From the IMG/VR virus record IMGVR_UViG_3300031521_001337, positions 1-64,000 of that record: a stretch of 64,000 nucleotides of DNA, one strand, 5' to 3'. Below the pieces are notes generated by a model that saw only the letters and a program-made list of their open reading frames with translations, was not told the origin of the DNA and searched no databases. How positions within the stretch are numbered: position 1 is the first letter of the stretch; every line of letters starts with the position of its first letter. The stretch comes from a virus. Both the position numbers and the translations under genes were made by a program. This document shows positions 1 through 64,000 of the stretch, piece after piece.

Positions 1-1082
1 TCATCGAGCCACCGGTAACTTTTCAGGTAGACCGCGTGGATCAGATTGAATACCTGCCTGCCGTATTGCGTAACCTGCACTTTATCCGCAAAAAGCTCGA
101 CTTCGAATGGGCATTGGTTACCAATCAGGACGGTTTGGGAACACCGGTATATCCACAGGAAAACTTCGATCAGGTACAAGCCAGCTTTCTGAAGACACTT
201 GCAAACGAGGATATTCATTTCGATAAGATATTCATCGATATATCTTTCCCCGAAGATAATTTACCAACACGCAAGCCGGGCACTGCCATGCTTACCGAAT
301 ATTTCACCGAAGCCTACGATTTAGAAGGCTCATTTGTTATTGGCGACCGCTATACAGATGTTGAATTAGCCAAAAATATGGGCTGCAAAGCTATTTTCAT
401 CAGCACCGACGAGGAGATATTGAAGGAAAAAGGACTGACAGCCTACTGCGCATTGCAAACTACCGACTGGAACCGCATCACCGAGTTCCTCTTTGCAGGT
501 GAACGCACTGCCACGGTAAAACGTACCACCAAAGAAACCGATATCCTTATCGAACTGAACTTAGACGGTTCCGGAAAATGCAACATCAACACCGGACTGA
601 AATTTTTCGACCACATGTTGGAACAAATAGGTAAACACTCCGGTTCCGATTTGACCATTCAGGTGAAAGGCGATCTTGAAGTAGACGAGCATCACACCAT
701 CGAAGATACTGCTATTGCGTTAGGCGAAGCGTTTGGCAAGGCATTGGGCAATAAACGTGGCGTAGAACGTTACGGGTTCTATTTACCCATGGACGACTGC
801 TTGTGCTCTGTGGCTCTCGACTTTGGTGGACGTGCCTGGTTAGTGTACGATGCTGAATTTAAACGCGAATATGTGGGCGATTTACCTACCGAAATGGTAC
901 TCCATTTCTTCAAATCATTCAGCGACGCTGCAAAAATGAATCTGAACATTAAAGCCGAAGGCGATAACGAACATCACAAAATTGAAGGTATATTTAAAGC
1001 ATTAGCCAAATCAATCAAAATGGCTGTAAAACGGGATATCTACCAATATGAATTGCCTTCTACCAAGGGAACGATCTTTTAG
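1..1082 (+). CDS. hisB: HisB, histidinol-phosphatase / imidazoleglycerol-phosphate dehydratase (5' partial, host gene)
   Basis: Bifunctional histidine biosynthesis enzyme. The reading frame is open from base 3, so the gene starts before the window. The N-terminal part shows HAD phosphatase motifs: TNQDGLGT, a CRKP-like TRKPGTAM and [10 protein letters not shown]. The C-terminal part is the dehydratase, with the metal-binding motifs [21 protein letters not shown] and NEHHKIE and the typical end LPSTKGTIF. It uses TGG for Trp and higher GC than the rest of the window, which marks it as bacterial chromosome rather than phage. It ends in TAG and is followed by a terminator-like hairpin. Confidence 0.95.
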
Positions 1083-1194
1083 TAGTTTGTAATGTCTTAT
1101 AAATAAATGAGTTACACCGAAATGTTTTTTAAACTTTTTTATTAGCTCCTACCCTATTGTAGATATATAATACAAATTCAATACTACCTAAAAC

Positions 1195-1233
1195 AAAAAA
1201 GCCAACTACATTAACCCTGTAATTGGCTTTTTT
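1195..1233 (+). terminator. Bidirectional rho-independent terminator after hisB
   Basis: Inverted repeat AAAAAAGCCAA / TTGGCTTTTTT around a loop of about 17 bases, with an inner TACA/TGTA pairing. It can end transcripts from hisB and from the phage side. Confidence 0.65.
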
Positions 1234-1437
1234 GACTTCAATATGCTGGTTTTGAGGTTTACGATTTTTGAAAAAATACTGTTTGCGTAAAGAAGGGAGG
1301 GGTGAGGTTTACTCCATTAGTTAATAACATTTTGACCCCATACCCCCTACAGATAGGTTTGAGGGTTGACTAGTAAGTCTAACCACCTAATTGTCAATAT
1401 GTTTTACAAGTAAAACAACTGATTGTGATAACAATTT
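1234..1437. other. Unassigned spacer between host hisB and the phage repeat
   Basis: No credible gene on either strand. The segment contains short G-rich and C-rich runs (GAAGGGAGGGGTG, ACCCCATACCCCC). The bacterial/phage junction must lie somewhere between the hisB terminator and the iteron module at 1438, but no attachment-site duplication can be identified from this window. Confidence 0.4.
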
Positions 1438-1592
1438 CAAATGATACGCAAAAAATCTCAAATGATACGTCGGAATTTTCAAATGATACGCTCGAGTTTG
1501 TATGAAAACAGTTAAGTTATTGTGACACAGCGAATTACAAGGTTTCCATATACTTAATATATACTTAATAATTCTATACTTAATGTGGCTGT
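1438..1592 (+). repeat. 155-bp iteron module, copy 1
   Basis: Near-perfect direct copy of 34327-34481, with two mismatches seen by eye. Inside are three copies of CAAATGATACG at 21-bp spacing (two helical turns), followed by three copies of TATACTTAAT. Such phased direct repeats are typical of binding arrays for a replication initiator, partition protein or repressor. The second copy sits next to the winged-helix protein gene ending at 34187, the best candidate binder. Confidence 0.85.
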
Positions 1593-1616
1593 ATTCAACA
1601 CATAACGGACTACAAA

Positions 1617-1655
1617 CAAAAAAGGCTGCTACATAATTGTAACAGCCTTTTAAAT
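1617..1655 (-). terminator. Terminator at the end of the minus-strand block
   Basis: Read on the minus strand: AAAAGGCTGTTAC, short loop, GTAGCAGCC, then a T-run. It lies 18 bases past the stop of the last minus-strand gene (1673). Confidence 0.75.
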
Positions 1656-1672
1656 TTGGATTGATTTATTGA

Positions 1673-2284
1673 TTAGTCTTCTAATTCAATATCAATACTT
1701 GTATAATCTTCTGAATCTTCTGGATCAATATCATTACAATCAGTAGAATTACTAACTAAATATTTATTAATTAGATCATATTCTTTACTACCTCTTTCGC
1801 AATCTTGACTGATTGTCAACAATTTCTTTGCATCAAGTTCAGTTATATCTTTACCGATAACCAGTTCTGCTTCACGTCTTACTACTTCTCTAACTACTAT
1901 TTTAATTGTTTTACCTTCCATAATGTTGTTTGTTGTTTGTACTGTTTGGTCGTTTTCTTTACCAAATACTAAATTAATGTCGAAAATATCACCCTCTGCT
2001 AAAGAACTATATAATGCAGGTGGCATTATATTTCTACCAGTAATAGCTTTTAAGGCACTAATAAACTCATCTGACTTTGCTATTTCGTCTAAAATAGGTT
2101 GTAATAACGCTTCTAATTTAGGTGTAAATGTATGAGTACTTGTTAAGTATGTATTACTTATCATACCAGATATCATTGCACTCATTCTAATTTTATCTGA
2201 TTCCTCAGCTAAATTTTTAAAAACCATTTGTTTGATGTTTTTCTTAAAAACATCTTCTTGTCCAATTACAAAAATTTCACCCAT
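1673..2284 (-). CDS. Hypothetical phage protein, 203 aa
   Basis: Not recognised. Acidic C-terminus (DIDPEDSEDYTSIDIELED). The middle carries FVIGQEDVFKKN and a stretch rich in Asn and Ile. No signal peptide and no membrane segment. The ATG at 2284, giving MGEIFVIGQED, follows the upstream stop by a few bases and is preferred over an ATG at 2296 that overlaps the previous gene. It is the last gene of the minus block, just before the terminator and the iteron module, in one transcription unit with the 97-residue coiled-coil gene upstream. Confidence 0.6.
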   Translation of the reverse strand: MGEIFVIGQEDVFKKNIKQMVFKNLAEESDKIRMSAMISGMISNTYLTSTHTFTPKLEALLQPILDEIAKSDEFISALKAITGRNIMPPALYSSLAEGDIFDINLVFGKENDQTVQTTNNIMEGKTIKIVVREVVRREAELVIGKDITELDAKKLLTISQDCERGSKEYDLINKYLVSNSTDCNDIDPEDSEDYTSIDIELED

Positions 2285-2288
2285 AATA

Positions 2289-2582
2289 TTAAGCATTTAA
2301 AAGGTTAATAATTTCTGCCTTCTCTTCTGCACTCATAGTACTTACAGAAGTCTTTAATGCTTCAATTCTTTGTGCTTTAATTTCGGCTTCTTTTTCAGCT
2401 TTCAATGCTGTTAAATTAGCTGTCCATTTCTCACACTTTTCAAGTTGTTCATCACACCTTTTTAGTAGCTCGTCAGATGTTAATAACTTACCAAATGAAG
2501 TACCATAAGAATCTATTGATTCTTTTCTCTGACCTACTTTTTTTACTTGTGCAGCATCTGCACTTTGAATATTTTTATTCAT
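2289..2582 (-). CDS. Small coiled-coil protein, 97 aa
   Basis: Function unknown. Residues 35-85 are a charged heptad-like helix (CDEQLEKCEKWTANLTALK and onward), suggesting a coiled coil. It ends in TAA, overlapping the start region of the next gene, so the two are probably co-translated. The upstream 110 bases hold an ACCTTTGTA element resembling a Bacteroidota -7 box. Confidence 0.6.
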   Translation of the reverse strand: MNKNIQSADAAQVKKVGQRKESIDSYGTSFGKLLTSDELLKRCDEQLEKCEKWTANLTALKAEKEAEIKAQRIEALKTSVSTMSAEEKAEIINLLNA

Positions 2583-2694
2583 TTAAATAAAGCAATCTGT
2601 TTTAGTTTGTTTGTGATTGCGATACAAAGGTGCGACAATATGAAAAGCCCAAAAGTAATGGTTAAAATGGTCTAATTTACCTACCCCGCATTAA

Positions 2695-3564
2695 TTAATG
2701 CCACATAGCAGAATATTTATTAAATCTAAAGTCTTGTGTTTTGGTTTTAAACTCTCTATAACAGGACTTTAAATGTTCATCGCCATATAACCAATCTTCA
2801 TTATTATATATACCTGTAAGATATATTAATTTTGAAATAAAAGTAAATTTATTCAAAGATGCTATTTTATCTCCATTTTTAACAGGTTTATCTACAACAT
2901 ATTGTTTAAAGAAGTCAATCATTATTTTAGTGAATAGACAAATACGTGCATAATTTGGTGCATCTTTAGAATTACTTTCTTCAAGCTTAGCAGAATTTAA
3001 AACACTACCAGTTTTTAAACCGTTCAATTCCTCATCACATAACGAAGCCATTAAATAAATCGCTGTATTATTATCTATGACAATACTTTTTTTACCAATT
3101 TTCAACGTAATAGTAGCTTTCTGTTTAAATTCAATATCATTACCATTAATTTTACCTGTTGAATTATCATCTATAGCTTTTACAAATTTTTTCATTTGAC
3201 CAGCTGGACTTTCTTTTGCAACCAAACCACCTACACAATTAGTATATGCAAAATCAAATGCAAATAACAGAAAATACCAAAACTTTTTAGAATCTATATT
3301 AAACGCTTTTAATATGAGTTGTATATTTTTATCTTCTTCATCACCATTCATATAATCATTATAAGTAAAATTGGTTTTTATTGTACCTTGATTATAATTT
3401 TGCACAAAAGTATATAATCCATTCAATGAACACATTAACATACCATTTCCTTCAGCATCAAAATCTGCATCTGGAAGGTGCGTATAAACCATATTACATA
3501 CATATTCTAATAATGGTTCTTCTTCTATACAATCGTCTATATCAAACTGATCTACTACACTCAT
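2695..3564 (-). CDS. Hypothetical phage protein, 289 aa
   Basis: Not recognised. Soluble, with an acidic N-terminus (DQFDIDDCIEEEP) and a hydrophobic aromatic segment KKFWYFLLFAFDFAYTNC around residue 110. The start at 3564 (MSVVDQFD) is chosen because a good Bacteroidota promoter ends just upstream at 3583; a longer reading from 3612 would begin inside that promoter. All Trp codons are TGG. It is the first gene after the lysis cassette and has its own promoter, so it is probably regulated apart from the late genes. Confidence 0.6.
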   Translation of the reverse strand: MSVVDQFDIDDCIEEEPLLEYVCNMVYTHLPDADFDAEGNGMLMCSLNGLYTFVQNYNQGTIKTNFTYNDYMNGDEEDKNIQLILKAFNIDSKKFWYFLLFAFDFAYTNCVGGLVAKESPAGQMKKFVKAIDDNSTGKINGNDIEFKQKATITLKIGKKSIVIDNNTAIYLMASLCDEELNGLKTGSVLNSAKLEESNSKDAPNYARICLFTKIMIDFFKQYVVDKPVKNGDKIASLNKFTFISKLIYLTGIYNNEDWLYGDEHLKSCYREFKTKTQDFRFNKYSAMWH

Positions 3565-3582
3565 AATATTGTTATTTTTTGA

Positions 3583-3613
3583 CAAAAGTAAAAAAAAGTC
3601 TGTAATCAACAAA
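3583..3613 (-). promoter_or_regulatory. Bacteroidota-type promoter for the 289-aa gene
   Basis: On the minus strand a -33 TTTG (3613-3610) is separated by exactly 19 bases from a -7 TACTTTTG (3590-3583), matching the TTTG / TAnnTTTG consensus of the primary Bacteroidota sigma factor. It is embedded in the terminator of the upstream holin gene. Confidence 0.65.
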
Positions 3614-3625
3614 GACTACAGACTT
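3590..3625 (-). terminator. Late-operon terminator after the holin gene
   Basis: Minus strand: AAGTCTGTA, 12-base loop, TACAGACTT, then eight T in all. A strong 9-bp stem with a T-run, directly after the holin stop at 3631. Confidence 0.8.
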
Positions 3626-3630
3626 CAATA

Positions 3631-3837
3631 TTATTTACCAATCTTTTTATATTGGTAATCTACCCCAAACAAAGCACCTGCAAAGGTGCATATTTCCCCA
3701 AAGGCTACTAAAATACTGTTATGTATAACTCCAATGGGTACTACTCAAAAACCCATAAATAAAAGGCATATCCCAGCCAACACCAATACACAAGCTACTG
3801 CTAATTGTACGTTCAATTTTGTTTCTTTCAAATTCAT
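3631..3837 (-). CDS. Small holin-like membrane protein, 68 aa (one TGA read as Trp)
   Basis: Two hydrophobic segments: LAVACVLVLAGICLLFMGF, then a second helix containing FGEICTFAGALFGVDY, and a short charged tail YKKIGK. Under the standard code the gene breaks at an in-frame TGA after FMGF; read as Trp it gives FMGFWVVPIGVIHNS, a layout common in small membrane proteins of Bacteroides phage lysis regions. It sits directly after the spanin-like gene and the M15 endolysin gene, so a holin or lysis-accessory role is likely. The start ATG at 3837 follows the previous stop by 21 bases. It ends in TAA before a strong terminator. Confidence 0.7.
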
Positions 3838-3858
3838 TACTTACTTTTTTATTTGTTT

Positions 3859-4452
3859 CTATTTTAACACCTTTATAAATCGAAAGTCTTTTACCTCTGA
3901 ATGAGGATTTAGTTCTTTCACTTCTATAACCTGTATTGTTTGTTTTTTCTGGAACAACCTTCACAAAAAGAATTTCTTTGGTGGTTTTATTGTTTCACGC
4001 TTATCATAAGTAATTGCTATTACTTCATTTCTTACTTTCAAATCTACATTAAGCGTATCTGGTGCTTTAAATTTCAAATCTAGGCTGTACCATTCATCAC
4101 CAGTTTTAGCTTCATAATCACGAATAAACACACTGTCTTTTAATGTTACAGTATCTTTTATTTGTGTTTGGGAATTTATAAAAACCGTTTCAGTTACCTT
4201 TTTAGGTTTAAGTTTTAATTCACCTATCAACGTTTTTACTTTTAAATCAGATGAATCTTTACTATCCTTCAAATCAGCTAAAGTAAATTGATAAACTACG
4301 TTCTTTCTAACTGATGCTTTATAGTTATTGGTAGCCGTTTTTAGCTCCTCATTCAGTTGTTTTGTGTGGTTATATGAAAACCACAATAAAACCCCACAAA
4401 TCAAAGCTATTGAAGCCAGCAGTATAATTAAATATTTCTTTATTGCTATCAT
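3859..4452 (-). CDS. Spanin-like / Rz-like lysis protein, 197 aa (one TGA read as Trp)
   Basis: One N-terminal membrane anchor (residues 7-27, YLIILLASIALICGVLLWF) followed by a long hydrophilic periplasmic domain with helical and beta-rich stretches. The in-frame TGA after KPPKKFFL, read as Trp, extends the protein by 34 residues (LWRLFQKKQTIQVIEVKELN and onward) to a TAG stop. This FFLWR tail with Asn-Pro-His is characteristic of Bacteroides phage lysis-cassette proteins, as recalled from the family. The ATG at 4452 overlaps the endolysin stop in TAATG. An overlapping frame beginning with GTG at 3964 is rejected in favour of the read-through. Confidence 0.7.
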
Positions 4453-4838
4453 TACGTTTTTATTAGTTGTTTCTTATTATCACCTTCTCTATATTCTATG
4501 TGAACTCAGGCAAAATTATGTTCATCTATCAACTGTCTAAACTCAAAATGTTCTTTTATTAGCTTATAAAGTAAAGCATTATCATCACAATCTAAATCAG
4601 CACAAGTACCTAATAAATGACCAGAAGTACTTACACCACCAACCGCTTTATTTACATCTGGACTTCTAAAACCGCTGTTAATTTTAATTGGTTTACCATA
4701 CAATTCCCTCAAAGGATCTAACACATTTGTAACTAATCTTTGCAGATTAGCTACTTGTGTTTCATTAGGAATATTTACTATCTTTTTATCTGTATGAACT
4801 AGTTCTTCATACGTGAATCATTTTGATACTATTTTCAT
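4452..4838 (-). CDS. M15 family peptidase, endolysin, 128 aa (two TGA read as Trp)
   Basis: D-alanyl-D-alanine carboxypeptidase-like M15 peptidase that cleaves peptidoglycan peptide stems. Motifs: INSGFRSPDVNKAVGG, then SGHLLGTCADLDCDD, which supplies the metal-binding His and Asp, then FAWVHIEY, where the last metal His lies two residues after a Trp encoded by TGA. A second TGA gives Trp 7 (KIVSKWFTYEEL), the classic N-terminal signature. Under the standard code only the middle third would be annotated. The length is normal for single-domain phage M15 lysins. No signal peptide, so export probably depends on the holin downstream. Confidence 0.88.
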
Positions 4839-4855
4839 ATTACATTTATTTGATA

Positions 4856-5890
4856 TTATTGTAATGGTGGTTGATTTGAAACGATAGCTGAGTAAGTTTG
4901 TGACCATCCATCATTATTAAAATTCACTCTATAATAGATTGTTGAACCTACAGAAAATTTTGATATTGCACTTGATAAATCAAAATATGCTGAGCCACTT
5001 TGTACTGATGTTCCTGGACTTGTAGTATTAGCATTACAAGTAGCTGATGTGTTAGTTAGGAACTCATTAGTAGTAAAATTAGAATCTGATGCAATTTCAA
5101 ATTTGATATTTACATTATTGTTTTGAACCCTCAAATCACCTAAAATATTTAATGATGCAATTATACCCGAATTACCTGTTTTTCTATATGCAAAGAAAGT
5201 CAAATCTGTATATCTCATTGAATTTGTCCAAGGGTCTGATGGTATTACTACAGAAAAAATATAACATTCACCATCTCCATTATTAGAGATTGCATCAATA
5301 CCACTTATCCATCTTCTATCGGGTGAACTCTTATGTACAACTTTAAACCAAGCTGTTGAACCAACAGTTAAAGCACTACCACCATCGGGTGGGCTTTGTG
5401 GGTTAATTTGAAATTGAAAATATGGGTAATATCCTGTTTGGTCACTTATCATTTTTACAAAGTTTGTATGTACAAAATCATTACCATATCTATTAAAATA
5501 TACATCAAAAGTATGAGCAATTGTAACAGGTGTTTTTGTGCTCATATCTTCTTTTGCATATACTATAGGTAATCTCATATATATAGGTGAATAATAATTT
5601 ATTGAATCGCTAGTTTTATACCCATTGTTTCCAGTGAACGTTATCCAGTTGTGGTCATAATTTCTAAAAACCCCAAGCGGATAACCTTGTTTTGGGAAAA
5701 CTGTTTGATTTTCATTTTGTCTTTGATATGGTGTTTTTCCAAAGTATGCAGATTGTTCTTTATAATCGGGACTATTAAAACCATATTCATTAACTAATGA
5801 ACTCAAACACAATGTTGATACATTATGAGTATTTAAACCTAGTTCTTGCCCTACTAATGTAGTAGTAATATTTGTTGATGGTAATGCCAT
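4856..5890 (-). CDS. Tail-tip or receptor-binding structural protein, 344 aa
   Basis: Begins MALPSTNITTTLVGQELG, a start seen in Bacteroidota phage tail proteins, followed by a Gly/Asn/Ser-rich beta-structured body. The C-terminus (YYRVNFNNDGWSQTYS) suggests an Ig or fibronectin-like fold. It lies two bases after the long tail-fibre gene in the late operon. All Trp codons are TGG, like the C-terminal half of that fibre and unlike the genes further upstream. The role is inferred from position and composition. Confidence 0.6.
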   Translation of the reverse strand: MALPSTNITTTLVGQELGLNTHNVSTLCLSSLVNEYGFNSPDYKEQSAYFGKTPYQRQNENQTVFPKQGYPLGVFRNYDHNWITFTGNNGYKTSDSINYYSPIYMRLPIVYAKEDMSTKTPVTIAHTFDVYFNRYGNDFVHTNFVKMISDQTGYYPYFQFQINPQSPPDGGSALTVGSTAWFKVVHKSSPDRRWISGIDAISNNGDGECYIFSVVIPSDPWTNSMRYTDLTFFAYRKTGNSGIIASLNILGDLRVQNNNVNIKFEIASDSNFTTNEFLTNTSATCNANTTSPGTSVQSGSAYFDLSSAISKFSVGSTIYYRVNFNNDGWSQTYSAIVSNQPPLQ

Positions 5891-5891
5891 A

Positions 5892-8800
5892 TTATTTATT
5901 TTTTAAAGTATTTATTTCTTGTGTTAGTTCTTGAATTGCTCCGATTAAATATGGTATTAACTTGATATAATCAACTGATAAAAATTCATCGTTATAAATG
6001 TTATGTACTAGGTTTGGAAGTACTTCTTTTAATTGCTGAGCAATAACACCAACATCTGTTTTTTCATCCTTATTTGGGTTTAATTCTTTAGCTTTTTCAT
6101 TCCAATTATATTGCACTGGATTTAATTTATTGATTACGTCCAAAGAATTATTTAATGGTTGAATGTTTTCTTTTAACCGTTCATCAGATGCACTATAAGC
6201 TACTATTTCACCCGCTGCTATTACATTTCCATTTGAAATAAAATTACTAGCAGTAACATTACCATTGAAATGAGAATTATCACTTCCATCAATATAAAAT
6301 GGAGTTGTACCATCGGAAGCATTTCTAATTGAAAATCCAGTGTTTGAAATTCCTTGTATTGAATTTTTAATATAGTATTGCTTAACTCCTGCTTGTGAAC
6401 CTTGTAATTGTATTCTTGCCTCACCTCCAACATCATTTCTAATTAGCACAGCACTTTTGTTAATTAGAGCAATATCACCTGTTCCACTTTCAGCACTAAT
6501 ATATACTGCATTGCCAGTAAACTGTAAGTAACCTTGTCTAACTGTATTTGCTGAATTATAACCACTCAAATAAGCGGCATCAGCAATCATTTTTATTCCC
6601 TCACCTGCATAAGTATTAACAGTTCCAGTTGCCATTAAAGTACCATTCACTGCCAACTTATACCCTTGGTCAGAAATATATCCAATCCCAGTATTACCAT
6701 TAGGGCTAATATAAAACCTCCCAATATCGGGTACTGTATTAGCACTTTGGGTTGATTGAGTAGTAATTGCAAAATCTCCATAAGACTGATAATCTGTATG
6801 TATGAACCATTTCCTAGAACTACCATTAGATACATTATGGTCAAATGATAACATTCCTACCCAACCTGAACCGCTAGGCAATGATAATCTTCCGTTAATT
6901 CCCATCCCACCATTAAGAACTAATGCTCCTGTTGATGGTGATAGTGATTGAGTTGTGTTTGGTATACTTACTACTCCATTACTTTCAATAGTCAATAAGG
7001 GAGTAGTTGCATAATTAAAAGTAAAGGCTTTGTTTCCCCACTGTCCAACAGAATTAAAAATCATTGACCCATAATTATCTCCACTACTAATAAAATAGTC
7101 AAAAGAAGAACCTGAACCAAATTTTAATTTACCTGAATAATTATTAGATGGTATATTAATAGCAAAATAATCACCTCTAGCTGATGCATTTGTCCCATCA
7201 TCACTTATCAAACTATTTACAAAATTACTCCCATTCCATTTAGGAATGTAGTTTGTTGATAAACTTGATAAATCTTGTGTAGCAATATTATTTACGCCAA
7301 TAAAATTTCTAATTTGAGTACTAGTAGCAGGACTCATTCTAGCATTAGGGGCATCGTATACCATTACATAACTTACCGTAGACGCAAAATCAGCGCCATA
7401 GTATTTTAAACCATTTACCATTTCAGCATTCAAATTCCCCACCATAGTAGTAGAATTTACAGTTAATGGTGCTGTTCCAGTTGCTACTGTTGATTGTAGT
7501 TGAGTTGCATTTACTGTAGAAGTAAAAGTTACTGCTCCTGTTTTACTTAACCTAAATCTTTCTGTATAAGTATGTGCAATAGCTTCTGTATTGTATGCTC
7601 TAGCATCAGAATAATCAATTACTAAATCAGTACCACTTCCACTGTATTTGTTGGCAATTCTATAAACTCTTTGGTCAGTTCCACCATCGGCATATAAGTA
7701 CATAGCACTACCATAATCAGAATCCAATGCTCTTAATTCAACACTATGATATGTTACACCAAATTTGCCTTTTCCATACGCTGTAACATCCCCACTAATC
7801 CACATATTTGCAGATTGTGCAGAGCTATTTTGGTTTAATATGTGGTCGTTATTGTTGGTATAAGCCGATGAACCTAGACCTAACCAAGATTGTATTTGAT
7901 TTTGTGTAAAATTATAAACATATCCGTTAGAGTAACCTCCTAGTAAATTAGTAGGTACGGATTGATTAGCAGTTCCATTATATACTGTTCCTAGTGTTAT
8001 ACTAGAGCCTAAAGTCCCACTAGAAGATACAAAGTCTCCAGTGTTACTACTGGCTGCTGAACCGAATGTTCTAGTAGGTAGTGGAGTATAACCTAAAGCA
8101 GTAGTAACCATTCCTGAGTTGATACCAGTTATCCATCCACCGTAGTTACCAAGATTATTATTAAATTGACTGAGATTAGTTGGAAAATCACTAACCTGCG
8201 ACTTAGTAATGCTTATGCCAGTAGATTTATTCCATGCAATAAATATAGGGTCAGTTTCAGTAAAACTAGATAAATAGTTATGTGTATGAGTAGTTATTAG
8301 TCCAGTAAGAACTCCTTCAACTTGGGATTTAGTTATACTAGAAATATAACCACTAGGATTTGTAGAATTATAGGGAGTGTATCCTAATGCTGTAGTAACT
8401 TGAGTTCCAGTTATACCAGTAAGATATCCATATCCAGTCCAAGGAGTACCAGTAACAAATGAACCATAATTACCTAAATCATTAGTAAATTGAGATAATA
8501 ATGTAGGTTTAGAAGTTATTTCTGAATAAGCGTAGCTTGGTTTTGTAGAAGCTTTAGCTCATGAATAAACATCACTAGCTGGTAAAGTTGTAGGATAATC
8601 TGGTAAACCATATCCACTAGTTGTGGTAGGATGGCTACCTGAGTATCAATATCCAACTGATGTTCATGGAGTTCCAGAAACATATGATGTATTATCATAA
8701 GTAATAGAAGTTCCAGACATTCTAACTAGACCAGTACCATTTAATTGAGCTTGAGCTCCAATATCTAATAAAGTTAATCCATGTGGATTACCGCTATTTA

Positions 8801-10631
8801 TTTGTGAATGATCATAAGCAATTTTTCCACGATCTCCTCTATATGCTGTTGCTGAAGTTTCTCCTAAAGCTAAAGATGAGCTGATAATAGCATAAGTAGT
8901 TCCACCTCATCTATAAGTTAAATTAGTGGTTGTGTCTATGTATATCTTACCAGATTCTCCAACTGTAGGAAATAAACTTATAGAAGTATATTCTAATACA
9001 TCATCTACATAAGATGGTAATTGTGAATTTTTTACAAAGCCATTTGAATCAAGTTCTGCCAATCCATTATTAGCTCCTTTTAATGATACATCTAATTTTA
9101 AATCTAATGCACTTTGTGTAGCAGTAGATATTGGTTTCAATAAATCTGATGTATTATCTACATTATCTAAACCTACAGCAGCCTTATTTAAAGGTTGGAA
9201 TGTTTTATCACCTCTTCAGTAATCAGTAATTAATCCTGATGTTATATTAGGTTCTTTAGTATTTAAAGCTAATTGAGTTAAGATTGATATAGGTTTGTCT
9301 ATATCTCTAGTATTATCTACTTGACTTAATCCAATTTGTGCTTTAGTTGTAAAGTGAGGATTATTTGTATTAGTAATGTGAGCTTGTATATTAGCATTAG
9401 CTGGTTCTTTAGTAGCTAATTTAATATTGTTATTAGCAATAGTTTCATAAGGTGTTAAATCTTGATCATCACTATGAGCTACGTGTATTTTAGCAATATC
9501 TACATTTAATACTAAAGAATATCCAGGAATTTTTACAACTAATCCAGATAGATCTTGATCATCACTATGTGGTGCATGTAAATTTGTCTTTTCTGAATCA
9601 GTTACATAATTATCATCAGTTCCTTTTTTAGGTTCTGCATAATTTTGAACATAAGTTTCAGTTGCTAATCCTGTTATACTTGGAATATTAGGTTTATTTA
9701 ATATTAAAGTATCTCCACTAGTTGCATTTCAATCAGCATTTACATTTGCTTCTGCTCCAGTTTGAATTCCATCTAATTTATTTTTATATGTATTAGTAAA
9801 ATCATTAGTAGATAATCCTTTTCCAGTTTCTTTTGGTTGTAATACTGATAAATCTTGATCTCCAGTATTCTTACCACTTACTAAATCTAATGCTGCTTTA
9901 TTACTATGTAAATGTGTTTCTAAGAACGCGGAATCATAAGCAGCTTTTAATTCATCTGTTAAATCATTAGTACTTAATCCTTTTCCGAGAATTTTATCAA
10001 CTTTAGTTCCTAATGCTGCATATAATCCTTCTACTTCTCCAGTAGATAATGGAGCATTTAAATATAAATGAATCAAAGCATTAGTAATCGTTTTAACTAA
10101 TATTGCAAAATCATCTTGCATATAATAATTTGGGTCACTATTAAATCTCATCATTACTTCTGATAAGTATTGTAATAATTCAAACAAACTATTAATTTGA
10201 GGAAGTAATGTTGGATCGGATGGAAATAAACTTCCAGATCCTGGTGTGATACTTGGGATTGCATTTACAGATTCATATGATCCTAATACATCATTATTAC
10301 TTGGTGAATTAGTATTCAATGATAAATCTGTAGGAACTGCATTATCGTATACCGGAATATCAGTATTTAATAACATCCCATTATTTTGTATAGTAGGTGT
10401 TACTACTATTTCATTTGAAAGATTATTGAATTCTGTTGTATTCAAATCTAATAATGATGGATTATTCTGAGATTCATGTTGAATGAATTCAGAATTTAAT
10501 AAAGTAACAGTTAAAGTAGTTGATATAATATCGCTATCTTTAACTGTTACTTCATCTGGTACATCAGTTACTATTAAATTATCTACTGTAGGAATTACAA
10601 TATCTGTTAATAGTATATTGCTTTGTATCAT
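5892..10631 (-). CDS. Long tail fibre with C-terminal S74 intramolecular chaperone, 1579 aa (several TGA read as Trp)
   Basis: One uninterrupted frame when TGA is Trp; the standard code splits it into several pieces. The N-terminal 170 residues are Ile/Asp/Asn-rich. Collagen-like and stalk repeats follow (GIQTGAEANVNADW, ITDYWRGDKTFQPL, TPWTSVGYWYSGSHP, ITSKPTLLSQFTNDLGNYG), then a long beta-helical body. The end, SASDERLKENIQPLNNSLDV then NPVQYNWNEKAKELN and a terminal coiled coil, is a Peptidase S74 domain that trimerises the fibre and then cleaves itself off. Trp is often TGA before residue 840 but only TGG afterwards, suggesting that the distal part was acquired separately. Probable host-receptor adhesin. 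Confidence 0.85.
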
Positions 10632-10653
10632 TTATTTATTTTAAAATATATAA

Positions 10654-12111
10654 TTATTTTGGAATATATCTACAAGTTATATGTGACCCTGGGGTATCAA
10701 TTAAATATATTGTATTTGCATCAAAATAAGAAACAACGTATGATACACCCGAATCTTCGTAAACCTGTAAGTTAAATATATCTTTTGGTTCTTTAGATAA
10801 AACGAATTCAGTATTAACAGAATCTGTAGCACCAGTTGGAGTTTCTTGTATTATATTTTTAGGTGGAATATATTCACTTATAATATCCCATTTATTACTA
10901 ATTCTATTAGTTATTAATGTTATAGAACTATTAGGTGGAATTTGATAAGGTACTCCATGTCCTAAATTTTCAATTTGCGCATCAAGATCTAAAACCAGTA
11001 TATTACTAACATTTGTAGAATTTTCATTCTTAAATATTAATTGTTTTCCGTCAACAACATCATTTATTACTGGTAATCATAAGTTAATATTTGTACCATT
11101 TGTTATTATTATGTCATAAGTATTTAAAACATCAAAAACACCAGCTTCAGTAAAGTTAATAATTACAGGATTTTTTATTGGCAACCCATCTATAATATCT
11201 GCATTAATTCTTTTATTATCTTTTGGTTTAATATGAATAGGATCTTCTCCATTTATAAGATTATAAACAGTATTTTCATCATTATTGTACGCAGCTACAG
11301 CCCCTTCTGTACCACTAAAATCAGAACCAATTAAATCACCATTTTGATAATGGGTTGTAGCTAAATTCTGTTGTAATCAAACTTGATTACCAATAGTTAC
11401 TGAATGATAAGTAATTCCATCAATTACAATACTACCTTCATTAATTGAATTATCTTTAATAAGTCTAATTGATCTTCCAGTTTCTTTTATACTTGGAACA
11501 CTTAATAAAACATATGCATTATCATTACTAATATCAATTAGTTTACCTTCTGAATTACTATATTCATCATAAGCTCAAAAACCCAAATGTCTATTTATTA
11601 AATAAAATGAACCATCTGTATCTCTTACTCCTGAACCTCTAGCATTAAAATTAACACTATTAGAAGCATCTACATTTGGACTTTCTCAATAAGTATTTCC
11701 TGTTTCTTTTAATTTTCCACCTGAAACATCATCTCCACCTAAAAAATTACTTAATGTTTGAAAATCAGATAAAGTTGGAATATGTCAACCACTAGGTGCT
11801 ATACTTCTAGAATCTATTACAATATATCAATTATAAAGTCTTCCATATTTAACATCTTGGACTAACATTGTAGATTGTTCTCATTTACTTGTATCTCCAC
11901 CACTACCATATTCTTTAACTATTAAATCAACATCTTCTAACCCGTTTCTAAATCAATATTCAACTCCGTTAATATTTAAAGTTAATTTATCATGTCTATA
12001 TGGACGAGGTACATTAATTAACCCCTCTTCAATTGTTTCTCAAGGACCGTATCTATCATCAATAGATTTTGGTGCTCGTATTTGTAAGTTATCATTAAAA
12101 TCTATTGCCAT
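10654..12111 (-). CDS. Virion protein with FISUMP domain, 485 aa (many TGA read as Trp)
   Basis: Starts MAIDFNDNLQIRAPKSIDDR. Residues of about 90-220 match the Fibrobacter succinogenes major paralogous (FISUMP) domain: GRLYNWYIVIDSRSIAPSGW, HIPTLSDFQTLSNFLGG, GGKLKETGNTYWESPN and HLGFWAYDEYS. The Trp residues in YNW, SGW, TYW and GFW are the family's conserved ones and are all encoded by TGA, which is strong evidence for recoding. The C-terminal part is beta-rich and Asn-rich. In Bacteroidota phages this domain occurs on surface or tail proteins. It lies between the neck/tail genes and the tail fibre. Confidence 0.75.
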
Positions 12112-12112
12112 A

Positions 12113-12841
12113 TTATGCAGGTATTTGTCCAAGTGATTCTGCTACATATAATGAAGCTACTTGTGTTGAATAATTAGTCATATATATTTTATAACTTTTA
12201 TCTAATAGTGTTTCTGGAATTCTAATTGTCATTATAGTTTCAGTATCAAATAGATTTCTTGTTCCACCTATATCTCCACTATTTTGATTATCAACATATC
12301 ATATTGCTTTAGATTGAATATCTGATGGAATTGCAAACCATAAATAATCTGTATTATTAGAGTTGTAAGGAATGTTTAATGCTTCACTTGGATCTCCATA
12401 AACCATAGTTCCAGAATTAATCAATGATTGATTTTTACTTGGTTTAGTATTACTTACAACTTTACCTCAGAAATATGGAGGTGTATAAGGTTCTGGAATA
12501 ATACCACTAGGATCATCAACTGTAATTACATCTACATTATCGTATACACGTTGTCATGTATAAATAGTTTGTGGTGTATTTACATTTTTATAGAATTCAT
12601 TAGTTCTTTGCATTTCTTCTATAATCTTAGGATTGTTTCTAATTATATCTTTTCTAAATTTCTTTAGTTTTACTTGTACTGTTGAAGGTTCTCCTGATCA
12701 ACTTGCTCAATCAAATACTTCATCGACTACAATTAAAGCCATTATGTCATTTGATAATTTTTTATCATCTATAGCTAAATATTCAAGATTTCTCAAATAT
12801 TTAACTGTAGTTGATACTATTGATTGTTTAACTTCTTCCAT
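12113..12841 (-). CDS. Neck/tail structural protein, 242 aa (TGA read as Trp)
   Basis: Fragmented under the standard code, intact with TGA=Trp (VFDWASWSGEPS, TIYTWQRVYDN, PPYFWGKVVSN, KAIWYVDNQNSGD). The N-terminus is helical with an early charged region, the rest beta-rich. Its stop abuts the next start in TAATATGG. Position between a ring-protein candidate and the FISUMP tail protein suggests a head-tail connector or tail component. No family is recognised with certainty. Confidence 0.65.
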
Positions 12842-12842
12842 T

Positions 12843-13454
12843 TTATTTACAATTACAATCATTCAATACTCTTGAATTATCACTTCTTAGTCAAGGTGAT
12901 CAAGAGATAAATTGTTTCTTTATAATATCATAAAACATTTCAGCATCATCAAATCGTTCAAGTCTCATGGCTTCTAAATGAGCATATAAGAACATATAAT
13001 TTCTGATTAATGTTTGATAATCATTTGTTGTAATACATCTTGCATCTAAATTAAGTAAGTAATCTTTTAAAAGAATATATACTTTATTTACATCTGATGT
13101 TACTCCAATAACATCTGGTATAAGTGGTACTGGTAATGTTGGATTACCTGGTGTAGGTTCAATTCACTCTACTCCAAATTGCACATAAAATAATGTACTT
13201 GCCAAATTACCATCAACACCAGGTTCAATTTGAAATCCACTTAAAGCCTCAGTAGATATTCTCATAATTTCTTTTGTAGAAGTTCTTTGTAATAGATGTG
13301 ATACATCTCTTCAAAGATCATCTGTACTATTTATTGGTATAGCATCATATTTCTTAATAAATAGTTTATTAAATAAATAATTTGTTGGACACTCTACACT
13401 AAATTCTAGATATTTACTATCTGGTGAAATTCTTAGTAAGTTTATTTGAATCAT
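12843..13454 (-). CDS. Head-tail ring/connector candidate, 203 aa (TGA read as Trp)
   Basis: Begins MIQINLLRISPDSKYLEFSV, a beta-rich N-terminus, with a helical C-terminal half (DYQTLIRNYMFLYAHLEAMR). Five TGA codons read as Trp, including DDLWRDV, VEWIEP and SWSPWLR. It follows the portal and a small membrane protein, in the position of ring or adaptor proteins in crAss-like genomes. The assignment rests on context and general resemblance. Confidence 0.6.
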
Positions 13455-13459
13455 GATTA

Positions 13460-13690
13460 TTAGTCTTGTTTAGTTATTTTAGAAGTTAATCCCATTGCAC
13501 CACATGCTACTAACACGTATCCACAAACCTTAAAAATAATTGGAGCAACTCCATATTGTTGTAAATCTATAACTCCATTCATAACTAATATACCGAAGGC
13601 TGCACCTCCGAGTATAATAGATATATTAGTTATTTTTTTAAATATTGCTGGACTTTCTGTGGTCCATCTTTGTTTTAGTTCTTTAAACAT
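13460..13690 (-). CDS. Small two-helix membrane protein, 76 aa
   Basis: Start at 13690 (MFKELKQRWTTESPAIFKK) is preferred because longer readings overlap the end of the portal gene. Two membrane helices follow: ISIILGGAAFGILVMNG and VCGYVLVACGAMGL. The charge pattern resembles a class II holin or a phage inner-membrane protein. It is inserted between portal and connector genes in the late operon. Confidence 0.6.
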   Translation of the reverse strand: MFKELKQRWTTESPAIFKKITNISIILGGAAFGILVMNGVIDLQQYGVAPIIFKVCGYVLVACGAMGLTSKITKQD

Positions 13691-13700
13691 ATAAATAAGT

Positions 13701-15896
13701 TTAGCTGTTTCTAACTTCATCATTACGATGATTAGCATCTAATAATTGTGCTCCTTCAAGTTTGATTCTTGTTTTATCGTCTTCCAATTTAGCAGCATTA
13801 TATTCTGATAAATTTTTAGCTTCATACCATCCAAGTTCTTTATCGAATGATAATCTTTCTCTATCCATCTCCATTTTCTCTTGATTGTTTTTACCAACCT
13901 GAGCTTGTAGTTTTGAATTTTCTTGTTGAAGTTGTTTTAATTGTTGTTGTAATTGTTCGGATTGTTGTTGTAATTGTCCAAGTTGATCATTTTCTTTTTT
14001 CTTCTTAGCTAATGATAACTTAACATCTTCTTTCATTTTAGTTAAACCTTTCGATGTAATAATTTCAATTAATGTTTCTGGATCAACCAATCCTCCTTTT
14101 ACTAATTCCATTCCTAATTGTTTGATAGTTTCTTGTTCTTTCATAATTTCAGAACTATCACCAATATGAATATCATAATCAGTTGTTGTATAATGTTCAG
14201 GTAATGCTGTAAATATTTTATTTAATCTATCACCTAATATAAGTGACCCACTCATTCCTTTCTTATAAACAATTTTAGCAAGATTAAGAATATCAATTAA
14301 GATTTCTCTTGTTATTAAGTCCATAATTTGATAGTATTGTTTAGTAATATAAGAAGAATTTCTTACACCTACTGCAACATTTGTTACAGCATCTCGTTGT
14401 TCTATTCCACCTAATTTTTCTTTAAATACACCTGTAATCATTGAACAAGTATCTTCAATTCTTTGAATCGCTAAATCAAAAGCTTGTATAGTATTAAATT
14501 TTAATGTATCATCAAATCCATTCATAGCAGTATTAAGCATTTGACCTTCTTGTGAAGAATCGTATAATTTCATACCAGCTTTACCATAAGCTTTAAATTT
14601 CATTAATCTTTCAGCTAAATCTGCACCTAATACTTTAGGTAAGTGAGCTATATCAATTAAATCTCCCGCAGTACCTGATTCAGATATTACGTTATCTCTC
14701 ATAAAATTAATCAAGTCATATTTGTCTTGCAAATTCGCTGTCTTTAATACTAGAGAGAAAGGATCGCCATTTCTATCAGAATAGAACATACCATTTACTG
14801 TTAATGTACAATGTGTTTTATCATCTACACTTCTAACTACATCCTCACATTTACCTGTAGTAATATAAATATTAGTAGCTATACGTACACCTTCATAACG
14901 ATTAGTAATATATTTGTCATCTTCTTTTTCAGTCTTTAATCATTCAACTTCATATACTGGAAAAGTTCTAAAATATTTAGAAGTACTTCTTTCATAAGGT
15001 AATAGAGGAGTTATTTCAAATCCCCCAAGTATACCATCTGACATTGTATTTCCTGTAACTGAATCATAACTTCTAAGATAAGTTGTTGCTGATCCATCAT
15101 TAGCAAAATCTTGTAATGTATCTAATGATTCTAAATCATCAGGTTTTAATGAATCTCCATACTTTGCAAGTATTTGATCCTTAGTTAAATAATCTCTAAT
15201 TACAGAACGTGCCGAATCTTTAAGATAAGGTGATTCTGGATTTCTATCAATGAATGTATTTATTGGATTTAATACTCTAAGTTTTACATTTGATTTACTA
15301 ACTGATGGACATACTTTATAATAAGCTGTCGCACTAACTAATAAATCTGTTAGTAATATTTTTCTTTGATTTTCAAAATCAATTATTCGAGATTGCATTG
15401 TTCAATCAACTATATTTTGTCCTGCTATTTCATAGTTAGACATAAAATTTCTATCGAGTGATTCATGTAATTCTTGAAGTTCTAATTCAATTTGTTTATC
15501 AGGAGCATCTGATCCTATTGTAGAACTATATACAGCATTCTTTAAATGCTTATTTAATTCTTTAGCAATGTTATCATGTATGTGTAATTGTTTATCTCTA
15601 TCAATATTTGATAATGTTGTATGGTCTTTACAAGAAATTTTAGGAAGAACTGGCGTTGATAAGTATTCACCAATTAAAACATCTACGTGTTTTCTAACTA
15701 ATGGTACAAATTCAATTGATGTAGGAGTACCTATCCCATAATTTTCTTCTAAATGTCTGAATTGTTCAGGGTCTCTTTTACCATGATAATAGTTATAGGC
15801 TTTAATGATTTGGGTTTTTTCATAAACCAATTCATTAATAGCTCTATCTATATTATCCATTATATCTTTTTCTTTATCGTCAATTTGTTTATCCAT
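13701..15896 (-). CDS. Portal protein, crAss-like, 731 aa (two TGA read as Trp)
   Basis: Forms the dodecameric DNA entry/exit ring. The N-terminus is helical (IIKAYNYYHGKRDPEQFRHL), followed by NYGIGTPTSIEFVPLVRKHV and DVLIGEYLSTPVLPKISCKD, which resemble crAss-like portal proteins. The central clip/stem region includes GLTKMKEDVKLSLAKK. The last 130 residues are a Gln-rich coiled coil (QQSEQLQQQLKQLQQE). Two in-frame TGA codons (QNIVDWTMQSR and VYEVEWLKTEK) split it under the standard code. It lies two bases after a conserved 90-residue gene and close to the terminase, the usual packaging order. Confidence 0.82.
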
Positions 15897-15898
15897 TT

Positions 15899-16171
15899 TT
15901 ATTCTTCTCTTGTTTCAGAGTTTCTATATACTTTATATACTTCTTGTCTAACATAATTTCTAACTCTTAATTCTGTGTATACATAATTTAAGAATTCTTC
16001 GTCAGTTTCACAGTCTATAGCAAATGAGGTTTGCACCATGTAACTTGGAATACCTAAAACACACTTATAACCAGGATTGAGTTTATCAACTCTTATTAAT
16101 CCTGTATAGTCAGCTTTATATCAGCTCTTTATATAATCACGAATCGCTTGCGCTAATTCTAGCTCGTCCAT
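15899..16171 (-). CDS. Small protein between terminase and portal, 90 aa (one TGA read as Trp)
   Basis: MDELELAQAIRDYIKSWYKA, with Trp 17 encoded by TGA, then DYTGLIRVDKLNPGYKCVLG and a helical basic C-terminus. No domain recognised. It overlaps the end of the terminase gene by 56 bases in another frame and stops two bases before the portal start, a tightly coupled arrangement. Probably a packaging or head-assembly accessory. Confidence 0.6.
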
Positions 16172-18224
16172 CTCTATTGTCTTTTGCTGGTATTATACCA
16201 TGATGTTTATAACCTTTATTATCTGTTCACCAACCTATGTTTTGGAATCCTTTACCTTCTACTTCTTTTGCTTCAGGACGTTTAACTGACATTTCTTCAT
16301 CACCAAGTTCACACATTCCCATTGCAGCTACGATATCAAAGTCTTTCTTTCCTTCATCCGTATAATCTAATAATTGATCAACCATATCTTTAAACGCCAT
16401 TGTACGGGAGTAATCCAAAATGTAATCATATATTAATTCACGATAATGTAGAATAACTTTAACTGTTGCAGGAGTTCCATACATTTGACTATTACCTTTA
16501 GATACATCAGGCATTGTAGACCTTGGTCTTTTCATTAATAGATGTAAATATTTTTTATCTCTAAAATAAGTAATAATAGCTGTTCTTGTTGATTCTAATA
16601 CAGCTTGACATCCATAATAAGTTAATAGTTTTGCTGCTGCATCGTAAGCTTCTCTAGGATCTTTAGGTCTGTCTTTATACATTGCTACATAAACAGGATC
16701 AGATTGTCCGAACACTCTTTTCTTTATAACAATACAAAATTCAGATCCTTTACCATCAGCACTTGCTGAATCAGCAGTACCAATATCAATAGAGTCAATT
16801 CCACCTACGTATAAGTTTTTATAATCTGTCCCTAATTCGGACATTAAAGGATGTTCTATAATTTGGATTTTTCCATCTTGTGCATCCTCTCTTCATTTAA
16901 CCCCATCTGCTCTATCATCTCCATCTCGTTTTCATACAAGATGTCCTGAATGTATTGTAGGAGTTGATTTGTAAATTTCTATTTGTGCAAGTTGTTCTGC
17001 AAGTTCTTCTCTAGGAAATAAATTATCAGCATGTTGTATAAGAGCTTCTTCAATAGTAAAACAATACTCTGACTTAAATTCTAGTAAATCCTTTGGACTA
17101 TTAACTAATTTAATTCTTTCTTGTTCATACCAATCTTTAGCTTTTTCTAAATTACATCATCCTCGTTTATCAACTAAATCATAAACAACTCTATAAGCTG
17201 GAATAAATAATCCACTTAATATGTATCTACCATCTCTAGTATAATTATGTTTAACAGGTAAAATATTATATGCAGTTGGATCATTTGTCATTCTTTTAAG
17301 TCCTTCCATAGAACTAGCTTTAGATGATCCACCTGTACCAAATGCAATCTTTCTACCAACGCGTTTACCTCCAAGTACTGTTATTAATGCAGTACCTTTA
17401 ACTCATTTTTTCATCAAAACAGGATCTGCTCCTGCTTCTTCGTAAATTAGAATTTGTGTTCTATCACCCCTTAACTTATCGGGTTCATCACATACTAATC
17501 CTTCTACTTCTGACTTATGACTGTCTGGCGCTTCACCACCATCTTTATCTTTCTTAGATGCTCTTTTATGAGTCTTAGAATTTGCTACCATTCTAACCCT
17601 TTTGAAAGCTCCTTCTGTATTTTCATTTAATCAATCCATTTGAATCCATATCTTATCAAGTGTTGGTTTCAAATGCTTTTCTGAAAACGTAGAAACTACT
17701 GAACGAAAGTTAGGAATTGTTGTATATGGTCTAGTTATAAAACTAGAAGCCATTTCCGAGAATCCGATACCACGACTTTTAAGTACTGAAGTATCTTTCT
17801 TTAATTTTTCACACATTTCCAAGTAATGGAAATATTCGTATTGAAAAACAAGAAACTCAGGAAATCCATAAGATTGATTAATTGTTTCTGAATCAGAAGA
17901 TTTAAGGTTATAAAAATTAATGAAGAAATAATTATCTCCAGTTATACGATAACCATTGACTTCATATCCTTCATTACATCTACGTATTCTTTCTTTCCAT
18001 CAATCTCTATGAGTTTTAGAACCCATAGGTATAGATGATGGACTATATCTACCTGTTTTTAATTTGTTAATTGCATCTTCTCTAAATCAATCAGGATTAA
18101 AGTCTAATGCATCAACATCATTAATAGGGCGATATTTAGTCATAAAGAAAGATTTATAACTATCGAAATATTCAATTTTATCATCTGGACCAAAATCTCA
18201 TGTTATTCCATCAAGTATTTTCAT
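16116..18224 (-). CDS. terL: Terminase large subunit, 702 aa (many TGA read as Trp)
   Basis: Packaging motor: ATPase plus nuclease. The N-terminal adapter (MKILDGITWDFGPDDKIEYF) uses TGA for Trp. The Walker A-like loop is VLKSRGIGFSEMASSF, and the Walker B with its catalytic pair is ILIYEEAGADP. The RNase H-type nuclease domain shows NLYVGGIDSIDIGTADSAS with its metal Asp and ends near VVAAMGMCELGD. Six or more in-frame TGA codons (for example WIQMDWLNEN, VLMKKWVKG and NIGWWTDN) break it into pieces under the standard code. Its start overlaps the preceding GIY-YIG gene by 22 bases. Sequence style fits crAss-like terminases. Confidence 0.88.
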
Positions 18225-19036
18225 ATAAAACCTCCCGCTGTTTTTCTTTTACCTTTAGCACATGCTGAAATATTAGCATGATTTATATTTAATTCTTTTT
18301 CTGCATCAGTTATACTAACAAATTCCTTAATAAAAATATTATCTTTTGAATATTGTATTATAGAAATAGTATGAATTCCTTTAGTTGATTGTTTTCCTCT
18401 TTTGCTTTTTTCTGGAATTATATTATCTTTAGAATCAATATAAAATTTTCAAATAAACCCACATGTTGTTAAATTCTTTCCTAAACAAACACTACCTATA
18501 TTTTTAGCACTATAACCTAGTTCTCTTTCAATAATTGCAGCACTTTCTCAAGTTTTTATATATTTTCCAGTTTTATCATATTGATTAACTTTTTTTGAAT
18601 AAGTTTTTTCAGAACTTCCAAATCTTGGATTTAATTCTCCTTTAAATTTTTCAGATTGATTCTTTTTCATATCATCAGTTCAACGATCTTTTTTCTTTTG
18701 AATTTGTTCTTCAGTTTCTTTTACTCCTAATCTATGTTGATTTCCACCACTACATATATTATATCCAGTTTTTACACAATCATATTTTGAAATATATTCA
18801 ATTTCTAATTCATTCAATCTATCTTGTAATTCTGATTTTAATTCGAAATCTATTACTTCTAATATACTATGTTCAAAATTATTAAAACCATATTTCTTAA
18901 TAGCATTAAATAGTTTTTTCTGATTTTTACAATTATGAAATGTTTTATATTCACTCAATCTTTTTTTCATGTTGACTGTTTGTCCAACATAACATTTACC
19001 ACTTGGTGATATTAATTTATATATAAATCCTTTCAT
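18203..19036 (-). CDS. GIY-YIG homing endonuclease with NUMOD modules, 277 aa (TGA read as Trp)
   Basis: GIY-YIG core at residues 3-95: GFIYKLISPSGKCYVGQTVN, then catalytic-type Arg/Glu (YNICSGGNQHRLG region). The rest holds two NUMOD1-like DNA-binding repeats, seen as YDKTGKYIKTWESAAIIERE and CGFIWKFYIDSK, and a final GGFIWKYLME. The NUMOD1 Trp residues are encoded by TGA, confirming the code change inside the mobile gene itself. The last codons overlap the terminase ATG, so the endonuclease sits immediately before terL. It probably spreads itself or its neighbourhood between related phages. Confidence 0.82.
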
Positions 19037-19038
19037 AA

Positions 19039-19614
19039 TTAATCGAATAATCCAATTTCAGTATTACCTCTTACGTTACTTTCAATTTCTAATCCTTTCT
19101 TAACTTGAACTTGTAATTCACGTAAAGTAGATATTAAATCTTTACAGCCTTTAATCTCAGCAATTAAGTCTTTACTTTTAAAGATTGGTTTTCCCGTAAT
19201 AGGATCTCTTTCTTGTAAATCTACATTACTTAAATAAAATATTTGATTATCAACAGCATTCATTGCCGCCTTTAATAATTTTATGTCTAATGATGAATTT
19301 TGGATTTCATCATATTTTTGACACGCCATTCTAAATTTAGGATCGTCAAACTCTTCGTCTGACAATCCTGAATCTTTCATAGCCTCTGCATGTTTATCTT
19401 GTTCTGTATATTGAAAATAAGGACTTTCTCAATCAAAGAACAGATATATAAATTTAAATTCTTTAAATGCTCTCAACCGTTTTTTACCCGTTTTGTCGGC
19501 ACTACTTTTATTTCTATTATCTTCTAACAAAGCTTCAAATTCCTTTATTAAAAGTATACTTGTGTCTTCGAGAGATACATTTCCATTTACATTATCATAT
19601 ACAAAAAATTTCAT
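19039..19614 (-). CDS. Hypothetical packaging-region protein, 191 aa (one TGA read as Trp)
   Basis: Intact only if TGA is Trp (YLFFDWESPYFQYT). N-terminus MKFFVYDNVNGNVSLEDTSI, the rest highly helical (ELQVQVKKGLEIESNVRGN). Placed just before the terminase, apart from the inserted endonuclease, where a small-terminase or head-assembly protein would be expected. No family recognised. It has no membrane segment. Confidence 0.6.
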
Positions 19615-19619
19615 AATTT

Positions 19620-20807
19620 TTATTTTTTAGGAGAAAAAGATTTTTTTACCTTTTCAGATTTATTTGCTGGACCTTGTACAGAGTAGTCAGCTCCATCATC
19701 AGGAACTTTTTTACCATTTACAATTGGCAATTTATTTTTTTTGGGTGCTGGTGCTGTAATTCCAGTTTGTCCTTTTTTAATTCTTGCTGGAGCTTTTGCA
19801 GATCCATCAGGATTTGTTGGCACAGTACTTGAATTAGCTCCACTTTGAGAATTCATTTTTGGTAATTTACTAGTTGCAGAAGCAGCAGTATTAATAGATG
19901 CTTTAACTTTACCACCAACTTGTTTCTTAGCTAATTTTTTTCCACATTTAGCGGTTTCTATTTCAACAGATTTATTTTCTGTTGTAATTCTTTTAGGAGC
20001 TTTAGAACCATTCTTAGCAACTATTGCTGATTTAGGACTTAGATCTCCACCATTTTGGCATTTCATTTTACCACCTTTTTTAAATGAATCTAATATACTT
20101 TGAATAGATCCTAAATTTTCTTTCATGTTGTTTGATTTTTTATTGTTTATTATTCCACCATTTTGTTTTTTAGGAAATCCATTAGCATCAAAGCCAGATT
20201 TTCCTTTATTTTTTTGACGAGTTAAAGCAGAAGCAGTTGCATCAAATTTTTTATCATATTGATTTTTTAAATCTCCAGAACTTGTATAACTATCCATTGA
20301 TAAATGTGCTAAATTTTCAGATAATTCATCTGTACTATCTTTAGTTGCAATAGCAGGACGTGATTTAATTCTTTCTTTATTTTTTGCTATAGTTGTTGCA
20401 TCATTTTTTAATGGTATAACATTTCCACCTTTTTGATGTTTAATTTTACCTCCACATTTACAAGCACATTTAGATGACATTTTACCACCTTCTTCTTTAA
20501 CAGTAACCATATTACAACCACATCCACATTTCATAGATTTTAGTTTTTTAATTTTGGCTCCTTTTGCAGCATATTGCGCTTGATTTTCTTGAGGTTGTTC
20601 TTGAGAGTATTGTTGATCGAGTGCATCTCAATCTTCATCTGCAAGTTGTCCAGCAGCCTGGCTAATCTGATCTATATCTTCTGGACTATCCTGTATTACA
20701 GTTTGTCATTCATCAGAAGATAAATTTCCGTATTTCTCTGGATTTATTTGTTTAGAATAAGTGTAAGCGAAATACGGAAATAATTCTTGTTTCTTTTCGT
20801 CGGTCAT
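19620..20807 (-). CDS. Lys/Gly-rich Cys-cluster virion-associated protein, 395 aa (two TGA read as Trp)
   Basis: N-terminal 90 residues acidic (SSDEWQTVIQDSPEDIDQI, both Trp from TGA), then a cysteine cluster KCGCGCNMV and CACKCGGKIKHQKGG that could bind zinc. A long low-complexity, basic, Pro/Lys/Ala-rich tail follows (PARIKKGQTGITAPAPKKNK). Repeated KKGGKM and QNGG motifs resemble crAss-like phage proteins that accompany the packaging genes. The function is unknown; a DNA-binding or ejected virion protein is possible. Confidence 0.6.
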
Positions 20808-20823
20808 TTTAATTGTTTAGTGA

Positions 20824-21420
20824 TTATAATTTAATGTAATTTAGAAAATTAGGATTAACTAATCTTCTTTGAAGAGTGTTATATTTTATTCCTAATAACT
20901 CTGATGCTTCTTTTAAAGAATCATAGTTAATTCCATCTATATTTATTTTAGTAGTATGTCCTTGTTTAGTTCTATTTTTTGCAGATTCTGATAATTTTTG
21001 TTTATGTTCATCTGTTAAAGTTTTACCTTTTTGAGAATTTTTTATATTTTCACAATGTTCTTTAGATTTTTTAATACCTATTGTAGAATTACTAATTTTA
21101 AGTTTAGTTTCAATAGAATGATTAAAACCTAATGTACTTCCTGCAATTTTTAAAATATTATATTCAGGATTCATTGTATTAATATAATATTGTTCTCTAT
21201 CTAATAGAATTTCTTTCATACATTCACATTCTTCAATAATAGTAAATATAAAAGATTCTTTTCCATATTTATTATATGAATTTTGAAGATGTTGATTTAT
21301 ATGTTTATTATGTTTTAATTTAGAAAAATGCATACATTTTCTATACTCTAAATTATTAGAACTTCCAATATAACATTTATTGTTATTTATATTTCTAATT
21401 AAATATATTCCAGATCTCAT
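20824..21420 (-). CDS. GIY-YIG homing endonuclease, 198 aa
   Basis: N-terminal GIY-YIG nuclease: SGIYLIRNINNNKCYIGSSN and REQYYINTMNPEYNIL. Two NUMOD3-type repeats (GFNHSIETKLKIS, KGKTLTDEHKQKLSES) and a C-terminal helix-turn-helix-like SLKEASELLGIKYNTLQRRL, the IENR1 style. No in-frame TGA. Its ATG overlaps the stop of the upstream gene in TAATG. Inserted between the virion-protein gene and the small gene after groES. Confidence 0.85.
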   Translation of the reverse strand: MRSGIYLIRNINNNKCYIGSSNNLEYRKCMHFSKLKHNKHINQHLQNSYNKYGKESFIFTIIEECECMKEILLDREQYYINTMNPEYNILKIAGSTLGFNHSIETKLKISNSTIGIKKSKEHCENIKNSQKGKTLTDEHKQKLSESAKNRTKQGHTTKINIDGINYDSLKEASELLGIKYNTLQRRLVNPNFLNYIKL

Positions 21421-21659
21421 TATTGTATTTTCAAAAGATCTTTAGTATTAAAAGTATCTTTTACAATCTCCCCAGTTGTTGTGAATCACATACATTGAAT
21501 TCCTTGGAAGAAATCATTCTTTACATCAGAAGTTCTAATAGTTTTAGTAACTTTTTTTACCACAATCATAGTGGGTTTATTTGGTACATCTTGTCTAAGA
21601 CTTACTACATCTCCAGGTAGGAAAAACTGCTTATCGTTGTTTCGTTGTTCATTAATCAT
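21420..21659 (-). CDS. Small conserved phage protein, 79 aa (one TGA read as Trp)
   Basis: FFLPGDVVSLRQDVPNKPTM and KVTKTIRTSDVKNDFFQGIQ, then CMWFTTTGEIVKDTFNTKDL with Trp from TGA. The beta-strand pattern resembles a small SH3-like barrel protein common in Bacteroidota phages (GDVV...LKSD...W). An upstream ATG at 21695 would add 12 residues. The role is unknown; it lies between groES and a GIY-YIG gene. Confidence 0.6.
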
Positions 21660-21720
21660 AGTGTTTCTTTTTGCATTATTACAAATTGTAATCATTCATT
21701 ATTATACATAATTGTATAGT

Positions 21721-22077
21721 TTAATTGTTTTTAAATCTTTCTTTTAACCCTTCATTTATAATACACATAACACCAGGTTCGTGTGTTAGTATAAAACCCC
21801 TTCCCATAAAAGGAATTGGTGTAGTTGTATGCGCATTATAAAATACATCATCTCCAACTTTTACTTGTTTACAATCTTTTCCAACTTCTAAAACTATTCC
21901 ACATTTAATATGTGATGTTAGTTGTTCAACTTCTCCACTATCAGGATTTTGAAACTCTCCATTAGTTAATTGTAGTCCACCAGCAGATACTACTTGCAAA
22001 TAAGGATTAACAGCATAAGGCTGTACAAATATATTTAATCCAAGGGGCATAATTTCTTTTTCCATAATCATTGTCAT
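21721..22077 (-). CDS. GroES-like co-chaperonin, 118 aa
   Basis: Ten-kilodalton chaperonin fold with MPLGLNIFVQPYAVNPYLQV, the mobile-loop region GGLQLTNGEFQNPDSGEVEQ (longer than in bacterial GroES), then GIVLEVGKDCKQVKVGDDVF. At 118 residues it is about 20 longer than bacterial GroES. It directly follows the chaperonin gene with a 3-base gap, so the pair is co-expressed and presumably co-functional, folding virion proteins during infection. Confidence 0.75.
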   Translation of the reverse strand: MTMIMEKEIMPLGLNIFVQPYAVNPYLQVVSAGGLQLTNGEFQNPDSGEVEQLTSHIKCGIVLEVGKDCKQVKVGDDVFYNAHTTTPIPFMGRGFILTHEPGVMCIINEGLKERFKNN

Positions 22078-22080
22078 TTT

Positions 22081-23529
22081 TTAATTTATATTTAATATTG
22101 TGCATCCATTAGTTAAGATCAGTGATGCTACTGATACTGCATTTTCTAAAGCTATCTTTGTTACTAGGAAAGGATCTACGATTCCCATTTCATACATGTC
22201 TCCAATTTGTCTAGTCTTATAGTCTTTACCTTCCCAGAAATTGAAAATATCTATACCATCTGCTTTATTCTCAGATAGTATTAAATTAGGCATTACCAAT
22301 ACTTTACTTAAATATTTTAAGTCTAAAAGTTTAGCAGCTCTAAGTAATGAGAAACCTCCACCAGGTAATATACCATCTGTCATAGCAGCTCTAACCGCAC
22401 AAATAGCATCTTCTAATCTATCTTTCTTTTCTTGTATTTCAACTTGAGAATATCCACCAACAAATATAGTAGCTATACCACCAATATAATTAGCTAATCT
22501 CTTTCTTTGAAACGTCATTTCAAACTCAGTTGTACTACAACTAAGTGTATTTTTTACTTCTAATATTTTAGCATCAATAACCGATTGGTTAGATTCACAT
22601 CCTATTAGATATGTAGTATCTTTTGATACTATAATTTTTTCACAAACTGAAGTAGAAGCAATACATTCGATATCATCAAGTAAAGTTTCTCTATAGATAC
22701 CATGTCCGGGTGAACTAATAAAACAAGACTTTAGATTTCCTGTATTATTATTATGTACTAGAGTTCTTAGTATTGTGGATTCCATTTTTGGAGCAATAAT
22801 AAGAAGTGCTTTCTTTTCTCTCATAGCTCTACTACATACTTCGTCAATATCTTTAATCTCAGTTAAAGGTATTCTAAAAACTGCAATTAATACATTTTCT
22901 AGTTCACATGTACTCTTAGTTGTATTAACAAAGTATGGTGAGTTATATCCTGATTCAATTTTAACTCCTTGTGAAAACACAACTGAATTATGTGTATCTT
23001 GTGAATCTTCTATAGTTACTACTCCATCTTTTGTAACTTTAAAATAAGTTTCAGCTACAAGTTTACCAAGTTCAATATCATTATTTGTAGATACTGTGGC
23101 AACTTTAATTAAGTCTTCTACACTTGTGATTGTTCTTTTATTCTTTTCCAAATATTCTATAACTTGTTTGAGTTCTTTATCTAACTCTCTACTTATAGCA
23201 ATTGGATTTTCAGTCTTATCTTTTAAAGTATTAACTAAAGTTTGAGCAAGAATAGTTGCAGTGGTTGTACCATCTCCAACATCAGTTGCTGTTTTAGTTG
23301 CAATACCTTTTATAAGTTCAATACCTGTACTAATAAATGGATCATCATCGTTTACATATTTTGCAACGGTTGCTCCATCCTTTGTTATATACACTCCTGA
23401 GAGTCCTTTGATTATAACATTTTTTCCATTAGGTCCGAATGTTGTTGACACAGCATCGCCTATTAAATTCACTCCTTCAATTAAGATGTCTTTTGCATCT
23501 CCATTAAATAAAACATTTTTCATTATCAT
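22081..23529 (-). CDS. GroEL-like chaperonin, 482 aa
   Basis: Group I chaperonin subunit. ATP-binding motifs: STTFGPNGKNVIIKGLSGVY, ITKDGATVAKYVNDDDP and the catalytic TDVGDGTTTATILAQTLV. The apical domain is divergent and shorter. C-terminal: TDGILPGGGFSLLRAA and the second equatorial region. It is about 60 residues shorter than bacterial GroEL, lacks the GGM tail and has a reduced apical domain, as in other phage-encoded chaperonins. With its own GroES next door the phage seems independent of host GroEL/ES. Confidence 0.88.
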   Translation of the reverse strand: MIMKNVLFNGDAKDILIEGVNLIGDAVSTTFGPNGKNVIIKGLSGVYITKDGATVAKYVNDDDPFISTGIELIKGIATKTATDVGDGTTTATILAQTLVNTLKDKTENPIAISRELDKELKQVIEYLEKNKRTITSVEDLIKVATVSTNNDIELGKLVAETYFKVTKDGVVTIEDSQDTHNSVVFSQGVKIESGYNSPYFVNTTKSTCELENVLIAVFRIPLTEIKDIDEVCSRAMREKKALLIIAPKMESTILRTLVHNNNTGNLKSCFISSPGHGIYRETLLDDIECIASTSVCEKIIVSKDTTYLIGCESNQSVIDAKILEVKNTLSCSTTEFEMTFQRKRLANYIGGIATIFVGGYSQVEIQEKKDRLEDAICAVRAAMTDGILPGGGFSLLRAAKLLDLKYLSKVLVMPNLILSENKADGIDIFNFWEGKDYKTRQIGDMYEMGIVDPFLVTKIALENAVSVASLILTNGCTILNIN

Positions 23530-23542
23530 TACATTTTCATTG

Positions 23543-23818
23543 TTATCATTTGCCTAAAGGGCAGTGTGCATCTGGTACTCGTGTCTTGGATCTAAGGATA
23601 CATCCGCATCCATTCTTAAATCCTGGTTTATCTGTTGTAGAAACTTCATTTGTTTCCGGATTTACATATAATTCAGAATTACATGTTTCTCCAAACAAAC
23701 TATCATTATATAACAATTTACATTGTTTACAATGAATCATTCGTTTGGTGTGTGTTTCTGCTTCTTTATTCATTAGTTCATTGAAGAACCCTTGTGCTAC
23801 TTTATTGATAATAGACAT
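23543..23818 (-). CDS. Zinc-ribbon-like small protein, 91 aa (terminal TGA read as Trp)
   Basis: Cys pairs at CKQCKLLYN, ETCNSELY, NGCGC and HCPLGK suggest a zinc-binding fold. The standard-code stop TGA is followed at once by TAA; reading TGA as Trp gives the ending CPLGKW, which I recall as the usual end of this small Bacteroidota phage family. It starts inside the last codons of the overlapping upstream membrane gene. Role unknown, near the chaperonin genes. Confidence 0.65.
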
Positions 23819-24249
23819 AATATAAATCCTATTGCACTACTAATACCCATAAATAATGGAGTTCTTGCAGCTTGTTTTTTATATTTAGTTTTTAAGACTT
23901 CTTGAGATTTTCCCCATTTGTCTGCTTTATTAAACTCTGTAACAGTATAACCTATAATAGAATCTTTTTCTATTACTATATTTTTAAAGTTATCTAATTT
24001 TTTATTTTTTTCAATAATTATAGAATCCTTTATTTTAGATTGTTGTATTTCGATGTTATATAACTCTCGAGTTTCTTCCAATCCAGTAACATATAATCTA
24101 ACGTTAGTCAAATCAGTTTTTGTGTAATTGTAAGTAATAATAGTATCAGGATTACTTTTTCATACTGTTCACTTTGGTGACGATTGAGTCCATCCAACGA
24201 GCGTGCTCATAAGCAGAAGCACTGTTAATACTTTTAATTTTCTTATCAT
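23797..24249 (-). CDS. Signal-peptide, coiled-coil, membrane protein, 150 aa (two TGA read as Trp; outer partner of an overlapping pair)
   Basis: N-terminal signal-like segment KLKVLTVLLLMSTLVGWTQS, Trp from TGA in SSPKWTVWKSN, a central coiled coil, and a C-terminal membrane helix LFMGISSAIGFILCLLSIK. It begins inside the end of the upstream gene in another frame, overlapping by 98 bases. The nested arrangement of a membrane-anchored coiled-coil gene followed by an overlapping exported-protein gene resembles Rz/Rz1 spanin pairs, although no lipobox is visible. It ends in TAG. Confidence 0.55.
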
Positions 24250-24523
24250 AGTACATTAATATTATTGGTTTTATATCTCCAAGAGAATCATTCTTTTTCT
24301 CTAGTACTCATATAGTGCTATCTGCTTTTCTGTTCAATAATTCATATGCTTTTATTTTCTTATTACAACTGTCAACCTTTAATTGTTCAATCTTATAATT
24401 ATTATCTAAGACTTTGTATTTGTCGTTCTGTATTGAGAATGCTATACACACCAATAGGAATACAAAAATTCCGACGGCTATTTTAAAATACAATTTTTTC
24501 TCTGGATTTTTTAAATTCTTCAT
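24152..24523 (-). CDS. Membrane-anchored coiled-coil protein, 123 aa (TGA read as Trp; inner partner of an overlapping pair)
   Basis: N-terminal membrane helix IAVGIFVFLLVCIAFSI preceded by a basic start MKNLKNPEKK, then a coiled coil (LDNNYKIEQLKVDSCNKKIK). Read-through of a TGA (RKADSTIWVLEKKNDSLG) extends it to YYDKKIKSINSASAYEHARW and VNSMKK, a C-terminal pattern seen in i-spanin-like proteins of Bacteroidota phages. The start at 24523 overlaps the end of the upstream nuclease gene. Confidence 0.6.
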
Positions 24524-25409
24524 TTTTAATTTGGGTTTTATAATATCCAAGCATTCTTTCCACATCTGCTTTTAAATAATCGCACTCATAGTTTTTTACA
24601 TTACCGTCGTGATCAATGTGAATAAGTAAGAGCATCTTTATATTAAAAAGAGGATTAGCTTTTTGAATCATCCAAGCATATAAACTTAATTGCATAGAAT
24701 AATGCATGAAGTTACAATCATCAAGGTTGTTTAAAGGATATTTCATTTTAGATGATCTCTTTAATTTACGGTCGAAATAAGATTTAGTATCCATCTTCTT
24801 TCCAGTCTTATAATCTAAAATGTAGACATCATATCCGTCTACTATTATTAAATCTGCTTGACCTGCAATTCTAAGTTCCCCATCATCGGATACTCTACTT
24901 AAAAGTAATTCTGGATAAACACCTTGTTCTCCAGGTTTTAGATTGTTAGTAATGTCTGTTTTAAACGAACCTCCCAAATTTAAATATTGTAACTCAGCAG
25001 TCTTTCCATCTAAGTGTCCATCTTCCATTTGCTTATGGATTGCTGTACCTCTTATACAAGACTCATCTCGTTTTCTATCCCATTCTTTTAGAATTTCGGC
25101 TTTTCTTTCTTCAAACGTTTCCTTAGTTATACCAAAGGATTCGTAGTGTTCATCTTTAAAATTTTTTCTATCTAAAAGAGTTGGTTTAATTGTTTTAAAT
25201 TCATCTTCTGTTATGAGTGATTCTAATGTTTTATAAGCACTCCAGAAGATTGGATCGAATGTTCCAAATTTATGGATTAGTGTAGTTGCTGATATACACG
25301 CTTGATTGGTTTTCTTTGTCCAATATTTGTGGAGCTCGTCATTATACATTACGCAGCTATCTTCCTTATCTACTTTCAATTCATTAAATTTTACATTCGC
25401 ATTATCCAT
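24483..25409 (-). CDS. PD-(D/E)XK exonuclease, RecB/Cas4-like, 308 aa
   Basis: Nuclease fold with the catalytic core RIAGQADLIIVDGYDVYILD followed by YKTGKKM (D, D-x-K pattern) and the downstream QLSLYAWMIQKANPLF helix typical of RecB-like nucleases. Conserved upstream RGTAIHKQMEDGHL supplies the His of motif I. Probably resects DNA ends during recombination or replication. All Trp codons are TGG. It is followed by the spanin-like pair and preceded by a coiled-coil membrane gene. Confidence 0.82.
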   Translation of the reverse strand: MDNANVKFNELKVDKEDSCVMYNDELHKYWTKKTNQACISATTLIHKFGTFDPIFWSAYKTLESLITEDEFKTIKPTLLDRKNFKDEHYESFGITKETFEERKAEILKEWDRKRDESCIRGTAIHKQMEDGHLDGKTAELQYLNLGGSFKTDITNNLKPGEQGVYPELLLSRVSDDGELRIAGQADLIIVDGYDVYILDYKTGKKMDTKSYFDRKLKRSSKMKYPLNNLDDCNFMHYSMQLSLYAWMIQKANPLFNIKMLLLIHIDHDGNVKNYECDYLKADVERMLGYYKTQIKNEEFKKSREKIVF

Positions 25410-25413
25410 ATTC

Positions 25414-25872
25414 TTATTCCTGTTTTGTACCGCTTTGATTAAATTTTTTCATAGCGGAGTTTCTTTTTCTCTCTAATCTTTTTGCTAGGATCTTATTATA
25501 TTCTATTTTAGTAGGACATAAATCACCTAAACATTTATCTCTATCTTGATTCTTTACAATTTCTTCAAGTTCACAAATACGTTTTTCAGTTTGAGTTTTA
25601 TAAACTTCATATTGGCTTACAATAGTCATTCACTTTTTTTCCATTTCGGCGTAACGTTCAGTCCATCTCTTATCATTTTTTTCGTATTGATCTGATAAGT
25701 TTTGATTAATTTCTTTAAGTAATTTAACCTCATCGAACTTAGTCTCGATTTCTATTTTCTCTGTTTCTTTTTCAAGCTTTTCTGTTTCAGCTTGATTTTT
25801 ACCCTTTCCTAAAAGGAAAGTAAATGCTGATACTGCAATTGTTACTGCACCGCCTACTAGTAATTCTGTCAT
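25414..25872 (-). CDS. Membrane-anchored coiled-coil protein, 152 aa (one TGA read as Trp)
   Basis: N-terminal membrane helix GGAVTIAVSAFTFLLGKG, then a long coiled coil rich in Glu/Lys (ETEKLEKETEKIEIETKFDE). Under the standard code it would be two adjacent genes of 80 and 71 residues in the same frame, separated only by TGA; read as Trp (EMEKKWMTIVSQ) they fuse. The second half has Cys pairs (DKCLGDLCPTK). Probable phage membrane or lysis-regulation protein. First gene after the promoter-like region at about 25960. Confidence 0.62.
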
Positions 25873-25957
25873 TTTTAATCTTTATTTATGTAATAAATTG
25901 TTTGTCTTTAACTTTAATTTTTCATTTATACATATTCATATCTCCATTATATTTGTA

Positions 25958-25990
25958 CAAAGGTATTAATAATTTTTGTCATAAAAATAA
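25958..25990 (-). promoter_or_regulatory. Putative promoter of the late/middle minus-strand unit
   Basis: A TACCTTTG box (25965-25958, minus) matches the Bacteroidota -7 element TAnnTTTG. No perfect TTTG is found 19 bases upstream, so the -33 element is weak. It sits in the gap between the PhoH terminator and the 152-residue gene. Confidence 0.4.
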
Positions 25991-26057
25991 TAACCATGTA
26001 TAAATTTAAAATAAAATTGTAAGATATATCTCACAAATCACATTTTAGTATATACAG

Positions 26058-26085
26058 AAAAAAGGGAGCATTTACATGCTCCCTT
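26058..26085 (-). terminator. Terminator after phoH
   Basis: Minus strand AAGGGAGCAT, GTAA loop, ATGCTCCCTT followed by T's. A perfect 10-bp stem with a tetraloop, just after the PhoH stop. Confidence 0.88.
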
Positions 26086-26090
26086 ATAAC

Positions 26091-26801
26091 TTAGATTCCG
26101 TTCTCTCTTAGTTTAGATAAAATTATAGGAATGATTGGATTTCTCACACAATCCTCATCTTTAAATTCTATTGATCCAATAATATCTGAATCAGTAAATA
26201 TCTCAATAACTTTCGCTAAACACGATTCGCTTTTCTTACGTCTATCTATTTGTTCACTATCTCCAAGAAGAATGTATTTTGAGTTTTCTCCAATTCTAGT
26301 CATCATTGTTTTAAAAGTATGATTATCTATGTTTTGTGCTTCATCGATTATTACAATAGCATTATCAATTGATAAACCTCTAATAAAAGCTAGTGGTAAT
26401 ACTTCAATTATTTTTTTATCAAGTAAGTTCTGTGCAGATTTATCTCCGCAGATCTTATCAATATTTCACATATAAGACATTATAAATGGTTCCATTTTCT
26501 GTTCCATTCCACCTTTAAGGAATCCTATTTCTTCTCCGGGAATAGTAGTTACTGACTTTACAAGAATAACCTTTTTATAGATTGAACCTAATAATGATAA
26601 AGCTGTTGCTAATGTTACATATGTCTTACCTGTTCCAGCAGGACCTGTAGCAATGATAATCTCTCTATCATTTATAAGGTTAATAAACTCTTGTTGTTTC
26701 TCATTCTTTGGTTTGAAATCATTTACTAAGTTAGATTGTTTTTCGGGTAATCTGTTTTTCTCGCGTTTCTCAGTACGCTTTTCTCGTGTGCCTTTTCCCA
26801 T
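26091..26801 (-). CDS. phoH: PhoH-like ATPase, 236 aa (one TGA read as Trp)
   Basis: PhoH/RhlB-type NTPase. Walker A IIIATGPAGTGKTYVTLATA, then VILVKSVTTIPGEEIGFLKG, Walker B AIVIIDEAQNID, sensor TRIGENSKYILLGDSEQID. The standard code stops at TGA after IMSYM; read as Trp the protein continues to the Walker B half, which is essential. The ATG at 26801 (MGKGTREKRT) avoids a long overlap with the preceding gene. PhoH is common in phages; its suggested roles are in RNA metabolism and phosphate stress. It ends in TAA before a strong terminator. Confidence 0.88.
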
Positions 26802-26817
26802 AAATTGTTTGTTAAGT

Positions 26818-29082
26818 TTATAATCTAGTGATCTCACATGAACCTCCGCTACAAGCTTGGGCCGCTGTGTCACTAATGTCTTTATATGTTGGCTTGTTTA
26901 GAATCTCTCCAAAGTCAACTGGTTTAAATTGTCTATTAATTACTTCCCATTTATGAAATAGATGTACATCTTTTAAACAATATACAGTCTTTTGTAAATC
27001 TCCTCCAAAGAAGTTGTTAGCAAATTTCTTTGCTCTAGCCAACCAATATTTCTTAAGCATTACTTGTTCTCTTGTTCCAGTAATAGGAACTGATTTATCT
27101 TTAATCATATCACAAGCAATCCAAAGATTGTCGTTAAAATAATGTAGTCCATCAACAATTAATCCAGATGCGAATAATGCACCTTTTCCATAGTCACTCA
27201 TTAGTTGATCTAATGAAGATACAGATGTGAATGGAGCTTGTGTAAAATCTTTATCTCCGTAATCAGATATAAAGGATACTGCTGTAAAGTCATGTTTGTT
27301 ATTCCAAATATAATCTATAACAGCTTTTTGATCATCAACAATAACAGTATTAGATGTATTATGATTCACATCAGGATATGCACATAGATCGCGATTAGTT
27401 CCCTCATTTACCCAATTTAATTGTACTAGTTTTATTAGTTCAAGATGTTTAACACCTTTTACGTCTTTCTTATATAATCCCTCAATAGGATTCTCAATAG
27501 GAACAAATACAACATAATCAGATCCAGTACTTGACCAAACACTTTCTTCTAAAAGATAAGACATATGTTTGTTCAACCATTTGGCTGTATCGTTTTCTTT
27601 GTTTAGTTGCATGATTCTAAAATACTTTTGAGAATGTTCAGGATGAATACCTGACGCAGTTCCCAATACTACAGATGCATTACCCGATGGTTTAACACAT
27701 GTCGTTCTAGCAGCTTGATTAATTCCAATCTTTTCAGCTATTGTCTTGTTTGTTTCTTTAACTAAAGATGCACCATGTTTTAAAATGTCGGTGTTAAACA
27801 ACATTGGGTTATTCATCCATCCTGTAACAGATACTCCTAATAGAGCTTCTTGTCTTACAATCTTTTCAGTGGTTTCTCCAAGATAAGGAAATGATGTATA
27901 ACCTGCTTGTAGTGTTCCAATGATTGCACCAGCAATACACGCAGAATAAAAATTCTCAACTATATCACATTGTTCTGCATTAATCTCACAAAGATTACAG
28001 AATGCTACACCTAGTTTGTCTTCATTATCTCTAATAAATTCTTCTATCTTATCATAAGATACATCATTTATTTTTGTACTAATTTTTGAATGAAGAATTG
28101 GGTGTTTAAGAATTTCGAAACAAGGATTGAACATATCAAACCATGAGTTAGCAAATGCAAAACCAATGTCAGAATATCCATCATTCATTTTAACAAGCTT
28201 TTCAAATTCTTCTTTTCCGGTTAAACTTCTAAGAAGTAACACCGAATTATTTGTTCTTCCACGTTGTGGGTTATTAGTTCTCCAGTTACCAACTTTAGCA
28301 TTAATCATTTCATCATCATTTGGATCAACAATCATGTTAAGAGCAGAACGTCTAACTCCACCTGATAATACTGCGTCTGAGATGTGACATAGAATATCAC
28401 ATACAGCGATTGGTCTTAGTTTAGTGCCTTCTGATGTAATCCATTTATTTAAGAACTCTTCGATCTTTTCAAATGATTGTTTTAAACCATCAGGTCCTGG
28501 AGCTTTGAATCCTCCACTAATGAATGCACCTTTTTCTCTTACTTCTGAATAGTCAAATTTAATTTCGTATCCTGCATACTCTGGAAAAGGTTGTTTATCA
28601 ATGAAGAATGATGACATCAATACACCAAATGCATCAGACCATCCTTCAATTGAATCGGGAACAATAAATGTTTTAGTCCCTTTAGTTCTTTTATTTACTT
28701 GTGAAATGTTATTCACAAAAGGAATAAGTAATCCTAATCCTACACCACAACCACTTAATGCTAAGTAAAATACTTCTTGGAATATTTTATTTCTAGCAGC
28801 ATACATAGATGAACAATTATAAAGTCTTGCATTGTTACGTTCGATCTGCTCATTTCTATACTGTAGATTTCGTTGTGAAGCTAGTACCGTTTTAGATTGC
28901 ATATATTTCAATGCGTATTCTAATTCTTTACTTAGGTCTACATCTGCATAATGATCTTTATGACCATTGATTATAGACTCACATGCTTCATTCCATGTTT
29001 CGTATCGACCTTCTTCTGGTCTCCACTTTAAGTAGTCAGAGTGAAGTTTTAAGTCACTCAAAAATTTCTTTCCTGCGTTCAT
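26818..29082 (-). CDS. nrdJ: Class II (adenosylcobalamin-dependent) ribonucleotide reductase, monomeric, 754 aa
   Basis: Reduces ribonucleotides for phage DNA synthesis. N-terminal ASQRNLQYRNEQIERNNARL and NCSSMY carry the first redox Cys; the central barrel contains CGVGLGLLIPFV, NPCFEILKHP (active-site Asn-Cys-Glu) and FCNLCEINAEQC. The C-terminal redox arm ends AQACSGGSCEITRL, as in the Lactobacillus leichmannii enzyme, and the length is close to that enzyme's 739. No beta subunit gene is nearby, consistent with class II. It needs vitamin B12 from the host. All Trp are TGG. It lies directly upstream of phoH. Confidence 0.85.
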   Translation of the reverse strand: MNAGKKFLSDLKLHSDYLKWRPEEGRYETWNEACESIINGHKDHYADVDLSKELEYALKYMQSKTVLASQRNLQYRNEQIERNNARLYNCSSMYAARNKIFQEVFYLALSGCGVGLGLLIPFVNNISQVNKRTKGTKTFIVPDSIEGWSDAFGVLMSSFFIDKQPFPEYAGYEIKFDYSEVREKGAFISGGFKAPGPDGLKQSFEKIEEFLNKWITSEGTKLRPIAVCDILCHISDAVLSGGVRRSALNMIVDPNDDEMINAKVGNWRTNNPQRGRTNNSVLLLRSLTGKEEFEKLVKMNDGYSDIGFAFANSWFDMFNPCFEILKHPILHSKISTKINDVSYDKIEEFIRDNEDKLGVAFCNLCEINAEQCDIVENFYSACIAGAIIGTLQAGYTSFPYLGETTEKIVRQEALLGVSVTGWMNNPMLFNTDILKHGASLVKETNKTIAEKIGINQAARTTCVKPSGNASVVLGTASGIHPEHSQKYFRIMQLNKENDTAKWLNKHMSYLLEESVWSSTGSDYVVFVPIENPIEGLYKKDVKGVKHLELIKLVQLNWVNEGTNRDLCAYPDVNHNTSNTVIVDDQKAVIDYIWNNKHDFTAVSFISDYGDKDFTQAPFTSVSSLDQLMSDYGKGALFASGLIVDGLHYFNDNLWIACDMIKDKSVPITGTREQVMLKKYWLARAKKFANNFFGGDLQKTVYCLKDVHLFHKWEVINRQFKPVDFGEILNKPTYKDISDTAAQACSGGSCEITRL

Positions 29083-29143
29083 TCTTTGTTTAATTTTAAT
29101 TAAGAGTTTCTGTTTGTTTCCTCTAATTGTTTATTTAATTATT

Positions 29144-29174
29144 AAAAAAGCCCACTACTTTTGATAATGGGCTT
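29144..29174 (-). terminator. Terminator between the HTH gene and the reductase gene
   Basis: Minus strand AGCCCATTA, loop, TAGTGGGCT followed by a T-run. It separates the endonuclease/HTH unit from nrdJ. Confidence 0.75.
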
Positions 29175-29250
29175 GGTGCTTGGTTGATATGAGATTATCA
29201 TTTAATGGATATAGAATCCCTGTTGTCATATACCTTACACTATTTCTTAG

Positions 29251-29439
29251 TTACCATTTAGGTTCTAGTTTATTATAATTTTTTACTATATCTCCAACTA
29301 AATCCGGAGTGTATTGTAAAAGTGTTTCTCTTATAAATTTTTTAGAAGGATTACCTAATTTTATTTGAATATTTCTATAACTTAATCCTTCTTTTCTTAA
29401 TTCTATTATTTTTTGTTCTAGTTCGGTCATTATACACAT
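29251..29439 (-). CDS. Small HTH protein, 62 aa
   Basis: Residues 10-40, EGLSYRNIQIKLGNPSKKFI, look like a Helix-turn-helix resolvase/HTH-like segment. It overlaps the end of the HNH endonuclease gene by 10 bases and may act with it or be a separated DNA-binding module. The role is inferred. Confidence 0.5.
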   Translation of the reverse strand: MCIMTELEQKIIELRKEGLSYRNIQIKLGNPSKKFIRETLLQYTPDLVGDIVKNYNKLEPKW

Positions 29440-29996
29440 TCCTCCACCTTTAAAGTTTGTCTGTATTTTGCTCTAGCACTATTTTTATTTTTAGATTTAA
29501 ATGTATCAAGTTGACTATCGCAATTAGGACATATACACCTTAAATTGCTACGTTCATTATTATCAGCATTACCATCAATGTGATCTAAAACAAATACCAA
29601 TTCTTTATCATTCCAAGTATTCGGATTTCCACAAATTGTACATTTATAATCTTGTTCTTTTAAAAAATGTTTTTTATAATTTGACATATTAGATTGTCCA
29701 TAAAGTATGGAATTATCTAATTTATATTTTTCATAATTTAAAATTATTTTATGTTCATTTGAACATTGTTGACTACAATATTTATTTGTAGTTCCAGATG
29801 GTTTAAATTCATTATTACAATTTAAACATATCTTATTTTCCAATATTTTTTTTCGGCTAGGAATATTTATCCCTAGTTTAATTGCCCAGGTTCTAATAGT
29901 AACATCAGATACACCAAATGTTCTTGCTATTTCAGCATATGATAACTTATCTATTAATATTAGTTTTTCTAATTCTTCTTTACTTGTTCTATTCAT
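29430..29996 (-). CDS. HNH homing endonuclease with N-terminal HTH and zinc knuckle, 188 aa
   Basis: N-terminal helix-turn-helix (KLSYAEIARTFGVSDVTIRT), a Cys4-like element ICLNCNNEF / NKYCSQQCSN, then the HNH core DYKCTICGNPNTW, FVLDHIDGNADNNERSNLR and CICPNCDSQLDTF. A classic phage free-standing HNH endonuclease. The start at 29996 (MNRTSKEE) avoids overlap with the tRNA gene that ends at 30015. Being inserted next to the UCA tRNA, it may target that locus. Confidence 0.83.
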   Translation of the reverse strand: MNRTSKEELEKLILIDKLSYAEIARTFGVSDVTIRTWAIKLGINIPSRKKILENKICLNCNNEFKPSGTTNKYCSQQCSNEHKIILNYEKYKLDNSILYGQSNMSNYKKHFLKEQDYKCTICGNPNTWNDKELVFVLDHIDGNADNNERSNLRCICPNCDSQLDTFKSKNKNSARAKYRQTLKVEECV

Positions 29997-30014
29997 ATTT
30001 ATTCTATCATTTTG

Positions 30015-30087
30015 CACCCTTGGTAAGACTCGAACTCACACTTACAAATTTTGAAGATTTGTGTGCTAACCATTACACTACAAAGGT
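30015..30087 (-). tRNA. tRNA with anticodon UCA (tRNA-Trp / UGA suppressor)
   Basis: A complete 73-nt cloverleaf on the minus strand. Acceptor ACCTTTG/CAAGGGT 7 bp; D stem GTGT/GCAC; anticodon stem CAAAT/ATTTG around loop CTTCAAA, giving anticodon TCA (plus-strand 30052-30054); T stem GTGAG/CTTAC with loop TTCGAGT. The short variable loop rules out tRNA-Ser. The discriminator G73 and the A1-U72 pair match bacterial tryptophan identity, so it is probably charged by TrpRS. It reads UGA (and by wobble UGG) as Trp, exactly what the TGA-containing genes need. CCA is not encoded. Confidence 0.93.
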
Positions 30088-30116
30088 ATGATGAGGTTTT
30101 AAAGAACCTCTAACTT

Positions 30117-30545
30117 TTATATTAGTTTTGTAATATCTATTACTTTACTTAGTGTTGAATCAACAACAAAGATATTGTTACCTGTAATAGAATAACTTCC
30201 ATTTTCTTCTTGACCCCATAACCTTAACCAATCTTTTAACCATACTCTATGAGGAGTAAACATTATATAAGTATTTCCAGTTGCATTTTCTGATTCTGCA
30301 TTTACATCGGTAATCATATCAGTAACCATAGTAACGATTGGTCAGCGATTTTTCCTATCAACTTCCATTAATATTAATTCTAAATCTACTGTTGCAATTG
30401 GTGAACTATAATATTCGCCTGCACTTTTATTAGGATCGTTAAAAACTTCGACGAGTTCATCATCAAATCTAACAGTCCATTCACCTTTAACCCAAGTATT
30501 TTCTTCTGTGGGTTTGTAATTAAATTTCTTTAGTATTTCTTCCAT
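30117..30545 (-). CDS. Hypothetical early protein, 142 aa (one TGA read as Trp)
   Basis: Two apparent small genes fuse in frame through one TGA (VDRKNRWPIVTMVTD). N-terminal half KPTEENTWVKGEWTVRFDDE, C-terminal half HRVWLKDWLRLWGQEENGSY, Trp-rich, a mix of TGG and TGA. No domain recognised. First gene after a weak promoter-like TATCTTTG at 30577-30570 and upstream of the tRNA. Confidence 0.6.
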
Positions 30546-30569
30546 ATATCATTCTCATTTTCTATACTA

Positions 30570-30577
30570 CAAAGATA
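30570..30577 (-). promoter_or_regulatory. Putative -7 promoter box
   Basis: TATCTTTG on the minus strand, 25 bases before the ATG of the 142-residue gene, matches TAnnTTTG. The -33 element is not clear. Confidence 0.4.
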
Positions 30578-30650
30578 CTGCTAAAAATTCAATAAAAATC
30601 TATAATATAAATATTATTGAAAATTAGCAGTATATGTAATTTTATGTTTA

Positions 30651-31112
30651 TTATTTTACTATCTCGAAGTCCATTAAGATTTCTAGATCTTTTAACTCAT
30701 CTGGAATATTATCAATATTGATTTCAAATAAATTAAAATCAAATTCAGCATCTTCTTTTAAAAGTTTTTCATACTCTTCTCGTTTAAGTCTATAAAGATC
30801 TAGAGAAGTTTCATGAGTTTTAACTAGATCTTTAATTTTCTTATTAACTAGTTCAAAGTTCTCGTCACCTGGTTTAACTACGTGTATACCTTTTTCATCT
30901 GGAGTTCCGTGTTCCATAATGATAATATTTTTAGCTTCATTGAAATCTTTAATAATTTCTTCAATATCTTTCTCAATTGTTTTAAGTGATTCGATTTCAC
31001 TATCAATACTTTTTAAATTCTTAAGAACTGCATATCTGAATTTTGCTCCTCCAATTTTAGAAGCTTCTTTAAGTACTGCGTATAATGTAATTAGTTTAAG
31101 TTTAGTTTGCAT
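30651..31112 (-). CDS. Hypothetical helical protein, 153 aa
   Basis: Long amphipathic helices (DSEIESLKTIEKDIEEIIKD, KDLVKTHETSLDLYRLKREE) and an acidic C-terminus ending DLEILMDFEIVK. No known domain. Its start overlaps the end of the next upstream gene by 11 bases, as in a translationally coupled early operon. Confidence 0.6.
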   Translation of the reverse strand: MQTKLKLITLYAVLKEASKIGGAKFRYAVLKNLKSIDSEIESLKTIEKDIEEIIKDFNEAKNIIIMEHGTPDEKGIHVVKPGDENFELVNKKIKDLVKTHETSLDLYRLKREEYEKLLKEDAEFDFNLFEINIDNIPDELKDLEILMDFEIVK

Positions 31113-31467
31113 TAAAGTTTTCGTTTGTAATGTTAATGTCTGTTATAGTTACTATACCATTTATTGCTTTTTGTAGAGTTAGTAAACTAGTAAGTGATGG
31201 TTTAATAGATCTAAGTAAGTCGGATAAATCTTTGTTTATAGACCCTATTATTTGTGAAACGGTTAAACTATTTTGTTTATAATCTAACTTAATCTCAATA
31301 GAATAAGGAGCTTTGTTTGTGATTAATGATGGGATTGTAATTTTTACACCAAGTTCGTTTAGTGTTTCAATAGGTTCTAGTAAGAATCTATCATTAATAC
31401 CAACTTCTTTTAGTATCGAATTTAATCGTGCAACTGTTGTGTAGTTTTGATAAGAAATTATTTCCAT
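31102..31467 (-). CDS. Hypothetical early protein, 121 aa
   Basis: No domain recognised. Mixed alpha/beta, with KVGINDRFLLEPIE-type segments and a hydrophobic middle. Part of a chain of overlapping small minus-strand genes between 30.6 and 33.4 kb. Confidence 0.55.
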   Translation of the reverse strand: MEIISYQNYTTVARLNSILKEVGINDRFLLEPIETLNELGVKITIPSLITNKAPYSIEIKLDYKQNSLTVSQIIGSINKDLSDLLRSIKPSLTSLLTLQKAINGIVTITDINITNENFNAN

Positions 31468-31470
31468 AGT

Positions 31471-31572
31471 TTATTTATATATAATTGTGTGTGCACCAGG
31501 GTAGTGCGGTTTATCTTTATATTCTTGGTAGAAGTACCAGTTGTCGTAAAAGTTTTTAAGATCGTTTTGCAT
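31471..31572 (-). CDS. Tiny protein, 33 aa
   Basis: MQNDLKNFYDNWYFYQEYKD, then KPHYPGAHTIIYK: aromatic-rich, with ATG overlapping the preceding stop and a downstream gene start 4 bases after its stop. Kept because it fills the gap exactly in a tightly packed operon; function unknown. Confidence 0.45.
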   Translation of the reverse strand: MQNDLKNFYDNWYFYQEYKDKPHYPGAHTIIYK

Positions 31573-32010
31573 TTAAGAAATATTTAATTGTTTAAGTAAT
31601 ACTTTTAGTTCCGATTTATTTTTAATTAGTCCATTAAATAAACATTCATCTTGTGATGCATCTATTATATGTTTAGATGAATATATACTTAATCCAAATC
31701 CTCTATCATGTAATTTTATATCTTTATAAAAATATTGAGATGCTCCGTATAAATGTTCATGAAATTTAAACCCTAAATCTTCTATATCTTCTTTATCTAA
31801 GTATTTAACTCTTATACAATCTCTCATTATTTTAAATGGAATCTCCATAAATTCAAAAGTCATATTTACATCAAGATGTGTTTTAATCCATATAATATCA
31901 TCTTCATGATCTATTGATCTAATAAGTAACATATCAAAATTTATAAATTCTTCGTATTCAAATCCTACATGAAATTCTTCTACTTTTGGTGTATAATATT
32001 TATTATTCAT
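31573..32010 (-). CDS. Hypothetical early protein, 145 aa
   Basis: N-terminus MNNKYYTPKVEEFHVGFEYE resembles a short class of Bacteroidota phage proteins of unknown role with an EFHVGFEYE motif and the later YGASQYFYKDIKLHDRGFGL. No membrane segment. Overlaps the next upstream gene by 8 bases. Confidence 0.6.
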   Translation of the reverse strand: MNNKYYTPKVEEFHVGFEYEEFINFDMLLIRSIDHEDDIIWIKTHLDVNMTFEFMEIPFKIMRDCIRVKYLDKEDIEDLGFKFHEHLYGASQYFYKDIKLHDRGFGLSIYSSKHIIDASQDECLFNGLIKNKSELKVLLKQLNIS

Positions 32011-32266
32011 TATTAAATTCTTCTATTTCTCCTCGAAGTTCTTGGAGTGCTGCATATAAACTATCTGTTACTTGTTTAAATTTATATAGTTTGTTTACAT
32101 CTTTTGTAGATAAGTCTAAATCAATAAGACTTGCTTCTGATAGTCTTGTCATTTCTGATCTAACTTTAGAAAGTATACAATCAATATTATATATTTTATC
32201 TAGTATATCATCTGTTAGTTCATATAGTCTAACCTCTGCTGTTAGATCTTCTTTTATAAGTGCCAT
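32003..32266 (-). CDS. Small helical protein, 87 aa
   Basis: All-helical, heptad-like (ALQELRGEIEEFNNE C-terminus). Function unknown. Overlaps both neighbours by a few bases. Confidence 0.55.
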   Translation of the reverse strand: MALIKEDLTAEVRLYELTDDILDKIYNIDCILSKVRSEMTRLSEASLIDLDLSTKDVNKLYKFKQVTDSLYAALQELRGEIEEFNNE

Positions 32267-32475
32267 TGTTTTATGTGGTCTGTTAGTGATTTATTAAATT
32301 CTTCCATTCCTCTTTGTCCTGTGAAACATCCTTTGGATATTTCATAGATTCCTTCTCCCAAATACTTAGGATAGTCGAATGGATTATCTGGCATAGAAGC
32401 TAGAACTTTTTCTACATCTTCTACTGTTAGTTTATTATAGTGTTGTACTGTTGCTTTGTCTAAGTTATTCTCCAT
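32254..32475 (-). CDS. Small hypothetical protein, 73 aa
   Basis: LTVEDVEKVLASMPDNPFDY and GIYEISKGCFTGQRGMEEFN; no known domain. Trp is TGG. It overlaps both neighbours within the early operon. Confidence 0.5.
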   Translation of the reverse strand: MENNLDKATVQHYNKLTVEDVEKVLASMPDNPFDYPKYLGEGIYEISKGCFTGQRGMEEFNKSLTDHIKQWHL

Positions 32476-32620
32476 TTAATTTATTTATTAGTTTGTCTAC
32501 TTTATTTAGTTTACGTAATGCATCGTTAACATTAAGATCTGGATCACATTCTAATTCGATAAGTAATCTAATCTTATAATTGTTAAGCTTCTTGAGAGTT
32601 CTCTTTAATTGTTTGTCCAT
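32465..32620 (-). CDS. Tiny basic coiled-coil protein, 51 aa
   Basis: MDKQLKRTLKKLNNYKIRLL, then NDALRKLNKVDKLINKLNGE. Its stop overlaps the next start and its start overlaps the previous gene, supporting translation. Function unknown. Confidence 0.45.
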   Translation of the reverse strand: MDKQLKRTLKKLNNYKIRLLIELECDPDLNVNDALRKLNKVDKLINKLNGE

Positions 32621-32762
32621 ATTCTTTGTAAAAATTAGTCCATTTATTTATATAATATTCATCATTCTCTGGAGTTGATCTTGTAATTATTATTTCTTGA
32701 TAATTAGATAGAAATAATGTTATTGTAGATTTAGTCTTCTTTGTATTTAGTATTGTTATCAT
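32583..32762 (-). CDS. Small hypothetical protein, 59 aa
   Basis: MITILNTKKTKSTITLFLSN, then NKWTNFYKEYGQTIKEN. The ATG lies inside the end of the GNAT gene in another frame. No known domain. Confidence 0.45.
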   Translation of the reverse strand: MITILNTKKTKSTITLFLSNYQEIIITRSTPENDEYYINKWTNFYKEYGQTIKENSQEA

Positions 32763-33102
32763 TTAACATTTTAATCATTCATATCATACTATCATCATCT
32801 GTGTAATCTGAGAAATCGTTATAACCTCTTCGGGTATATCATTCATACATTCAACTATCCCGTTTAACTCATAAAAAGGATTGTGTAGCTCCGAGTTCTA
32901 TTCCTATTTTCTCTCTTAGTTCCTGCATTTTAGTTCCAAGTCCTTGTTCTCTTTCGTTATTCTCAACACTTAAAGAGTTTAAGTAAACTGATTTTGGATC
33001 ATCATGGAATCAATACATCCTAGCATAAGCTTTCCCTTCAATTTCCATAATGTATAATTCATCATGGTCGTCATTACGAACGAAGTGTTGTATTACTTCC
33101 AT
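32731..33102 (-). CDS. GNAT-family N-acetyltransferase, 123 aa (five TGA read as Trp)
   Basis: Invisible under the standard code because TGA interrupts it five times. With Trp: MEVIQHFVRNDDHDELYIME, YARMYWFHDDPKSVYLNSLS, then motif A VYLNSLSVENNEREQGLGTK (the acetyl-CoA loop R/Q-x-x-G-x-G/A as EQGLGT), and motif B SWMYEWYTRRGYNDFSDY with the typical F/Y-Y-x-x-x-G-F. A short GNAT fold. Substrate unknown; phage GNATs often modify host proteins. It sits between two early genes with 0-1 base gaps. Confidence 0.75.
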
Positions 33103-33414
33103 TTATTTTAATAAATCTATAGTTGCTATAGTATTTTTAAATATATTTGTAAATAATAATTTATTAAATAAACTTGAATTTAATTCCTCATATAAAAGTT
33201 TATGTACAGTATCATCATACTCTTTATAATATATTAATGCATTTACAACAATGATTTCTTCATCGTGATTATAATGAACTATTTTTGCATATATTTGCTT
33301 TTTATCTGTATCATTATATTCTTTCAATTCAAATTTATAATTAGTTGGATTATATTTAGTTTGAATATTATTTAATTTATTTATTATTTCTATTGTTAAT
33401 TCTTTTCCAGACAT
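33103..33414 (-). CDS. Hypothetical early protein, 103 aa
   Basis: Alpha/beta protein: MSGKELTIEIINKLNNIQTK and KQIYAKIVHYNHDEEIIVVN. Starts at the stop of the upstream winged-helix gene (shared base), so translationally coupled to it. No known domain. Confidence 0.55.
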   Translation of the reverse strand: MSGKELTIEIINKLNNIQTKYNPTNYKFELKEYNDTDKKQIYAKIVHYNHDEEIIVVNALIYYKEYDDTVHKLLYEELNSSLFNKLLFTNIFKNTIATIDLLK

Positions 33415-34187
33415 TATAATGTTATTTCGTTATTAGTGTTTTCTTCGTAAGGAGTATATTCTCCTTTAAGTTTCATTTGTTTTCTTAGATGATTTAGTTC
33501 TTGTTCTAATTGATTTACTTTTATATTTAAATCAGTTATTGCAACATCGTGTTCTTTAATTTTACACATAACAAATTGTCCAAACTTAGGAAGATTAAAT
33601 TCAAGTGCTTCACAAGAGTTACCTTCCATATCTGTAGTTGTTCTTCTGTTTATAAAACCAAGTGATTCTAATTCTCGTCTACGTTCTTGTGCTACTGTTT
33701 TAGATATACCTGTTATTTCTGAAATTTCAATATCACTATAAGTAGTTTTACCTATTCCAGTTTCTTTATCAATATATAAATAAGGTTGCATAATCATATA
33801 ATATGATTTCTGTAAACTATTAAGTTCTTTATTTTCGAGGAAACTTAAATCATACATTTCAAACTTGTCGGAATGTGGATTAAATTTATATCCATTTTGA
33901 TTTCGTCCACCTTCCATTTTAATTTTTGTTACATCTCCTGCTTCTTCTAATCTTTTAATTGCAGCTGATACACCACCGACCGACATGTCAATCGAGTCTG
34001 CTATAATTTTTAAGGATATAAATGCCACCATTGTTTTTCCGTCCATATTTTTTCGAAGAAAACCATAAACTAAGACATCAGTATAGTGCTTTTTGTATTT
34101 AGATTTCTTATCACTGTCTACATTGTTAGCGACAGAGTTTGGCACTTGGACGTGTCTATTTGTTTTCTTTTCTTTTTCTTCACTCAT
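33414..34187 (-). CDS. Winged-helix DNA-binding protein, replication initiator or regulator candidate, 257 aa
   Basis: Two winged-helix-like domains: ISLKIIADSIDMSVGGVSAA-IKRLEEAG (residues about 55-85) and DIEISEITGISKTVAQERRR-ELESLGF (about 145-175), then a C-terminal coiled coil KVNQLEQELNHLRKQMKLK. It opens the minus-strand block right beside iteron copy 2 and is the natural candidate to bind the CAAATGATACG array, either to start replication or to switch the divergent operons. The start at 34187 (MSEEKEKKTNRH) is preferred over 34208. No match to a named initiator family can be claimed. Confidence 0.65.
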   Translation of the reverse strand: MSEEKEKKTNRHVQVPNSVANNVDSDKKSKYKKHYTDVLVYGFLRKNMDGKTMVAFISLKIIADSIDMSVGGVSAAIKRLEEAGDVTKIKMEGGRNQNGYKFNPHSDKFEMYDLSFLENKELNSLQKSYYMIMQPYLYIDKETGIGKTTYSDIEISEITGISKTVAQERRRELESLGFINRRTTTDMEGNSCEALEFNLPKFGQFVMCKIKEHDVAITDLNIKVNQLEQELNHLRKQMKLKGEYTPYEENTNNEITL

Positions 34188-34205
34188 CGTATTAAATTTG
34201 ATACA

Positions 34206-34213
34206 CAAAGATA
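34206..34213 (-). promoter_or_regulatory. Putative promoter -7 box of the winged-helix gene
   Basis: TATCTTTG on the minus strand, about 20 bases upstream of the ATG, with TTTG elements further upstream at non-ideal spacing. Confidence 0.4.
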
Positions 34214-34326
34214 AGAAATTTGTGTGACAAAAATACTATACACATAGTTAAAAAATGTTAAGTCACTGATATACAATTACTTCGAGCATATCATTTGTAA
34301 TCGGTTAATAGTCAATAAGATAACTC

Positions 34327-34481
34327 CAAATGATACGCAAAAAATCTCAAATGATACGTCGGAATTTTCAAATGATACGCTCGAGTTTGTATGAAAACGG
34401 TTAAGTTATTGTGACACAGTGAATTACAAGGTTTCCATATACTTAATATATACTTAATAATTCTATACTTAATGTGGCTGT
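34327..34481 (+). repeat. 155-bp iteron module, copy 2
   Basis: Second copy of the 1438-1592 module. Three CAAATGATACG units at 21-bp phase plus three TATACTTAAT units. It lies in the divergent intergenic region between the winged-helix gene and the first plus-strand gene, where an origin or master operator is expected. Two further related units (TGATACGCAAAA and GTATCAAACGCAAAA) follow at about 34500. Confidence 0.85.
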
Positions 34482-34748
34482 CCGTAAAACTTTACATATT
34501 GATACGCAAAATTTGTTGTATCAAACGCAAAAGTTTACTATATATACGAACGCGCGCGTAGTAAAATTAATTTTATTAAAAGGTAGAAGATATAAAAAGT
34601 ATTGAAAATAATTTTTAGGAAGTTCTGAATAATTTTTTTTGAAAAAATTTTTTTATTTTTATGAATCGAGTGGGTGGACAGTCATCTCTTCTACCCCCAG
34701 CAGGTCTTGAATGGAAAGTAAACTACTAACAAACAAAACTCTATCATT
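34482..34748. promoter_or_regulatory. Divergent control region / possible origin
   Basis: Very A/T-rich, with additional TGATACGCAAAA-like units at about 34500-34533, an alternating purine-pyrimidine stretch ACGCGCGCG (about 34550) and long A/T tracts (ATTTTTTTTGAAAAAATTTTT around 34629). No gene. Such a mix of repeats, a GC island and an A/T-rich unwinding-like tract fits a replication origin or an early promoter region. Confidence 0.5.
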
Positions 34749-35246
34749 ATGAATATTGAAAAAAGACAAATTCCAGGTTGTAAACGTATTTTAACAACCT
34801 CAGAAATTCCTGCTCGTTTTGCCTCAATTGGTGGCGATACTTATGCGAAAGATACTGTAATTGAATTGGACGCCGTTGTTGAAATGGAAGCTATTTCACA
34901 GGGTGGAAAACCGTGGCTCGGTATCTCTGCACTTGTTAACGGTTCAGTTGCCGTGGTTGGTGCTAATACGTTAATGGGAATTTATTTCACAAGTGGCGAA
35001 CAATCAAAACGTGCCGTGATTGACAACGGTTTAAATTTGAGTGTTAAGGACTTGTTAGGTAAAACTATCAAAGTTGTAGACCACGAAACTGTAACTGTTA
35101 ATGCTTTCCGTACTGCTGACGAAATCGCCGAGGGTAAAGAAATCAAAGAGGTTGCAAAAAATATGCCTATCTTTGAACTTGTTAACGAATCAGTTGATAC
35201 TGAGGATGTTACAGTTGATACGGCTAAACCAGCCAAAAAGAAATAA
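34749..35246 (+). CDS. First plus-strand gene, hypothetical, 165 aa
   Basis: Soluble beta-rich protein: KRQIPGCKRILTTSEIPARF, AISQGGKPWLGISALVNGSV, then an acidic/basic tail ending TAKPAKKK. Base composition is less A/T-rich than neighbouring genes, suggesting high expression or a different source. It stands alone between the divergent control region and a very strong terminator, a pattern of an abundant immediate-early protein. Function unknown. Confidence 0.65.
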   Translation: MNIEKRQIPGCKRILTTSEIPARFASIGGDTYAKDTVIELDAVVEMEAISQGGKPWLGISALVNGSVAVVGANTLMGIYFTSGEQSKRAVIDNGLNLSVKDLLGKTIKVVDHETVTVNAFRTADEIAEGKEIKEVAKNMPIFELVNESVDTEDVTVDTAKPAKKK

Positions 35247-35263
35247 CATTTTAACAATGTTAT

Positions 35264-35298
35264 AAGAGAAGTACATTTTTGTACTTCTCTTTTTTTTA
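35264..35298 (+). terminator. Strong terminator after the first plus-strand gene
   Basis: AAGAGAAGTAC, 6-base loop, GTACTTCTCTT followed by a run of T. Perfect 11-bp stem. Confidence 0.93.
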
Positions 35299-35383
35299 CT
35301 ACGTAATTATATATTATAGTATTCAACTTAGTATAATTATGTATTACCAAATATTGAGTATAATTGTGAGCACATGGAAATGT

Positions 35384-35548
35384 ATGAAAGGCACTTGGAT
35401 ATCATGCAATAAGTTCGAAGATGTCTTTGGACATGAACATAAAGTATATCCATACAAGATGAGATTAGAAGAATATGAGCCATTTTTCCCCATAGAATGC
35501 TATATCCAAACACGAAATGATATCATAACTAATGTGGTATTAAGATAG
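35384..35548 (+). CDS. Small hypothetical protein, 54 aa
   Basis: MKGTWISCNKFEDVFGHEHK, then KMRLEEYEPFFPIECYI. Longer frames would start within the preceding terminator, so an internal ATG (35384, possibly 35339) is likelier. No known domain. Confidence 0.4.
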   Translation: MKGTWISCNKFEDVFGHEHKVYPYKMRLEEYEPFFPIECYIQTRNDIITNVVLR

Positions 35549-35806
35549 AGATGATTATTTAAAAAAATATTTGGGTTGATTGAGAGTAAACGAGCACTGA
35601 CAACGACTCTCAACCACTCCAAAAATAATCCCAATAATCATTCCAACCAAATTTTACATTGAAAACCCTACATATGACAAAACATATTTGGATTGATTAT
35701 GTAATATTATTAACAGAGTGCATATTGTAACAATTCAGTTACAATAGATTTATACAATTGGTATAAGTTTAGGTCCTACGCGATGCTCAAACTCAAAAAC
35801 ATCATA
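35549..35806 (+). other. Structured leader region
   Basis: No gene. Contains an imperfect inverted repeat GGTTGATTGAGAGT / ACTCTCAACC (35573-35621), a perfect hairpin TTGTAAC-AATTCA-GTTACAA (about 35728-35747) and TTATAC-AATTG-GTATAA, followed by AGTTT...AAACTCAAAAAC immediately before the next ATG. The last part matches the leader left by the hammerhead ribozymes further right, but the catalytic core is absent, so it may be a ribozyme remnant. Confidence 0.45.
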
Positions 35807-36100
35807 ATGAAAACATCTGAAGAAAATGCTAAATTAGTTATATCATGTGTTAATAATATCATATCAAAAGAAATTGATTCTTTTAGTAAAATTGAATTAA
35901 CAAAAATTTTAAAAGAAACTAAATGTCCTTATTCGTCAAGTATATTTAATCTTCTCAAATCTTGTGAATTAATCACAAATATATCACGAGGTAAATATAT
36001 ATTTACTACAACTCAACCAATATATTATGGAATTATTCAAAAAGAACTTGATAAAGCTATGAAAATGCAACAAGTTTATAATCATAATTCTAAAAAATAA
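35807..36100 (+). CDS. Winged-helix-like small protein, 97 aa
   Basis: SFSKIELTKILKETKCPYSS, SIFNLLKSCELITNISRGKY and IFTTTQPIYYG have the helix-helix-wing pattern of a small DNA-binding winged helix. The start at 35807 is chosen because CAAACTCAAAAACATCATAATG matches the leaders of other cassettes. Possible early regulator. Confidence 0.55.
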   Translation: MKTSEENAKLVISCVNNIISKEIDSFSKIELTKILKETKCPYSSSIFNLLKSCELITNISRGKYIFTTTQPIYYGIIQKELDKAMKMQQVYNHNSKK

Positions 36101-36169
36101 AACAATATATATTATTCATTTAAGTAATTTTGAACGTTGGTATTAGTCATTGTAAAATGATAACATACA

Positions 36170-36257
36170 ACTCAGCTAGAGAGAGTATAACATTGGTTTC
36201 CGATGAGATCTAGACGAAACGAGAGAATAAGAGGAAACTCTAAAACTCTCGTAAAAC
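36170..36257 (+). ncRNA. Hammerhead ribozyme A
   Basis: Elements in order: 5' hairpin ACTC/GAGT (36170-36173, 36183-36186) with CTAGA in its loop; stem I GTTT (36196-36199); core CCGATGA (36200-36206); loop II containing TCTAG, complementary to CTAGA; GAAA (36216-36219); stem III ACGAGAG/CTCTCGT (36219-36225, 36246-36252) capped by an inner AGAG-GAAA-CTCT; cleavage triplet GTA with the cut after 36253; stem I AAAC. Core position 4 is C instead of U, which should slow cleavage. The 3' product begins AAACTCAAAACACAT before the next ATG. Confidence 0.75.
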
Positions 36258-36274
36258 TCAAAACACATATCACA

Positions 36275-36373
36275 ATGAATAAAACTGTATATTTAGCATC
36301 ATCTAGTGATGCACGTCACACATTACACAAAGTTTATAAATCTTATAAACCAGGTAATAATGGAAAAAATTAA
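36275..36373 (+). CDS. Tiny protein, 32 aa
   Basis: MNKTVYLASSSDARHTLHKV, then YKSYKPGNNGKN. First ATG after ribozyme A's cleaved leader; overlaps the next gene by 14 bases. A similar tiny first gene follows ribozyme D (41385). Function unknown. Confidence 0.45.
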   Translation: MNKTVYLASSSDARHTLHKVYKSYKPGNNGKN

Positions 36374-36635
36374 GGTTGATTTCAAATCACAAACTTTAGA
36401 GATTATATCTAATATAACTGTAAAAGAGTTATTAGCTATTACAAATGCTGTTGATCTTTCAAGTTTTACAATAATTAGTTCAATAAATAAGCTTGAAATT
36501 ACAGGTGTTAGAACTGAATCTGAGAATATTATAATTCTTAAGAGTCTAGGTTATTATACAAATAAAGTAATTGCTGAAAAACTTGGATTAAGTGAACGAA
36601 CAGTTTATCGTAAACTAAAAGAATTAGGTATTTAA
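36360..36635 (+). CDS. Small HTH protein, 91 aa
   Basis: C-terminal helix-turn-helix YYTNKVIAEKLGLSERTVYR-KLKELGI, of the LuxR/MerR-like tri-helical type. The N-terminal part, SQTLEIISNITVKELLAITN, may be a dimerisation domain. Possible transcription regulator of the ribozyme-led cassettes. Confidence 0.6.
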   Translation: MEKIKVDFKSQTLEIISNITVKELLAITNAVDLSSFTIISSINKLEITGVRTESENIIILKSLGYYTNKVIAEKLGLSERTVYRKLKELGI

Positions 36636-36648
36636 TCACACACTTTTG

Positions 36649-36681
36649 AGTCTCCGAAAGCCGTAAGGTGATTAGGAGATT
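36649..36681 (+). other. Cassette-end hairpin with GNRA tetraloop
   Basis: Outer stem AGTCTCC/GGAGATT, asymmetric internal loop, inner stem GCC-GTAA-GGT. Same architecture as hairpins at 40234 and 63769, each just after a stop and shortly before the next gene. Confidence 0.5.
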
Positions 36682-36699
36682 TATTAAACTTATTAAATT

Positions 36700-36927
36700 A
36701 TGATAATAACAATTTATCTCATTGGAATTCCGTTATTCCCATTCATTATTATGCTTTTCACAAAGTTCTTTCCAAATGTTTTAGAATGTGATGATCCTGC
36801 TGATTATGCATTGGGTTATGGAATGATGTCATTATTTTGGCCATTTGTATTATTTGTTGCATCAATAGGTATAATCTATTATAAGTTTTATCAAATGATA
36901 AATACTATAGATAAACATAAAAAGTAG
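36700..36927 (+). CDS. Small membrane protein, 75 aa
   Basis: Two membrane helices (LIGIPLFPFIIMLFTKFFP and MMSLFWPFVLFVASIGIIYY) with an acidic connection. A broken paralogue follows at 37295. Trp is TGG here and TGA at the equivalent site in the paralogue. Function unknown. Confidence 0.6.
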   Translation: MIITIYLIGIPLFPFIIMLFTKFFPNVLECDDPADYALGYGMMSLFWPFVLFVASIGIIYYKFYQMINTIDKHKK

Positions 36928-36941
36928 CAATACTCTCTCAT

Positions 36942-37014
36942 AAACATAATTGAAAAAATCATTAGATCTGATGGTTTTTAGTACGGTACAGATATCCCGG
37001 GTTCAATTATGTTT
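36942..37014 (+). ncRNA. Structured RNA element, long hairpin
   Basis: A 13-bp stem AAACATAATTGAA / TTCAATTATGTTT closes an internal hairpin (AAAATCATTAGATCTGATGG-TTTT) and a second region GTACGGTAC...CCCGG. No coding potential. Function unknown; it precedes another structured element. Confidence 0.5.
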
Positions 37015-37022
37015 ACTTTCAT

Positions 37023-37106
37023 AAAAGACTTATGATTTGATTAACCGTCGTCCGACGGTGTTGCATACGGTGCATAATAGTCCGGAGCCTATCATGAGTC
37101 TTTTTT
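37023..37106 (+). ncRNA. Structured RNA element with T-run, possible terminator or ribozyme-like
   Basis: Outer stem AAAAGACTTATGAT / ATCATGAGTCTTTTTT, inside it CCGTCG-TC-CGACGG and TGCAT-ACGG-TGCA. The T-run at the 3' end would allow termination, but the multi-branched inside is more elaborate than a normal terminator. Confidence 0.5.
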
Positions 37107-37201
37107 ACAATATACATTCCTCATCAGTCTGTATTTCTTTCTAATTATCATTATTTCTATCCCAACTATATTTAGTATTACAGTGATGTAAGAACAATAT
37201 G

Positions 37202-37278
37202 ACTCAGCCTAGGAGAGTATAACATCAGTTTCTGAAGAGACTAGGACGAAACGGGGAGCTCATCACTCCCGTCAAACT
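37202..37278 (+). ncRNA. Hammerhead ribozyme B
   Basis: 5' hairpin ACTC/GAGT with CCTAG in its loop (37208-37212); stem I AGTTT (37227-37231); core CTGAAGA (37232-37238, fully consistent with C-U-G-A-N-G-A); loop II containing CTAGG, complementary to CCTAG; GAAA (37248-37251); stem III ACGGGGAG/CTCCCGT; cleavage triplet GTC with the cut after 37273; stem I AAACT (37274-37278). All conserved residues present. Confidence 0.85.
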
Positions 37279-37294
37279 CAAAAACTTATTTATT

Positions 37295-37506
37295 ATGATA
37301 ACATTAATCATTATTTATATTATTGGATTAATATTATGTCCAATATTATTACTTGTATTAGAATATAATTTTCCTGGTAGTATGTATTTAAATAACGGTC
37401 AAAATATCGGAGCATTTTTACAACATCATTAATTTGACCAATAGGTTTAATAATAATGGCAATATTTTTATTTGATCATATTGCATCTAATATTCATAAA
37501 AATTAA
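37295..37506 (+). pseudogene. Small membrane protein, frameshifted (paralogue of the 75-aa protein)
   Basis: The first frame encodes MITLIIIYIIGLILCPILLL through GAFLQHH then TAA (37432). The second half is in another frame, SLIWPIGLIIMAIFLFDHIA, ending TAA at 37506 and matching SLFWPFVLFVASIGIIYY of the 75-residue protein, with Trp as TGA. A one-base indel near 37420-37430 (poly-T or CATCATTAA), a sequencing error, or programmed frameshifting could explain it. Confidence 0.5.
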
Positions 37507-37510
37507 TCAA

Positions 37511-37693
37511 ATGCTAAACATAATATTAATTACAATCGTTATCATTTTAATAGTGGTAATGGTTGCAATTTTAGTAGCTCTTATAGTTGATGTATTTACA
37601 TACTTTAAATTACCAAAGATATGTATATTATATGGTATTATAATACTATTATTAATTGTTAACATTGCTATTCATTTAGAAAAATCAGTTTAA
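37511..37693 (+). CDS. Tiny membrane protein, 60 aa
   Basis: Two hydrophobic helices: ILITIVIILIVVMVAILVAL and CILYGIIILLLIVNIAIHLE. Start at 37511 avoids overlap with the preceding gene remnant. Function unknown. Confidence 0.55.
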   Translation: MLNIILITIVIILIVVMVAILVALIVDVFTYFKLPKICILYGIIILLLIVNIAIHLEKSV

Positions 37694-37694
37694 A

Positions 37695-37964
37695 ATGAAA
37701 TTAAAAATCTTTATTATTAATATTGTTGTAGCAATAGTATTAATTGTTTCTTTTACTGCATGTAATTCTCAATCAAGAAGACATGCTCCAGTATTATCAA
37801 AAACTTACACAATAACTTACAAAGGATATCTTTCTGGTAAGTTTCTAAAACGTTCTACATTCATTAGTGCTCGTACTCCAATTGAAGCTGTACAAATACT
37901 TAAAGAACAAACGTTTGTTGGATTCGATAGTATTAGTGTTAACTCAATTAGACCTAAAGAATAA
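37695..37964 (+). CDS. Lipoprotein, 89 aa
   Basis: Signal peptide with lipobox IVSFTACNSQS (Cys 23). Periplasmic part TYTITYKGYLSGKFLKRSTF, ARTPIEAVQILKEQTFVG. Ends one base over the next ATG. A phage lipoprotein of this kind may act in superinfection exclusion or envelope remodelling; this is inference. Confidence 0.65.
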   Translation: MKLKIFIINIVVAIVLIVSFTACNSQSRRHAPVLSKTYTITYKGYLSGKFLKRSTFISARTPIEAVQILKEQTFVGFDSISVNSIRPKE

Positions 37965-38236
37965 TGATTAAAATTATTGTTAATATTATTGTAATAGTTT
38001 TGGTTATTATTCTTTTACGAGTATTAACATCTTGTGAAGCAAGAAGTGGGCATATGCATCAAGCTACAAAACCCACAATTGCTACACAAGTTGAATCAAT
38101 AACTAAACCAAAACATAAATTGGTTTACACATATTACATCACACACATTAAATCTCGGGATAAAATCAAGGTTTATGTGTATGATGATGATATAACATCG
38201 TACGAGTATCCAATTGATAAATTTAAAATCAAATAA
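37964..38236 (+). CDS. Lipoprotein, 90 aa
   Basis: Signal peptide IIVNIIVIVLVIILLRVLTS then Cys 25 with lipobox VLTSC. Mature part has KHKLVYTYYITHIKSRDKIK. Overlaps the previous stop by one base; same cassette and same design as its neighbour, possibly an ancient duplicate. Confidence 0.62.
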   Translation: MIKIIVNIIVIVLVIILLRVLTSCEARSGHMHQATKPTIATQVESITKPKHKLVYTYYITHIKSRDKIKVYVYDDDITSYEYPIDKFKIK

Positions 38237-38238
38237 TC

Positions 38239-38406
38239 ATGATAATATTATTATTACTTTTATTATGTTTCGATATATTTCTAACAAGAAAATATTATAT
38301 TGAAAAAGATCTTACAGGTGTATTACTTGGAGGTTTTGCGTGTGGATTTATAATGTGTGGGATTGTACTTATGTTGTGTATTAAGTTTCACATTCCATTA
38401 CAATAA
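38239..38406 (+). CDS. Tiny membrane protein, 55 aa
   Basis: MIILLLLLLCFDIFLTRKYY, then GVLLGGFACGFIMCGIVLML: two helices. Shares the CFDIF(L/M) motif with the 47-residue protein at 38993, so the two are probable paralogues. Confidence 0.5.
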   Translation: MIILLLLLLCFDIFLTRKYYIEKDLTGVLLGGFACGFIMCGIVLMLCIKFHIPLQ

Positions 38407-38408
38407 TC

Positions 38409-38702
38409 ATGGTACTATTCTTATTAATTGTTGGATATTTATTATCCATTGTTCTGTGTAGTGTCTTATATAGAATTGCATCTCCGAAGTATTTAGATAT
38501 ATTTAGTAAATATGAAGCTGAATGTGATTTTATGTGGTTTATTCCTGGAATAAATACATTAATAGTGATATTTATGATTGGATTATTATTAATTGTTTTT
38601 ATCTGTATGTTATGCGATAAACTCATAAAAAGAGTTCGCTTTAATATCCGATTTAAATGGTTAGATAATTTCATCACCAAATTTAAAAATGAAGATCTAT
38701 AA
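38409..38702 (+). CDS. Small membrane protein, 97 aa
   Basis: Two helices: LFLLIVGYLLSIVLCSVLYR and MWFIPGINTLIVIFMIGLLL with VFICMLC. Basic C-terminus. Its stop overlaps the next ATG (TAATG). Confidence 0.55.
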   Translation: MVLFLLIVGYLLSIVLCSVLYRIASPKYLDIFSKYEAECDFMWFIPGINTLIVIFMIGLLLIVFICMLCDKLIKRVRFNIRFKWLDNFITKFKNEDL

Positions 38703-38821
38703 TGTTAACTAAAACTCAAGCAATAGTAATTTGTTTATCACCGTTCTTAATCTTCTATTTATTTGTAGAATTGTGTGCAATGTTTATATCAATAGAATGT
38801 AAAATCAAAAAACATGACTAA
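38702..38821 (+). CDS. Tiny membrane protein, 39 aa
   Basis: MLTKTQAIVICLSPFLIFYL, then FVELCAMFISIE: one or two helices. Linked by TAATG to the upstream gene and overlapping the next. It resembles the next protein (LTKTQ / MTKTEKT, PFLIFYL / PWIIFYL). Confidence 0.48.
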   Translation: MLTKTQAIVICLSPFLIFYLFVELCAMFISIECKIKKHD

Positions 38822-38993
38822 AACTGAAAAAACTCTATTATACATTGCACCATGGATTATCTTTTACTTGTTAGGTTCATTTATTGGACTACAATTCAAT
38901 ATTATCAAATGGCAAGAAGAATCACGAATGGGATATGTAATGCTTTCTTTACTTATTGATTGTGGAATATTAATGTTTAAATACATAAGCTAA
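38814..38993 (+). CDS. Tiny membrane protein, 59 aa
   Basis: MTKTEKTLLYIAPWIIFYLL, then GYVMLSLLIDCGILMF: two helices. Probable paralogue of the previous gene. Linked by TAATG to the next. Confidence 0.5.
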   Translation: MTKTEKTLLYIAPWIIFYLLGSFIGLQFNIIKWQEESRMGYVMLSLLIDCGILMFKYIS

Positions 38994-39136
38994 TGGTAAT
39001 TATACTCAGTCTATGTTTAGCATTTGATATATTTATGGGATTAATATGTTTTGATAAAGAAAATCATATTATGTCGCATTTATATGCTGCCGCAGCTGGA
39101 TTTTTATTAGCTGCAATTATTGTAAATATACTTTAA
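38993..39136 (+). CDS. Tiny membrane protein, 47 aa
   Basis: MVIILSLCLAFDIFMGLICF, then LYAAAAGFLLAAIIVNIL: two helices. Last gene of this cassette before the large structured RNA. Confidence 0.48.
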   Translation: MVIILSLCLAFDIFMGLICFDKENHIMSHLYAAAAGFLLAAIIVNIL

Positions 39137-39143
39137 ACTCTTA

Positions 39144-39688
39144 GCATCAAGCAACTTTCATCAGATAAACGGTTGGATATGTATATTCTCTATATAATAA
39201 CGTTATAAATAATATAATCTCTTATATAAGAAGCATATCTGAATAACTAATCAAGAAGAGATTCAGTATGGTGGTTTGATGCCTTTAAACAGTATAATAC
39301 TAACTGCAAATAAGTATAATGAAAACCTGTGCGCAATCCTCCGATGAAAGTGTGGAACTTCCGAGTGTAAGGTATAACGGCTATATGTACAAATAGCATC
39401 CATTCTGTCAATCCTTGAAGACAAATTAATAAAAGATAGGTATACTAAAACCGATGCCGTGCTAATTGCTGGTGTCAAAAACAAGCCAACGTAATATCGT
39501 CCTGAAACTGGCTATGGGAGCAAAAGGGTGAAGCTCTTTATTACGAAAGAATGCTTCCCGGTTAGATTCACCGATTTTATCGGTGATGTACCGCGAAGTA
39601 AACAATGGTTATCATATTAATTTTGATAACAAACACTAAGGGAGTACACATCGTCGCATTTGGACATATAGTGTGTACTCTCTTTTTT
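39144..39688 (+). ncRNA. Large structured non-coding RNA candidate, about 545 nt
   Basis: No reading frame on the plus strand. Many compatible stems: GCATCAA (39144-39150) with TTGATGC (39276-39282) enclosing GATATG/CATATC and CTCTATATAA/TTATATAAG; GGGAGCA/TGCTTCCC around 39513-39576; ACCGA-TTTTA-TCGGT; GTTATCA/TGATAAC; and a final strong terminator. Size, ornate structure and phage context resemble the GOLLD/ROOL type of large phage RNAs, but I cannot confirm membership. Confidence 0.6.
39639..39688 (+). terminator. Terminator of the large RNA
   Basis: GGGAGTACACA ... TGTGTACTCTC then TTTTTT, 11-bp stem. Confidence 0.85.
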
Positions 39689-39692
39689 ATTA

Positions 39693-39760
39693 ACTCAACC
39701 AGTAGAGTATAAAATAGTTTCTGATGAGACTGGACGAAATATGTTTAAACATATCAAACT
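39693..39760 (+). ncRNA. Hammerhead ribozyme C
   Basis: 5' hairpin ACTC/GAGT (39693-39696, 39705-39708) with CCAGT in the loop; stem I AGTTT (39716-39720); perfect core CTGATGA (39721-39727); loop II with ACTGG, complementary to CCAGT; GAAA (39736-39739); stem III a palindromic hairpin ATATGTTTAAACATAT (39739-39754); cleavage triplet ATC with the cut after 39755; stem I AAACT. It starts 5 bases after the preceding terminator, so it is the first element of a new transcript or of read-through RNA. Confidence 0.88.
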
Positions 39761-39777
39761 CAAAAACAAATAAGATT

Positions 39778-39954
39778 ATGTCAAAAACTAAATCAATCAT
39801 CGCCATAACAGGTAACAATGTAAAAGTAGAAATAATATCAGGTTTAACTCCAAGACAAGCAGCTTATCAAAGAAGAGAGCTTGCTACATCCGAAGAAAAC
39901 TTTGATATGTTAGGTAAAACATGTGCAATTTATCGTACTAAAACTTGTAAGTAA
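39778..39954 (+). CDS. Small protein, 58 aa
   Basis: MSKTKSIIAITGNNVKVEII, then GLTPRQAAYQRRELATSEEN, DMLGKTCAIYRTKTCK. Start at 39778, downstream of the ribozyme; a longer frame would start inside the ribozyme core. Stop overlaps the next ATG. Function unknown. Confidence 0.6.
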   Translation: MSKTKSIIAITGNNVKVEIISGLTPRQAAYQRRELATSEENFDMLGKTCAIYRTKTCK

Positions 39955-40031
39955 TGAAACTATTTAAAGCTATTGCTATTGTAATAATGTGTGTGTCAGT
40001 TGGATTATTTATCTTAACACTATTTAAATAA
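39954..40031 (+). CDS. Single-helix micro-protein, 25 aa
   Basis: MKLFKAIAIVIMCVSVGLFI, then LTLFK: one membrane helix. Linked by TAATG on both sides, which supports translation. Confidence 0.45.
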   Translation: MKLFKAIAIVIMCVSVGLFILTLFK

Positions 40032-40225
40032 TGCATATCACATTCGAACCCGCATTTGGAGTATTGTTGATTGTTATCGCTCATACAATAATAACCCATT
40101 TATTTAATTGGTTACATCGTGTCGTACTTAAAGAATTCGAGATTTTCGTAATATTTATAGGATTATTTCATTTTTGTGAAGTAATGTTTGTATTTGCTAT
40201 GTTAACCGGTCTTTATTTAAAGTAA
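40031..40225 (+). CDS. Small membrane protein, 64 aa
   Basis: Helices AFGVLLIVIAHTIITHLF and FVIFIGLFHFCEVMFVFAML. Starts at the stop of the previous micro-protein. Function unknown. Confidence 0.55.
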   Translation: MHITFEPAFGVLLIVIAHTIITHLFNWLHRVVLKEFEIFVIFIGLFHFCEVMFVFAMLTGLYLK

Positions 40226-40233
40226 ACTCTTTC

Positions 40234-40269
40234 GAGTTTCCAAACCATAGAAATATGGGGAGGAAACTC
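40234..40269 (+). other. Cassette-end hairpin with GAAA tetraloop
   Basis: Outer stem GAGTTTCC/GGAAACTC (8 bp), internal loop AAA/GGGG-like, inner CCATA-GAAA-TATGG. Same design as 36649 and 63769. Partial terminator function is possible (T-run TTTT follows). Confidence 0.55.
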
Positions 40270-40282
40270 TTTTAATCTAATT

Positions 40283-40356
40283 AGTGTGTAAGATAGGTAC
40301 ATTAGGTGTACGCGCTACAGTTGGTAATTCTTATAAAAGGTGCAACCTTTCACACT
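40283..40356 (+). ncRNA. tRNA-like or other structured leader RNA
   Basis: Closing stem AGTGTG/CACACT, a D-arm-like GTAC-ATTAGGT-GTAC, and a T-arm-like AAAGG-TGCAA-CCTTT, with no clear anticodon arm. It lies 18 bases before the next gene. Could be a tRNA mimic, a degraded tRNA or a cis-acting leader. Confidence 0.35.
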
Positions 40357-40374
40357 TATTTCAAAACTTAAAAT

Positions 40375-40683
40375 ATGAATAAAATTACATTAAATAAAAG
40401 TTATGAATGTGATATATTAATTAGAGTATATGAATCACAAAATCCAAATGTACCTGAAAGTGATCAAATTGTAGGTGAAGTTTTATTTAAAGATAAACCT
40501 CATATTAGAGCATCTGCTTGGCTTCCAAAAGGTATTGCTGAATTTATAAATTCTGAACTATTAAAAATAGAAGATAAAAATTATAATATTCATATTTCTA
40601 ATGAATTACCATATCAAGTTGGAGTTCTCACTTCATGTAAAGAAAATTTTGATTTATATATGAATAAATTATTAAATAAATAA
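40375..40683 (+). CDS. Hypothetical protein, 102 aa
   Basis: Soluble alpha/beta: YECDILIRVYESQNPNVPES, GEVLFKDKPHIRASAWLPKG, YQVGVLTSCKENFDLYMNKL. No known domain. Preceded by the tRNA-like leader. Confidence 0.6.
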   Translation: MNKITLNKSYECDILIRVYESQNPNVPESDQIVGEVLFKDKPHIRASAWLPKGIAEFINSELLKIEDKNYNIHISNELPYQVGVLTSCKENFDLYMNKLLNK

Positions 40684-40690
40684 AAACAAA

Positions 40691-41179
40691 ATGGATTATA
40701 TTAAACTCTTTTATTGGCTCACAGTAGTCGATGGTTTCAAACATGTACTTTTAGGAGTATTAATTATCTTCGGAATTCTTTTAGCACTCAATGTTATATT
40801 GAAGCTGGTTTCATTTATCGAAAGTGATGAAGATTTAAATGATCGTTGTAGTAAACCTTTACGTTGGATAATTCCAATATTCTCAATTTGTTTACTTGCT
40901 CATGCATTCATACCAAGTAAAAAAGATACGTTGTTAATCATTGGTGGTGGAACTGCTATGAATTATGTTACAACTGATTCAACATGTAAACAAATTCCTA
41001 AAGAACTAAGTACATTTGTTATATCCGAATTAAAAGCAATGTCTGCGGATGCTAAAACAAGCTTAGGTGTTGTCGATCAACAAAATAAATTACTTGATGA
41101 AGCCAAGAAAATGTCTTCTAAAGAACTCATTGAGAAAATGAAGAATGATACATCATTTGCTAAAATTCTCTTAAAATAA
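40691..41179 (+). CDS. Two-helix membrane protein with soluble C-terminus, 162 aa
   Basis: Membrane helices VLLGVLIIFGILLALNVILK and PLRWIIPIFSICLLAHAFIP, then a periplasmic or cytoplasmic helix-rich tail (SADAKTSLGVVDQQNKLLDE). Seven bases after the previous stop. Ends before a strong terminator. Function unknown. Confidence 0.6.
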   Translation: MDYIKLFYWLTVVDGFKHVLLGVLIIFGILLALNVILKLVSFIESDEDLNDRCSKPLRWIIPIFSICLLAHAFIPSKKDTLLIIGGGTAMNYVTTDSTCKQIPKELSTFVISELKAMSADAKTSLGVVDQQNKLLDEAKKMSSKELIEKMKNDTSFAKILLK

Positions 41180-41268
41180 TTAAGCCATAGTTAGTATTTG
41201 TAAATTTTTATTGGATTTATACAGAACATTGTGAAATGTGAAGTATATTAGTATTATTATTTGATTTA

Positions 41269-41300
41269 AACGCAGCGGTTATAACGTCCGCTGCGTTTTT
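41269..41300 (+). terminator. Strong terminator
   Basis: AACGCAGCGG, 9-base loop, CCGCTGCGTT plus T-run. 10-bp GC-rich stem. Confidence 0.93.
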
Positions 41301-41305
41301 ATTCA

Positions 41306-41370
41306 CCTCATCCAGAAGAGGCTAAAAAGTTTACTGAAGAGGCTGGACGAAACACATTATGTATAAACTC
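41306..41370 (+). ncRNA. Hammerhead ribozyme D (weaker)
   Basis: 5' hairpin is CCTC/GAGG, a compensatory change from ACTC/GAGT in A-C, with CCAG in the loop; core CTGAAGA (41334-41340); loop II with CTGG, complementary to CCAG; GAAA (41349-41352); stem III ACACAT/ATGTAT with one C-A mismatch; stem I GTTT/AAAC with an extra A. The covariation supports a conserved structure, but the mismatch and bulge suggest reduced activity. Confidence 0.6.
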
Positions 41371-41384
41371 AAAACAAATTAAAA

Positions 41385-41531
41385 ATGGAAAAAACTATTG
41401 TATTATCCGAAGTGGTTACTAAACACAAAAAGGTTAAAGCAGGTAAAATATTAACCTCATCTCAAAATGAAAAGCAAATTATGCGTAAAGCATGGAATGC
41501 AAAGTCTGATACTTTAATATCTTACAAGTAA
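41385..41531 (+). CDS. Tiny basic protein, 48 aa
   Basis: MEKTIVLSEVVTKHKKVKAG, then KILTSSQNEKQIMRKAWNAK. First gene after ribozyme D; resembles in position and style the 32-residue protein after ribozyme A. Ends 1 base before the next ATG. Confidence 0.5.
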   Translation: MEKTIVLSEVVTKHKKVKAGKILTSSQNEKQIMRKAWNAKSDTLISYK

Positions 41532-41532
41532 A

Positions 41533-41853
41533 ATGATTGAACCAATTAGACCAAATCAGGTTAAACGTATTTTACCTGATTATATCATTGATTCAGTGAA
41601 TCAATTGATTGAAGAAAGATATAATGGTGGGTCTTTTACAATTACAAAGAAAGAAATCATTACTAAAGCTTTTAATCATCCGGATCAAACTGAATATGAA
41701 AATCGTTCATCATTTGAAAGACATTTATATGATAAAAAATATTTAGATTTCGAATCTCTTTATCACAAAGCTGGTTGGGAATGTGAATATATGTCTCCTG
41801 ATCGAGGTAATTCTAATTTTGATTCTTATTACAAATTCATTAATAAATTGTAA
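41533..41853 (+). CDS. Hypothetical protein, 106 aa
   Basis: Helical: DYIIDSVNQLIEERYNGGSF, ITKKEIITKAFNHPDQTEYE, YHKAGWECEYMSPDRGNSNF. Resembles small phage proteins that bind nucleic acid or act as anti-host factors, but no family is recognised. Confidence 0.55.
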   Translation: MIEPIRPNQVKRILPDYIIDSVNQLIEERYNGGSFTITKKEIITKAFNHPDQTEYENRSSFERHLYDKKYLDFESLYHKAGWECEYMSPDRGNSNFDSYYKFINKL

Positions 41854-41854
41854 C

Positions 41855-41932
41855 ATGCAATTATCCTTAGGAATCATCATCATTGTAGCGATAGCTGCAG
41901 TGATGATAACTAACATCATTAAATCTAGATAG
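41855..41932 (+). CDS. Single-helix micro-protein, 25 aa
   Basis: MQLSLGIIIIVAIAAVMITN, then IIKSR; one membrane helix, 1-base gap to the next ATG. Support is positional. Confidence 0.45.
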   Translation: MQLSLGIIIIVAIAAVMITNIIKSR

Positions 41933-41933
41933 T

Positions 41934-42350
41934 ATGATAATTAAAATATTAGATTACGTAAGACAAGGAATATTTATTGCAATATTCTTTTTTATGTGTT
42001 TTTCATTTGGATATTTTTGTTATAATCCAAGTTGTCAAGGTACGATTATTCATCAAAAAGGTACTGTTACTGGAATGTGGGATCTTGGTGACAATGATTT
42101 ACAAATTTTTGTTACATATAAAGATGATTTTGGTGAATTTATTGATGTTCCTCGTAAAGAATTTAATAAAATAAAACTTAAAGATTCATATATTGGTAAT
42201 AAAACCAAAGAGATAGAACTTCCAATTATTTTTAAATGTTCTTATATATGTGGTATTATATCATCTATACTTTTATTTGGAATAACTTTATTGTGGTTAA
42301 TTTGTGGTAGTCATGTGTTCACCAAAAAATGGTGGTACGATAATTTTTAA
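41934..42350 (+). CDS. Membrane protein with central soluble domain, 138 aa
   Basis: N-terminal helix GIFIAIFFFMCFSFGYFC, a beta-rich middle (KGTVTGMWDLGDNDLQIFVT), and a C-terminal helix GIISSILLFGITLLWLICGS. Function unknown. Confidence 0.6.
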   Translation: MIIKILDYVRQGIFIAIFFFMCFSFGYFCYNPSCQGTIIHQKGTVTGMWDLGDNDLQIFVTYKDDFGEFIDVPRKEFNKIKLKDSYIGNKTKEIELPIIFKCSYICGIISSILLFGITLLWLICGSHVFTKKWWYDNF

Positions 42351-42352
42351 AT

Positions 42353-42598
42353 ATGATAAAACTCATAACATTTAATGACACTAATGCTATTTGGACTGAC
42401 GAAGCTGTTGCTCCGTTATCCCAAATAGTGTGTCGTCAGTTACAGAACTTAGAACTTTTGCCTGATTATGTTATGTTGCAATTTAATTGTAATGAAGCTG
42501 ATCTTGCTCGAGTATCTAATAGTAGAAATCAATTTCATGCGTGTATTCAACGGTATTATGTACCAGAGTTATTAATTAAATCTAAAAAGACATGTTAA
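42353..42598 (+). CDS. Small hypothetical protein, 81 aa
   Basis: MIKLITFNDTNAIWTDEAVA, then LPDYVMLQFNCNEADLARVS. Overlaps the next gene by 7 bases, suggesting translational coupling. No domain recognised. Confidence 0.55.
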   Translation: MIKLITFNDTNAIWTDEAVAPLSQIVCRQLQNLELLPDYVMLQFNCNEADLARVSNSRNQFHACIQRYYVPELLIKSKKTC

Positions 42599-45249
42599 AG
42601 AATAAATATTTAAAATATAATCCGTCTATTACTTTTGAAATATTTGAAAAAGTATATGATAAATTAATAGGTCAAGGATGGAATACTTCTGTTCCTAAAG
42701 ATACTTTATATCGTCAATTTAGTGGAGGAACATGGCCTTATATAGTTAATACTAGAGAAAAAGAATTTTATTCAAGACATAATAGTAATAATAAAACAGA
42801 AATAACTATTCAAGAACTTTTAGGTTATGATCCATTTGTTTCTGATGATTTATTAGAAAGGTGGCTTAAAGAAACCAAAGAAAGATCATTTTCTTTATAC
42901 GGATTAGAAAATCATATTTCATTAGGTGCAACTTGTCCATATGAAGAAGTTTATTTAAAATTAAAAGGAAGTAATCCTAAAGAAAGAGCTCAAATTCTTT
43001 ATGATTTATGGAATTCTGAATTAACTTCATTACCTAAAAAATGGTGTATTGCTGTTAATAAACTTATGCCTGATTTTGAATTGATTAGTGAATGGCGAAA
43101 AAAAACATCTCGTTATGATGATGAATATAGAGGAACTGCCGGTTATTTATTTGAAGATGGTGCTTGGAATAATATAAATCATTTAGAAGTTCCTGAACTC
43201 ACAATGGATCAGTTTAAAAAATGGGTATTTAAACCTAAAGAATTCACATTACCATTAAAATGGCGTGTTATAGCTACTTCTGAAGCTGAAGGTAAACTTC
43301 TTATTCCTTATGCTAATGAATTATTTAAATCAAAAGGGTGGACTAACAGTAATGTACAAAATTATTGGTTATGTATAAGTCCTGGTAAGTTTAATAGTTT
43401 GTCAAAAAATACTGATAAGCTTAGTGAATATGAAGAAATAACTTTTACTCAATTCAAACAATATGTTTTGAAAGAAACTTCAACTAATACAGAAAAGGAT
43501 TGGACTAAAGTTTCTAAAGAAGAACTTCTTGCTGAAGCTAATAAAAGGTATCCTATTGGAACTAAATACAGAAATAAACCAACTGGATCAATATATACAT
43601 TAGGATCTAAATTAACAATTGATCCAAGAAATAATGTATGTGATGAAGCTAGACAATGTCATGTATTTCTTTGTGGTAAATGGGCTGAAATAGTTGAATT
43701 AGCGAAAAAAGATTGGAATGAACGTGATACTCAAGAAGTTTTAGACGAAGCAATTCGTCGTTATCCTATTGGTACTATTGTTATGTCTCCTGTGGTTTCA
43801 AATGATAAATATACTGTTTTAAAAACTCCTGCATTTTTTAAAGAAAATAAAAGAGTTATAACAGATGGTGACAAAAAAGTTACATTATTTGACTTTGATA
43901 AAAATACTTGGGCAGAAATTGTTAAAGAAACTCAACCTGAAAAATGGTCTGTTGGCACTTATGTTGTGCTTTTAAAAGATTATGGTGGACATCCTAAAGG
44001 AACTATTGATAAAATAATAAGAGATAATGGTCCAGTAACTGTTAAAGTATCACTTCCTTATAATGGAACTGATTATTGTAATTTATCTAAAGCTAGTGAA
44101 GCTAAATGGTTTGCTACTAAATCTGAAGCTGAAGCATTTGCAAAAACTCAATTTGAAGAACCTATGTCAACAGAAGACGATTTAACCGGTCGATATTTAA
44201 GAGCAACTGTGGATCATCCACAAAGTACATCATTAAAAAAAGGTGATATTATTAAAATTCTTGATCAATTTTCACTTGTTTCTTATCAAATTGAAAAAGG
44301 TTGGACTTATACAACAAACAATTCTACTTCATCTGATTTTGAAGTGTTACCAAAGGATTATAAACCAGAAAGTACATCACCTAATTTGAATTTTCAACAT
44401 AATGAATTTTATAGGGTAACTTTATCAAAGTATAGTTATATCTTTCTATTTACTGATGCAAAATTAGAAAAAGAAAGAATAGATACAATAATTTATTATG
44501 ATTGTTGTAATAAAAAATGTCTTGAGAACGGTGGATTTATTTATTTAAAAGATATAACTGTATGTGAACGAGTTCCATTTGAAACAGTAAAACGTGATTA
44601 TTCTGAATTGTATTGTAAGATATATACTCAACCAAAATCTGAAACACCATCAAAATTCGAAGTAAGTAAATGGTATTCGCAAGATGCTAGTGGAAATGCT
44701 AAGAATTTTCGTAAATGTTTTAAGGTTCATACAGATCATTTTGAATATGATGAATGTATTAATCGTGGAGTATGGAAAAAAGATTCAGCACATACTTATT
44801 GGGATACTCCGCATTTAGCTGATATGGAAGTTGTTAATAAGATTATTAATGATCATATTTCACGAACTGAACCTAAATCAAAATTATATGAAGGTTATAC
44901 TGTTGGTGATTATATTACAATTACTAGAGAACCTAAATTGTGGTCAAGTCGTTGTAATCGTAAAAATCTACTTACTAAAGTATCATATCCATTTACAGCA
45001 AAAATTACTAGAATTAAAATAGACGGTTTCGATTGTCATATTGAAGCTGGTGATGGTGGTTGGTCTTTAGATCACATGCTTAAAAATAGTTGCGTTCGTA
45101 AAGCTACATCTGAAGAGATTGGTAATTTAATCCACAATGAAATGAATAAATTATTGAATATTCCTTATAAATTTGCATCAGAACATTCTGTTATAGCATC
45201 AAAGAATTTTGATGATGAAATCGATTTTATTTATCTTTCAGAAGATTAA
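42592..45249 (+). CDS. Giant repeat protein, 885 aa
   Basis: Not a known family. Several repeated blocks: AEANKRYPIGTKYRNKPTGS and DEAIRRYPIGTIVMSPVVSN (YPIGT repeats), EAKWFATKSEAEAFAKTQFE, and VSKWYSQDASGNAKNFRK. A paralogue of 717 residues at 56706 has the same blocks. About 35 Trp, all TGG. No signal peptide and no membrane helix. The YPIGT-containing blocks look like small beta domains, so the protein may be a multi-domain binding or scaffold protein. Confidence 0.65.
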   Translation: MLKNKYLKYNPSITFEIFEKVYDKLIGQGWNTSVPKDTLYRQFSGGTWPYIVNTREKEFYSRHNSNNKTEITIQELLGYDPFVSDDLLERWLKETKERSFSLYGLENHISLGATCPYEEVYLKLKGSNPKERAQILYDLWNSELTSLPKKWCIAVNKLMPDFELISEWRKKTSRYDDEYRGTAGYLFEDGAWNNINHLEVPELTMDQFKKWVFKPKEFTLPLKWRVIATSEAEGKLLIPYANELFKSKGWTNSNVQNYWLCISPGKFNSLSKNTDKLSEYEEITFTQFKQYVLKETSTNTEKDWTKVSKEELLAEANKRYPIGTKYRNKPTGSIYTLGSKLTIDPRNNVCDEARQCHVFLCGKWAEIVELAKKDWNERDTQEVLDEAIRRYPIGTIVMSPVVSNDKYTVLKTPAFFKENKRVITDGDKKVTLFDFDKNTWAEIVKETQPEKWSVGTYVVLLKDYGGHPKGTIDKIIRDNGPVTVKVSLPYNGTDYCNLSKASEAKWFATKSEAEAFAKTQFEEPMSTEDDLTGRYLRATVDHPQSTSLKKGDIIKILDQFSLVSYQIEKGWTYTTNNSTSSDFEVLPKDYKPESTSPNLNFQHNEFYRVTLSKYSYIFLFTDAKLEKERIDTIIYYDCCNKKCLENGGFIYLKDITVCERVPFETVKRDYSELYCKIYTQPKSETPSKFEVSKWYSQDASGNAKNFRKCFKVHTDHFEYDECINRGVWKKDSAHTYWDTPHLADMEVVNKIINDHISRTEPKSKLYEGYTVGDYITITREPKLWSSRCNRKNLLTKVSYPFTAKITRIKIDGFDCHIEAGDGGWSLDHMLKNSCVRKATSEEIGNLIHNEMNKLLNIPYKFASEHSVIASKNFDDEIDFIYLSED

Positions 45250-45299
45250 CAAATAAAAATAATTAAAATAAATCAATTAAATTTTTAAAAATTAAAGTT

Positions 45300-45758
45300 A
45301 TGAGTGAACAACAAGAATCAGCTCCAGTATTGAAAAAAGTAGTAGCCAAAGTAATGGCATTTTTGAAGTTAGACGACAGTGGTCGTGTTGACAAGTTCTT
45401 TGATAAACAAATCAAAATGTTCCGCGACAAAATCAAAGCAGTTGAACAAAACATGTCATCTGCCAAAACTCAATTCGCGCTAATTACCGACAAACATGCC
45501 GATGCTTTAGAAGATGCTGAAGAAGCATTGGAAGAAGCTTATCTTGCTATTAAGCCGGATGAAATCAGTTCGAATGATGCGATCAAAGCATTTTCCGATA
45601 TTTATTGGAATAATATCAAATCGAAAGAAGATGATATTACAGCTTTGAAAGAAACCATGAAAGCTAAACAAGAAGCTTATGACGAAGAATTGAAAAATCG
45701 TCAAGAAAAAATCGCTAAGTATGAAGCCCGGATCGCTAAAATTAGCGAATTAGTTTAA
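45300..45758 (+). CDS. Coiled-coil protein, 152 aa, PspA-like architecture
   Basis: Nearly all helix: VDKFFDKQIKMFRDKIKAVE, ADALEDAEEALEEAYLAIKP, MKAKQEAYDEELKNRQEKIA. Higher GC than neighbours. Such short coiled coils accompany stress-type membrane systems, but this one is not a recognisable PspA. Followed by the HNH/structured-RNA segment. Confidence 0.6.
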   Translation: MSEQQESAPVLKKVVAKVMAFLKLDDSGRVDKFFDKQIKMFRDKIKAVEQNMSSAKTQFALITDKHADALEDAEEALEEAYLAIKPDEISSNDAIKAFSDIYWNNIKSKEDDITALKETMKAKQEAYDEELKNRQEKIAKYEARIAKISELV

Positions 45759-45965
45759 AAATACAACAAAAAATCCTGATAAATACTCGTTCATACAGTG
45801 TATAAATAGGTAGTATAGCGTATGAAGCTATATGAGATAGTATATTCGATTCCGCCATAAGGCATGTCGTTAATATATTCTCGATGTATATCACCAGCCC
45901 TTTGCACAAGGATACTGCTTATACATTTAAATAAAACATACAGGATACCTCCTGAAATAATAATT
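45759..45965 (+). other. Structured RNA segment upstream of the HNH gene
   Basis: No gene. Contains GCC-ATAA-GGC (about 45858), CTT/AAG and several A/T-rich pairings. The HNH gene and its downstream structured segment follow. Could be the 5' half of an intron or a mobile RNA element; not proved. Confidence 0.4.
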
Positions 45966-46376
45966 ATGCAAGAAATAGAAGAAATCTGAAAAGACATTCC
46001 TGAATATGAAGAAATATATCAAGTTTCTAATTTAGGAAGAATAAGAAGTTTAAATAGAATATCTAAAATTGGAAGAAAATTAAAAGGGAAAATATTAAAA
46101 TTATCTCCTAATAAATTTGGATATTTAAGATTTACTGCTGAAAATAGAAATGGAATAAAAACATTACATGTTCATAGAATAGTAATGTTAACATTTAGAC
46201 CAATCTTTGAAAATTTACAAGTAAATCATATAGATGGAAATAAATTAAATAATTCATTAGTAAATCTTGAATGGTGTACTGATTCTGAAAATAAAATTCA
46301 TGCTTACAAAAATGGATTAATGATTGGAGGAAATGAATATAGTAAAATTAAACAAGATTTACCTCGATATAAATAA
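45966..46376 (+). CDS. NUMOD4-HNH homing endonuclease, 136 aa (TGA read as Trp)
   Basis: NUMOD4 motif EIEEIWKDIPEYEEIYQVSN, in which the invariant Trp is TGA, then LGRIRSLNR; the HNH core is VHRIVMLTFRPIFENLQVNH, IDGNKLNNSLVNLEWCTDSE and NKIHAYKNG. A standard-code start at 46185 would miss the NUMOD4 half. This is the clearest recoded gene in the plus-strand block. It is embedded in a stretch rich in RNA hairpins. Confidence 0.83.
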
Positions 46377-46635
46377 CTAAATCCTGATTAGAAACTTTAT
46401 AGTAATATAAAGAATAGATGTTGCTGTATGAGATATGCAACTATTAAACTATTGGAAGTTCTCAGCAAGACCCTAACTTCATAAGCAGTACACTGATAAA
46501 GTATGTAGCTAATGAAAAGGGTGCTAAAAAGTTCAGAAATTGGTCTTTAAGAGTAAAGACATTATTTGAATATAAAAAAGTTGGTAGCTTTGAAGTTCAC
46601 TCAACCTAAGCGTAGGTTGTTTATTAAACTATTGA
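46377..46635 (+). other. Structured RNA segment downstream of the HNH gene
   Basis: Series of perfect hairpins: CTTTATA-GTAA-TATAAAG, GTTGC/GCAAC, GAAGTT/AACTTC, GTCTTT-AAGAGT-AAAGAC, CAACCT-AAGCGT-AGGTTG. No gene. Together with 45759-45965 it brackets the HNH gene like a group I intron or an HNH-associated RNA, but conserved intron core elements were not identified with confidence. Confidence 0.45.
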
Positions 46636-46705
46636 GGGGTGAAGATATAAGTCCATGCATTGAATGAATTAAATAACAATGGCAATAAAATCTTCACCCC
46701 GTTTT
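46636..46705 (+). terminator. Terminator-like long inverted repeat
   Basis: GGGGTGAAGAT (46636-46646) and ATCTTCACCCC (46690-46700), perfect 11 bp, followed by GTTTTAC. The loop is long (43 nt). Confidence 0.65.
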
Positions 46706-46725
46706 ACTTTTAAAACTAATTAATC

Positions 46726-46875
46726 ATGACAAAATTTAAAAAGAAATCTGTTTACTCTTTTCTGTTTATAGTATTAGTAGCACTTGGTGCACTTGTATTT
46801 GGCTTTGCTGCGGTTAAAATCTTTAGTGGACCATCAACTCCAGACAAAGTTTATTACGAACCTGATACAAAATAA
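46726..46875 (+). CDS. Small membrane protein, 49 aa
   Basis: MTKFKKKSVYSFLFIVLVAL, then GALVFGFAAVKIFSGPST: a basic N-terminus and one helix. One base before the next ATG. Function unknown. Confidence 0.55.
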   Translation: MTKFKKKSVYSFLFIVLVALGALVFGFAAVKIFSGPSTPDKVYYEPDTK

Positions 46876-46876
46876 T

Positions 46877-47566
46877 ATGAAAAAACTCTTAACTATTTTA
46901 GGTATTTTATTAAGTATTATTTTACTTGTAATATTATACTCACCAATTGGTAGTCCTTCGAATTACCAATCGGATTCTCATACGATTACTTATCATACTC
47001 CAAAGTATGAAGCATTGCCCTCAAGTGCTGGTTTAAATTATAAAGCTAGTACTACTGTAGAATATCAAGCTGAACCTATTCAAACATCTAATGTGAATGT
47101 ATCTAATATAACTTCACATATGAATTCTACTTCATCACAAGTTTCAACACAACAACAAAGTGTTTCAAACTATAGTCATGAAAATACTTCTGTAACATCT
47201 CCAAATTATCCAAATATTCCCTTATTAACTAATACTTCACATAGTCAATCTATGTCACAATCTACTCCTACTGAATCAGCTGTATCTTTATCAGAAACTA
47301 AATCTGAAGATAAAGTAGAAGCATTGAACATAGCTCAAAGATGTAACGATCATTCACAAGATTGTGGTCGTTGGGTTTGGCATGAAGGTTATTGGAGTTA
47401 TTGGTGGGGATGTCAAGGTAAACATTGGGTTGATGGATATTGGGAATATGTTTATGAAGATTGTCCTCCAGGTGTACCTGTTGGTGATGGTATTTTCATA
47501 CTAGTAGCTTTAGCTATGATATATGTTTTATTCAAAAATTTTAAATTATGTCCAAAGATGAAGTAA
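46877..47566 (+). CDS. Envelope protein with Trp/Tyr-rich motif, 229 aa
   Basis: N-terminal membrane anchor LLTILGILLSIILLVILYSP, a Ser/Thr/Asn-rich spacer of about 120 residues, then a Trp-rich segment CGRWVWHEGYWSYWWGCQGK and HWVDGYWEYVYEDCPPGVPV (two YW repeats with Cys), and a C-terminal helix IFILVALAMIYVLF. All Trp are TGG. The design suggests a surface-exposed or periplasmic spanning protein. Start at 46877, right after the previous stop. Confidence 0.6.
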   Translation: MKKLLTILGILLSIILLVILYSPIGSPSNYQSDSHTITYHTPKYEALPSSAGLNYKASTTVEYQAEPIQTSNVNVSNITSHMNSTSSQVSTQQQSVSNYSHENTSVTSPNYPNIPLLTNTSHSQSMSQSTPTESAVSLSETKSEDKVEALNIAQRCNDHSQDCGRWVWHEGYWSYWWGCQGKHWVDGYWEYVYEDCPPGVPVGDGIFILVALAMIYVLFKNFKLCPKMK

Positions 47567-47772
47567 TACTTGCTTTAAAAGAAATTGAAGCAATTGAAAC
47601 AGGAATTGTTGAACAAACTTATGTTCAATATAAATGGATTAATGGAATTCTTTGGTTAGGAAATTATTATATTGAAGATGAAAGACAAGGTTTAGCATTT
47701 CCTTATAAAGATAATAATATTTCTTTAAATGATTTAAATAATTTTCTTAATAAACAATATAAATTTTCTTAA
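47548..47772 (+). CDS. Small hypothetical protein, 74 aa
   Basis: MSKDEVILALKEIEAIETGI, then QYKWINGILWLGNYYIEDER. Overlaps the preceding gene by 19 bases. Start resembles that of the next gene (MTKDEAIAL). Confidence 0.5.
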   Translation: MSKDEVILALKEIEAIETGIVEQTYVQYKWINGILWLGNYYIEDERQGLAFPYKDNNISLNDLNNFLNKQYKFS

Positions 47773-47774
47773 TA

Positions 47775-48053
47775 ATGACTAAAGACGAAGCAATAGCTTT
47801 AGGATTTAATCCACTCCCACATTTTACAATAACAGGTGCTTTAATCTATGACTTAGGTCGTGATAGGCATCTGTCATTAGGATGTGTTGGTGAAGCAAAT
47901 GAAATGATATGGATTTGTTCTTCTGATCATAAAGATCCTAAAAAGATTACAGATTTAATTTGTATTCATAATTTTGATCATGATGGTTTATTAACCGAAG
48001 AAAAATTAAAAGCAATTCTAACAGCCTTAACTTGGCCTAAAAATACAAAATAA
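47775..48053 (+). CDS. Small hypothetical protein, 92 aa
   Basis: MTKDEAIALGFNPLPHFTIT, LIYDLGRDRHLSLGCVGEAN. Alpha/beta, soluble; no family known. Its stop abuts the OmpA-like start. Confidence 0.52.
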   Translation: MTKDEAIALGFNPLPHFTITGALIYDLGRDRHLSLGCVGEANEMIWICSSDHKDPKKITDLICIHNFDHDGLLTEEKLKAILTALTWPKNTK

Positions 48054-49190
48054 ATGAAAAAAGTTTTAATCATTGTATTACTCTCATTAAGTATGAGTAT
48101 GTTCGCTTTTAAACCAATGTATTCCAAATGGACTGCAACAGTAGAAGCTGGTGTTAATCGTTTTGATGGTGACATCAATCAAGCTCTTGTAAACACATTT
48201 CCAACCTCAAATTGGAATCCTACAATTGGTGGTAATATTGAATATAAACTAACTCCAGTATATGGTTTAAGTTTAAATGGATATTATGTACCTATTAATG
48301 CTAATACTCAATATTATATTATACCATTAGCTCAAAGTTCTTTGATTAATGTTACAACTAAAATATCTACAATAGCTATTAATGGTACTGTTGATTTTAC
48401 ACATTTAATGTTTCCATATACTAAAACTAAATGGACTGTTAATGGGTCTATAGGAATTGGTTATGCATATTATAAATATGGATTTCATTCATTACCTGAT
48501 TCATACGGCAATGCCGTTACCATGCCAACATCAATTTCTCTGAAGTATAATGCTTCAGATCGGATTGATGTTGGCGCTAAGGTATCTTATATATGTTTTA
48601 ATAAAGATAACTTAGAAGGATTACATGGATGGAAAGGTGTTACTAATGACCGAGTAGGTTTAGGAACTATATTTATTTCATATAAATTTAACCCTAAACG
48701 TTATCCTGTTAAAGATAATACATTACAATTAGAATTATCAAAAGTATCTGCACGTGTTTATGATCTTAATAAAAAGGTTAAAAAACAATCGGATAAATTG
48801 GATACTTTAACTTCTTATGTGTTAAACCGGACAGAAAATACTTGTATCAAAGATACTAATATTCTTGTTGAAGACATTCCCGCAGTATATTTTGATTTTG
48901 ATAAAGCTGATCTTGATGATTGGGCTCTTATTACTATATCTAAATTTGCAGAAATTCTACAAGATAATCCTAAATTTAAAGTTGATATTTTAGGTTATTG
49001 TGATTATATTGGTAACGAACCTTACAATTTTAAACTAAGTGACAAACGTGTTGCTCGTGTTAAAAAAGAGTTGGTTGAAATCTGGAGAATAGATCCTAAA
49101 AGGATTTGTACTGATGGACGTGGTAAACTTAATGATCCAAAAATGAAATATCGTCCTAATAGACGATGTGATCTTTTCATTATTAAATAA
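48054..49190 (+). CDS. OmpA-family outer-membrane protein, 378 aa
   Basis: Signal peptide MKKVLIIVLLSLSMSMFAFK, an eight-stranded beta-barrel-like N-terminal domain (residues about 25-215, alternating hydrophobic strands), a coiled-coil linker VYDLNKKVKKQSDKLDTL, and a C-terminal OmpA peptidoglycan-binding domain VYFDFDKADLDDWALITISK, KVDILGYCDYIGNEPYNFKL and SDKRVARVKKELV. Complete OmpA-like porins are unusual in phages. It may remodel or cap the host surface, or block superinfection. Trp codons are TGG. Confidence 0.8.
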   Translation: MKKVLIIVLLSLSMSMFAFKPMYSKWTATVEAGVNRFDGDINQALVNTFPTSNWNPTIGGNIEYKLTPVYGLSLNGYYVPINANTQYYIIPLAQSSLINVTTKISTIAINGTVDFTHLMFPYTKTKWTVNGSIGIGYAYYKYGFHSLPDSYGNAVTMPTSISLKYNASDRIDVGAKVSYICFNKDNLEGLHGWKGVTNDRVGLGTIFISYKFNPKRYPVKDNTLQLELSKVSARVYDLNKKVKKQSDKLDTLTSYVLNRTENTCIKDTNILVEDIPAVYFDFDKADLDDWALITISKFAEILQDNPKFKVDILGYCDYIGNEPYNFKLSDKRVARVKKELVEIWRIDPKRICTDGRGKLNDPKMKYRPNRRCDLFIIK

Positions 49191-49221
49191 AAAATTCTAA
49201 GTTTAATTAAATAAAGTTTTT

Positions 49222-49632
49222 ATGAAAAAAACGCATGCAATTTTTGCCGCTTTAGTAGCTTTAGCGGTAGCAGGAAGCGCAACTTCTTGTAGAAGAAATT
49301 CAGGGTATCCTATGTCACCAACAGCGGGGCAAGAATACTATGATGAAAGTGGTAATCGCTCTGTATGGAATAGCGCTGGTTATTGGATGATTTATTCATC
49401 TATGAACGGTCGTCCTTCAGGTGTAACCCATTATTATCCTTCTTCTGGAACTTATCGTAATTCTGCAAATCATGTAATTACTCGTCCGTCATCTGTACCG
49501 GCTTTCCGTACTGCAGCACCAACTCGTTCATCAATGTTCAGTGGTTCACATAGTACTGGTTCATCATCTCGCTCAGGTGGATTTGGATCATCAGGTCATA
49601 GCTTCGGTGGTGGTCACGGTTTCGGTGGTTGA
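49222..49632 (+). CDS. YgiB-like lipoprotein with Gly/Ser-rich tail, 136 aa (TGA at the end)
   Basis: Signal peptide with lipobox VAGSATSCRRN (Cys 23), then SAGYWMIYSSMNGRPSGVTH, TRPSSVPAFRTAAPTRSSMF and a tail SSRSGGFGSSGHSFGGGHGF-GG. The tail resembles E. coli YgiB/YjfM, whose gene neighbours ygiC, and here a YgiC-like gene follows. It ends at TGA; if that is Trp it would run on to 49668 (FGGWFSIKKMRDLHC), into the terminator hairpin, so a real stop is likelier. Confidence 0.62.
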   Translation: MKKTHAIFAALVALAVAGSATSCRRNSGYPMSPTAGQEYYDESGNRSVWNSAGYWMIYSSMNGRPSGVTHYYPSSGTYRNSANHVITRPSSVPAFRTAAPTRSSMFSGSHSTGSSSRSGGFGSSGHSFGGGHGFGG

Positions 49633-49649
49633 TTTTCGATAAAGAAAAT

Positions 49650-49675
49650 GAGGGATTTACATTGTTAAATCCCTC
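49650..49675 (+). terminator. Terminator after the YgiB-like gene
   Basis: GAGGGATTTA, 6-base loop, TAAATCCCTC; a short A/T-rich stretch AATTATTT follows. Confidence 0.6.
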
Positions 49676-49708
49676 AATTATTTAACAAAAACATTTACAA
49701 AACATAAA

Positions 49709-50815
49709 ATGATTAGACTTAAAATAAATCCTAGATCAGATTATAAACAAAAATTATCTGATTTAGGTTTCGAATTCAATGAAAACTATTGGCTCGAAAA
49801 TGCCGTGTATTCTTTTTCATCAAAAGAAATTGAAGAAATTGAAAAAGCAACTGTTGAATGTTATCAAATGTATTGTGCTGCCGTACAACATGTTATTGAT
49901 AATAATCTTTGGGACAAATTACATATCCCCGCTGAAATGATTCCAGTAATCGTTGACTCGTGGAATAGTGATGAATTGTCACTGTATGGTCGCTTTGATT
50001 TTGCATTTATCAATGGTGTTCCAAAATGTCTTGAATTTAATGCTGATACCCCGACATCTCTATTTGAAGCAGCCATTGTACAATGGATGTGGAAAGAAGA
50101 AGTATATCCTGGTAATGATCAGTTCAATTCAATTCATGAAGCCCTTATTCAAAGTTGGAAAGACATTCATACACAATATCAATCGGATATGTATTATTTT
50201 GCATGTGGTAAAGAAAATCTTGAAGATCATACTACCACTGCATACATACTATCAACTGCTGCTGAAGCTGGATTGAATGTAACGTTGATGGATGTTGAAG
50301 AAATTCATTCGAATGATGAATTGTTTACTGACGCTGATGGTAATAACCTTGATGTTCTTTTTAAATTGTATCCATATGAATGGATGTTCAACGAAGAGTT
50401 TGGAAAAACTATTCCTGTATGTGCAACAACATTCATCGAACCTCTTTGGAAAGCCGTTATGAGCAACAAGTATTTACTTACTATTGTAGCCAAATTGTTT
50501 CCTAATTCTCCATACGTATTAAAAGCTTCTGATCAACCGCTTCCTGGTAACTATTGTAAAAAACCAATATTCTCAAGAGAAGGTGCTAACGTAACCCTTG
50601 TAAAAAATGGTGAAGTTCTTGAAGAAACTGAAGGTGAATATGGAGAAGAAGGATTTATCTTCCAAGAACTTGTTGATATACCGTCTTTTGATGGAATGTA
50701 TCCGATCTTAGGATCGTGGGTTATTGGTGGAGAGTCTTGTGGTTTTGGTATCCGTGAAACATCGTCAAGAATTACTGACAACATGTCGTATTTTGTACCT
50801 CATATCATTCAGTAA
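49709..50815 (+). CDS. YgiC/YjfC-family ATP-grasp ligase, 368 aa
   Basis: Related to the synthetase domain of glutathionylspermidine synthase. Motifs: LSLYGRFDFAFINGVPKCLE, LEFNADTPTSLFEAAIVQWM, DVLFKLYPYEWMFNEEFGK, then KKPIFSREGANVTLVKNG and the ATP-grasp end GIRETSSRITDNMSYFVPHI. Length near the family norm of about 385. Substrate unknown; the family is predicted to form an amide bond between a peptide or polyamine and a carboxylate. In bacteria it lies beside ygiB/yjfM membrane genes; here it follows a YgiB-like lipoprotein. Start at the ATG at 49709. Confidence 0.82.
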   Translation: MIRLKINPRSDYKQKLSDLGFEFNENYWLENAVYSFSSKEIEEIEKATVECYQMYCAAVQHVIDNNLWDKLHIPAEMIPVIVDSWNSDELSLYGRFDFAFINGVPKCLEFNADTPTSLFEAAIVQWMWKEEVYPGNDQFNSIHEALIQSWKDIHTQYQSDMYYFACGKENLEDHTTTAYILSTAAEAGLNVTLMDVEEIHSNDELFTDADGNNLDVLFKLYPYEWMFNEEFGKTIPVCATTFIEPLWKAVMSNKYLLTIVAKLFPNSPYVLKASDQPLPGNYCKKPIFSREGANVTLVKNGEVLEETEGEYGEEGFIFQELVDIPSFDGMYPILGSWVIGGESCGFGIRETSSRITDNMSYFVPHIIQ

Positions 50816-51197
50816 ACAAATAAGAGAATTGCTAATTAGTTGATCGTGAATAAATATTGTGAGAAACCAAAGTCCTCACCTTAGCATTATACTTGAAATG
50901 GTATGAGTTCATTAATTCCATAGATCAAATATTAGAGTTATAGATATATTATTTTTATGGTTAATATAATTTCAATCTCTTTGGAAAGGATTGACAATTC
51001 TTTTTTTAAACTTATTAGTTGGGCATGTGGTTAAGTAAATGGAGTAGCTGTAGAGTCGCTACAATAGCATACATGAAAGTGAGATATAGGTTCGAGTCCT
51101 AGCCTGTCTTTGAAGTCAGAGATACCGAAAGGACTTTGTGCTAATAGGTTTTTTCAAAACAAATCAATATTATTAATAAATTAACAAAGAAGTTCTT
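50816..51197 (+). ncRNA. Structured non-coding region with tRNA-like T-arm
   Basis: No gene. Contains GTAGC-TGTAGAGTC-GCTAC, a T-arm-like TAGG-TTCGAGT-CCTA, AAGTC/GACTT, and long-range complements AAAGTCC (near 50870) with GGACTTT (near 51134) and TTAGCA with TGCTAA in an order that forms a pseudoknot or alternative folds. A degraded tRNA or a new structured RNA. Confidence 0.4.
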
Positions 51198-51404
51198 ATG
51201 AAGAAGAAGAATGGAGTTAACCACTCAATGGAGTTGAAAGTAATTATACGTCGCAAATCAGTAATCGAAAGATTGGAAACACAGTTAAAAGCTGGTACTA
51301 AGCAAACTAAAACTGCTGGTATTGTACCACTTACTGATGCTGATCGTGCACGTATTCAAAAAGAACTTGAAACGTTAAAAAATCGATTAACTCGTAACAA
51401 GTAA
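51198..51404 (+). CDS. Small basic coiled-coil protein, 68 aa
   Basis: VIIRRKSVIERLETQLKAGT, DADRARIQKELETLKNRLTR. Helical and positively charged. Linked by four bases to the large next gene. Possibly a subunit of that system. Confidence 0.55.
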   Translation: MKKKNGVNHSMELKVIIRRKSVIERLETQLKAGTKQTKTAGIVPLTDADRARIQKELETLKNRLTRNK

Positions 51405-51408
51405 AATC

Positions 51409-53565
51409 ATGTTAAATTTTAACAAACAACTTCAAGCCCAACTTGCACTAATGTGTGAAGTGGGTAAACTTTTCAGGTCTGAAATGACGGGTGATCAAGT
51501 GTGGGATTTATATCTCAAATCATTTGAAGATGATCCTATGTTTAGAGATCCGGAAAGTTCTGAACACAATTGTAATTTGTGTAAGAATTTCCTTCGTCGT
51601 TACGGTAATATCGTAGCAATCACACCAGCTAATGGAATTCTTTCATTATTTGATTTTGAAGGCCCTGGTGAATTCTTACCTGTAACAATCGCGTTGTCTG
51701 CTGCTTTAAGTAAAGCTCCAATAGCAAACATTTTCACGGAAACGTATGATGAATTGAATTCATTACCTTATGAACAATGTAAGAAAACTCTTACTAAGTT
51801 TCGTTTAGGTATTGACAAAAACGATAAACGTTATACCAGAGAAGAAGCTGAAAAATTCGGTGTTGTTAAACCTAACGAAGTAGTTACATTCAATCATATG
51901 CACCTGGATATTCCAGCTATGTATGTTGATAAGACTGGTAAGTCAAGTGCAACAATTATGGCTGATTTCAGATCTTCGAAAGAAGTATTTGAACGCGCCA
52001 TGCAAGAAATTCACATTGATACATTGAATCTTGTAAAAGATTTGATTATTCAAGGTTCATTACTTGATGGTCAAACACATTTGTATAAAGTTGAGCAATT
52101 CATACCTTTGAAAAAAGAATATGATGCTCTTGCTGCTAACAAACGTGCTGCATGGTGTTGGATAAAATCTTACAATTTACCTATTGCAAAATTCAGAAAT
52201 GAGTTACTTGGAGTGTTATGCTCGGAGTTATCAGAAGGTAAAGAGTTAAATGCTGCTGTCCAATCTTGGAACAAACGTGTTGATCCGGCTAACTATATGA
52301 AAGCTGTCGCACCTATTACTAAGAAACAAATTGAGGAAGCTCAAAAGTTTGTGGAAAATAACGGATACACTGAATCGTTTAATCGACGTTTTGCAATTCT
52401 CGACGACATCAAAGTTGCTGAAATTCTCCATAGTAATGTAGGTGATGGTAGTATTCCATCTGTATCAATTTTTGATTCTGTTAAACCGGCTGTGTCAACT
52501 CGTCACAAACGTAGCGAGTTTGATGATGTTAAAGAAGTATCTATTGAATCATTTATGAAGGATATCCTTCCTGCTTGTATATCAGTTGAAGCTTTCTTAG
52601 CAAACAATCACGGTGGTAATATGGTGTCATTAACTACTGCTAATAATCCGGATTCTAAGTCAATATTTAAATGGGATAACAACTATAGTTGGACGTTCAA
52701 TGGTAATTTAGCTGGTAAATCTCAGTTACGTGAAGCAGTTTCTGCATCAGGTGGTCGTGTTGATGGTGTATTTCGTTTTAGTCATTCTTGGAATGAACTA
52801 GAACCTAATCAATCATTAATGGATTTACATGTATTCATGCCTGGTAATTCTCATCGTGCCGATGATATTGTTCATAATACATATGGTTCTGGACGACGTG
52901 TTGGTTGGAATAATCGTACTGATAGTCAATCTGGTGGCGTTCAAGATGTTGATTATACTTCAGCAGCCCCAGCAGGATATATTCCTGTTGAGAATATTAC
53001 TTTTCCTGACATTAACAAAATGCCAGAAGGTAAGTATATTTGTAAAATTCATAATTGGAATTTTAGAACAACAGGTGGTCGTGGTAAAGCAGAAATTGAA
53101 TTTGATGGAGAAATCTTTCAATATGAATATCCTGCAACTAAATGTCATCAATGGGTTACTATTGCTGAAGTTACATTGAAAAATGGTAAATTTACTATTG
53201 ATCATAAAATTGAACCAGTTAATGGTTCAAGAGAACTTTACAATATACAAACCAATGAATTTCATAAAGTAAACTTAGTTTGCTTGAGTCCGAATCATTG
53301 GGGAGATAATAATGTTGGAAACAAACATTACTTCTTCATGTTAGACAAATGTAAATCTCCATCTTCTATTCGTAGTTTCCACGCAGAGAACTTAATACCT
53401 GAATTAGCAGAACATCGTAAAGTACTTGAAGTATTGGGTAACACCACTATGATAGCACCGGCAGATAAGCAGTTATCTGGTTTAGGTTTCAATGCAACTG
53501 TTCGTGATGAACTTATTGTCAAAGTACAAGGTTCATTTAAACGTATGCTTAAAATTAAGTTTTAA
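51409..53565 (+). CDS. Large beta-sandwich-type protein, 718 aa
   Basis: N-terminal 400 residues are alpha/beta (ITPANGILSLFDFEGPGEFL, DKNDKRYTREEAEKFGVVKP). The C-terminal part contains VFRFSHSWNELEPNQSLMDL, HVFMPGNSHRADDIVHNTYG, VDYTSAAPAGYIPVENITFP and GKYICKIHNWNFRTTGGRGK, a layout like YfaP/DUF2135-type secreted beta-sandwich proteins (Asp-Leu-His-Val, Asp-x-Asp). No signal peptide. Such proteins occur near VWA/MoxR and Ter-type stress genes. Function not established. All Trp are TGG. Confidence 0.55.
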   Translation: MLNFNKQLQAQLALMCEVGKLFRSEMTGDQVWDLYLKSFEDDPMFRDPESSEHNCNLCKNFLRRYGNIVAITPANGILSLFDFEGPGEFLPVTIALSAALSKAPIANIFTETYDELNSLPYEQCKKTLTKFRLGIDKNDKRYTREEAEKFGVVKPNEVVTFNHMHLDIPAMYVDKTGKSSATIMADFRSSKEVFERAMQEIHIDTLNLVKDLIIQGSLLDGQTHLYKVEQFIPLKKEYDALAANKRAAWCWIKSYNLPIAKFRNELLGVLCSELSEGKELNAAVQSWNKRVDPANYMKAVAPITKKQIEEAQKFVENNGYTESFNRRFAILDDIKVAEILHSNVGDGSIPSVSIFDSVKPAVSTRHKRSEFDDVKEVSIESFMKDILPACISVEAFLANNHGGNMVSLTTANNPDSKSIFKWDNNYSWTFNGNLAGKSQLREAVSASGGRVDGVFRFSHSWNELEPNQSLMDLHVFMPGNSHRADDIVHNTYGSGRRVGWNNRTDSQSGGVQDVDYTSAAPAGYIPVENITFPDINKMPEGKYICKIHNWNFRTTGGRGKAEIEFDGEIFQYEYPATKCHQWVTIAEVTLKNGKFTIDHKIEPVNGSRELYNIQTNEFHKVNLVCLSPNHWGDNNVGNKHYFFMLDKCKSPSSIRSFHAENLIPELAEHRKVLEVLGNTTMIAPADKQLSGLGFNATVRDELIVKVQGSFKRMLKIKF

Positions 53566-53566
53566 G

Positions 53567-53782
53567 ATGGGAAAAATCACAAAAATAACAGTAAAAGTTC
53601 CACAGGAAGTAACACTTCCTGATGGAATTTATAGTGGAACTTGGGGTGGTTATGTTATTGATATTAAATTCAATGGCAAAAATTACGAACTTACTACTGA
53701 AGAAGGAGTAAGAGGAATTGATATTAAAGTTGTAGTAACCATTAAAGATGGAGTTGCAACATATAGTGAACTTAAAAATTAA
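53567..53782 (+). CDS. Small beta protein, 71 aa
   Basis: MGKITKITVKVPQEVTLPDG, GTWGGYVIDIKFNGKNYELT. Beta-rich; begins one base after the large protein's stop. Function unknown. Confidence 0.55.
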   Translation: MGKITKITVKVPQEVTLPDGIYSGTWGGYVIDIKFNGKNYELTTEEGVRGIDIKVVVTIKDGVATYSELKN

Positions 53783-53803
53783 ATTCTAAAATAATTCAAA
53801 CAA

Positions 53804-53944
53804 ATGAAAAAACAATTAGTTGATTTTTACAATGCATATGTTGCATCAGGATCTAATGTATCCGCTCACGCGATTGCTAATGGAGTAACTAATACCGATT
53901 GCGTACTTATGGTACAAATGGGTAAGAAGTACTCTGAAGCATAA
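53804..53944 (+). CDS. Small protein, 46 aa
   Basis: MKKQLVDFYNAYVASGSNVS, AHAIANGVTNTDCVLMVQMG. Helical; stop 7 bases before the tRNA-like element. Unknown. Confidence 0.45.
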   Translation: MKKQLVDFYNAYVASGSNVSAHAIANGVTNTDCVLMVQMGKKYSEA

Positions 53945-53951
53945 AAACCCT

Positions 53952-54037
53952 TTGGATATAGCTCAGCCTGGTTAGAGCGTCGGCAGCAAGACAAAAACAT
54001 TAGCCGGAGGTCGGAGGTTCAAATCCTTTTATCCATA
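53952..54037 (+). tRNA. tRNA-like element with 18-nt anticodon loop
   Basis: Acceptor stem TTGGATA/TATCCAT (end pair T-T), D arm GCTC...GAGC, anticodon stem TCGGC/GCCGG, but its loop is 18 nt instead of 7, then variable AGGTC and T arm GGAGG-TTCAAAT-CCTTT. The 11 extra nucleotides make the anticodon unreadable. It is a degraded tRNA, one needing processing, or a tRNA mimic. Confidence 0.55.
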
Positions 54038-54226
54038 CAAAATAAAATGGTAAAAACGCGTATGTGTATAAAACGGGAAGACGTCGCTGCTGGATTCAGC
54101 CAATTGGAAACAATTGATCGATACTCACACATTAACTTAGTAATCTTCTTAGGGTTATATTAGATGTGAGTGAAAATACACACCATTTTTTAAAATACAC
54201 AATTATTAATTAAAACAAAAAAGCTT
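54038..54226 (+). other. Structured spacer
   Basis: No gene. Contains CAATTG-GAAA-CAATTG (perfect 6-bp stem with GAAA tetraloop, about 54102-54117) and ATGTGT/ACACAT. Probably a leader for the next gene. Confidence 0.4.
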
Positions 54227-54601
54227 ATGTACAAACAAGCGAGTAAAGCAAAATTACGTATCGCCGTTATTGGCGTAGGTTTATTATCAGTTGAGCAGTT
54301 ATGGTCTGCTAATGTTAATGACCTTATTAACACAGAAGAATTACTTCAAGAAGAAGTATCAAAACTTGAAAAGACCTCTCGTAGAGCTACTCAAGTTAAA
54401 TCAAAAGATACTGAAATTTTAAAATTGAAATTAGCTATTGTAAGCGATGTTCTTGATACCCTTGTTGCAGAACAAGAAGCACGTAAAACTGCTGCTGATG
54501 TCAAAAAACATAATGCTGAAATCGATGCCCTTATTGCTAAGAAACAAGGTGAAGCTCGTGAAGGTCTTTCAATTGAAGAATTGGAAAAATTACGTAAGTA
54601 A
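54227..54601 (+). CDS. Helical coiled-coil protein, 124 aa
   Basis: KLRIAVIGVGLLSVEQLWSA at the start, then a charged helix SKLEKTSRRATQVKSKDTEI and IDALIAKKQGEAREGLSIEE. Its stop overlaps the ATPase ATG (TAATG). Partner of the ATPase by position. Confidence 0.55.
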   Translation: MYKQASKAKLRIAVIGVGLLSVEQLWSANVNDLINTEELLQEEVSKLEKTSRRATQVKSKDTEILKLKLAIVSDVLDTLVAEQEARKTAADVKKHNAEIDALIAKKQGEAREGLSIEELEKLRK

Positions 54602-55343
54602 TGGTTGACAAAACAGCATTAGGTCAAGCTCGTAACATTGAATGCGAGCTTGATCAACCATTAAAAATGCATATAAGTACAATGGAATTAAGATCATTGT
54701 CTTTAATGTGTGGTGAAAATGGTTCAGGTAAAACAATGATTAATAAAATTGTATATTTTTCTTCAATGTTTACATTTATTGATTTAGGTAAGTATTCAGG
54801 AATGTTTGCTGACTTAGGTTATATTGGTGAAACTGGTGAAGATTTGTGTCAATTTATATTCAATCATACGTTTATTAATCCTGAAGAAATATCAGGTAAA
54901 ATGACTGTGTTTTTGAAAATGGAACATTTAGTTGTCGTATTGTAGAAGGCAAAGTTAAAGAACTTCTTGTAACATATAATGCTGATGTTAAAGAGGGCAC
55001 CTATCCAAAATACATGTCAACCACAACTCGATTATTTACTGCAATGGAATCAATTCTTACATTATTTAAAGTATTACCAAAAGGTGAAATTCTTAAACAT
55101 TGTATGTTATTTGATTTACTTCATTGTCTTACTATTCAGAATTTTGCAATGACTGTTAAAGATCTTTCAGCAGGATTAACTGAAAAACTTAAAGAAGATG
55201 GATTAAACATTGTATCATTATTATATGATGAAACATCCGGTAAATTCTCGTATATTGATTTACAAAATAATACACGACCAGTTGGATCATTAGGTAATGG
55301 ACATCAATCCTTACTTAATATGTATTTAGCTGTCGAAATTTAA
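54601..55343 (+). pseudogene. ABC/SMC-like AAA ATPase, frameshifted, about 247 aa
   Basis: N-terminal Walker A RSLSLMCGENGSGKTMINKI in the first frame, which ends at TAG (54945). Coding then continues in the -1 frame from about 54906: FENGTFSCRIVEGKVKELLV, TTTRLFTAMESILTLFKVLP to the end VGSLGNGHQSLLNMYLAVEI. The switch lies at GTGTTTTTGAAA. It is either a real indel, a sequencing error, or programmed -1 slippage on the T5 run. No clear Walker B is visible, so even the joined protein seems truncated. Confidence 0.55.
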
Positions 55344-55494
55344 TTGAAAGGAAGCGCGTAACTCTCGGTTAGCATATAGGAACCCTCTGAATAGTGGATG
55401 GTTTGGTATATAGGTGAAACTCTTTATACTGCCACTATGTAAGGCTATGGAATGCATTTCAATTTTTAAATCAAAACAAAACAAAACAAAAACA
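55344..55494 (+). other. Structured leader region
   Basis: No gene start. Nested hairpin ATAGTGG...CCACTAT (near 55394-55437) enclosing GTATA/TATAC, then an A-rich leader with AAAACAAAAC repeats before the ATG at 55495. Confidence 0.4.
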
Positions 55495-56346
55495 ATGAAA
55501 ACAAAATTTACAAAAGGTCAATTTGCCTTATTAGGTGGATTGATATGTTCAGTGATTCTTTTTATTTCGTGTTTAACTTATTACATGGAATTCCCTCATG
55601 ATTTAAATGGTTCCTTTGGGGCATTTCATATCATGTTTAACATCGTTTGGTACATCTTCTCAGGTGTTGCTTGTATGTTGTATGTAATTCAACTGATCTG
55701 TAATGGAACAGGTGAAGATGGACCGTTTACAGATAATATAATTGAAGATGATGATGATGATGTTCCCGATAAAAAGTTTTCAGTTAAGAAATACTTTATT
55801 GGTTTAGTGATTATATTTGGTCTATATTGGATTGGTACTATCGCTTATGGTCACTTTGAAAAAGCATCCGTTGTTTATAATCAAAATGTAACTTATACAC
55901 ACGCTCTTGACCAAAAGGTTAAAGAAAAGAAAGGTTTTTTTGATAAAATGTGGAAAACTTATTCAACTAAAGAAAAGATTACCGGTATGGACAAAGATAT
56001 GTTCATTCAAGTAACTAAAATCATTATGGAAAATCGTAAAGATGGTCAAAATGTAACCTGGAAATGGATGCAAGAAAATCAACAAATTCCTTATGATCAA
56101 TTTACTCGATTCTATGTAGACCTAAGTAACTTTATTGAATCTCAACGTGAAGGCTATTTTAATCTTGAAAAAGAATGTCAAACTATTGCCGCAGCTAACA
56201 ATATTATGTTAGATACATTTCCTAACAATTTGTATAATAAGGTTATGAAATGTCCTCACTTAGTTGCTGAATACGGATTTACATCTGATCACACAGAACA
56301 AGTGTTTAAATCGAAAAAAGAAAACATTATTAATTCTCTTAAATAA
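55495..56346 (+). CDS. LemA-like membrane protein, 283 aa
   Basis: Two N-terminal helices LGGLICSVILFISCLTYYM and FNIVWYIFSGVACMLYVIQL, an acidic linker IIEDDDDDVPDKK, a third helix YFIGLVIIFGLYWIGTIAYG, then an all-helical domain with EKASVVYNQNVTYTHALDQK and the end NIMLDTFPNNLYNKVMKCPH, which resembles LemA (a YNxxV start and an FPxNL end). LemA genes accompany MoxR/VWA genes in bacteria. Start at 55495 after the A-rich leader. Function unknown. Confidence 0.6.
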   Translation: MKTKFTKGQFALLGGLICSVILFISCLTYYMEFPHDLNGSFGAFHIMFNIVWYIFSGVACMLYVIQLICNGTGEDGPFTDNIIEDDDDDVPDKKFSVKKYFIGLVIIFGLYWIGTIAYGHFEKASVVYNQNVTYTHALDQKVKEKKGFFDKMWKTYSTKEKITGMDKDMFIQVTKIIMENRKDGQNVTWKWMQENQQIPYDQFTRFYVDLSNFIESQREGYFNLEKECQTIAAANNIMLDTFPNNLYNKVMKCPHLVAEYGFTSDHTEQVFKSKKENIINSLK

Positions 56347-56355
56347 TTAAAAACA

Positions 56356-56703
56356 ATGAATAAATTTGAAGCAATGTTGGCTGGTAAGCCAGAAGCAATT
56401 CAAGCTCAAAGAGCCAAAGACGTAGCAGAAGATTGTAAAATCGCTACTGAAGAAATCGTACGTGCCAACGAAAAGAAAGTTCGTGACATCAAACGTCAAA
56501 TTACTCAATTATCTGATTTATCACCGGAAACAACTTTATCTCTACAAGTTGTAAAACCAGGTTTCAACGCAGAAAAATGGGCTGCTGAACTTCACGATCT
56601 TGAAGTGGAATTACTTGCCGCTGAAGTTGACTTGAAAGTCGCTAAGAAAACTTATACAAATTGGTTTTCAGAAGGTAAAGAAAAAGCACCTAAAGCTGAG
56701 TAG
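56356..56703 (+). CDS. Coiled-coil protein, 115 aa
   Basis: Helical: MNKFEAMLAGKPEAIQAQRA, DIKRQITQLSDLSPETTLSL, HDLEVELLAAEVDLKVAKKT. 9 bases after the LemA-like stop, so likely a partner. It ends in TAG, three bases before the next ATG. Confidence 0.58.
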   Translation: MNKFEAMLAGKPEAIQAQRAKDVAEDCKIATEEIVRANEKKVRDIKRQITQLSDLSPETTLSLQVVKPGFNAEKWAAELHDLEVELLAAEVDLKVAKKTYTNWFSEGKEKAPKAE

Positions 56704-56705
56704 TT

Positions 56706-58859
56706 ATGGGACAGTTGAAAGTATTTCTTTCAGCATCCAAATCTGCTAATCCGATTAATGTTCAAATTATACGAGACATTCTTAAAAAAAGAGGATGTCT
56801 CGTATTTGAATATGATCCTGCTGATCCTAATGAGCAGATGTTGGGCTGTGATCTGCTATATATTATTCCACCAGAAGGTTGTGATGTTATTCCAAGAATA
56901 ACTGTTGGACGTGGACAATACAAAGCAATCAAAAAATGGGAAAAAGAAAAAAGCAAAAAAACAATTGTTATTATCAATTATCTTAAAAGAGAGTTTGTTT
57001 TTATAAAAATGGAACAAATTAATGTTCGTATTTGTAATAAAACAAGAATTGGTGCAGTTTGTGTCAACACGTTTGAATTTGATATGAATTATGAACAAAT
57101 GTGTAAACTTACTGAATTTATTGATAAACCTAAAGGTGTTCACTGTGCTAATCAACAACAATGGGATTTTGCTGCTTCAAAGCTCAAAAGAATTGATAAA
57201 GTTGGTTATAGAGAGTGTGGTGATATTATTGATATTAATTCTCCTAATAATTCATTTTTTAGTACTTCTAATAAAGCTAGTTCTTATGAAATTTTATCAT
57301 TTGAAGTTTGGTGTAAAGAGAATAATTATTCAGTCAATAAACCTAAATGGTATGAAACTCTTAAAATTGGTGATAAAGTAAAATGTATTGGTAATGTAAA
57401 TGGATATGTTTCTCGTAAAATTGGAGAAATTCTTACAATTGATATTGATTTTTCAAAATGTAAAAAAATTAGTTTTGCTGGTGATTCATCTACATTTTTT
57501 GAGGAATTTGAATTAGTTTCTCGTTTAACTGATGAAAAACCTATAGATCCAAAAATTGCATTATTAGAACGTGCCATTAAAGAATATCCTATTGGTACTA
57601 AATTTAATTCTGCAACTTCAGGTTTAGTTTCAATTACAGGTATATGTGTTAAAGATATTCCTAAATTTAATAGTAGTGGAAATATCGGTACTAAAGATAA
57701 TGGCACTAATGGTATTATTTATAATGCTTATACTGGTAAATGGGCTGAAAAAATTCCTGAAGATACTACTCCATTTGTTGAACCTATTAAAAAAGATTTA
57801 CCTTGGGGGCAATGGTATAAAAAGAAAGATTACATCGTTCATTTGTATCATAGAAACTCTGTTTGGGGATTTCATAAAGGACAATGGTTTGAATCTGAAG
57901 GATTTTCTGAAGAAGGTTTAATTCCAACTTCTGAATATGATTCTCATGAGTTATTTAAAACAGAAATACTAAAGAGATATCCTCTTAAAAGATTTACTGA
58001 TTTACGTAATACTTTAGATTTTGATATTAAGAATTATAATCTTAGTTTCAATAATAAAAGTACTCAAATTTATATTCCTGTTGATCCAAATCCTGTACGT
58101 GCTAATGCTAGTGCAAGGATATTTAATAACGGTGTTTGGGCTAAAGAAGTATCTAGATTTGAAGTTGGTAAATGGTATAAATTAGGTGTTTGGATTAGTA
58201 AATTTTCACATTTAGAAAATTCTTATCAGTTTTGGGGTGAAAATATAAATACAGATTCTAAATTTCATGATAAAAAAGGATATTTAAGTTTAAAAGATTA
58301 TACTCCAGTTTTAATTACTGATTTATCTGAAATTCAACAATATCTTCCTAAAGAACATCCTGATAAAATCATTATTGAAAAACTTAGTGAATTTGGTTAT
58401 TTTGTTGCAATTGATAATGATCCTGTAGGTGTATCTATTATGAAAAAAGGTGATATTGGAATTGGTATTAGTGAATCATGTTTTAAATTTGATTCTCCTA
58501 AAGCAATTCATCTTAAAGGTGTGAATTGGTCTGGAAATAAAGATTCTATTGGATTAAAATGGTTTAAAACTTTAGGAGAAGCAGAAGCTTTTGCTAGAAC
58601 TTTAGATTCTATTCCAGTATCTGTTGGAAATCAAACTTTCTTTATTAATAAAGATGAGTATGAAAAACAAGAAGTTAAGCACATTAAACCTTTTTTTGAG
58701 CCAACCACAGTTTTATCTACTGAAGAATTAAAAGTTCAATTAGAGAAATTACGTAAAGTAGGTGGTTTATATAGAACAACTTGTGAAATGTTATCACCTA
58801 ATGCTTTTAAAAGTATTGATAAGAAGAAAAAGTTGTTGAAAATCTCAACAATTATCTAA
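56706..58859 (+). CDS. Giant repeat protein with N-terminal Rossmann-like domain, 717 aa
   Basis: N-terminal 130 residues GQLKVFLSASKSANPINVQI, IIRDILKKRGCLVFEYDPAD and YIIPPEGCDVIPRITVGRGQ resemble a nucleoside 2-deoxyribosyltransferase/DUF4406-like fold. The rest is paralogous to the 885-residue protein: RAIKEYPIGTKFNSATSGLV, GLKWFKTLGEAEAFARTLDS, FEVGKWYKLGVWISKFSHLE. All Trp are TGG. The domain fusion suggests a sensor or modifying enzyme joined to repeat scaffolds. Function unknown. Confidence 0.6.
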   Translation: MGQLKVFLSASKSANPINVQIIRDILKKRGCLVFEYDPADPNEQMLGCDLLYIIPPEGCDVIPRITVGRGQYKAIKKWEKEKSKKTIVIINYLKREFVFIKMEQINVRICNKTRIGAVCVNTFEFDMNYEQMCKLTEFIDKPKGVHCANQQQWDFAASKLKRIDKVGYRECGDIIDINSPNNSFFSTSNKASSYEILSFEVWCKENNYSVNKPKWYETLKIGDKVKCIGNVNGYVSRKIGEILTIDIDFSKCKKISFAGDSSTFFEEFELVSRLTDEKPIDPKIALLERAIKEYPIGTKFNSATSGLVSITGICVKDIPKFNSSGNIGTKDNGTNGIIYNAYTGKWAEKIPEDTTPFVEPIKKDLPWGQWYKKKDYIVHLYHRNSVWGFHKGQWFESEGFSEEGLIPTSEYDSHELFKTEILKRYPLKRFTDLRNTLDFDIKNYNLSFNNKSTQIYIPVDPNPVRANASARIFNNGVWAKEVSRFEVGKWYKLGVWISKFSHLENSYQFWGENINTDSKFHDKKGYLSLKDYTPVLITDLSEIQQYLPKEHPDKIIIEKLSEFGYFVAIDNDPVGVSIMKKGDIGIGISESCFKFDSPKAIHLKGVNWSGNKDSIGLKWFKTLGEAEAFARTLDSIPVSVGNQTFFINKDEYEKQEVKHIKPFFEPTTVLSTEELKVQLEKLRKVGGLYRTTCEMLSPNAFKSIDKKKKLLKISTII

Positions 58860-58868
58860 ATAGAATAG

Positions 58869-58908
58869 GGATGCTATGGGATCACGATTCTATAGCATCC
58901 TCGTTTTA
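58869..58908 (+). terminator. Terminator after the 717-aa gene
   Basis: GGATGCTAT, loop, ATAGCATCC then TCGTTTT. 9-bp stem, moderate T-run. Confidence 0.85.
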
Positions 58909-58971
58909 ACTCCACTAAGGGAGTATAAAGTTATTAAGCTTAGTGCGTTACACAATTCGTGTAGGTTAAAC
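58909..58971 (+). ncRNA. Degenerate hammerhead-like element
   Basis: Hairpin ACTCC/GGAGT with CACTAAG complementary to downstream CTTAGTG, followed by TACAC-AATTC-GTGTA and AAAC: the same layout as ribozymes A-D including GAGTATAA. The catalytic core C-U-G-A-N-G-A and GAAA are missing, so it is a dead or diverged relative. Confidence 0.45.
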
Positions 58972-58989
58972 ACAAAATGATAAAAAGAA

Positions 58990-59352
58990 ATGTATGATGT
59001 AACAAATTTAGTAGAGGTTATTAAATTAGCCCATGAATGTGAAACCCCAATTGATGAATTCACATTATTAGTTGAAAAAGAATTAACAAAACTTCACCCA
59101 ATTAAACATGAAGAACGAAAATCAGAAGAAGCATTAGGTATTCGTGATTTACGTAATGTTTTACCACAAGGTGAATTTGCCGGTAAACTTTCAGTTGCCG
59201 TTGAACAAATTGAAAAAACAATGACCAAACGTGAAACTGCGTATGCATTAGTTTGTTCAATTGCACAAATAACAAAAATATCACAACATCCACTTGTTAA
59301 AATGATTATGAAATCACAACAAGAAGATGGTGAAGATTTTAGAGATGAATAG
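58990..59352 (+). CDS. Hypothetical protein, 120 aa (paralogue family member 1)
   Basis: Helical: VEVIKLAHECETPIDEFTLL, VAVEQIEKTMTKRETAYALV-like block (KLSVAVEQIEKTMTKRETAY). Paralogue at 59779 shares IEKT(L/M)TKRE and a further partial copy starts at 63856. Ends in TAG. No known function. Confidence 0.6.
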   Translation: MYDVTNLVEVIKLAHECETPIDEFTLLVEKELTKLHPIKHEERKSEEALGIRDLRNVLPQGEFAGKLSVAVEQIEKTMTKRETAYALVCSIAQITKISQHPLVKMIMKSQQEDGEDFRDE

Positions 59353-59378
59353 TATTTAACTTTTTAAATATAAAACAA

Positions 59379-59549
59379 ATGTCAACAACAAAAATTAAAA
59401 TTATCGAAGTATTTTGGTCATTATTAATGGGCTTAATTACTGTATTTGCAGCATGTCATCCAGAAAAATATCCAATCTTATTGGTTGCTTTCTTTGGTGC
59501 TGTTTTTGTTTTACAAGTGTCCAAAACTGTTGTTCGTTTTATATCATAA
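59379..59549 (+). CDS. Small membrane protein, 56 aa
   Basis: VFWSLLMGLITVFAACHPEK and ILLVAFFGAVFVLQV, two helices. Stop overlaps the next ATG (TAATG). Confidence 0.5.
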   Translation: MSTTKIKIIEVFWSLLMGLITVFAACHPEKYPILLVAFFGAVFVLQVSKTVVRFIS

Positions 59550-59779
59550 TGGGAAGTTTATATTTCTGTGGATATACTAAGAAAAACAATATGATTGCTA
59601 AGTATGTTCATAGTCAACAATTAAAAATAAAACTGCATATTATGTTTGATACTGCAGAAGCAGGTATTGTAGAAGTTATTGGTTCTGAACCTTTAACTTC
59701 TGAAATACTTAAAGATATGATTGTTGAATTAGACAAATATGATTTCACACCAAATAATAAACTTAAAACATTATTATAA
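59549..59779 (+). CDS. Small hypothetical protein, 76 aa
   Basis: MGSLYFCGYTKKNNMIAKYV, GIVEVIGSEPLTSEILKDMI. Alpha/beta. Linked by TAATG on both sides to its neighbours. Confidence 0.52.
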   Translation: MGSLYFCGYTKKNNMIAKYVHSQQLKIKLHIMFDTAEAGIVEVIGSEPLTSEILKDMIVELDKYDFTPNNKLKTLL

Positions 59780-60246
59780 TGTCAAAAGAAAAACAAAAAA
59801 TTATCGAACTATGTAATTCAAGTTTAGAAGGTAAAGATCTAGTTGTGGCTATTGAAGCTGAATTAGCTAAAGTTAGACCTTTTGATCACAATAGTGATAA
59901 ACCTGGATTTGAGTCATGTGGATTACACGAACCTATTATTCTTAAATTAGAAACAAGAGGTTCTATTACACATGCAATTGAAGAAATTGAAAAAACTCTT
60001 ACCAAACGTGAACTTGCACTTTGTATCGCAAAAGAACACTGTAAAGTTGTAGTTGACGAAGATGATATGCCTGAAGAACTAAAACAACTTTTATCTGAAA
60101 TCATGAATTCAAGAGAAGGTAAAGATAAAATGTTTGGAACACCGCGTAATTCTTCATCTGACTGTAAAGAAGAAGATGATTCTGAATGCTGGAAATGCAG
60201 AAAGAAACCAACTTGTACAAAATTTAAAGGTTTCAATTTGAATTAA
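59779..60246 (+). CDS. Hypothetical protein, 155 aa (paralogue family member 2)
   Basis: AIEAELAKVRPFDHNSDKPG, CGLHEPIILKLETRGSITHA, IEEIEKTLTKRELALCIAKE, related to the 120-residue protein. C-terminal acidic linker and a Cys pair (DSECWKCRKKPTCTKF), possibly metal-binding. Unknown function. Confidence 0.6.
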   Translation: MSKEKQKIIELCNSSLEGKDLVVAIEAELAKVRPFDHNSDKPGFESCGLHEPIILKLETRGSITHAIEEIEKTLTKRELALCIAKEHCKVVVDEDDMPEELKQLLSEIMNSREGKDKMFGTPRNSSSDCKEEDDSECWKCRKKPTCTKFKGFNLN

Positions 60247-60247
60247 A

Positions 60248-60484
60248 ATGAGTATAATAAGAATTAAAACTAAAGAGGAATTCATACGAGATTGTTTATG
60301 GAACTATGAATATGAAACTCCCTTACACTGGAACATTAGAAAACTTATGAATCCATTAATAGGACAACTTATTGATGATACTATTGAGTATGATATACGT
60401 TTCGGAGGATTTAGGTATAAAGGGTGGTTTATGCCCCCATCAAATATTACATGTGACTGATTATCACATGAACAGAAAAAATAA
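60248..60484 (+). CDS. Small protein sharing the MoxR N-terminal domain, 78 aa (TGA read as Trp)
   Basis: IIRIKTKEEFIRDCLWNYEY, RKLMNPLIGQLIDDTIEYDI, FRYKGWFMPPSNITCDWLSH. It closely parallels residues 1-70 of the next protein (FKTEEEFTREGLW and MNYLLGKTID). A TGA read as Trp extends it to TAA at 60484. A stand-alone partner or regulator of the AAA ATPase is plausible. Confidence 0.55.
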
Positions 60485-60511
60485 TGATTATAAATAAAAG
60501 AAAGAAGATTA

Positions 60512-61768
60512 ATGAAAAAGTGGAGATTTAAAACAGAGGAAGAATTTACGAGAGAAGGATTGTGGGCAACAACAACTGGTACTCCCGTGGGATGGAATGG
60601 ACAAAAGAAAATGAACTATTTATTGGGTAAAACCATTGATGGTGCGTTTATTACGTCTTGTGAACAAGGACAATCTTTTAGATTTGACTCTTGGACCATC
60701 ACACCTAAGTATTATGTTGGTGAAGAAGTTTCATCAAGACCACCTGCACGGCAGAATATACCTGTGAGAGGTCCTATTGAATCTATCCCTGTTCCTGAAT
60801 TTGATTTACAACGCTTGTCTAAAGAGATTGATGAAATGTTTGCGGAACGTTTGGATGAAACGGACCAAAAATATGTTGAGTTAACAACTAACTTAAACAC
60901 AGTCACTGAACAACGAGTAAAGGAATATAAGAATCAAGTAGATCTTATTTTCCGTGATATCAGAACAAGTTTACTTGCTGAAGTAAGACGTGGTCACACC
61001 ACTATTACTATGCCTGGTATGGTTGATGTTAGTATCCAGCATTCAGATCACCCTGTATTAGCTGATGTAGTTAAGTCACTTAACCTACACCACAAAGCTA
61101 TGTTAGTTGGTCCTGCAGGTACTGGTAAAACTTATATGATTGCATCTTTATCCGATAGAATGGGCTTAGATTTTTACAAGTATTCTTGTTCGAGAGATTC
61201 ATCTGTGCATGATTTGATTGGTTATAAACAACCAAGATCTGAAACATATTTGGAAACTACGTTCTTGAAAGCTTATGAAAATGGAGGTATTTTCTTGGTG
61301 GATGAGTATGATGCAATGTCAGGTGATATGGCCTTATTCTTTAATGGTATCGCAGATTCATCAAAGTTTATTTCTATTCCTCACCGCGATGACAAACCTA
61401 TTGCACAGAAACACAAAGACTTCCATCTTGTAATGTGTGGTAATACCTGGGGTAAAGGGTCTATCGAGTATTCTGGTCGTGACTTTCAAGATTTAGCATT
61501 AATGGACAGGTTCCGTTTTTGTCGTCATCATGTTGGGTATCACTTAAGTCTTGAAAAAGAATTAATGGGACCTCATCATAATTTCGCAACTAAATTGAGA
61601 GCATCATTAGAAAAGACCGGTAGTTATTTATCTACCAGAAATATTGAAGATATGTCTAACTTAATTAGAGCGGGTGTAACAACTCAAACTATTTTGAAGA
61701 TGGTATTGGAAGATATGGATGAAGAAGGTGCAAAAGCTGTTAACCGTGAAATGCAAGTTGTAGCATAA
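60512..61768 (+). CDS. MoxR-type AAA+ ATPase, 418 aa
   Basis: N-terminal domain as in the preceding gene, a coiled linker, then the AAA core: KAMLVGPAGTGKTYMIASLS (Walker A), SVHDLIGYKQPRSETYLETT, GGIFLVDEYDAMSGDMALFF (Walker B with DE), FHLVMCGNTWGKGSIEYSGR (sensor 1) and the lid STRNIEDMSNLIRAGVTT. MoxR ATPases remodel complexes with VWA-domain partners. The next gene overlaps by one base. Trp are TGG. Confidence 0.82.
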   Translation: MKKWRFKTEEEFTREGLWATTTGTPVGWNGQKKMNYLLGKTIDGAFITSCEQGQSFRFDSWTITPKYYVGEEVSSRPPARQNIPVRGPIESIPVPEFDLQRLSKEIDEMFAERLDETDQKYVELTTNLNTVTEQRVKEYKNQVDLIFRDIRTSLLAEVRRGHTTITMPGMVDVSIQHSDHPVLADVVKSLNLHHKAMLVGPAGTGKTYMIASLSDRMGLDFYKYSCSRDSSVHDLIGYKQPRSETYLETTFLKAYENGGIFLVDEYDAMSGDMALFFNGIADSSKFISIPHRDDKPIAQKHKDFHLVMCGNTWGKGSIEYSGRDFQDLALMDRFRFCRHHVGYHLSLEKELMGPHHNFATKLRASLEKTGSYLSTRNIEDMSNLIRAGVTTQTILKMVLEDMDEEGAKAVNREMQVVA

Positions 61769-62592
61769 TGAGTACGCCAAAGTTTGTATCAAAAGTACTT
61801 CCATCTGGAGCTAACTTTGTAAGATTTGAATCTTTACAAGCTATCTTTGAATTTGACGATATTACTACAAACCCTAGAGGTTTAGGTATGAGTACAGTCA
61901 GAGAAGAACCAGAATCGGCAAGGAGATATTTTGAAGAACGTGCGACATTTACTAAAAGTAAAATAGCTCTTGTAAATAAGGCTCAGAAAGAATTGTCTAT
62001 TGACAAGGAATTTCTTGAACTTGTTTATAAAGGTAAGAGTCAGAAACGTAAGTTCGACTTAAATAAATTTAGTGGTAATTTGTCAATGTCTCATTATGCT
62101 TCTAATTGTGATAAGATTTTTAAGAAATCTATGCCTGGAGCTAAAAAACAAACTCTTAATATGGCATTCCAAGTAGGTACCTTCGTTGGAGGTAACTATA
62201 GTGGTTCGTTTACTAAGATTTTGAAAACCATTCTTATGTGTCAAGCAATGAACATAAGTGTTAACATTGATATGTTTGATTCAGATACACAAGCAATTGG
62301 TAACAAAGCTTCTTACGTTATGGTAAATGTTGCTAAATCTTCTGAAAAATTAAACTTTCGGGAGATCTTAGCAGCATCTCATAGAGAATTCTTCAGAATG
62401 ACATTATTCAATGGATATTCGGCATCTGGAGATCAAAGACGTATTGGAACATTCCTAGATCAAAGTAGAATTATCAGAGATTTAGGTACTATGTATGATG
62501 TTATTGGTGGAAATATCTTGTTAGATCAAGCTGGACATCAAGAAGGATCACCTTTAGTAAGTAAAATATTAAAAATCGGCATGCTCCGTTAA
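61768..62592 (+). CDS. Probable VWA-like partner of the MoxR ATPase, 274 aa
   Basis: Starts in the stop of the ATPase gene. KQTLNMAFQVGTFVGGNYSG, SFTKILKTILMCQAMNISVN, IDMFDSDTQAIGNKASYVMV and NVAKSSEKLNFREILAASHR give the strand/helix rhythm of a VWA-like fold, but the canonical D-x-S-x-S MIDAS is not clear. The pairing MoxR + VWA-like is typical in phages and bacteria. The specific function is unknown. Confidence 0.55.
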   Translation: MSTPKFVSKVLPSGANFVRFESLQAIFEFDDITTNPRGLGMSTVREEPESARRYFEERATFTKSKIALVNKAQKELSIDKEFLELVYKGKSQKRKFDLNKFSGNLSMSHYASNCDKIFKKSMPGAKKQTLNMAFQVGTFVGGNYSGSFTKILKTILMCQAMNISVNIDMFDSDTQAIGNKASYVMVNVAKSSEKLNFREILAASHREFFRMTLFNGYSASGDQRRIGTFLDQSRIIRDLGTMYDVIGGNILLDQAGHQEGSPLVSKILKIGMLR

Positions 62593-62604
62593 CAAGTAAA
62601 AATT

Positions 62605-63030
62605 ATGGAAGAAGAAGTTGTATATGACGCAGTTGAAACGTTTGATACGTTTCCTGCTGTCATAGTTCAAGATGATGGAATTGCTTTATCTGAAAGTGAA
62701 GATGTTGTTGAAGAACAAGTAGAAGAAGTTATTGCTATTATCCCCCGTAAAATTACAATTACAAGAGACTATATTCATTTACCTGAGGAAGGAGACGGAC
62801 AAGGTGATGGAGAAGGTGAAGGTACAGGTAAAGGTGGAGTTGGCGATATGTCAGAATTCTTGAGGAAAATTCAAGAAGCGCGTGAACAATTAGAAGGTCT
62901 GAATGGGGGAGATCCTTATGACGACAGTAGTGAAGGTGATGCATCAGATAACACTGCTGCAGAAGCTCAACACACGTTAGCGTCTACTGATGGTGAACGT
63001 TTTAATGTGCGTAAAAAAGAACGTTTTTAA
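62605..63030 (+). CDS. Acidic Gly-rich linker protein, 141 aa
   Basis: Acidic N-terminus (VVEEQVEEVIAIIPRKITIT), a Gly/Asp-rich run DGQGDGEGEGTGKGGVGDMS, then a helix SEFLRKIQEAREQLEGLNGG. Acidic, low-complexity, as in accessory proteins of MoxR-VWA pairs such as CobT-like linkers. 12 bases after the VWA-like stop. Confidence 0.55.
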   Translation: MEEEVVYDAVETFDTFPAVIVQDDGIALSESEDVVEEQVEEVIAIIPRKITITRDYIHLPEEGDGQGDGEGEGTGKGGVGDMSEFLRKIQEAREQLEGLNGGDPYDDSSEGDASDNTAAEAQHTLASTDGERFNVRKKERF

Positions 63031-63043
63031 AATTTAAAAAGTT

Positions 63044-63418
63044 ATGGGAGTATTTATGTTATTTGGATTTCCGTTTATCGCACTTATTTATTTTATTTGG
63101 TACGTAAGAGTACCCAAAGTTGCAGATGATTTTGATTATTATAGTCCAGATGAATTTAAACCTATAGGTTTAAAAGTTTGGACATTAATGTTAATTGTAA
63201 GCATATCAATTATACCTTTTGCCAATGTTGCTTGTATATTCGTTTCATTAATTTGGTTGGCTGTACAAATATCATTAGAAGGTTGGAGTGAAGTATTTGG
63301 TAAATTTGATAAACCGACTATATTTACTCCTATTGGTAAGTTTTTAAACAAAGAACTCGTTAAACCAAAAAAGAATGATTCCCGTAAATGATCAAATAGC
63401 AATATTTGAAGAAGCTAA
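63044..63418 (+). CDS. Two-helix membrane protein, 124 aa if TGA is Trp (115 aa otherwise)
   Basis: MGVFMLFGFPFIALIYFIWY, a short soluble part, then VWTLMLIVSISIIPFANVAC and IFVSLIWLAVQ. The standard-code stop is TGA at 63389-63391, overlapping the next gene; with TGA=Trp it continues to TAA at 63418. It could go either way. Last membrane gene of the MoxR cluster. Confidence 0.5.
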
Positions 63419-63701
63419 AGCTAGGTATTTAATCTATCAGAATGCTTTGAATTTCTGTAGTATGTGTTGGAGTTTGAATATCACTCTTAAAGATAAGGGT
63501 TATAAATCCTCAATTTTTGAGATAGATGATTTTCTTCCAACATTTACTTATGAAAACGTGTGTAAATTAGCATCACAGTATAATTTCGAAGAACCTAAGT
63601 GTCAGTTAATAACTATCACTTATTGGTGGGATGTACATAATGCTAAACCACGTATTAGTGCTTTTGATGCATTAGTGAATCAATTAAAAAGAGGGATATA
63701 G
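63375..63701 (+). CDS. Hypothetical protein, 108 aa
   Basis: MIPVNDQIAIFEEAKARYLI, YQNALNFCSMCWSLNITLKD, then TFTYENVCKLASQYNFEEPK. Starts within the previous gene; its stop TAG lies in the tRNA-like element at 63691. No family recognised. Confidence 0.55.
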   Translation: MIPVNDQIAIFEEAKARYLIYQNALNFCSMCWSLNITLKDKGYKSSIFEIDDFLPTFTYENVCKLASQYNFEEPKCQLITITYWWDVHNAKPRISAFDALVNQLKRGI

Positions 63702-63751
63702 CTCAGCCGAAAAGAGCCTAGGGTCGGGAGTTTGAATCTCTCTATCCCTCC
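63691..63751 (+). tRNA. tRNA-like element lacking the anticodon arm
   Basis: Acceptor AGGGATA/TATCCCT, D arm GCTC/GAGC, only 8 nt (CTAGGGTC) where the anticodon arm should be, then T arm GGGAG-TTTGAAT-CTCTC. Closely similar to the element at 53952 in acceptor and D arm. A truncated tRNA or tRNA mimic; it cannot decode. Confidence 0.55.
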
Positions 63752-63768
63752 ATTTCATTTTGTTTTTG

Positions 63769-63799
63769 ATTCCAATCCGTAGAAATACGGTGCGGAACA
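63769..63799 (+). other. Cassette-end hairpin with GAAA tetraloop
   Basis: Outer TTCC/GGAA, internal loop AAT/TGC, inner CCGTA-GAAA-TACGG. Third copy of the design seen at 36649 and 40234. Confidence 0.5.
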
Positions 63800-63855
63800 A
63801 AAATAATTAAAAAACACATAGATAAAGATGAAAAAAATATTAAAGAGCGTAATAC

Positions 63856-64000
63856 GTGTTAAACAGAATTAAATTAATTGATGTAATTTTAGATAATCAA
63901 TCAGCAACTGATAATGATTTAATTACAGCATTAGAAAATTTTATTGCAAACAGCAAGCCTTATAATCATGAAGAAGATAGTTCATTGAGAGGGTGTGGAG
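63856..64000 (+). CDS. Hypothetical protein, 3' partial (paralogue family member 3)
   Basis: GTG start preceded by an in-frame TAA. KLIDVILDNQSATDNDLITA, LENFIANSKPYNHEEDSSLR, related to VAIEAELAKVRPFDHNSDKP of the 155-residue protein at 59779. Cut by the window edge. Confidence 0.5.
   Translation, partial: MLNRIKLIDVILDNQSATDNDLITALENFIANSKPYNHEEDSSLRGCG

What the first reader, a model, noticed from the sequence alone, without database searches (positions are those of the whole stretch)
35728..41384. Ribozyme-punctuated early cassettes with one common mRNA leader
Four or five cassettes of tiny genes each start with a hammerhead whose 3' product begins AAACTCAAAA(C), shortly before the first ATG; a further leader at 35787 has the same end without a core. 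A family of related ribozymes with a conserved 5' kissing hairpin, covarying between copies, appears to process the polycistronic RNA into uniform 5'-OH mRNAs. I know of no description of such serial use in a phage.
Basis: inference. Interest (0 to 1): 0.87.

Follow-up and report, generated by a model that had tools for sequence, protein, structure and literature searches.

The report
Ribozyme array with shared mRNA leader
A large phage of Bacteroidota-type bacteria carries four known-class self-cleaving hammerhead ribozymes, plus one conserved RNA structure of no known family, each about 20 bases before a small gene and each followed by the same short leader, so its RNA is probably cut into separate messages with identical front ends.

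Summary
Four hammerheads lie at 36169, 37201, 39692 and 41305 (+). All are RAGATH-1, the pseudoknot hammerheads (Rfam RF03152); two exceed Rfam's cut-off. Predicted 3' products are AAACUCAAAA(A)C for three copies and UAAACUCAAAAC for the fourth. Each start codon lies 21-22 nt downstream. Five of the seven plus-strand AAACTCAAAA copies in 213 kb fall here (P ~6e-11).

Serial use is not new: Perreault et al. 2011 described clustered hammerheads flanking prophage genes and mapped cleavage upstream of a halovirus gene.

(1) The 'coreless' leader is not coreless. 35715-35795 is a compact RNA supported by covariation, with no Rfam match. I found seven copies in six phages. Two were recovered by a covariance model not trained on them. 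Hammerheads occur in three of those phages and a twister in a fourth. It lies at the head of the rightward module in three related phages. It may be an undescribed ribozyme class; cleavage is untested.
(2) The leader is shared across phages and RNA classes, and precedes several start codons without a ribozyme in a cousin phage. It is a separate gene-start element whose first bases double as the ribozyme's stem strand.

Self-cleavage, 5'-OH ends and early expression are inferred.

The parts
35715..35795 (+). W5-type structured RNA, no Rfam family; P1-GCAWA-P2-P3-UAGRUCC-NNN-GCGAWGC-UYAA-P1'; candidate new ribozyme class
   Evidence: model R1 64.9 bits, only copy in the genome; covariation; no Rfam match
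35789..35806 (+). common leader AAACTCAAAAACATCATA before ORF 35807-36100
   Evidence: sequence; genome-wide count
36169..36258 (+). PK hammerhead copy 1; predicted cut after 36253 (GUA); core CCGAUGA has C for U4; stem III CGAGAG/CTCTCG
   Evidence: RF03152 36.2 bits, E 0.0032; parser
36254..36274 (+). leader AAACTCAAAACACATATCACA before 32-aa ORF 36275-36373
   Evidence: sequence
37201..37278 (+). PK hammerhead copy 2; predicted cut after 37273 (GUC)
   Evidence: RF03152 59.4 bits, above cut-off
37274..37294 (+). leader AAACTCAAAAACTTATTTATT before ORF 37295-37432
   Evidence: sequence
39638..39688 (+). terminator-like hairpin with T-run, ending 3 nt before copy 3
   Evidence: -20.5 kcal/mol, z -5.6
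39692..39760 (+). PK hammerhead copy 3; predicted cut after 39755 (AUC)
   Evidence: RF03152 67.6 bits, E 3e-9
39756..39777 (+). leader AAACTCAAAAACAAATAAGATT before ORF 39778-39954
   Evidence: sequence
41268..41300 (+). terminator-like hairpin (11 bp) with T-run, ending 4 nt before copy 4
   Evidence: -19.6 kcal/mol, z -5.5
41305..41368 (+). PK hammerhead copy 4; predicted cut after 41363 (GUA); stem III only about 3 pairs, activity uncertain
   Evidence: RF03152 50.0 bits, below cut-off, E 3e-6
41364..41384 (+). leader TAAACTCAAAACAAATTAAAA before ORF 41385-41531
   Evidence: sequence
58909..58970 (+). Pistol ribozyme just before ORF 58990-59352 (same arrangement, other class, other leader)
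   Evidence: RF02679 41.6 bits, above cut-off; sequence

Best explanation
This is a rightward module of tiny genes in a large Bacteroidota-type phage whose translation units begin with a common A-rich leader, (A)AACUCAAAA(A)C, 18-22 nt before the start codon. In front of four leaders sits a pseudoknot (RAGATH-1) hammerhead. It cuts immediately 5' of the leader, using the leader's first five bases as its stem I strand. That detaches upstream RNA (terminator hairpins, structured non-coding RNA, preceding cistrons) and leaves a short, weakly structured, probably 5'-OH leader. In front of the fifth leader sits a different conserved RNA that also uses the leader's ACUC as its closing-stem strand and probably plays an equivalent part. 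Shown: the sequences, structures, covariation, placement, leader conservation and homologues. Inferred: cleavage in vivo, the 5'-OH end, and the benefit (setting mRNA ends and separating mRNAs from read-through or upstream RNA in hosts that initiate translation without Shine-Dalgarno pairing).
For: Four RF03152 matches, only in this 5.2-kb stretch of 213 kb. Kissing-helix and stem I covariation over 21 copies from many phages. Start-codon placement enriched family-wide (13 vs 4.7, P 2e-4) and T-runs just upstream of the ribozyme (8 vs 1.35, P 3e-5). Leader at five sites where 0.024 is expected. Same leader after a hammerhead in phage G100 (|AAACTCAAAAAAAAGTTTTATG) and, with a compensated stem I (AGUGU/ACACU), in the cousin (|ACACTCAAAAATA). 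Same leader after the W5-type RNA in G000, the cousin and G064. A pistol ribozyme in the same phage has the same placement. No Shine-Dalgarno signal (8 vs 8.0 expected) and A-rich start regions; closest cultured relatives by one marker protein are Cellulophaga phages. Precedent for cleavage of such clusters: PMC3088659; fast PK hammerhead with crystal structure: PMC11300833.
Against: No RNA data. Copy 1 has a core substitution and copy 4 a very short stem III, so one or both may be weak or dead; two of four are below Rfam's cut-off. Terminators before copies 3 and 4 argue that not all cassettes come from one long transcript. Several leaders in the cousin have no ribozyme (one directly follows a stop codon), so the leader does not need cleavage. 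In Prevotella a hairpin about 20 nt upstream of the start did not reduce translation (PMC3155529), so freeing the leader may not be the benefit. Modelled accessibility rises clearly only for copies 1 and 4.
Confidence: 0.7

Rival explanations
1. The leader is purely a translation-start element of this phage lineage. The hammerheads serve the upstream RNA, making its 3' end or destabilising read-through, and the shared product sequence arises because stem I must pair with the leader next to it.
For: Leader without ribozyme at several cousin genes, where ACTCAAAA is the most enriched 8-mer before starts. Ribozymes lie next to terminators and structured non-coding RNA.
Against: A consistent distance to the start codon, and enrichment of start codons downstream in unrelated phages, point to a role for the downstream mRNA too.
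Confidence: 0.2
2. The hammerheads are spread by duplication as near-neutral passengers, and the common leader is just the copied tail of the repeat.
For: Copies 1/2 and 3/4 are 75% identical over 57 nt; two copies look imperfect.
Against: Stem III is wholly diverged while the adjacent 10-nt leader is identical; kissing helices covary; a fifth leader follows a different RNA class; other phages have the same arrangement.
Confidence: 0.07
3. The W5-type RNA (35715-35795) is not a ribozyme but a cis-regulator, such as a protein-binding translational operator that masks the leader.
For: The leader's ACUC is paired in the predicted structure, and in G000 and the cousin the next ORFs are homologous (31% identity, E 4e-13).
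Against: Downstream genes in the other phages (L303, L331, G064, G100) look unrelated by eye, as for ribozymes; it co-occurs with hammerhead, pistol and twister.
Confidence: 0.5

Closest known systems
RAGATH-1 / pseudoknot hammerhead ribozyme (RF03152; structure PDB 8YDC, PMC11300833)
   Same: Core, stems I and III, 5' stem-loop kissing the stem II loop, AUAAAA-type linker; four matches.
   Different: Four copies in one phage module with a shared product leader; copy 1 has a core substitution, copy 4 a minimal stem III.
Clustered prophage hammerheads and the halovirus HF1/HF2 hammerhead (Perreault et al. 2011, PMC3088659)
   Same: Several hammerheads around single genes or short gene blocks, proposed to cut long phage transcripts; in HF1/HF2 one lies 13 nt before a start codon with a matching 5' end.
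   Different: That work (as read here) does not describe a common leader across copies or a second RNA class sharing it.
Pistol ribozyme (RF02679)
   Same: Present once in the same phage at 58909, just before an ORF; close structural analogue of the PK hammerhead (PMC11300833).
   Different: Different core; not followed by the AAACUC leader.
Twister-sister ribozyme (RF02681), considered for the W5-type RNA
   Same: Superficial resemblance from memory: GCAAG-like 5' side and GCUC|A-like 3' side next to P1.
   Different: No match in any of six phage records even at E = 10.
HDV-like theta ribozymes of gut phages (PMC10879173)
   Same: Self-cleaving RNAs used by Bacteroidota phages in RNA processing.
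   Different: They process tRNA 3' ends; different structure.

Membership tests
RAGATH-1 pseudoknot hammerhead (RF03152) | Catalytic core CUGANGA ... GAAA ... NUH | tested here: met
   Copies 2, 3 and 4 intact; copy 1 has CCGAUGA (C for U4), a deviation
RAGATH-1 pseudoknot hammerhead (RF03152) | 5' stem-loop kissing the stem II loop | tested here: met
   All four can form it; covariation over 21 copies
RAGATH-1 pseudoknot hammerhead (RF03152) | Score above the curated cut-off of 56.3 bits | tested here: inconclusive
   67.6 and 59.4 above; 50.0 and 36.2 below though significant in 8 kb
RAGATH-1 pseudoknot hammerhead (RF03152) | Self-cleavage | not testable with these tools
   needs in vitro transcription
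Hammerhead-punctuated phage transcripts (Perreault 2011 type) | Several hammerheads flanking single genes or short gene blocks on one strand | tested here: met
   four on + within 5.2 kb, each before a tiny-gene block
Twister-sister (RF02681), for the W5-type RNA | Match to the family model | tested here: not met
   no hit at E 10 in six records
Any Rfam 15 family, for the W5-type RNA | Match to any of 4227 models | tested here: not met
   only a spurious opposite-strand S15 match at E 6.4; none for the G100 copy
Self-cleaving ribozyme, for the W5-type RNA | Site-specific self-cleavage | not testable with these tools
   only association and placement support it

The most novel reading that the evidence does not exclude
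The RNA at 35715-35795 belongs to an undescribed class of small self-cleaving ribozyme: seven copies in six phages, helices supported by covariation, found beside hammerhead and twister ribozymes. In these phages several unrelated ribozyme classes cut just before one shared mRNA leader, a ribozyme-made start for phage messages.
Probability: 0.33. Interest if true: 0.87.

Novelty: new variant of a known kind. Interest (0 to 1): 0.62.

Why it matters
What ribozymes scattered through phage genomes do is still open. Here one module places four of them, and a conserved unknown RNA, directly against the same leader of successive genes, which turns the question into a direct 5'-end mapping and mutation experiment. 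If the unknown RNA also cleaves, it adds a ribozyme class and shows different ribozymes serving one function. A shared leader in hosts that do not use Shine-Dalgarno pairing is also a lead on how such phages mark their genes for translation.

Tried and rejected
Own hammerhead covariance model: not built, because Rfam's model already found all four copies. Bacteroidota promoter motifs (TTTG-N16-23-TANNTTTG): exactly the chance number, no evidence either way; sigma-70 scan also at chance. Loose leader pattern GACGAAA-N6-36-AAACTCAAAA in viral contigs: swamped by chance. Twister-sister and every Rfam family for the W5-type RNA: no match. W5 pattern in bacterial genomes: four hits, all judged chance. 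Hammerhead + AAACTCAAA pattern: only this phage and G100 look real; the others look like coding sequence by eye. No nucleotide relatives in the annotated phage collection. IMG/VR contigs 3300030339_000026 and 3300028734_000023 proved to be the same phage, so not independent evidence. MAFFT failed on the W5 family with full hairpins, so A4 was made from hand-trimmed hairpins; this favours the structure, hence the weight on two copies found outside training. First Pfam/PHROGs attempts failed on wrong coordinates.
Full report
WHAT IS THERE. The window is bases 1-64000 of a 213,486-base viral record. Leftward genes (tail fibre, GroEL, exonuclease, ribonucleotide reductase, replication initiator) end at 34187. 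A rightward run of tiny genes begins near 34.7 kb. Rfam places four RAGATH-1 hammerheads in that run, at 36169, 37201, 39692 and 41305, all on +, and no others in the whole record. RAGATH-1 is the pseudoknot hammerhead, whose 5' stem-loop kisses the stem II loop. In each copy the kissing strands are complementary: CTAGA/TCTAG, CCTAG/CTAGG, CCAGT/ACTGG, TCCAG/CTGGA. Over 21 copies from many phages, kissing strands pair with their own partner far better than with others (0.94 vs 0.71), and stem I likewise (0.97 vs 0.43); no shuffle of 20,000 was as good in either case.

QUALITY OF THE COPIES. Copies 2 and 3 look fully competent. Copy 1 has CCGAUGA for CUGAUGA and a GUA triplet, with a strong stem III. 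Copy 4 has a full core but a stem III of about three pairs, like a copy in another phage (L197), and is best read as cutting GUA|UAAACUC, so its product has one extra U. No claim of activity is made for copies 1 and 4.

THE LEADER. The predicted products begin AAACUCAAAA(A)C and reach the start codon in 21-22 nt. AAACTCAAAA occurs seven times on + in 213 kb; five lie in 35789-41365, where 0.024 are expected. The first five bases are demanded by stem I; CAAAA is not. In a cousin phage (records G011 and G045, 99.9% identical to each other) the hammerhead's stem I is AGUGU/ACACU, yet the product still reads ACACUCAAAAA. In that phage ACTCAAAA is the most enriched 8-mer before gene starts, and AACTCAAAA stands before several start codons with no ribozyme, once directly after a stop codon. 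An unrelated-looking phage, G100, has a further hammerhead, not found by Rfam, with product AAACTCAAAAAAAAGTTTTATG, and a RAGATH-1 copy with product AACTCAAACAAATAATTATG. The leader is therefore an element in its own right, onto which ribozymes are fitted.

THE 'CORELESS' LEADER. The leader at 35789 follows a conserved structure. 35705-35799 is 77% identical to the cousin at the head of its module, before a homologous ORF (31%, E 4e-13). Pattern searches found three more phage copies (L303, L312 = G100, L331). The consensus is P1 (variable)-GCAWA-P2 hairpin-P3 hairpin-UAGRUCC-NNN-GCGAWGC-UYAA-P1'. On a five-member alignment, hand-trimmed inside hairpins, 96% of cells pair and 13 of 20 pairs show changes on both sides, with 0 of 500 shuffles as good. 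The covariance model built from it finds one copy in this genome (64.9 bits) and two copies it was not trained on: G064 (61.6 bits), followed by AAACTCAAAAAAATATACTGATATG, and a second G100 copy (34.1 bits), followed by AAACTTAAAAAAAACCAATAATTATG. About 95 other phage records gave no strong match. With all seven copies fitted, 94% of cells pair and 14 of 20 pairs have double changes. P3 may instead close with GRU/RUC, which all seven can form. Rfam has no match and twister-sister is excluded at E 10. Known ribozymes lie close by on the same strand in G100 (hammerheads), the cousin (hammerhead) and L303 (twister-P3 at 48.1 bits, weak pistol). Guilt by such association is how RAGATH, pistol and hatchet candidates were originally found (from memory of Weinberg et al. 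2015, not held here). In this genome, the cousin and G064 it sits at the head of the rightward module next to the same leftward replication gene.

ARCHITECTURE AND MECHANISM. Copies 3 and 4 start 3-4 nt after strong terminator-like hairpins (-20.5 and -19.6 kcal/mol, z about -5.5). Over 28 RAGATH-1 copies, T-runs within 25 nt upstream are six-fold enriched and ORF starts 10-50 nt downstream nearly three-fold. A pistol ribozyme at 58909 is placed the same way before ORF 58990. The phage shows no Shine-Dalgarno signal, as in Bacteroidota (PMC3155529; PMC6847099, abstract), and its marker protein is closest, among isolates, to Cellulophaga phages. I take the hammerheads to cut read-through or upstream RNA off each gene block, leaving a short leader. 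That the cut helps translation is uncertain: in Prevotella a hairpin about 20 nt upstream did not hurt, and modelled accessibility rises clearly for only two copies. Separation of transcripts, defined ends or stability are equally possible benefits.

PRIOR ART AND NOVELTY. Perreault et al. 2011 already reported several hammerheads flanking single genes or short gene blocks in prophages, proposed processing into operon- or gene-length mRNAs, showed cleavage of such clusters in vitro and in one case in E. coli, and noted a halovirus hammerhead 13 nt before a start codon whose site matches the mapped 5' end. The hammerhead array is therefore a new example of a known arrangement. New here are the shared leader fitted to several RNA classes and the W5-type RNA.

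LIMITS. All evidence is sequence-based. Viral scans were exact-pattern scans with caps, so the family size is a lower bound. Family-wide null models use random positions in the same loci.

Noticed in passing
window 58909-58970: Pistol ribozyme above Rfam's cut-off directly before a 120-aa ORF at 58990; same placement as the hammerheads.
   Followed up: partly
window 36929-37106: Structured non-coding stretch ending in a T-run; 37054-37090 is 89% identical to L017:7394-7430 upstream of the cousin's hammerhead. Possible small RNA.
   Followed up: partly
window 39137-39690: About 550 nt without a convincing gene, ending in a strong terminator; possible structured non-coding RNA with no strong Rfam match (weak RAGATH-7, E 0.6).
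   Followed up: no
window 36636-36699 and 40222-40375: Two further hairpin-rich leaders before small genes; 40230-40268 is 82% identical to L017:8674-8712 at a comparable place in the cousin.
   Followed up: no
window 34320-34530: Repeated TGATACGC-like iterons between the replication gene and the rightward module; a 155-bp stretch recurs at 1438-1592 (98.7%). Possible origin or regulator sites.
   Followed up: no
G100 (IMGVR_UViG_3300013094_000027) 78469-85041: A second mixed array: two W5-type RNAs, one hammerhead missed by Rfam (80229) and one RAGATH-1 hammerhead within 6.6 kb.
   Followed up: partly
G002 (IMGVR_UViG_2974731385_000001) both contig ends: Four RAGATH-1 matches near the two ends of a 96.7-kb phage contig, one a non-standard variant with a long stem II loop (L212); two may be the same copy across a terminal repeat.
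   Followed up: no
window 18680-19036 and 20824-21420 (-): ORFs whose N-termini look like GIY-YIG homing endonucleases by eye.
   Followed up: no
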